Assembly: GCA_002347985.1 (NCBI GenBank)
Contig: DDYM01000043.1
Location: forward strand, 43,552 to 63,265
Length of the DNA stretch: 19,714 nucleotides
Source of the DNA: Bacteroidetes bacterium UBA2234
GTDB taxonomy: Bacteria; Bacteroidota; Bacteroidia; NS11-12g; UBA955
Direction: 5' to 3'
Under the pieces are notes generated by a model that was not told the DNA's origin, did not search any database, and worked only from the letters and a program-made list of their open reading frames with translations. The position numbers and the translations under genes were made by a program. The number at the start of each line of letters is the position of its first letter. The first letter of the stretch is position 1. Shown one piece after another: positions 1 to 19,714 of this stretch.

Positions 1-95
1 TATCAATGTTGCTCAAAAATCAAGAGTGGGTAAATCGATTTCAACAATTGGCATCAGATTTGAACACCACGCCGTCCAAACCCATCCGAAAATGA
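1..95 (+). CDS. C-terminal end of an unidentified protein (partial)
   Basis: The third frame is open from the left edge to TGA at 93-95 and encodes about 30 residues ending in NTTPSKPIRK. The final TGA overlaps the ATG of the next gene in an ATGA tetranucleotide, which is why I read this frame rather than the neighbouring open frame as the upstream gene. The fragment holds no motif. In Bacteroidota genomes the gene before a DUF4292/EnvC pair is often a tetratricopeptide-repeat outer-membrane protein, so that is my guess, but nothing in these 30 residues proves it. Confidence 0.55.
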   Translation, partial: SMLLKNQEWVNRFQQLASDLNTTPSKPIRK

Positions 96-934
96 GAAAT
101 ATCCTCCTCGCCATAATATTCAGCGTTCATTGTTTATCGGCTTTCGCCCAAAATGAACCCAAATCCATCCCTGTATCTAGCAAATACATGCCTTGTGAAA
201 AGCCACAGTGGGAGTATATCTCTGCAAAATACGATGTGGATGCAAAAATGGGTACCCAAGAATTGTCGGGAACCCTCAGTCTTAGAATGAAAAAAGACAG
301 TGTTTTATGGTTTTCTGTAAGCGTAGCGATGGGGATTCAAGTAGCCAAAGGAATGCTGGTGGGAGATACGCTGCACGTTCTAGACCTTTACAATAAAAAT
401 TACTACGCCATCTCCGTGCAACAGGCCAGCGAAAAATTGCATACCCCTGTTGGAATAACCCAATTGCAGAACCTATTTATCGGTCTTCCATTGATTGACA
501 CATGCAGTCCTTTAAATCAAAAAGCCGATGTCAACGCCCAATCTTACTGCGCTTACCCATCCAATCAAGGTTTGTACTTTATCACCGCCTTTGCCCCTTA
601 TTTTATCAAATCATACTTTGCTACGCAGGGAACTGCAATTCCCACCACTGCCGAACTGAAAGCAACAGAACTTAGACACCAAGAAAAGCCGGATGATTTT
701 GTGAATGTAAGCTACGAAAACTGGCTACCCACTCAAAGTGTTGCAACGCCAAATCCAGTATCCGGCAAAATGCCAATCGTCATCAACAAATTGCCCAATT
801 ATATTTTCATTCAATCTAAAAATGCACAAGATACTGCACAGATAAAAATGTGGTTAAAAAACAGCCGTTTTGATGCTATACCTTCGTTTCCGTTCAACGT
901 AACATCTGAATACACTCGGATGTCGTTGAAGTAA
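92..934 (+). CDS. DUF4292 family exported envelope protein
   Basis: A 280-residue protein. The reading frame is open further left, but ATG 92 is the best start: it overlaps the previous stop (ATGA) and opens a clear signal peptide, with a hydrophobic core at residues 4-18 and likely cleavage after AFA, before Gln20. Residues about 50-150 carry the DUF4292 pattern: a run like LSLRMKKDSVLWFSVS, then a glycine/Ala-rich GIQVAKGMLVGD stretch, then YNKNYYAIS and LQNLFIGLP. The family is thought to have a LolA/LolB-like half-barrel fold and is found in Bacteroidota envelopes; its function is not established. Many members are lipoproteins. Here Cys14 is preceded by VH, which is a poor lipobox, so a soluble periplasmic form is more likely. 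It is followed after 5 bases by the EnvC-like gene, so the two are probably cotranscribed and linked to cell-envelope work. Confidence 0.85.
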   Translation: MRNILLAIIFSVHCLSAFAQNEPKSIPVSSKYMPCEKPQWEYISAKYDVDAKMGTQELSGTLSLRMKKDSVLWFSVSVAMGIQVAKGMLVGDTLHVLDLYNKNYYAISVQQASEKLHTPVGITQLQNLFIGLPLIDTCSPLNQKADVNAQSYCAYPSNQGLYFITAFAPYFIKSYFATQGTAIPTTAELKATELRHQEKPDDFVNVSYENWLPTQSVATPNPVSGKMPIVINKLPNYIFIQSKNAQDTAQIKMWLKNSRFDAIPSFPFNVTSEYTRMSLK

Positions 935-939
935 GCGCA

Positions 940-2187
940 GTGAAAAAAATACTAATCATACTATTTTTGGTGTTGGGCATTTGTCCAACAGATTCATTTG
1001 CCCAGTCCCGCAAGCAGTTGGAGGCAAAGCGAAAAAAAATGCAACGCGAAATCGCAGAGCAGAGAAAAGCCCTAACCAACACACAACAGGAGAAAACAGT
1101 TACACTCGATAAACTGAATTCTCTCAATCAAATCATCCAACAACGACAGGTTGTTATCAACAATTTGGGATTAGAGATTCGATCTGTAAACTATGAATTA
1201 ACCCAAAAGCAAAAGTACCGCGACAGTCTTTCTCAGGAAAACAATATCCTTAAACAAAAGCTGAGAAAAACCATCATCAAGGCCTATAAAACTCGAAAAA
1301 GCGGACGAGAGATTGCCTTTGTATTCTCATCCAAATCCATTTCCCAAGCCATGCGCCGATGGAAATATTTGCGCAAAATTTCTGCTTACCGTCGTCATCA
1401 AATTACTGCCATTATCGCCCAAAGCGAATCGCTAGGGAAGGTGATTGGTCAGTTGGAAGGCGTAAAGCAAGAAAAATCAGTGCTCATGCACGAAAACGAA
1501 AGTGAAACCAAAGAGTTGGAAATAGATAAAAAATCAAAGCAAAATCTAGTTCAGGAACTCAGCGGCAAGGAGGAAGAGTTAAGGGATCGGATACGAAGCA
1601 ATGAAAAAGCCATTGCCCGACTAAACAATGAAATCAGTAGATTGATTGCCAAGGAGATAGAGGCCGAACGAAAGCGAAAAGCAAGGGCGTCGTCCACAGC
1701 AGCAAAATCCCGGTCAGGCAGAAGCGGGGGTAGTGCCAATGAAAATACACTATCGCCCCAAGCCAAAGCCATTGGAGGAGCATTCTCAAAGAATCGCGGA
1801 AACCTTCCATGGCCCGTGGATAGAGGTTTTATCTCCCAAACTTTCGGCGTACACGAACATCCAGATTTGGAGGGAATTACTACGGTAAACAATGGGGTAG
1901 ACATTACTTCACCCAAAGGATCGCTCGCATCGGCAGTATTCGAAGGAACCGTAAGTGCGATTCTTAATATCCCCGGTCAAGGTCAGGCCGTACTCGTAAA
2001 TCACGGTGAGTATTTTACTGTATACGCCCACCTTTCTGTTGTTTTGGTAGAAAAAGGCCAAGTGATTCGCATGAACCAGCACATCGGAAAAGTGATGACG
2101 GATGACGATGGCAAAGCCGTTTTGCAGTTTCAAATTTGGGAAGGTCAAGAAAAGCAGAATCCCCAAAGTTGGCTTCGCGGCAGATAA
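940..2187 (+). CDS. envC: EnvC-like murein hydrolase activator (degenerate LytM/M23 domain)
   Basis: 415 residues starting at GTG 940, five bases after the DUF4292 stop. The signal peptide covers residues 1-21 (cleavage near SFA/QS). Residues about 22-130 and 150-245 are long charged coiled coil. A Ser/Gly/Ala-rich linker follows (about 250-285), then a LytM/M23 fold (about 288-415). Zinc and catalytic positions are mostly lost. The usual HxGxD reads N317-N-G-V-D321, so only the Asp remains. The YxH histidine is kept as H364. The HxH pair is replaced by V394 and Q396. This matches the EnvC/NlpD type, in which a dead LytM domain binds and activates N-acetylmuramoyl-L-alanine amidases during daughter-cell separation, rather than cutting peptidoglycan itself. 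The role comes from family knowledge; the residue losses are read directly. The partner amidase is not in the window. Confidence 0.88.
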   Translation: MKKILIILFLVLGICPTDSFAQSRKQLEAKRKKMQREIAEQRKALTNTQQEKTVTLDKLNSLNQIIQQRQVVINNLGLEIRSVNYELTQKQKYRDSLSQENNILKQKLRKTIIKAYKTRKSGREIAFVFSSKSISQAMRRWKYLRKISAYRRHQITAIIAQSESLGKVIGQLEGVKQEKSVLMHENESETKELEIDKKSKQNLVQELSGKEEELRDRIRSNEKAIARLNNEISRLIAKEIEAERKRKARASSTAAKSRSGRSGGSANENTLSPQAKAIGGAFSKNRGNLPWPVDRGFISQTFGVHEHPDLEGITTVNNGVDITSPKGSLASAVFEGTVSAILNIPGQGQAVLVNHGEYFTVYAHLSVVLVEKGQVIRMNQHIGKVMTDDDGKAVLQFQIWEGQEKQNPQSWLRGR

Positions 2188-2208
2188 TCGCAAACCACTT
2201 TGTTTATA

Positions 2209-2216
2209 TATCTTTG
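2209..2216 (+). promoter_or_regulatory. -7 promoter element (TATCTTTG) before the 3-hydroxybutyryl-CoA dehydrogenase
   Basis: Exact match to the Bacteroidota TAnnTTTG element. Only four bases (AATC) separate it from ATG 2221. No TTG sits at the expected 19-21 bp upstream, so the -33 half is weak. Transcription would begin at or very near the start codon. Confidence 0.5.
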
Positions 2217-2220
2217 AATC

Positions 2221-3066
2221 ATGATGAAAGTTGCTGTAGTTGGCGCCGGTGTGATGGGTTCAGGCATCGCTTTGTGTAGTATTCAAGCGGGCTACCCCAC
2301 TGTTTTGTTTGATGTGAATGAAGCGGCAATTGCGCGGGGCTTGAACTATATTAAAGAGCAACTGGAAGTAGCGGTATCAAAAGGAAAATGCAGCAGAGAA
2401 ACTGCAAACAGCAGCTTGGCATTGTTATCCTCTACTCATGATAGATCAACCCTGGTGGCCGATTTCATTATTGAAGCCGTGTTAGAGCAATTGCCTATCA
2501 AAAAGGAACTTTTTCAATTCCTTGAGACCATCAACTCCGCTGAATCCATTTTTGCCACCAACACATCTAGTATACCGATTACTCAAATTGGTGCGGGATT
2601 GAAGCACCCTGAAAGGTTGGTGGGCGTGCACTTTTTCAACCCAGCCCACATCATGAAATTGGTAGAGGTAATCAAAGGTGTTGCAACAGATCCAAACATC
2701 GCTGAAAAGGCCTTCAATTGGTCTCAATCGCTTGGAAAAAAGACGGTATATGCCGCAGATGCTCCCGGCTTTATCGTGAACCGTGTGGCACGACATTACT
2801 ATGTGGAATCTCTAAAAACGTTGGAAGAAAATGTGGCTCCATTAGAACAAATTGATCGATTGCTTGAAAGCAGTGGATTTAAAATGGGACCTTTCAAATT
2901 GATGGACTTGATTGGCGTTGATACCAACTTTAGCGTCACTAGCTCCATGTATCAACAATTTCATCAAGATCCCAAATTCCGTCCCAATCGCATCCAACAA
3001 CAAAAAGTAGATGCAGGACATCACGGTAAAAAAACCAAGCAAGGATTTTATAAATACGGGGAATGA
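2221..3066 (+). CDS. 3-hydroxybutyryl-CoA dehydrogenase (3-hydroxyacyl-CoA dehydrogenase family)
   Basis: 281 residues, the usual length for single-domain members. It oxidises 3-hydroxyacyl-CoA to 3-ketoacyl-CoA with NAD(P)+, or runs in reverse, in short-chain fatty-acid or butyrate-type metabolism in the cytoplasm. The N-terminal Rossmann fold shows GAGVMG at residues 8-13 and an acidic residue (Asp31) ending the second strand, as expected for NAD(H). The active-site region has NTSSI (114-118), H137 in HFFNP, E149, and N187 in PGFIVNR. The C-terminal helical dimerisation domain spans about 190-281 and ends in the typical KTKQGFYKYG. Two ATG codons stand in tandem, so the start could be one codon later. 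The stop overlaps the ATG of the next gene (ATGA at 3063-3066), implying translational coupling. Substrate chain length cannot be read from the sequence; PaaH-type phenylacetate roles are also possible. Confidence 0.9.
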   Translation: MMKVAVVGAGVMGSGIALCSIQAGYPTVLFDVNEAAIARGLNYIKEQLEVAVSKGKCSRETANSSLALLSSTHDRSTLVADFIIEAVLEQLPIKKELFQFLETINSAESIFATNTSSIPITQIGAGLKHPERLVGVHFFNPAHIMKLVEVIKGVATDPNIAEKAFNWSQSLGKKTVYAADAPGFIVNRVARHYYVESLKTLEENVAPLEQIDRLLESSGFKMGPFKLMDLIGVDTNFSVTSSMYQQFHQDPKFRPNRIQQQKVDAGHHGKKTKQGFYKYGE

Positions 3067-3539
3067 AGAGAGCACTTTTGCCTTTGATCAATACTCTGCT
3101 CATCGTTCTTACTTTGGGCGCAGCATCGATTTTGGGTGGATGTAATTCTAGCAATCAAACCACGGAAAAGATCCCCACCGGTCCCGTGAATTTAAATATA
3201 GATTTAAACCTTTCCAGCTATATGAATTTATCCAACCCGGGCACCTATATGTATTTTGAAGGTGGTGTAAAGGGTGTGGTGGTGATTCATGATTACGACG
3301 ACAATTGGTACGCATTTGAAAGGGGTTGTGCATTTCAGCCGCTCGATGCCTGCGCGAAAGTATGGGTAGATTCCATTTCGATTCAAATGCGCTGTGGAAC
3401 CCCAACTTCCACTGGATTTCAAAATTGCTGCTCCTCAAAATACAGTTTCAATGGATTTCCTCTTGAAGGCCCCACAAAAGGTCGCTTGGCGCGTTACCAA
3501 ATACAGCGAACAGCCAATATTATCAGCGTTTACAATTAG
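3063..3539 (+). CDS. Small lipoprotein with Rieske-like fold pattern, ligands not conserved
   Basis: 158 residues, with ATG overlapping the upstream TGA. The N-terminus is a lipoprotein signal: hydrophobic residues 12-24, then LGGC with Cys27 as the acylation site. The mature part resembles Rieske [2Fe-2S] domains in layout: a GGVKGVVVIHDYDDNWYAFERGC region (about 67-89) in the place of the first ligand box, and NCCSS (121-125) followed by FPLEGPTKGRLARY (132-145) in the place of the second box and its trailing loop. The canonical C-x-H and C-x-x-H ligands are not intact: Cys89 is present but Phe91 replaces the histidine, and the second box has Cys122-Cys123 with no His. Additional cysteines are C97 and C111. 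A standard Rieske cluster is therefore unlikely. The fold is inferred by pattern only, and the function is unknown. It is probably cotranscribed with the dehydrogenase, but a functional link is not evident. Confidence 0.7.
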   Translation: MKRALLPLINTLLIVLTLGAASILGGCNSSNQTTEKIPTGPVNLNIDLNLSSYMNLSNPGTYMYFEGGVKGVVVIHDYDDNWYAFERGCAFQPLDACAKVWVDSISIQMRCGTPTSTGFQNCCSSKYSFNGFPLEGPTKGRLARYQIQRTANIISVYN

Positions 3540-3630
3540 CCTTTTTGTCAGTGACATTTTTCGATTTCCCTAGGAAAAGTAAAAAATGGGCAAATTTTGT
3601 GAAAAAAGTTTTTTTTCGAGTCTCATTTCC

Positions 3631-3638
3631 TATATTTG
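3631..3638 (+). promoter_or_regulatory. -7 promoter element (TATATTTG) of the OmpA-family gene
   Basis: Exact TAnnTTTG match, 34 bases before ATG 3673, giving a leader of about 30 nt. The region around -33 is a T-rich run (3609-3616) without a clear TTG. The 133-base gap 3540-3672 also holds TGTCAgTGACA near 3546-3556 just after the preceding stop. It is a short palindrome, too weak to call a terminator with confidence. Confidence 0.6.
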
Positions 3639-3672
3639 TCAACTACTATAACCATCAAGTAAAGTTATTTCT

Positions 3673-5304
3673 ATGCAAAAAAACTACTTTAAATCAATTG
3701 CTTTCGCTGCCGTTGCAAGCTTAATTGCGATGCCGGCTCAAGCGCAATCACCTGGAACTCACTCACTTGAGTTGAGTGGTGGTATTCGTGAATATATGGG
3801 TGACTTGGGTTCATCTATGGGATTTTCGCGTCGCCCCGACTACCAAGGGGGTCAAGTTAACTTCGGTTACTATGTAAGCCCAGCCTTGGATTTGGTTGGT
3901 AACTTCAGTTTCGGTGATATTGGATACTGCCGTAAATGGGAAGGATTTAATTTAAGAAAAGAATACCAATGGCAGTCTTTCCGCGCAAACATCATGGACC
4001 TTACAGTAGGTGCTCGATACAAATTGAACAATGGTTCGATTTTGCCTGAAGATGCCAAAATTGCTCCTTACTTCCAAGCCGGTGTAGGTGGTTTCTACGC
4101 TCACAGCCAAACAATTTGGGGTCCTGATCCATATGTACAAGATCAGTTCTATTGGGATGTAACTAAGAAGCCTGCCGTTACTGATATGAACGCAGCTCTT
4201 CAAGGTGCATTTGGCATAAACGTTTACTTAACTGAGCGCATTGGTCTTCGTTACAGCTACACCGTTACATATACCATGAGCGATATTTGGGATGGTGCTG
4301 ATGGTTCTTACCCAGATCCAGTTCATAACATTTTCGTTCACAAACTTTGGAGAACAAATGATTTGTGGGCTTTGCATGCCGTTGGAATTACTTATGCCAT
4401 CGGTGAAGGTATGGGTACATCTGTTAAGAAACCAAAAGACAAAGACGAAGATGGTGTTCCAGACAAGTATGACCTTTGTAAAAACACAGAACCTAAATAC
4501 CGTCGTTACGTGGATAGCGTAGGTTGTCCTGCCGATACAGATAAAGATGGCATTTTGGATGCAGACGATAAGTGTCCTGAAGTTGCCGGTCCTGCACAAT
4601 TCAATGGTTGCCCAGATGCCGATGGTGATGGTATCCAAGACAAAGTGGATGCTTGCCCTAACCAAGCCGGAGACGCTAAATTTAATGGCTGTCCCGATAC
4701 TGATGGTGATGGTGTTTCTGACAAAGACGATGCCTGCCCTATAACTGCTGGTTTAGCTGCCTTCGGCGGTTGCCCTGATACAGACGGTGACGGTGTTGAA
4801 GATCGCAAAGACAAATGTCCTAACATCGCCGGTGCTATCGCTGGTGAAGGTTGCCCTGATACTGATGGTGATGGTGTTTTCAACAACATCGACAAATGTC
4901 CTGAAATAGCTGGTACAGTTGCCAACAAAGGATGTCCTGAAATCAAAAAAGAAGTAGTTCAAAAAATTGCTTTGGCTGCCAAAGGTATCAACTTCGAAAC
5001 TGGTAAGGCTGTCATCACTGCTAGTTCTTTCAAGAGCTTGGATGATTTGGTTACCTTGTTGAATACTTACCCAGGTGCTAGCGTTGAAATTCAAGGTCAC
5101 ACCGATAACAATGGTACTCCTGAGTCTAACAAGACTTTGAGTCAAGATCGTGCCAATGCCGTGAAGCGTTACTTGGCAGCAGGTGGTGTATCTGAAGTTC
5201 GTATGACTGCGATTGGTTATGGTCAAGAAATGCCTTTGGCTGATAACAAGACCGAAGCAGGAAAAGCGAAAAACCGCCGCGTAGACTTCAAATTGTCTTA
5301 CTAA
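3673..5304 (+). CDS. OmpA-family outer-membrane protein with thrombospondin type 3 repeats
   Basis: 543 residues. Signal peptide 1-24 (AQA/QS). Residues about 27-245 are rich in aromatic and glycine residues with alternating patterns and are probably a small N-terminal beta-barrel. Residues about 255-422 carry calcium-binding thrombospondin type 3 repeats of the DxDxDGxxD type: one longer first copy, then five 27-residue copies, each with two cysteines. Residues about 430-543 are an OmpA C-terminal peptidoglycan-binding domain. D478 and R493 lie 15 apart in the GHTDN...QDRA motif that grips diaminopimelate in this family. The protein should tether the outer membrane to the cell wall. Its codons favour GGT, GCT and TAC more than the neighbours, which fits high expression. 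It has its own promoter and is closed by a strong terminator, so it is probably monocistronic. Confidence 0.93.
   Translation: MQKNYFKSIAFAAVASLIAMPAQAQSPGTHSLELSGGIREYMGDLGSSMGFSRRPDYQGGQVNFGYYVSPALDLVGNFSFGDIGYCRKWEGFNLRKEYQWQSFRANIMDLTVGARYKLNNGSILPEDAKIAPYFQAGVGGFYAHSQTIWGPDPYVQDQFYWDVTKKPAVTDMNAALQGAFGINVYLTERIGLRYSYTVTYTMSDIWDGADGSYPDPVHNIFVHKLWRTNDLWALHAVGITYAIGEGMGTSVKKPKDKDEDGVPDKYDLCKNTEPKYRRYVDSVGCPADTDKDGILDADDKCPEVAGPAQFNGCPDADGDGIQDKVDACPNQAGDAKFNGCPDTDGDGVSDKDDACPITAGLAAFGGCPDTDGDGVEDRKDKCPNIAGAIAGEGCPDTDGDGVFNNIDKCPEIAGTVANKGCPEIKKEVVQKIALAAKGINFETGKAVITASSFKSLDDLVTLLNTYPGASVEIQGHTDNNGTPESNKTLSQDRANAVKRYLAAGGVSEVRMTAIGYGQEMPLADNKTEAGKAKNRRVDFKLSY
4534..4938 (+). repeat. Five tandem 81-bp repeats inside the OmpA gene (TSP3 units)
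   Basis: Units start at 4534, 4615, 4696, 4777 and 4858 and are exactly 81 bp each, encoding D-[TA]-D-x-DG...C-P...GCP. Units 3 and 5 share a near-identical start (GATACTGATGGTGATGGTGT). A sixth, longer and diverged unit begins near 4438. Each unit encodes a calcium-binding DxDxDG loop and two Cys. Confidence 0.9.
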
Positions 5305-5319
5305 GATTAAAATGCATAG

Positions 5320-5355
5320 AACAGAAAAGGCCACCCTTGGGTGGCCTTTTCTGTT
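5320..5355. terminator. Bidirectional rho-independent terminator after the OmpA gene
   Basis: Perfect inverted repeat: left arm from 5320 (AACAGAAAAGGCCACCC), right arm GGGTGGCCTTTTCTGTT ending at 5355, with only TT between the arms, so the real loop is about four bases. T-tracts flank the stem on both strands. It begins 16 bases after the ompA stop. Confidence 0.9.
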
Positions 5356-5362
5356 TTCTAAG

Positions 5363-5370
5363 TATCTTCG
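5363..5370 (+). promoter_or_regulatory. Probable -7 element (TATCTTCG) of the M1 peptidase gene
   Basis: One mismatch to TAnnTTTG (C at position 7). It lies between the terminator and ATG 5375 with four bases to spare, the same spacing as at rpoN and the dehydrogenase. This position supports ATG 5375 as the start. Confidence 0.4.
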
Positions 5371-5374
5371 TCTT

Positions 5375-8300
5375 ATGGTCAATCAAATCCCCCATACCAC
5401 CAATTCACCATTGAAAAATACCAAAAACACCTATTCCGCCCTATTCTCTAATTTCCTGTTCCTGGCGATTTTGGTATTTGGATCAATCACCAACACGAGC
5501 GCACAAAATAGCAATACCCAATTTAATTCCAATGCCATTTCATACATAGAATCTAGAGCCTGGGGAAATTCCAATTCATCAATATCCAACACTTTCAATG
5601 ATTTCCAACTGCCCACCAACCCCCATTATTGGAAAAATAAAAAACCCTACGAAGGCTATTGGCAACAAGATGTTTATTACCAAATCAAAGCGAAACTAAA
5701 CGACACACAAGAGAGTATCGATGGATCGGAAAAACTAACCTATACCAACAATAGCCCAAATACTCTCCATCAAGCGTTTTTCCACCTATACCAAAATGCA
5801 GTGCAGCCGGGCAGTCTCGTAGATGAACTGTATCGCGTGAATAAGGCCAAGGTGAACTATGGACTCTATGAGTCCTCGCAAATGGGAACCATCGTTCATT
5901 CCATCGTTATCAATGGAAAATCTGTTCCTTTTTCGATACAAAACACATTGCTAAAAATTGAATTGCCCCAGCCCCTGAAAAGTGGTGAAAGCATCGATTT
6001 CTATATCGATTTCACTACCTATTTCGATCGCGGAAGCGTGCGAAGAAGAATGAAAGTATACGACCATCACGGTTACAAACACTTCAACGGCGTGCATTGG
6101 TATCCAAGAATTTGCGTGTATGATAGAAAATTCACCTGGGAAACCGACCAACACGTGGAAAAGGAATTTTATGGCGACTACGGTGCTTTTGACGTAGAAT
6201 TGGATTTGCCCAGTCATTACATCGTTGAAGCCACAGGCGTACTTCAAAATAAAGCAGAGGCCATGCCAGCCGCATTGAGAAGACAACTAGATATTTCCAA
6301 CTTCAAAGAAACGCCCATCGGCTCCCAACCCTCGGTGATAATCCCAGCAACAGGTAAACGCAAAAAGTGGCAATTTCACGCCGTAAATGTGCATGATTTT
6401 GCTTGGACAGCCGACCCAACCTACCGGATTGGTGAGGTGGATTGGAATGGCGTAAAATGCGTAGCCATCGTACAAGAAAACAACGCAGCCGGATGGCAAC
6501 AAACAGCTCAATTCACCGCCAAAGTCATCGCTACTTACAGTCGAGATTTTGGCATGTACGATTACCCTAAAATTGTATGCGCCGATGCAGCAGATGGCAT
6601 GGAATACCCAATGATCACCATGGATGGAGGCCATTACCCAAGTCACCAAAGTCTCATTGCTCACGAAGTGGGTCACAATTGGTTCTTTGGAATGATCGGC
6701 TCAAACGAAACCTACCGCGCTGCCCTCGACGAAGGATTTACGCAATTTCTCACCGCCTGGTGCATGCGGAAACTCACCAAAGAAAATCAGCCAGAACTAA
6801 AGCGTGCCTTTTCGGGGTATATGGAAGATGCCATCGACGGTACGGATGAAAGTCTGGAAACCCATAGCAACGAATTCCACTCTGCAACCGGACATGGCGG
6901 CGGCTATAAACACGTGTATTATAAAACGGCTTCGATGCTCTATAACCTGCAATATGTCCTCGGAGACTCTGTATTCCTTGAAGCCATGAAAGATTATGTG
7001 AGCCAATGGAAATTCTGTCACCCTTACATCGATGACTTTAGAAATTCAATCACACAAAGTGCCCAAACCGACCTCAACACGTTTTTTGACCAGTGGTTTA
7101 TTTCTACCAAAGCCGCTGATTATGGCATCAAAAAAATTACACCCCTCAGACCCCGTCGCAATTTATACCGAGTTACCATCGCGCGAAAAGGGGATATGGT
7201 CATGCCCATCGATATTGATTTCTTGATCCGACCTTCCGGCACCACCCAACTTGCAAACGCACCCAAAAACTCAAAAGCCATTTTGGCGAGCGATGTTTTC
7301 TATTCCATTACCATCCCTGTAAATCAATACGAAAAACCCGGCAGATTTAACCTCAAACCTTGGATTGGTTGGGATAAACTTAGAACCACTTATACGTTTG
7401 ATATCGAAATGCCGGTGGAGGGGGAATTGCGACAAGTATGGTTGGATAGAAGCGGTAGATTGGCAGATATCAATCGAACAGACAATGTGTGGAAGAACAG
7501 AAACGAATGGCGATGGGATCTAGGGAACGGCGCCAACACAAGTTATCTTGGGGTATACCAATGGAAAGGCAGACCCGATGTAAGAGTCAATGGAGGAAGC
7601 GGCCTTATGGTAGGTGGCATCGTGGACGGACAATATGCAGGTCGCAGAAAACAATTTGAACTCGGCGCATGGGCTATCACCGGCGTTGGTATGAAGGAAT
7701 ACAAACCTGTATCTGGAATCAATTACCGAATGTCGTTCACCCACCAAACCCGAGGTGGCGGAACCTATTTCTTTAAATCGATGTTCTACAACGACATCAA
7801 CGTCAACGAAATGGGCTGGTTTGACCAAGCGGGAAAGACAAGTTACGGCATTTACGGAACAATGAGTCAGCGCTACCATACTGCATTCAATTCTGAAAAC
7901 AACATCAATTCACTCTACAACCCATGGGATTCCCTCAAAACGATGAGTGGCAAAGATCCCTATTTCCCTCAAAATCGAGCGGTGAATGGCTTCTTACCCA
8001 CAGCAAACCGCTGGAGTCATTTGCAAAATATCAATCTCAATCTTTTTGTGCAGCAGAACTATGCCGGATGGGGACGGTCTGGCAATGTACGATGCGATAT
8101 TCGACTCTGTTCGCCCTGGAGTCAAACCCAATACGGGTATGTTCAACTGGAATGGAAACACTACCAACCCGTTGGCAAAACCAATTTACGCTTTCGCTCT
8201 GTTGTAAATTATGGCGGCGGCACAAACCCCACACCTGAGACGGTTCTTTATGCAGCCAGTGCAAATCCCGAAGAATCTTTTAACAACGCCATCTACAGAG

Positions 8301-8860
8301 ACTTTGGAATGATCAATTGGAGCGCAAATCAGCCCACACAAATCAACCCGTCATGGAATCGTTCAGCCTCTGTAAACCAATCCATTCAAGTCAATGGCGG
8401 ACTCAACCTCAGAGGATTTGACAATTACAGCATCCCCAAAACGGTAAAACAAGCCAACGGTTCCGATACGATTCTTGCCTTCTTCCGTGGCAATCAAGGG
8501 GCCGCGATAAATGCCAATTGGGATATTACCTCCTTGTTCCAATGGGTGCCAAAAGTGAAAATGATTGGCATAAATCCTTATTTCTTTGGCGATGCCGGTT
8601 GCATTGGAATGCCCTTAAAATCCAGCAATTCCATGGGTGAAACAATCACAAAATCCGTGTATAGTGGATTGCTTGCCGATGCAGGGTTTGGCGCAAATGT
8701 AAACCTCAAAAACTTCAATGTTCTATTCAAAAACAAGGCCATGAGAGCCAGCAAACCGCTCAATATCAAAGTGGAGTTCCCCATTTGGAGAAACGCGGTG
8801 CAATTGGGCGACGACTATTTGAAATTCCGCATGCGATTGAGTGTAGGAACGGTGTTTTAG
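5375..8860 (+). CDS. M1 family zinc metallopeptidase fused to a C-terminal beta-barrel-like region
   Basis: 1161 residues from ATG 5375. The frame stays open to 5312, but those codons lie inside the terminator hairpin. A signal sequence follows a long polar n-region (hydrophobic about 23-38, cleavage near TSA/QN). TTG 5411 would give a more normal signal peptide and is an alternative start. Residues about 85-600 are an M1 (gluzincin) aminopeptidase: GMEYP at 408-412 stands for GAMEN, HEVGH at 430-434, and the third zinc ligand E453 after exactly 18 residues. A tyrosine-rich VYYKTASML segment carries the likely catalytic Tyr. A beta-sandwich linker containing VWLDRSGRLADINR follows. From about 715 to the end (about 450 residues) there are repeated short alternating aromatic strands, ending in FRMRLSVGTVF with terminal Phe, as in outer-membrane barrels. 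It should cleave N-terminal residues from peptides at the outer membrane. The barrel is an inference from pattern. Confidence 0.85.
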   Translation: MVNQIPHTTNSPLKNTKNTYSALFSNFLFLAILVFGSITNTSAQNSNTQFNSNAISYIESRAWGNSNSSISNTFNDFQLPTNPHYWKNKKPYEGYWQQDVYYQIKAKLNDTQESIDGSEKLTYTNNSPNTLHQAFFHLYQNAVQPGSLVDELYRVNKAKVNYGLYESSQMGTIVHSIVINGKSVPFSIQNTLLKIELPQPLKSGESIDFYIDFTTYFDRGSVRRRMKVYDHHGYKHFNGVHWYPRICVYDRKFTWETDQHVEKEFYGDYGAFDVELDLPSHYIVEATGVLQNKAEAMPAALRRQLDISNFKETPIGSQPSVIIPATGKRKKWQFHAVNVHDFAWTADPTYRIGEVDWNGVKCVAIVQENNAAGWQQTAQFTAKVIATYSRDFGMYDYPKIVCADAADGMEYPMITMDGGHYPSHQSLIAHEVGHNWFFGMIGSNETYRAALDEGFTQFLTAWCMRKLTKENQPELKRAFSGYMEDAIDGTDESLETHSNEFHSATGHGGGYKHVYYKTASMLYNLQYVLGDSVFLEAMKDYVSQWKFCHPYIDDFRNSITQSAQTDLNTFFDQWFISTKAADYGIKKITPLRPRRNLYRVTIARKGDMVMPIDIDFLIRPSGTTQLANAPKNSKAILASDVFYSITIPVNQYEKPGRFNLKPWIGWDKLRTTYTFDIEMPVEGELRQVWLDRSGRLADINRTDNVWKNRNEWRWDLGNGANTSYLGVYQWKGRPDVRVNGGSGLMVGGIVDGQYAGRRKQFELGAWAITGVGMKEYKPVSGINYRMSFTHQTRGGGTYFFKSMFYNDINVNEMGWFDQAGKTSYGIYGTMSQRYHTAFNSENNINSLYNPWDSLKTMSGKDPYFPQNRAVNGFLPTANRWSHLQNINLNLFVQQNYAGWGRSGNVRCDIRLCSPWSQTQYGYVQLEWKHYQPVGKTNLRFRSVVNYGGGTNPTPETVLYAASANPEESFNNAIYRDFGMINWSANQPTQINPSWNRSASVNQSIQVNGGLNLRGFDNYSIPKTVKQANGSDTILAFFRGNQGAAINANWDITSLFQWVPKVKMIGINPYFFGDAGCIGMPLKSSNSMGETITKSVYSGLLADAGFGANVNLKNFNVLFKNKAMRASKPLNIKVEFPIWRNAVQLGDDYLKFRMRLSVGTVF

Positions 8861-8870
8861 CAATTTAAAC

Positions 8871-8878
8871 TACCTTTG
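8871..8878 (+). promoter_or_regulatory. -7 promoter element (TACCTTTG) before the DUF3822 gene
   Basis: Exact TAnnTTTG match in the 23-base gap after the M1 peptidase stop. Five bases separate it from GTG 8884. No good -33 TTG at 19-21 bp. It could give the DUF3822-rsmD-coaD genes their own transcript. Confidence 0.45.
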
Positions 8879-8883
8879 CAACC

Positions 8884-9615
8884 GTGAATATTTTGTGGTC
8901 CCATACTCTTACAGAATCGTTACCCTGTGAACAGGTTTGGGGCATTTACCACGATGATACCGTTCACTATTTAAAGTTGGGCACCGGTAACAAATCCATT
9001 GGCTACGAAATCGTAAAGCACCCAAGCCAACTCCAGGAAAATGTGATTTGGGTAGAGTTAGAAGGCGGTTTCCAGTTGTTGCCAAGCCTATTCTCAGATT
9101 CTACGGTCCCAGGAATGATTCAACCCATAAAGCGAAGCATTCAGAACCAAATGACGCTTGCCTTTGAGCCAAAACAAAAGCATCAACCCCTACAGTCGTC
9201 GAAACCAAAACTGCATATCGCCGAAGGACTACTTGCCATGTCGAAACAATTTGCTTCCTCCGCTGAGTATTCGTCGTACCTGTGGTTTCACGACCAAACC
9301 GCAATCGTATTCGCCTACAAAAACGGCGATCTCGTTTTTGCCAATTCATTTACTAGTAGTAACATACAAGAACATTTGTACTTTGCCTTACTCCCATTTC
9401 ACGACATCAAACTAACGCAAAACCAGTTCTCTCTTCAGGTGCATTGTGATTCCTCTCAAATCGCAGCGGCGCATCTGGCCATGCATAAATTTGTGCCCCA
9501 GGTTCAAGTCTCTGTACCCCAATACCCTTGGTCAAATCAAGAAGAACCCCCGCTACTTCATATTGTAGCTCCGCTAATTAAACTCTCCACATGCGTATCA
9601 CAGGGGGTGAACTAA
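8884..9615 (+). CDS. DUF3822 family protein
   Basis: 243 residues, GTG start, with no signal peptide or membrane segment. I recognise it mainly from length, composition and position directly before rsmD, where DUF3822 proteins commonly sit in Bacteroidota. The family is thought to have an actin/Hsp70-like (ASKHA) fold; no function is established. A visible landmark is the segment around residues 125-165 (SSAEYSSYLWFHDQTAIVFA then KNGDLVFANSF), which reads as two beta-hairpins of such a fold. The last 25 bases overlap the start of rsmD in another frame, so translation is probably coupled. The link to 16S rRNA methylation is by context only. Confidence 0.7.
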   Translation: MNILWSHTLTESLPCEQVWGIYHDDTVHYLKLGTGNKSIGYEIVKHPSQLQENVIWVELEGGFQLLPSLFSDSTVPGMIQPIKRSIQNQMTLAFEPKQKHQPLQSSKPKLHIAEGLLAMSKQFASSAEYSSYLWFHDQTAIVFAYKNGDLVFANSFTSSNIQEHLYFALLPFHDIKLTQNQFSLQVHCDSSQIAAAHLAMHKFVPQVQVSVPQYPWSNQEEPPLLHIVAPLIKLSTCVSQGVN

Positions 9616-10133
9616 AAAGTAGAATCATCCCGGCCAATTTCGCCAATCATGTAAGACCCTCCACGGATCGGGTGAGGGAATCTCTTTTCAATACAGTAAA
9701 CCATCAAAAGGGAATCCAAGATGCACAAGTGTTGGATTTGTTCTCGGGCTCAGGCATCATTGCACTTGAATTTCTTTCTCGGGGTGCCGCCCAGGTGATA
9801 AGCATCGACAAAGACAAGAAGAACATTTTTCATCAGAAACACATCAAACAATCCTGGGAACTGCAGTCTTGGTCCATTGTAACGGGTGATGCGCTCAGTG
9901 TAGAAAAAACGCTGGAAAAGAGCGGACAGCCACTGCCTGAATTCGATATCATTTTTGCAGATCCGCCTTACGATATGCCCAACATTCAAGGACTCGTTTC
10001 GATCTTGATGCCCCTGCTCGCAGATCAGGGTTGGCTCATTGTTGAGCACAAACCCCAATTGGTTTTTGCTGAACAGGAATTGCTGAAAAAAGAATATGGT
10101 AGTACCACAATGACTATATTCGCTAAACCATGA
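9591..10133 (+). CDS. rsmD: 16S rRNA (guanine(966)-N(2))-methyltransferase RsmD
   Basis: 180 residues, normal family length. It transfers a methyl group from S-adenosylmethionine to N2 of G966 in 16S rRNA during 30S assembly. The start is secure: MRITGGELKSR matches the conserved N-terminus, followed by VRPSTDRVRESLFN (21-34). SAM-binding motif I is LDLFSGSGI (48-56); the acidic residue of motif II is in SIDKD (71-75). The catalytic DPPY lies at 124-127. The gene overlaps DUF3822 by 25 bp upstream and shares ATGA with coaD downstream, so the three are one translation-coupled unit. Confidence 0.95.
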   Translation: MRITGGELKSRIIPANFANHVRPSTDRVRESLFNTVNHQKGIQDAQVLDLFSGSGIIALEFLSRGAAQVISIDKDKKNIFHQKHIKQSWELQSWSIVTGDALSVEKTLEKSGQPLPEFDIIFADPPYDMPNIQGLVSILMPLLADQGWLIVEHKPQLVFAEQELLKKEYGSTTMTIFAKP

Positions 10134-10594
10134 GCAAGATTGCTGTTTTTCCCGGAACCTTCGACCCCATCACAATCGGTCATGTTGATATCATCAACCG
10201 CGCAAGCACTATGTTCGATAAGATCATTGTTGCCGTTGGCGTGAATACCAAAAAAACCACCCTTTTCGACCTTGCATTGAGGAAAGAATGGATCAAAATT
10301 GCATTTGCGAATAATCCAAAAGTGGAAATTGCAGATTACGAAGGTTTAACAGTGGATTTTTGCAAAAAACACAATGCCAAATTCTTGTTACGCGGATTGC
10401 GCAACGGAACTGATTTCGATTACGAGTCGCATATTGCGCAGTTAAACAAAGCCCTTTGGGACGAAATTGAAACCGTTTTTATTATGTGTAATCCAGAGCT
10501 GAGTTACATCAGCAGCACATTGGTTAGGGATTTGATCATCCACAAAGCCGATTATCGGAGATACTTGCCAGAGGGCGTTACACCCCAATCTTAA
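10130..10594 (+). CDS. coaD: Phosphopantetheine adenylyltransferase (CoaD)
   Basis: 154 residues. It joins 4'-phosphopantetheine and ATP to give dephospho-CoA, the penultimate step of coenzyme A synthesis. The nucleotidyltransferase signature GTFDPITIGH is at 9-18, with T10 and H18 for nucleotide binding. LLRGLRNGTDFDYE (87-99) is the phosphopantetheine/hexamer-contact region, and YISSTLVRD (126-134) is the ISSTxVR motif. ATG 10130 overlaps the rsmD stop. The 3' end runs 17 bp into the 3' end of the convergent NUDIX gene, with no terminator hairpin between. Confidence 0.97.
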   Translation: MSKIAVFPGTFDPITIGHVDIINRASTMFDKIIVAVGVNTKKTTLFDLALRKEWIKIAFANNPKVEIADYEGLTVDFCKKHNAKFLLRGLRNGTDFDYESHIAQLNKALWDEIETVFIMCNPELSYISSTLVRDLIIHKADYRRYLPEGVTPQS

Positions 10595-11219
10595 AGCGAT
10601 TCACGCACTTGTTTATCACGTCGTGCACACTTTGATAAGAATTGAATTCAGCGGTCTTAAACCAATCCAAATCCGCAAATTTTACTTCTGATATCCCCTC
10701 TTCCACCTGAGGTTTAAGGGATCCCTTGCCGTTGCTATTCATCAAATACCAATGCGTTTCCTTCAAAAGCAAAATCTCGTCCTCGTAATACACATGGTAG
10801 GTTTCGCCAATCTTATCGCTGATGTTGATCATATTGATGCCGGTTTCCTCCATCACTTCGCGCAACGCAGCAGCCATCTGGTCTTCATGTCGCTCAATTT
10901 TTCCCTTTGGCAAATCCCACAGCCCATTGCGCTTTATCGTTAGCAATTGATCTTCTTTATTGAAAACCAATCCGCCGGCCGCTTGAATCACAGTGAAGTC
11001 TTCCATGAACTCCAAAATTGTTGCCTTCGGGTCGGGGCAAATCAGCCCAAAATGCAATGGCTTTCCATTGTTCTGTGAAGAAAGCAAAATTTTAAAACTC
11101 TTCTGCAATTCATCATCCCCAATAAAATACAAATTACTCAATCCGCGCAATGCTTCAGGAGAATCTGCAATAACCAAAGCACCGTCGTTGAAATAGATTT
11201 TATAACTTTGCGCTTCCAT
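10578..11219 (-). CDS. NUDIX hydrolase with an N-terminal extension domain
   Basis: 213 residues from the ATG at 11219. The frame can be extended two codons to a TTG at 11225, but ATG is favoured. A complete NUDIX box lies at 106-128: G106, E112, R120-E121, E124-E125, G127-I128, with all metal-binding acidic residues kept. The enzyme should hydrolyse a nucleoside-diphosphate-linked substrate; which one cannot be told. Residues 1-75 are an extra small alpha/beta domain (YKIYFNDGALVIAD at the start) of a type often seen in Bacteroidota NUDIX proteins next to pyrE. The start codon overlaps that of pyrE on the other strand (CATG). The 3' end overlaps coaD by 17 bp. Confidence 0.9.
   Translation of the reverse strand: MEAQSYKIYFNDGALVIADSPEALRGLSNLYFIGDDELQKSFKILLSSQNNGKPLHFGLICPDPKATILEFMEDFTVIQAAGGLVFNKEDQLLTIKRNGLWDLPKGKIERHEDQMAAALREVMEETGINMINISDKIGETYHVYYEDEILLLKETHWYLMNSNGKGSLKPQVEEGISEVKFADLDWFKTAEFNSYQSVHDVINKCVNRFKIGV
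11203..11210 (+). promoter_or_regulatory. -7 promoter element (TAACTTTG) of pyrE, inside the NUDIX coding region
   Basis: Exact TAnnTTTG match, seven bases before the pyrE ATG at 11218. It lies within the first codons of the NUDIX gene on the opposite strand. The nearest TTG (11188-11190) gives a 12-bp spacer, shorter than usual. Confidence 0.5.
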
Positions 11220-11859
11220 GTCCAATCAAGCCGCAAAATTAGCAAAATTTCTCTTAGAAATAAAGGCAGTAAAACTAAGTCCTTCAGAACCATTCACTTG
11301 GACTTCTGGCATCCTATCTCCCATCTACTGTGACAACAGAATGGTGCTATCTTACCCCGAAGTTCGCACATTTGTGGCCGAAGAACTCGCCCAATTGATT
11401 CAACAACAGTTTCCGCAAGCAACCCGAATCGCTGGGATCGCAACCGCCGGAATCGCCCATGGTGCCTTGGCAGCCGACAAACTCAACATGCCCTATTGCT
11501 ACGTGAGACCCGAGCCCAAAAAACATGGATTGAAAAATCAAGTGGAAGGGGAAATGAATCCCGGCGATAAAATCGTACTCGTGGAAGACCTAATTTCCAC
11601 TGGAAAAAGTAGTTTCCAAGCCGTTGAAGGCGTTCAAAATGCAGGGGCAGAGGTCATCGGCGTTGTTGCACTTTTCACCTACGGATTTGCCAATGCTATG
11701 GAAAAATTTGTAAATGCTGGCATCCCCGTGTTTACACTCACCAACCTCCCTACACTCACCGAAGTGGCAGCAGCACATGGCTTTATTCAAGACAATGAAT
11801 TGGCCACCGTAAATCGATTTGCCGAGAACCCTAGCGCTTGGGGAGAATCGCTGAAATAG
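11218..11859 (+). CDS. pyrE: Orotate phosphoribosyltransferase (PyrE)
   Basis: 213 residues, usual length. It makes orotidine 5'-monophosphate from orotate and PRPP, step five of de novo pyrimidine synthesis. It shows the N-terminal hood FTWTSGILSPIYCDNR (26-41), the flexible catalytic loop RPEPKKHGLKNQVEG (97-111), and the PRPP loop VLVEDLISTGKSS (120-132) with the paired acidic residues E123-D124. The start at ATG 11218 gives the family's expected N-terminal helix. The stop lies inside the 3' end of the ligase-like gene on the opposite strand (29-bp overlap). Confidence 0.96.
   Translation: MSNQAAKLAKFLLEIKAVKLSPSEPFTWTSGILSPIYCDNRMVLSYPEVRTFVAEELAQLIQQQFPQATRIAGIATAGIAHGALAADKLNMPYCYVRPEPKKHGLKNQVEGEMNPGDKIVLVEDLISTGKSSFQAVEGVQNAGAEVIGVVALFTYGFANAMEKFVNAGIPVFTLTNLPTLTEVAAAHGFIQDNELATVNRFAENPSAWGESLK
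11234..11241 (-). promoter_or_regulatory. -7 promoter element (TAATTTTG, minus strand) of the NUDIX gene, inside pyrE
   Basis: On the minus strand it reads TAATTTTG, an exact TAnnTTTG match, 14 bases before the NUDIX ATG at 11219. It lies in codons 6-8 of pyrE. The two opposed -7 elements are only 23 bp apart, with start codons between them. Confidence 0.45.
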
Positions 11860-12712
11860 TCGATTTGTCCGCTACAACTTCCATGGGCGACCCAATTTCC
11901 CAGGATTTCATCACTGCGTCTTTCACGCTGTAACCCGATTTCGTTCGTTTGCTCTCCTCAATAGAGCCACATTCAATGGTAAATACCTGAACCGCGGGCA
12001 GTCGATGCACCGGGCCGAATTTCTCTTGCGTGTTCTCTACAATCCACTGTTCAATGGAATCTCTCTCCTCCTCCGGCAACTCAACGCCCACTTTTGAAAA
12101 TGTCACCCAACCCAACTCGGAACCGATTCCCATCGTAAATTCCGTAAATCCGTTGCGACCGTTTGATCTTCCCCGCTCAGCATAGAGCAAAACAACTTTC
12201 AATTCGATGCAATCTCTCTGTAATGCAAGGCCCGACAAAAAATCACCACCCACAGGACTTTTAAAACTGCCAGTAATGAGTTTGTTAAACAACTGAATTT
12301 CTTTTGTCGATAAACTCTGCCACCAACCCACAATCCAAGATCGAAGGGTGTTCTTATCACCCTCCCTCATTTCATCCATCGACGCAATCAATTGACTGAT
12401 TTGTATTTCTGAACTGTCGCTACTTTGCAATGGCGTTAAGATCAATGCAAGGGTTTCCGACATATCACCCACAAATCTCTTGCTCTCCACCAACAACCAT
12501 TCAGGAATCCCCGTGGTCTCCAAAGCCAATTGCTTTAATTGTTTCGCTGAAATCAACGGTTGCGGACAATCATTTTTAAGCAGTGCTGTAATCGTCGCCA
12601 AATCATTTGGTTTGTTGCTCAGATTGCGCTGAAAATCGACCCAAATTCTATACTTGTCCTGCCCATTTTTAGAGGCACCCAAAGCATCAACCAATTGCAA
12701 AAACTGCCTCAT
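11831..12712 (-). CDS. Truncated ATP-dependent DNA ligase: DNA-binding domain joined to OB-fold, adenylation domain missing
   Basis: 293 residues, against about 530 for bacterial LigB/LigD-like stand-alone ATP-dependent ligases. Residues 1-160 match the N-terminal DNA-binding domain: MRQFLQLVDAL start, FVGDMSETLALIL at 80-92, and FNKLITGSFKSPVGG at 142-156. Residues about 170-293 match the C-terminal OB-fold: VVLLYAERGR (173-182), FTMGI, EEERDSIEQWIVENTQEKFGP (215-234), TKSGYSVKD (257-265). Between them, at about 163-170, the whole nucleotidyltransferase domain with the KxDG lysine is absent. The frame is open throughout, with no stop or shift, so this looks like a clean internal in-frame loss rather than a decaying gene. 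It cannot ligate by the known mechanism. It might act as a DNA-binding clamp or partner for the coupled exonuclease, which is inference. The ATG overlaps the exonuclease stop (ATGA). Confidence 0.85.
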   Translation of the reverse strand: MRQFLQLVDALGASKNGQDKYRIWVDFQRNLSNKPNDLATITALLKNDCPQPLISAKQLKQLALETTGIPEWLLVESKRFVGDMSETLALILTPLQSSDSSEIQISQLIASMDEMREGDKNTLRSWIVGWWQSLSTKEIQLFNKLITGSFKSPVGGDFLSGLALQRDCIELKVVLLYAERGRSNGRNGFTEFTMGIGSELGWVTFSKVGVELPEEERDSIEQWIVENTQEKFGPVHRLPAVQVFTIECGSIEESKRTKSGYSVKDAVMKSWEIGSPMEVVADKSTISAILPKR

Positions 12713-13713
12713 TCTTCTGTCCTATTCCAATGTCCCACTTTTACAACTTCGGCGTGAATGAACAAATTCTCTCTGAGATACCGAGCAAAAATTTCCGAAA
12801 AACCGTGTGTCACATAAACATTTTCAGCATTTGAGGAAACCACGGCCTCTAATAGTTGCGACCAATCGGCATGATCACTCATCACAAATCCTTTGTCTAC
12901 CGCGCCCCAATGCTGCGACTTTTGCATCGCCATCCAACCACTGCAATTGGCCAAAGCATGCTTCCCAATTTTCTTAATCAAGGGTCCGTTCAAAGCATTG
13001 GGAGGGCAAATCAATAAAGATCTAGAAAGTGCATCTTTGCCCAAACCATCCACCGCAGTTTCTGCTTCCGACCAATCGCCAAATTCATAACCACTCCTCT
13101 CCAAAGCGCGGTTTGCATCTGCGATGGCGGAATGACAAATTACCTCGCCAATGTCGCGATTCAAATACTTCATGATGCGCTGCGCCTTACCCAATGAATA
13201 ACCCAAGATAATTGAGGTTGTCCCGCACTCCGCATTTTGTTGCCACCAATCGTTGATATCGGCAAATACTTCTGCCTGGGGCTTCCAATGGAATATCGGC
13301 AATCCAAATGTACTTTCCGTTACAAAGTGATGACATCGCACCGATTCAAAAGCCGGCGATAACCCGTCGGCGAGTGTTTTATAATCCCCACTGATAACCC
13401 ATATTTCCCCGTGATAGGAAAGTCTCACTTGGGCACTCCCCGGCACATGTCCTGCAGGAAACAGTGTAATTTCAACCCCATTCATGAAAATCGATTCGCC
13501 ATAAACAAGTCCCTGGATAGAAATGCCCTTTCCCAAACGCAGTTTCATGATTTCAACGCCGCTCCACTCACACAGATACGAACCCATCCCCGGCCTCGCA
13601 TGGTCGCTATGGGCATGTGTAACAATGGCCCTGGGAACCTTTCTCAAAGGATCGATATACACATCCGCTTGCGGACAGTAAAAACCCAATTCCGTGAAAA
13701 CCACCAACGACAT
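12709..13713 (-). CDS. Ligase-associated DNA exonuclease (metallo-beta-lactamase/beta-CASP fold)
   Basis: 334 residues from the ATG at 13713. The frame extends upstream to 13797, but MSLVVFTELGFYCPQADVYIDP is the normal family N-terminus. The metallo-beta-lactamase motif THAHSDH is at 32-38 (H33, H35, D37, H38), followed by PAGHVPGSAQ (H89), SGDYK (D110), TESTFG (E133), SDHADW (D280, H281) and VTHG (H303). The metal site therefore looks complete. The family is usually encoded beside an ATP-dependent DNA ligase, and often a DEXH helicase and a PdeM endonuclease, and is presumed to act in DNA repair. Here it is the first gene of a two-gene operon and overlaps the ligase-like gene by four bases. 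Helicase and PdeM genes are not adjacent. No exact -7 element was found upstream. Confidence 0.9.
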   Translation of the reverse strand: MSLVVFTELGFYCPQADVYIDPLRKVPRAIVTHAHSDHARPGMGSYLCEWSGVEIMKLRLGKGISIQGLVYGESIFMNGVEITLFPAGHVPGSAQVRLSYHGEIWVISGDYKTLADGLSPAFESVRCHHFVTESTFGLPIFHWKPQAEVFADINDWWQQNAECGTTSIILGYSLGKAQRIMKYLNRDIGEVICHSAIADANRALERSGYEFGDWSEAETAVDGLGKDALSRSLLICPPNALNGPLIKKIGKHALANCSGWMAMQKSQHWGAVDKGFVMSDHADWSQLLEAVVSSNAENVYVTHGFSEIFARYLRENLFIHAEVVKVGHWNRTEE

Positions 13714-13837
13714 TCCCTCAAATTTCCGACATTTTAGCCGTGTCATCATCAAAAAGTTTCGTTTAAAAGCAGGCCAATTCAGACGGCAAAGCATCAACTT
13801 CTAGCCAAAAATGAGTTAATTTGCGACTTATAACATT

Positions 13838-16009
13838 ATGAAACAACGCATATTAAGTTTAGCCTTGGCCTTTACAGCGATTTTTCAGCTGAGAGCCGAT
13901 GAAGGCATGTGGCCCCTAACCTTGCTACAAAAAATCCAAGATCCAATGCAAGCCCGTGGTTTGAAATTGTCGGCCGACGATATCTACGCGGTAAACCACG
14001 CATCTGTAAAAGACGCCATCGTGCGTTTGATGTCTAAACAAGGACGTATGTTCTGTACCGGTGAGGTTATCTCAAGTCAAGGATTGTTCCTTACCAATCA
14101 CCACTGCGGTTACGGTGCCATTCAAGAACTTTCAACCAACGAAGACAACATCTTAAAAAATGGTTTTTGGGCAGCCAACCAACAAGCTGAACGCAAGGCC
14201 AATTTCAATATCGGATTGCTGAGAAAAATTGAAGATGTTACAGCGATTGTCCTCAAAGATATCGCCATCAATCAAGACGAAGCCACCCGCGCCAAAGCTG
14301 TTATGGCTCAAATTGCAAAGGCAAAAGAAGCTGCCATCGCTGGTTTGGGTGAAGAACGCAATAACTACGTGGTAGAAATTTCATCATTCTACAACGGAAA
14401 TCAGTACCTAGCGATGTACTACGAAGTATACCGCGACATCCGTTTGGTTGGAACCCCACCAGAAAGTGTAGGAAAGTTTGGTGGTGAGACCGACAACTGG
14501 CGTTGGCCCCGTCATACTTGCGATTTTAGCATGTTCCGCATTTATGCCAACGAAAACAACAAGCCTGCAGATTTTACCCCAGCCAACAAGCCTTTTAGCC
14601 CACAGCACCATTTGGCGATCAACATCGGCGGAATGAAGACCGGAGATTATGCCATGATCATGGGTTATCCTGGTCGTACCACACGATACACCTACAGCGA
14701 AGGAATCAAATACCTCGGCAGCAAAGAACGTCCGATGCGTGTTGCCTTGCGCCGTGATATCATGGATGTATATGAAAAATACATGAAGCAAGACGAAGCC
14801 GTGCGATTGATGTATTCAGATCGTTTGGCTGGCATCGGAAACTATTGGAATAAATTCAATGGCGAAGCCCACGATTTGTCTAAGCCAGGTGGATTGTACG
14901 ATACAAGAAAAGCCGCTGAACTCTCATTTGAGCGTTGGATGCGTGAAAATAAAAAGACAGACGTATACGGCGATGTGACTTCTTTGTACGATGAAGCCTA
15001 CCGCGAATTGTATACCTATGGCCTATACCCTGTGTACTTCCAAGATGGTATTTCAAATAGTCAACCCATGTCATTTGCGATGTCGATCAAAGCCATTGCC
15101 GATGCCATTGCCTCCGGAAAACCTGATACCGCAATGTCGAATGGTATGTTGCGCAACATCGACGAGATGTACAAAGAGTTTTACCCCGCCATTGAAAAGG
15201 AAGTGTTGGCCGCGGTCATCGATCACCTTTACAAAGACCTTGATCCAACCTTATTGCCTGCCGATTTGGTAGCATTGATGAAAAAATACAAAGACAACGC
15301 AACTGCGGTTGCCGAAGTGTTGTTTGCCAAGTCAATTTTATCAGACAAGGGCAGAATGGCTAAATTCTTGGCAAAACCTTCAGCGAAGAAGTTGGAGTCA
15401 GATTTATTGTATAAAATCACAATTGCCTACATCAATAAACTTCGTGTGGACTTGAAACCCGTTTATGATGGAATCAACAGCAAATTGGATCGCGCCAACC
15501 GCCTGTTCTTGTCGGCCCAGTTGGAAATGTTACCTAGCGGACAGGCCATGGCCCCAGATGCAAATGGAACCATGCGTTTGACCTACGGTACAATCATGCC
15601 TTACGATGCCCGCGATGCCGTGAGTTATTCTTTCTTCACTACCTCTAAAGGAATTTTAGAAAAATACAAAGCCGCCGATTTTGAATTCGATGCGCCTCAA
15701 AAATTACTCGCCCTGATTCGCGCGAAAGATTTTGGTCAGTACGCCGATAAAGATGGAGAGTTGCATACTTGCTTCTTGTCGAACAACGACATTACAGGCG
15801 GTAACAGCGGAAGCCCTGTCATGAACGCCAAAGGACAATTGATTGGTACTGCGTTTGATGGCAACTGGGAAGCCATCAGTTCTGACTTTGCGTTCTTGCC
15901 AAATGTGCAGAGAACCATCAGTTTGGATGTGCGCTACACCTTGTTCATTGTTGAGAAATTGGGTGGTGCAAAGCATCTGATCGACGAGATGACCATTGTA
16001 AAAGACTAA
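13838..16009 (+). CDS. S46 family dipeptidyl-peptidase (DPP7/DPP11 type)
   Basis: 723 residues, typical for S46. Signal peptide 1-20 (LRA/DEG). These periplasmic serine peptidases remove dipeptides from the N-terminus of oligopeptides in peptide-using Bacteroidota. Catalytic triad: the NHHCGYG histidine (H89, preceded by H88), D229 in HTCDFSMFR, and S657 in GGNSGSP. DNWRWPRH (about 220-227) is the conserved substrate N-terminus-binding region. The residue 18 after the catalytic serine is G675. From memory, Gly here fits DPP7-like preference for hydrophobic P1, while DPP11 has Arg for Asp/Glu. No C-terminal sorting domain is present. A near -7 sequence (TTAATTTG, one mismatch) at 13816-13823 may be its promoter. 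Two hairpins follow the stop. Confidence 0.94.
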   Translation: MKQRILSLALAFTAIFQLRADEGMWPLTLLQKIQDPMQARGLKLSADDIYAVNHASVKDAIVRLMSKQGRMFCTGEVISSQGLFLTNHHCGYGAIQELSTNEDNILKNGFWAANQQAERKANFNIGLLRKIEDVTAIVLKDIAINQDEATRAKAVMAQIAKAKEAAIAGLGEERNNYVVEISSFYNGNQYLAMYYEVYRDIRLVGTPPESVGKFGGETDNWRWPRHTCDFSMFRIYANENNKPADFTPANKPFSPQHHLAINIGGMKTGDYAMIMGYPGRTTRYTYSEGIKYLGSKERPMRVALRRDIMDVYEKYMKQDEAVRLMYSDRLAGIGNYWNKFNGEAHDLSKPGGLYDTRKAAELSFERWMRENKKTDVYGDVTSLYDEAYRELYTYGLYPVYFQDGISNSQPMSFAMSIKAIADAIASGKPDTAMSNGMLRNIDEMYKEFYPAIEKEVLAAVIDHLYKDLDPTLLPADLVALMKKYKDNATAVAEVLFAKSILSDKGRMAKFLAKPSAKKLESDLLYKITIAYINKLRVDLKPVYDGINSKLDRANRLFLSAQLEMLPSGQAMAPDANGTMRLTYGTIMPYDARDAVSYSFFTTSKGILEKYKAADFEFDAPQKLLALIRAKDFGQYADKDGELHTCFLSNNDITGGNSGSPVMNAKGQLIGTAFDGNWEAISSDFAFLPNVQRTISLDVRYTLFIVEKLGGAKHLIDEMTIVKD

Positions 16010-16017
16010 TTCCCATT

Positions 16018-16034
16018 CGTCGGAACGACCGACG
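16018..16034. other. Small GC-rich hairpin directly after the S46 gene
   Basis: CGTCGG / CCGACG with loop AACGA, 8 bases after the TAA. It is not followed by a T-run and stands 4 bases before the main terminator stem. It may protect the 3' end or pause polymerase. Confidence 0.45.
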
Positions 16035-16038
16035 TATG

Positions 16039-16080
16039 ATAAAAAGAAAGGGCTTCCGTGAGGAAGCCCTTTCTTTTTAT
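16039..16080. terminator. Bidirectional rho-independent terminator between S46 and the TetR gene
   Basis: Perfect 19-bp stem, left arm ATAAAAAGAAAGGGCTTCC (16039-16057), loop GTGA, right arm 16062-16080 ending in CTTTCTTTTTAT. The T-tract is within the right arm on plus, and the A-tract of the left arm gives the same on minus, so it can stop transcription from both sides. Confidence 0.9.
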
Positions 16081-16152
16081 GAGCTATATGTTTCTTGGGA
16101 TCGCAATGAGGCAACTAACAACCTGCGATATTCCCTTGAATCCTTTTTTGGG

Positions 16153-16175
16153 GAAGTGCATTTAAACAGCACTTC
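16153..16175. other. Hairpin just downstream of the TetR gene
   Basis: GAAGTGC / GCACTTC with a 9-base loop (ATTTAAACA), 7 bases beyond the TetR stop on the minus strand. It has no U-run after it on minus (CCCCAAAAAAGG follows), so it is not a standard terminator, though it may act with the stronger stem at 16039-16080. Confidence 0.4.
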
Positions 16176-16182
16176 GGGAATT

Positions 16183-16920
16183 TTATCTGCTGCGGTTAAA
16201 CCACCCTCCACGAGAGGTTTTTTCTTCCTCGGTATTTTTAATCGTACTCACAGAACCCATGGTAGGATAACTTGCAGGTGCACTCGCTGCTGCCGCCGCA
16301 CTTGAAGCCTTGTTGTCCGCTTCAATGGAATCCATCACCAATGACTCTTTTACCTGCTTTTGCAAAGTGCTTACCATGCTGATAAAAGTATCTTTGGAAG
16401 CACGAACTTTTCCAATCGTATAGCAACCCATCATTTGTCCAATGATAAACAATGCCATCGATCTTGCATCGGTTTGATTTTTTAATTCCCCTGCTACACG
16501 TCCGGCCATAATGGCTTTCTGTAAAATTCTCACTTGAACCTCATTCACGGCTTCCAATTTCTGACGAAACAAATCATCGGAATGACTCATTTCCAAAATC
16601 ATATTGGTGAGCACATCACCCCGTTTGATAGTGGTTTCAGTAGCTTTTGCTTTTTCATTCTCAAATATCGAATTTAAGGCAGCCGCAACCCCAGTTTCAA
16701 TGTTATTCAAAGAAGCCCATTTCTGTTCGTAATAAGGCAACATGACCTCATCAACAACAGCATAGCCCAATTCGGATTTGTTCGGAAAATAATGATAAAA
16801 CGCTCCCTTTGTGATTTTCAATCGCGCGATTTCTTTATCAGTGCGCAAAGTCTCGAAACCCTTCGCTTGAATCGCTTCAAAGCAACGTTGTAGGATTAAT
16901 TGTCGTGTAGTTGTGCTCAT
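16183..16920 (-). CDS. TetR/AcrR family transcriptional regulator with a low-complexity C-terminal tail
   Basis: 245 residues from ATG 16920. A GTG at 16929 extends the frame, but it falls inside the -7 promoter element and is rejected. The N-terminal helix-turn-helix spans about 28-51, with EIARLKITKGAFYHYFPNKSEL being the classic TetR signature. Residues 60-195 form the usual helical ligand-binding and dimerisation region. The family norm is about 190-215 residues. Here a 45- to 50-residue tail (200-245) follows, with an alanine/serine-rich run (206-217) and a basic end (SRGGWFNRSR). The ligand and targets are unknown. It is flanked by terminators and stands alone, so it probably acts on itself and on genes elsewhere. 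A 12-bp palindrome in its promoter is a candidate operator. Confidence 0.88.
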   Translation of the reverse strand: MSTTTRQLILQRCFEAIQAKGFETLRTDKEIARLKITKGAFYHYFPNKSELGYAVVDEVMLPYYEQKWASLNNIETGVAAALNSIFENEKAKATETTIKRGDVLTNMILEMSHSDDLFRQKLEAVNEVQVRILQKAIMAGRVAGELKNQTDARSMALFIIGQMMGCYTIGKVRASKDTFISMVSTLQKQVKESLVMDSIEADNKASSAAAAASAPASYPTMGSVSTIKNTEEEKTSRGGWFNRSR

Positions 16921-16928
16921 AGGGACCA

Positions 16929-16936
16929 CAAATATA
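16929..16936 (-). promoter_or_regulatory. -7 promoter element (TATATTTG, minus) of the TetR gene
   Basis: Exact match on the minus strand, 8 bases before ATG 16920. A TTTTG stands 24 bp upstream (spacer 16937-16960), slightly long for the -33. Because the GTG at 16929 uses the last G of this element, the true start must be ATG 16920. Confidence 0.6.
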
Positions 16937-16938
16937 CC

Positions 16939-16950
16939 AACAAGTTTGTT
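16939..16950. promoter_or_regulatory. Candidate TetR operator (AACAAgtTTGTT palindrome)
   Basis: 12-bp palindrome with a 2-bp centre, placed between the -33 and -7 regions of the TetR gene. The position suits autorepression. It is short and AT-rich, so chance is possible. Confidence 0.3.
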
Positions 16951-17052
16951 TAAATGTTAACAAAATGTGGAAAACGATAAATTTTTTTTAAGTCGCTGAT
17001 AATCAGACACTTTTACCAGTAAAAACAACATTCTCGGCTATATATTATTCCG

Positions 17053-17068
17053 AAAAACCGCTGTTTTT
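17053..17068 (-). terminator. asnS: Weak candidate terminator after asnS
   Basis: On minus: AAAAAC-AGCG-GTTTTT, 11 bases beyond the stop, ending in five T. The stem is almost all A-T, so the energy is low. The rest of the 158-base gap 16921-17078 is AT-rich with two short palindromes (16996-17006, 17011-17024). Confidence 0.3.
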
Positions 17069-17078
17069 GATACCACAA

Positions 17079-18623
17079 TTAGGGTGTCAACCTTCCATAC
17101 ATCCTCGGGAATGGAATACTTTCGCGTACGTGCTTCAACTTACATACCCAGGTCACCAATCGCTCTAATCCCAATCCAAAGCCGGCATGGGGAACAGATC
17201 CGTAACGACGTAAATCTAAGTACCATTCAAATTCAGACATCGGCAATTCGTGTTCGATAATCTTCGCCGTTAGCAATTCCAAATCCGTTTCTCTTTCTCC
17301 TCCACCCACGATTTCACCGTATCCTTCGGGCGCCAAAACATCAACACCGCGGGCAAAACGTGAATCCGCCGGATTGCGCTTCAAATAAAATGCCTTCACT
17401 TCGTGTGGCCAATCGTAAACCATCACCGGACGGTCGAACAAACGAGTGATTACCGTTTCATCCGATCCTCCAAAGTCATCACCATAGGTGAAATTCTTTG
17501 CACTCTGAATCCATTGCGGAATGTTTCGCAAGTCTTCTTCAACATCCGATTTTTCCTGCTTTAACTGTGTAATCTTGGTTTGATGAAAATTGATTTCTCC
17601 CTTCTTCATGCCAGGAACCGCGATTTTGGCCTCTCTTTCTGCAATTTCTGCATCCAAAGAAATCAACAATGCCTCGCAACGCTTTAACTCCTCTTCCAAA
17701 CTAACAATACTATTCACACCGTTTACATCCTCTTCTCCTTTGATAATCCTTACCGCTTGATCGTATGTCATCCTCGGAAATGCACCCAAGCTCGATTCCA
17801 AAACAGAAACATCCCTTCCAATGGTTTGTAATTCACCGCGGCATTTCTCCAAAACACGCTTCAACACGTGCTGCAAAAATCCTTCAATACAATCCATGTT
17901 TTGGAAAATGTCGTGGAAGGCCATTTCTGGTTCAATCATCCAGAATTCCGATAAATGTCGACGAGTCTTCGACTTCTCCGCGCGAAACGTAGGACCAAAC
18001 GTGTAAATCTTACCCATGGCCATCGCCATCGCTTCACCATATAACTGACCGCTCTGACTTAAAAAAGCCGGCTCACCGTAGAAATCTGTTTCAAACAACG
18101 TACTCGTCCCTTCACAAGCGTTTCCTGTAAAAATGGGCGCATCCATCTGCACAAATCCCTCCCCCTGGAAATATTCATGAATGGCAAAAATGATGGTGTT
18201 TCTGATGCGCATAATGGCCCACTGACGCGTACTGCGTAACCACAAATGCCTTTGATCCATCAGAAATTCGATCCCGTGTTCCTTTTTGGCAATCGGATAA
18301 TTCTCCGATACACCCACAATCGCAAGAGAAGTTACCTGCAGTTCAACACCGCCCAACTGTTTCTCATCTGCCTTCAACAATCCATGCAACTCCACACTGG
18401 TCTCCAAACTCAAGGTCTGCGCCAACTCCAAATATTGCTCATTGGCAGTTTCGGCTGTTACAACACACTGTACATAGCCCGTACCGTCGCGCAAAATCAC
18501 GAAAACAATGCCCTTACCCTCACGCTTATTCGATACCCAACCACGCAAAACAATCGTTTCGTTGATATGCGATTGAAGGTCCTGAATACTTACCGCCTTT
18601 GAACTGAAATCCTGAGTTCCCAT
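17079..18623 (-). CDS. asnS: Asparagine--tRNA ligase with an internal coiled-coil insertion
   Basis: 514 residues; class IIb synthetase charging tRNA-Asn with asparagine in the cytoplasm. An OB-fold anticodon-binding domain lies at about 24-105 (VLRGWVSNKREG at 25-36). Motif 2 is FRAEKSKTRRHLSEFWMIEPE (213-233), motif 3 GFGLGLERLVTWV (481-493), and the C-terminus has the usual ESIPFPRMYGR. GTSTLFETDF (172-181) and IVGGGERE (438-445) point to Asn rather than Asp specificity. An extra segment at about 297-385 interrupts the catalytic domain. It contains two heptad-like charged helices (about 307-336 and 342-367) joined by VPGMKKGE, then returns at ETVITRLFDRPVMVYDWP. Without it the length would be near 430. 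ATG 18623 is a normal start. A -7 element lies 43 bases upstream. Confidence 0.95.
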   Translation of the reverse strand: MGTQDFSSKAVSIQDLQSHINETIVLRGWVSNKREGKGIVFVILRDGTGYVQCVVTAETANEQYLELAQTLSLETSVELHGLLKADEKQLGGVELQVTSLAIVGVSENYPIAKKEHGIEFLMDQRHLWLRSTRQWAIMRIRNTIIFAIHEYFQGEGFVQMDAPIFTGNACEGTSTLFETDFYGEPAFLSQSGQLYGEAMAMAMGKIYTFGPTFRAEKSKTRRHLSEFWMIEPEMAFHDIFQNMDCIEGFLQHVLKRVLEKCRGELQTIGRDVSVLESSLGAFPRMTYDQAVRIIKGEEDVNGVNSIVSLEEELKRCEALLISLDAEIAEREAKIAVPGMKKGEINFHQTKITQLKQEKSDVEEDLRNIPQWIQSAKNFTYGDDFGGSDETVITRLFDRPVMVYDWPHEVKAFYLKRNPADSRFARGVDVLAPEGYGEIVGGGERETDLELLTAKIIEHELPMSEFEWYLDLRRYGSVPHAGFGLGLERLVTWVCKLKHVRESIPFPRMYGRLTP

Positions 18624-18666
18624 GTGAATCTATTCTAATTATTATCGTTTAAAAATACTTGCATCG

Positions 18667-18674
18667 CAAAGATA
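18667..18674 (-). promoter_or_regulatory. asnS: -7 promoter element (TATCTTTG, minus) of asnS
   Basis: Exact TAnnTTTG on minus, giving a leader of roughly 38 nt. No TTG at the standard -33 spacing. It shares the 117-base divergent region with rpoN. Confidence 0.5.
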
Positions 18675-18695
18675 ACGAATGGGCCTCAAAATTTA

Positions 18696-18711
18696 TGGCA
18701 CGATATTTGTT
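18696..18711 (+). promoter_or_regulatory. Sigma-54-like -24/-12 sequence upstream of rpoN
   Basis: TGGCACG-ATAT-TTGTT. Compared with the sigma-54 consensus TGGCACG-N4-TTGCW it differs at one position: the -12 GC is GT. The GG is at 18697-18698 with the correct 10-base distance. It overlaps the -33 TTTG of the housekeeping promoter. Function is unproven. Confidence 0.4.
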
Positions 18712-18736
18712 AAAAGGGCGAAATTTCCTATATTTG
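18706..18736 (+). promoter_or_regulatory. rpoN: Housekeeping promoter of rpoN (TTTG-N19-TATATTTG)
   Basis: TTTG at 18706-18709, 19-bp spacer, TATATTTG at 18729-18736: both Bacteroidota elements at standard spacing, the best promoter in the window. ATG 18741 follows after only four bases, so the transcript probably starts at or next to the ATG. Confidence 0.75.
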
Positions 18737-18740
18737 TGAT

Positions 18741-19714
18741 ATGGCCCTCAAACAAGAGTTATCGCAGAAGCTGTTTCAGAAGCTGAGTCCGCAACAGATT
18801 CAGTTTATCAAGCTGCTACAACTGAATACCCAAGACTTTGAGGAGAAGGTAGGGCAGGAACTGCTCGACAACCCCGCATTGGAGAATTTGGAAGGCGTTG
18901 ACGAGGGCATCGACTACCGAGGGAGCGACGAAAGAAACAACGAAGAGCGAAAAGAGAAGTCAGAATCCACCACCGAGGAATTTAGTCCGGAGGAGCCTAC
19001 GATCGACAATGCCTACGACGATTATGGTCAGGACATCAACGTAGACGAGCTGCTTCGCGCCGGTGGCGATGACGACTATGGCAGCTTCAGAATGGGTGAG
19101 GATTACAGCAATGAGGAACATCGCGAAATGCCTTTGGCCGCGCAAAGCACCTTCCATGAGTATCTTTACGAACAAGCCCGGGCCATCTTTGAAGACCGTG
19201 AATTAGAACTCGTTTATCACCTCATTGGATCCATTGAAGACGATGGCTACCTGCGTAGAGAATTGCGCAGTATCGTGAACGACCTCGCTTTCAATGAAAA
19301 TATCATGACAACCGAGGCGCAACTTGAGCGCTTGTTAATTAAAATTCAAAACTTCGATCCGCCAGGAATTGCAGCACGCGACCTACAAGAGTGCCTTTTG
19401 CTCCAACTATACAAAAAGGACTATGGCGATAACCCCGCGATCGACTTGGCCGAGAAACTCCTTTCTGAACAGTTTGATGCTTTTACCAAGAAGCATTACG
19501 ACAAAATAAAGAAAAGTCTCAAAATCAACGATGAGCAGCTCAAAGCCGCCATGGGTGAAATCTTAAAGCTGAATCCAAAACCCGGTGAAACCGGCAGCAT
19601 CAGCGGGAAAACTCAATACATCGTCCCAGACTTTACCGTCATCAACGACGATGGTGTTCTTCAAGTTCGGTTAAACGGCAGAAATGCACCTGAATTGCGA
19701 TTGAGTGCTTCCTA
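18741..19714 (+). CDS. rpoN: RNA polymerase sigma-54 factor RpoN (partial, 3' end beyond window)
   Basis: About 324 residues are visible before the window ends; the family has about 470-500. Region I is the glutamine-rich activator-interacting segment: QKLFQKLSPQQIQFIKLLQL at 9-28, then the DFEEKVGQELLDNPALE helix. Region II is highly acidic (about 50-120). The core-binding region III begins near 130, with IEDDGYLRREL and FDPPGIAARDLQECLLLQL (the conserved R-D-x-Q-E-C-L motif). LNPKPG follows near 275. The helix-turn-helix and RpoN box lie past the edge. Sigma-54 directs transcription from -24/-12 promoters and needs an ATP-using enhancer-binding activator; none is encoded here. The start is ATG 18741, directly after the -7 element. 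Divergent from asnS. Confidence 0.95.
   Translation, partial: MALKQELSQKLFQKLSPQQIQFIKLLQLNTQDFEEKVGQELLDNPALENLEGVDEGIDYRGSDERNNEERKEKSESTTEEFSPEEPTIDNAYDDYGQDINVDELLRAGGDDDYGSFRMGEDYSNEEHREMPLAAQSTFHEYLYEQARAIFEDRELELVYHLIGSIEDDGYLRRELRSIVNDLAFNENIMTTEAQLERLLIKIQNFDPPGIAARDLQECLLLQLYKKDYGDNPAIDLAEKLLSEQFDAFTKKHYDKIKKSLKINDEQLKAAMGEILKLNPKPGETGSISGKTQYIVPDFTVINDDGVLQVRLNGRNAPELRLSAS

What the first reader, a model, noticed from the sequence alone, without database searches (positions are those of the whole stretch)
11831..12712. DNA ligase that has cleanly lost its catalytic domain
The protein keeps the N-terminal DNA-binding domain (1-160) and the C-terminal OB-fold (about 170-293) of an ATP-dependent DNA ligase, but the roughly 200- to 240-residue adenylation domain, including the KxDG lysine, is missing at about 163-170 (nucleotides near 12205-12225). 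The frame is intact, the operon overlap with the exonuclease is kept, and both remaining domains are well conserved. This suggests selection for a non-ligating DNA-binding protein rather than decay. Domain identities come from family knowledge; a retained role is inference.
Basis: partly seen in the sequence, partly recalled or inferred. Interest (0 to 1): 0.85.

Follow-up and report, generated by a model that had tools for sequence, protein, structure and literature searches.

The report
DNA ligase shell without catalytic core
A bacterial gene that descends from a DNA-sealing enzyme has lost the part that does the sealing, yet the remaining shell has been kept across a genus next to a DNA-trimming enzyme, and something very similar is seen in a distant phylum, which hints at a second, non-sealing job for this protein.

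Summary
ORF 11831-12712(-), 293 aa, descends from LigB-type (TIGR04120) ligases but has no adenylation domain; a sister ligase is about 233 aa longer. It is not an assembly fault: 80 of 80 short-form clusters tested match DBD and OB domains, none the adenylation domain. In genus g1, 11 of 15 draft genomes carry it, each with the exonuclease (cut by a contig end in G005); the other 4 have neither. PF01068, Lhr and MPE are over cut-off in 0 of 15; NAD ligase in 15 of 15. Selection is purifying (dN/dS mostly 0.2-0.5), weaker than on the neighbours.

Conserved basic positions are kept less well than aliphatic ones, a bias that weakens when motif VI is set aside, so DNA binding is in doubt, not excluded.

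A second NTase-less ligase overlaps the exonuclease in an Armatimonadetes genome; its nearest kin in a rough tree are full-length ligases with eroded motifs, also beside the exonuclease. I read this as recurrent conversion of LigB into a non-catalytic partner of the exonuclease.

The parts
11831..12712 (-). NTase-less LigB-derived protein (short form), 293 aa
12257..12712 (-). DNA-binding-domain part, residues 1-152 (last DBD helices missing)
   Evidence: Pfam PF04675 3-152; alignment A3
12212..12256 (-). junction, residues 153-167, standing in for roughly 250 residues (end of DBD plus adenylation domain) of sister ligases
   Evidence: alignment A3 against seven full-length rows
11834..12211 (-). 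OB-fold part, about residues 168-293
   Evidence: own OB HMM matches the same part of close relatives L107 and L108; A3
11933..11947 (-). R256-x-K258-x-G260, invariant in the 23 short forms of A1 and present as K-x-K-x-G in L137
   Evidence: A1, A5
11888..11923 (-). place of ligase motif VI (RFPR..RWR.DK in sister ligases), replaced here
   Evidence: A3
12709..12712 (-). ATGA: stop of exonuclease overlaps start of short form
   Evidence: sequence
12709..13797 (-). ligase-associated exonuclease (beta-CASP/MBL type, recalled); the ORF starts at 13797, the likely start by comparison is 13713
   Evidence: TIGR04122 403.8 bits against cut-off 325; HAHSDH present
11218..11859 (+). phosphoribosyltransferase (orotate type by my reading), converging, 29-base overlap with the short form; conserved flank
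   Evidence: PF00156; synteny
13838..16009 (+). S46 peptidase, diverging; conserved flank that marks the empty site in G004, G008 and G013
   Evidence: PF10459

Best explanation
The gene encodes a ligase-derived pseudoenzyme. In an ancestor of these strains a LigB ligase, encoded next to a beta-CASP-type exonuclease, lost its adenylation domain and the catalytic residues of the OB domain (loss shown by alignment; single origin in g1 inferred from synteny). The DBD-OB shell has been kept in frame, overlapping the exonuclease gene, most likely as a non-catalytic partner of that exonuclease: it would bind the nuclease through the old ligase folds and place or regulate it at DNA ends or gaps, while sealing is left to the NAD-dependent LigA (all inferred). 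The helicase and the MPE nuclease of the classical four-gene cluster are not found over cut-off in these draft genomes, so the working unit appears reduced to exonuclease plus ligase shell.
For: Presence and absence go together: short form in 11 of 15 g1 genomes, exonuclease in the same 11 (10 over cut-off, G005 a piece at a contig end), neither in the other 4. Three of those 4 show the empty site between the same flanks; G010 (73% complete) could not be judged. PF01068 in 0 of 15, LigA in 15 of 15, Lhr over cut-off in 0 of 15, MPE in 0 of 15 (11 of 15 have weak matches of 25-33 bits). Purifying selection on the whole gene. Convergence: L137, a 340-aa DBD-OB protein in an Armatimonadetes genome without a PF01068 match, again ATGA-overlapped with the exonuclease; its nearest kin in the tree (L149, L133, L227; support 0.92) are full-length ligases that fail three to five of five catalytic-motif tests, each beside an exonuclease gene. 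Core positions are kept better than basic ones. [quoted passage not shown] Exonuclease-LigB fusions are reported (PMC10140301, passages).
Against: Neighbouring genes can be lost together by one deletion, as G004 suggests, so co-loss does not prove a joint function, and 4 co-losses may be only two or so events. In 17 of 80 surveyed loci no ligase is seen near the exonuclease (L113, L140 and L143 of these end at the contig end), so it does not in general need one; and in the same family G016 has a full ligase beside Lhr with no exonuclease over cut-off. The window exonuclease is nearly all core (TIGR04122 covers residues 31-353 of 362), so it has no long C-terminal tail like that with which Artemis binds ligase IV, and subclade B lacks a recognisable N-terminal DBD part. 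The NTGA test is loose: it passes in 45 of 64 other loci, and a TGA stop passes three times in four by chance. dN/dS is 1.7-4.5 times that of the exonuclease, one close pair gives 0.68 (G007-G011), and for the DBD of G007-G005 neutrality is not excluded (0.89, 95% 0.47-2.01). No interaction, structure or expression was tested.
Confidence: 0.5

Rival explanations
1. A slowly decaying remnant: after loss of catalysis the shell is under relaxed selection and persists because it is short, folded, overlaps its neighbours and has only a weak residual role.
For: dN/dS 1.7-4.5 times that of the exonuclease in 13 comparable pairs; subclade B 22-32% identical and N-terminally reduced; no trace of the pair, or scraps only, in 4 of 15 genomes; conserved basic residues partly lost.
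Against: Whole-gene dN/dS below 1 in seven of seven bootstrapped pairs, six of them with dS of 0.85 or more; no stop in frame in the carriers; 50 of 62 close clusters are 287-298 aa long; 22 invariant columns in 23 sequences of A and B; a second case in another phylum.
Confidence: 0.27
2. A free-standing DNA-binding protein: DBD and OB close on nicked or gapped DNA without ligating, protecting or marking it.
For: Both parts descend from DNA-binding folds; four OB positions (451, 475, 500, 502 in the numbering) are basic in all nine short forms aligned; outside motif VI the loss of basic positions is only modestly significant.
Against: The window keeps 8 of 18 conserved basic positions outside motif VI and has lost RFPR; net charge of 53 close short forms averages -6, the window -3 over its two parts; next to the exonuclease in every g1 genome that carries it.
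Confidence: 0.16
3. A split ligase: the adenylation domain is supplied in trans by another protein.
For: None found; it would explain why the shell is kept.
Against: No PF01068 match in 15 of 15 g1 draft genomes or in the genome of L137; motif VI, which acts with the adenylation domain (recalled), is lost too.
Confidence: 0.02
4. Assembly collapse or misassembly removed the domain.
For: The window comes from a draft genome in 74 contigs.
Against: Short form in 11 g1 assemblies and in 80 protein clusters from several sources, with conserved synteny.
Confidence: 0.01

Closest known systems
LigB-type bacterial ATP-dependent DNA ligase (TIGR04120, cisplatin damage response ligase)
   Same: DBD and OB fold by descent; gene order and stop-start overlap with the exonuclease
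   Different: no adenylation domain, no KxDG, no motifs V and VI; below the family cut-off; no Lhr or MPE over cut-off in the genome
Ligase-associated exonuclease TIGR04122
   Same: the neighbour gene passes the family cut-off (403.8 bits against 325) and has the HxHxDH site
   Different: its ligase neighbour here cannot ligate
Artemis-DNA ligase IV pair of vertebrate end joining
   Same: beta-CASP nuclease paired with a ligase; binding through the ligase N-terminal helices; a non-catalytic role of the ligase (PMC4037875, PMC10858965, passages)
   Different: ligase IV is active and has BRCT domains; Artemis binds through a C-terminal tail that the bacterial exonuclease does not have; subclade B lacks recognisable matching helices
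Exonuclease-LigB fusion proteins (Opitutus terrae, Dry Valley metagenome; PMC10140301, passages)
   Same: shows that nuclease and ligase can act as one body
   Different: fused and with a full ligase

Membership tests
LigB-type ATP-dependent DNA ligase (TIGR04120) | N-terminal DNA-binding domain | tested here: met
   PF04675 30.3 bits over cut-off 24.6, residues 3-152; last helices missing
LigB-type ATP-dependent DNA ligase (TIGR04120) | adenylation domain with KxDG lysine | tested here: not met
   no PF01068 in the protein or genome; no adenylation-domain hit in 80 of 80 short clusters
LigB-type ATP-dependent DNA ligase (TIGR04120) | OB fold with motif VI | tested here: not met
   OB part detected, motif VI residues replaced
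LigB-type ATP-dependent DNA ligase (TIGR04120) | score over family cut-off (400 bits) | tested here: not met
   110.3 bits
Four-gene LigB cluster (exonuclease, ligase, Lhr helicase, MPE) | exonuclease next door | tested here: met
   TIGR04122 403.8 bits, ATGA overlap
Four-gene LigB cluster (exonuclease, ligase, Lhr helicase, MPE) | Lhr helicase and MPE in the genome | tested here: not met
   TIGR04121 over cut-off in 0 of 15 g1 genomes; TIGR04123 in 0 of 15, with weak matches in 11
Ligase-associated exonuclease (TIGR04122), neighbour gene | family cut-off and HxHxDH metal site | tested here: met
Artemis-ligase IV type nuclease-ligase complex | physical binding of nuclease to ligase DBD | not testable with these tools

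The most novel reading that the evidence does not exclude
LigB ligases are repeatedly turned into non-catalytic subunits of the neighbouring beta-CASP-type exonuclease, by loss of catalytic residues and in the end of the whole adenylation domain. The result is a two-gene nuclease system with a ligase-derived adaptor, reached independently in a Bacteroidota genus and in Armatimonadota, and perhaps begun in Obscuribacterales and Cyclobacteriaceae. It would imply that the classical LigB ligase also has a structural, non-sealing role in its repair pathway.
Probability: 0.4. Interest if true: 0.82.

Novelty: new variant of a known kind. Interest (0 to 1): 0.7.

Why it matters
The role of the LigB repair pathway is not currently known (so stated in a passage of PMC10140301). 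Natural ligase shells that cannot seal, kept beside the nuclease while helicase, MPE and catalysis are gone, separate sealing from any structural function and offer a direct experiment: does the shell, or the shell part of an active LigB, steer the exonuclease? It would be a bacterial counterpart of the non-catalytic role of ligase IV. It is also a gap in annotation: among the close short forms only the window's own cluster has a precomputed Pfam domain, and 6 of 6 other g1 short forms scanned stay below the Pfam cut-off; many carry no name or 'hypothetical protein', though three C-terminal fragments are called DNA ligase.

Tried and rejected
Assembly collapse, a split ligase in trans and a stray single mutation were tested and rejected. 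Phage origin: tblastn of the short form against 50,697 phage records, no match. Known defence protein: no PADLOC hit for the short form, the exonuclease or L137. A first genome-contig scan with the short form found nothing; the second, with a g1 exonuclease alignment, gave the loci. Its patterns contained VTHAHSDH, so that motif is constant there by construction; L240-L242 came another way. That survey holds the best 80 of 246 loci. The profile search scored 8000 candidates and listed 120 of 488 hits; I took the 18 short rows P0196-P0213 by length and lack of Pfam domains. From I left out six fragments (P0063-P0068) and seven longer rows with the adenylation domain (P0069-P0075).

The Bacteroidota sample (395 genomes, 135 with a match) cannot exclude more NTase-less forms: the match list was cut before scores as weak as that of the window itself, and several genomes with best E between 5e-11 and 5e-19 (among them G290, G436 and G585 of one genus) stayed unresolved. 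In the order of G092, 113 genomes were searched and 43 had a match; among the matches listed only G092 shows the NTase-less pattern.

It does not place the g1 short forms inside the ligases of their family; that descent rests on synteny and on the exonuclease (g1 exonucleases are 59-61% identical to that of G017, which has a full ligase). The grouping of L137 with pseudo-ligases may be helped by long-branch attraction. dN/dS is a Nei-Gojobori count with some saturated pairs, and some frames run stop to stop with a few upstream residues. The reference set is 76 of 83 distinct full-length ORFs: 70 that pass all five motif tests and 6 that fail only motif VI. It is not the same count as the 76 of 90, which includes duplicates.

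Literature: searches (open-access library, listings seen) returned no listing that describes a ligase without its adenylation domain. Four papers were opened: PMC10140301, PMC8301817 and PMC4037875 (passages only) and PMC10858965 (outline with abstract, and passages). Ejaz and Shuman 2018 is not held and is known only as cited. The role of RFPR as a minor-groove wedge, the motif names and the word beta-CASP for the bacterial exonuclease are recalled.

Full report
What is there. The ORF at 11831-12712 on the minus strand codes for 293 residues. Pfam finds the ligase N-terminal domain at residues 3-152 and nothing else; NCBIfam TIGR04120 matches in two stretches at 110 bits, cut-off 400. Aligned with full-length ligases (A3), the short protein follows them to TG-S-F-K at residue 151, skips the last DBD helices and the adenylation domain, and resumes at about residue 168 in the OB fold. 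The sister ligase L079 was aligned with 526 residues. Motif V (KWK) and motif VI (RFPR..RWR.DK) are also gone.

It is a family, not an accident. A protein search gave 75 hits: 62 are short forms or large pieces of them, 48-60% identical, 6 are smaller C-terminal fragments and 7 are longer proteins with an adenylation domain. A profile search added 18 divergent short clusters, P0196-P0213. I tested these 80 (P0001-P0062, P0196-P0213) with HMMs built from seven full-length relatives: 80 of 80 match DBD and OB at E below 1e-3 and none matches the adenylation domain even at E below 1. Of the 62 close ones 50 are 287-298 residues long; nine are pieces of 204-248.

Distribution. The window lies in G000, a 2.2 Mb draft (95.4% complete) of a genus, g1, of which 15 genomes, 73-100% complete, are held. 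Matching records are metagenome-assembled genomes titled Bacteroidetes, Bacteroidota, Bacteroidia or Flavobacteriales, for example UBA955. The short form is in 11 of 15: subclade A (G000, G005, G007, G011) and the divergent subclade B (G001, G002, G003, G006, G009, G012, G014), cut by contig ends in G003 and G006. PF01068 is in 0 of 15 g1 genomes but in 7 of 58 relatives, all in other genera of the family. The exonuclease TIGR04122 is over its cut-off in 10 g1 genomes and present as a piece at a contig end in G005. G004, G008, G010 and G013 have neither gene over threshold. In G004, G008 and G013 the flanking S46 peptidase and phosphoribosyltransferase face each other with no room for the pair; in G004 two scraps of the exonuclease and the last codons of the short form remain. 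G010's flank was not found. Lhr (TIGR04121) and MPE (TIGR04123) are over cut-off in 0 of 15 g1 genomes. NAD-dependent ligase is in 15 of 15.

Selection. Pairwise dN/dS for the short form is 0.19-0.46 in 15 pairs and 0.68 in one low-divergence pair. The exonuclease gives 0.06-0.16 in 13 pairs of near-full length (three pairs with the 49-codon piece of G005 give 0.11-0.30), the phosphoribosyltransferase 0.02-0.06, and full ligases of sister genera 0.08-0.16 in the four pairs where dS was usable. Bootstraps over codons keep the ratio below 1 in seven of seven pairs for the whole gene and for the OB part, and in six of seven for the DBD. The gene is constrained, but less than its neighbours.

Which residues are kept. 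The reference is 76 distinct full-length ligases without the seven pseudo-ligases below; six of them fail my strict motif VI test only. Of 31 DBD positions conserved in 85% or more, four subclade A forms keep 19 on average, L137 21 and four subclade B forms 9; of 60 positions counted as adenylation domain A keeps 0, B 1 and L137 4, which I take as placement by the aligner. By chemistry, the window keeps 55 of 72 aliphatic but 9 of 23 basic positions; L137 keeps 65 of 75 and 9 of 23; six intact control ligases, themselves in the reference, keep 19-22 of 23 basic positions. Five of the 23 belong to motif VI. Without them the window keeps 8 of 18 (p 0.019) and L137 9 of 18 (p 0.0016); 6 of 9 short forms stay below p 0.05, while P0007, L010 and L011 do not. 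Four OB positions are basic in all nine. The folds are probably preserved, but part of the surface that grips DNA in a ligase is given up. This weakens, and does not exclude, the DNA-binding idea.

A second origin. Among 80 exonuclease loci (the best of 246) from several phyla, 8 carry DBD and OB in one frame without an adenylation domain: seven are g1 and one is L137, from a record titled uncultured Armatimonadetes bacterium; 52 have adenylation-domain signal, 3 show only a DBD at a contig end, and 17 show no ligase, three of these because the contig ends. The L137 protein (340 aa) follows the exonuclease with an ATGA overlap, keeps K-x-K-x-G and has lost motif VI; its 5.3 Mb genome has no PF01068 match. 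Lhr was not searched in that whole genome; none is seen in the 17 kb around it. Of 90 full-length LigB ORFs examined, 76 pass five catalytic-motif tests; 8 (7 after removing one duplicate) fail two or more, and 6 fail only motif VI, one of them cut at its end. The strongest failures are L133/L226 and L228 (no motif intact), L227 (one intact), L149 and L223 (two intact). All five have an exonuclease gene next to them. L160 and L181 fail motifs V and VI only. In the tree L137 joins L149, L133 and L227 (0.92), then L181 and L223 (0.82); the g1 forms are a separate clade (0.98). So catalysis was probably lost at least twice, and around L137 residue loss may have come before domain loss.

Mechanism. 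The simplest account is a non-catalytic partner of the exonuclease. The two genes overlap and are found together or not at all in g1; helicase, MPE and sealing activity are gone; the nuclease HxHxDH site is intact. Vertebrate end joining offers a model: Artemis, a nuclease with beta-CASP domain, binds the first two helices of ligase IV through a C-terminal peptide (PMC4037875, passages), and catalytically inactive Lig4 supports synapsis (PMC10858965, abstract and passages). PMC10140301 (passages) describes the four-gene LigB operon and exonuclease-LigB fusions. Against this: exonucleases without an adjacent ligase, and ligases without the exonuclease (G016), exist; the bacterial exonuclease has no Artemis-like tail; subclade B lacks a recognisable N-terminal DBD part; the short form evolves fast; and the NTGA overlap test is loose, passing in 45 of 64 other loci and in 6 of 8 loci with eroded or NTase-less ligases outside g1. 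I give the partner model 0.50, slow decay with a residual role 0.27, and a free DNA-binding protein 0.16.

Membership and novelty. By descent it is a LigB ligase; by test it is not one, since adenylation domain, motif VI and family score fail. The exonuclease is an ordinary member of TIGR04122. I found no description of such a protein in the listings of the searches named under Tried and rejected, which cover open-access papers only. I call it a new variant of a known kind.

Noticed in passing
L160:9099-10805 (Cyclobacteriaceae PL23a_bin.46): Full-length LigB with KWDG kept but the second motif V lysine (WWKWN) and motif VI lost; it lies about 3 kb from the exonuclease with a 740-aa ORF, a membrane protein by my reading, between. 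Possible early stage of catalytic loss in Bacteroidota.
   Followed up: partly
L181:1937-3589 (Obscuribacterales): Full-length LigB beside the exonuclease with motifs V and VI and the RxKxG of the OB domain lost.
   Followed up: partly
G290, G436, G585: Three genomes of one Bacteroidota genus have only weak TIGR04120 matches (best E 4e-12 to 5e-11) whose coordinates were not listed; they could be other ligase types or more NTase-less forms.
   Followed up: no
G073:C66:9033-9674 (L089): TIGR04120 match to positions 1-215 only in a 232-residue frame, in another genus of the same family; truncated gene or contig end not checked.
   Followed up: no
17079-18623 (-): Asparaginyl-tRNA-synthetase-like ORF (my reading, no search) with a charged, possibly coiled-coil insertion of about 80 residues.
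   Followed up: no
11218-11225: The phosphoribosyltransferase and NUDIX genes start head to head with an overlap of 8 bases as the ORFs are called.
   Followed up: no
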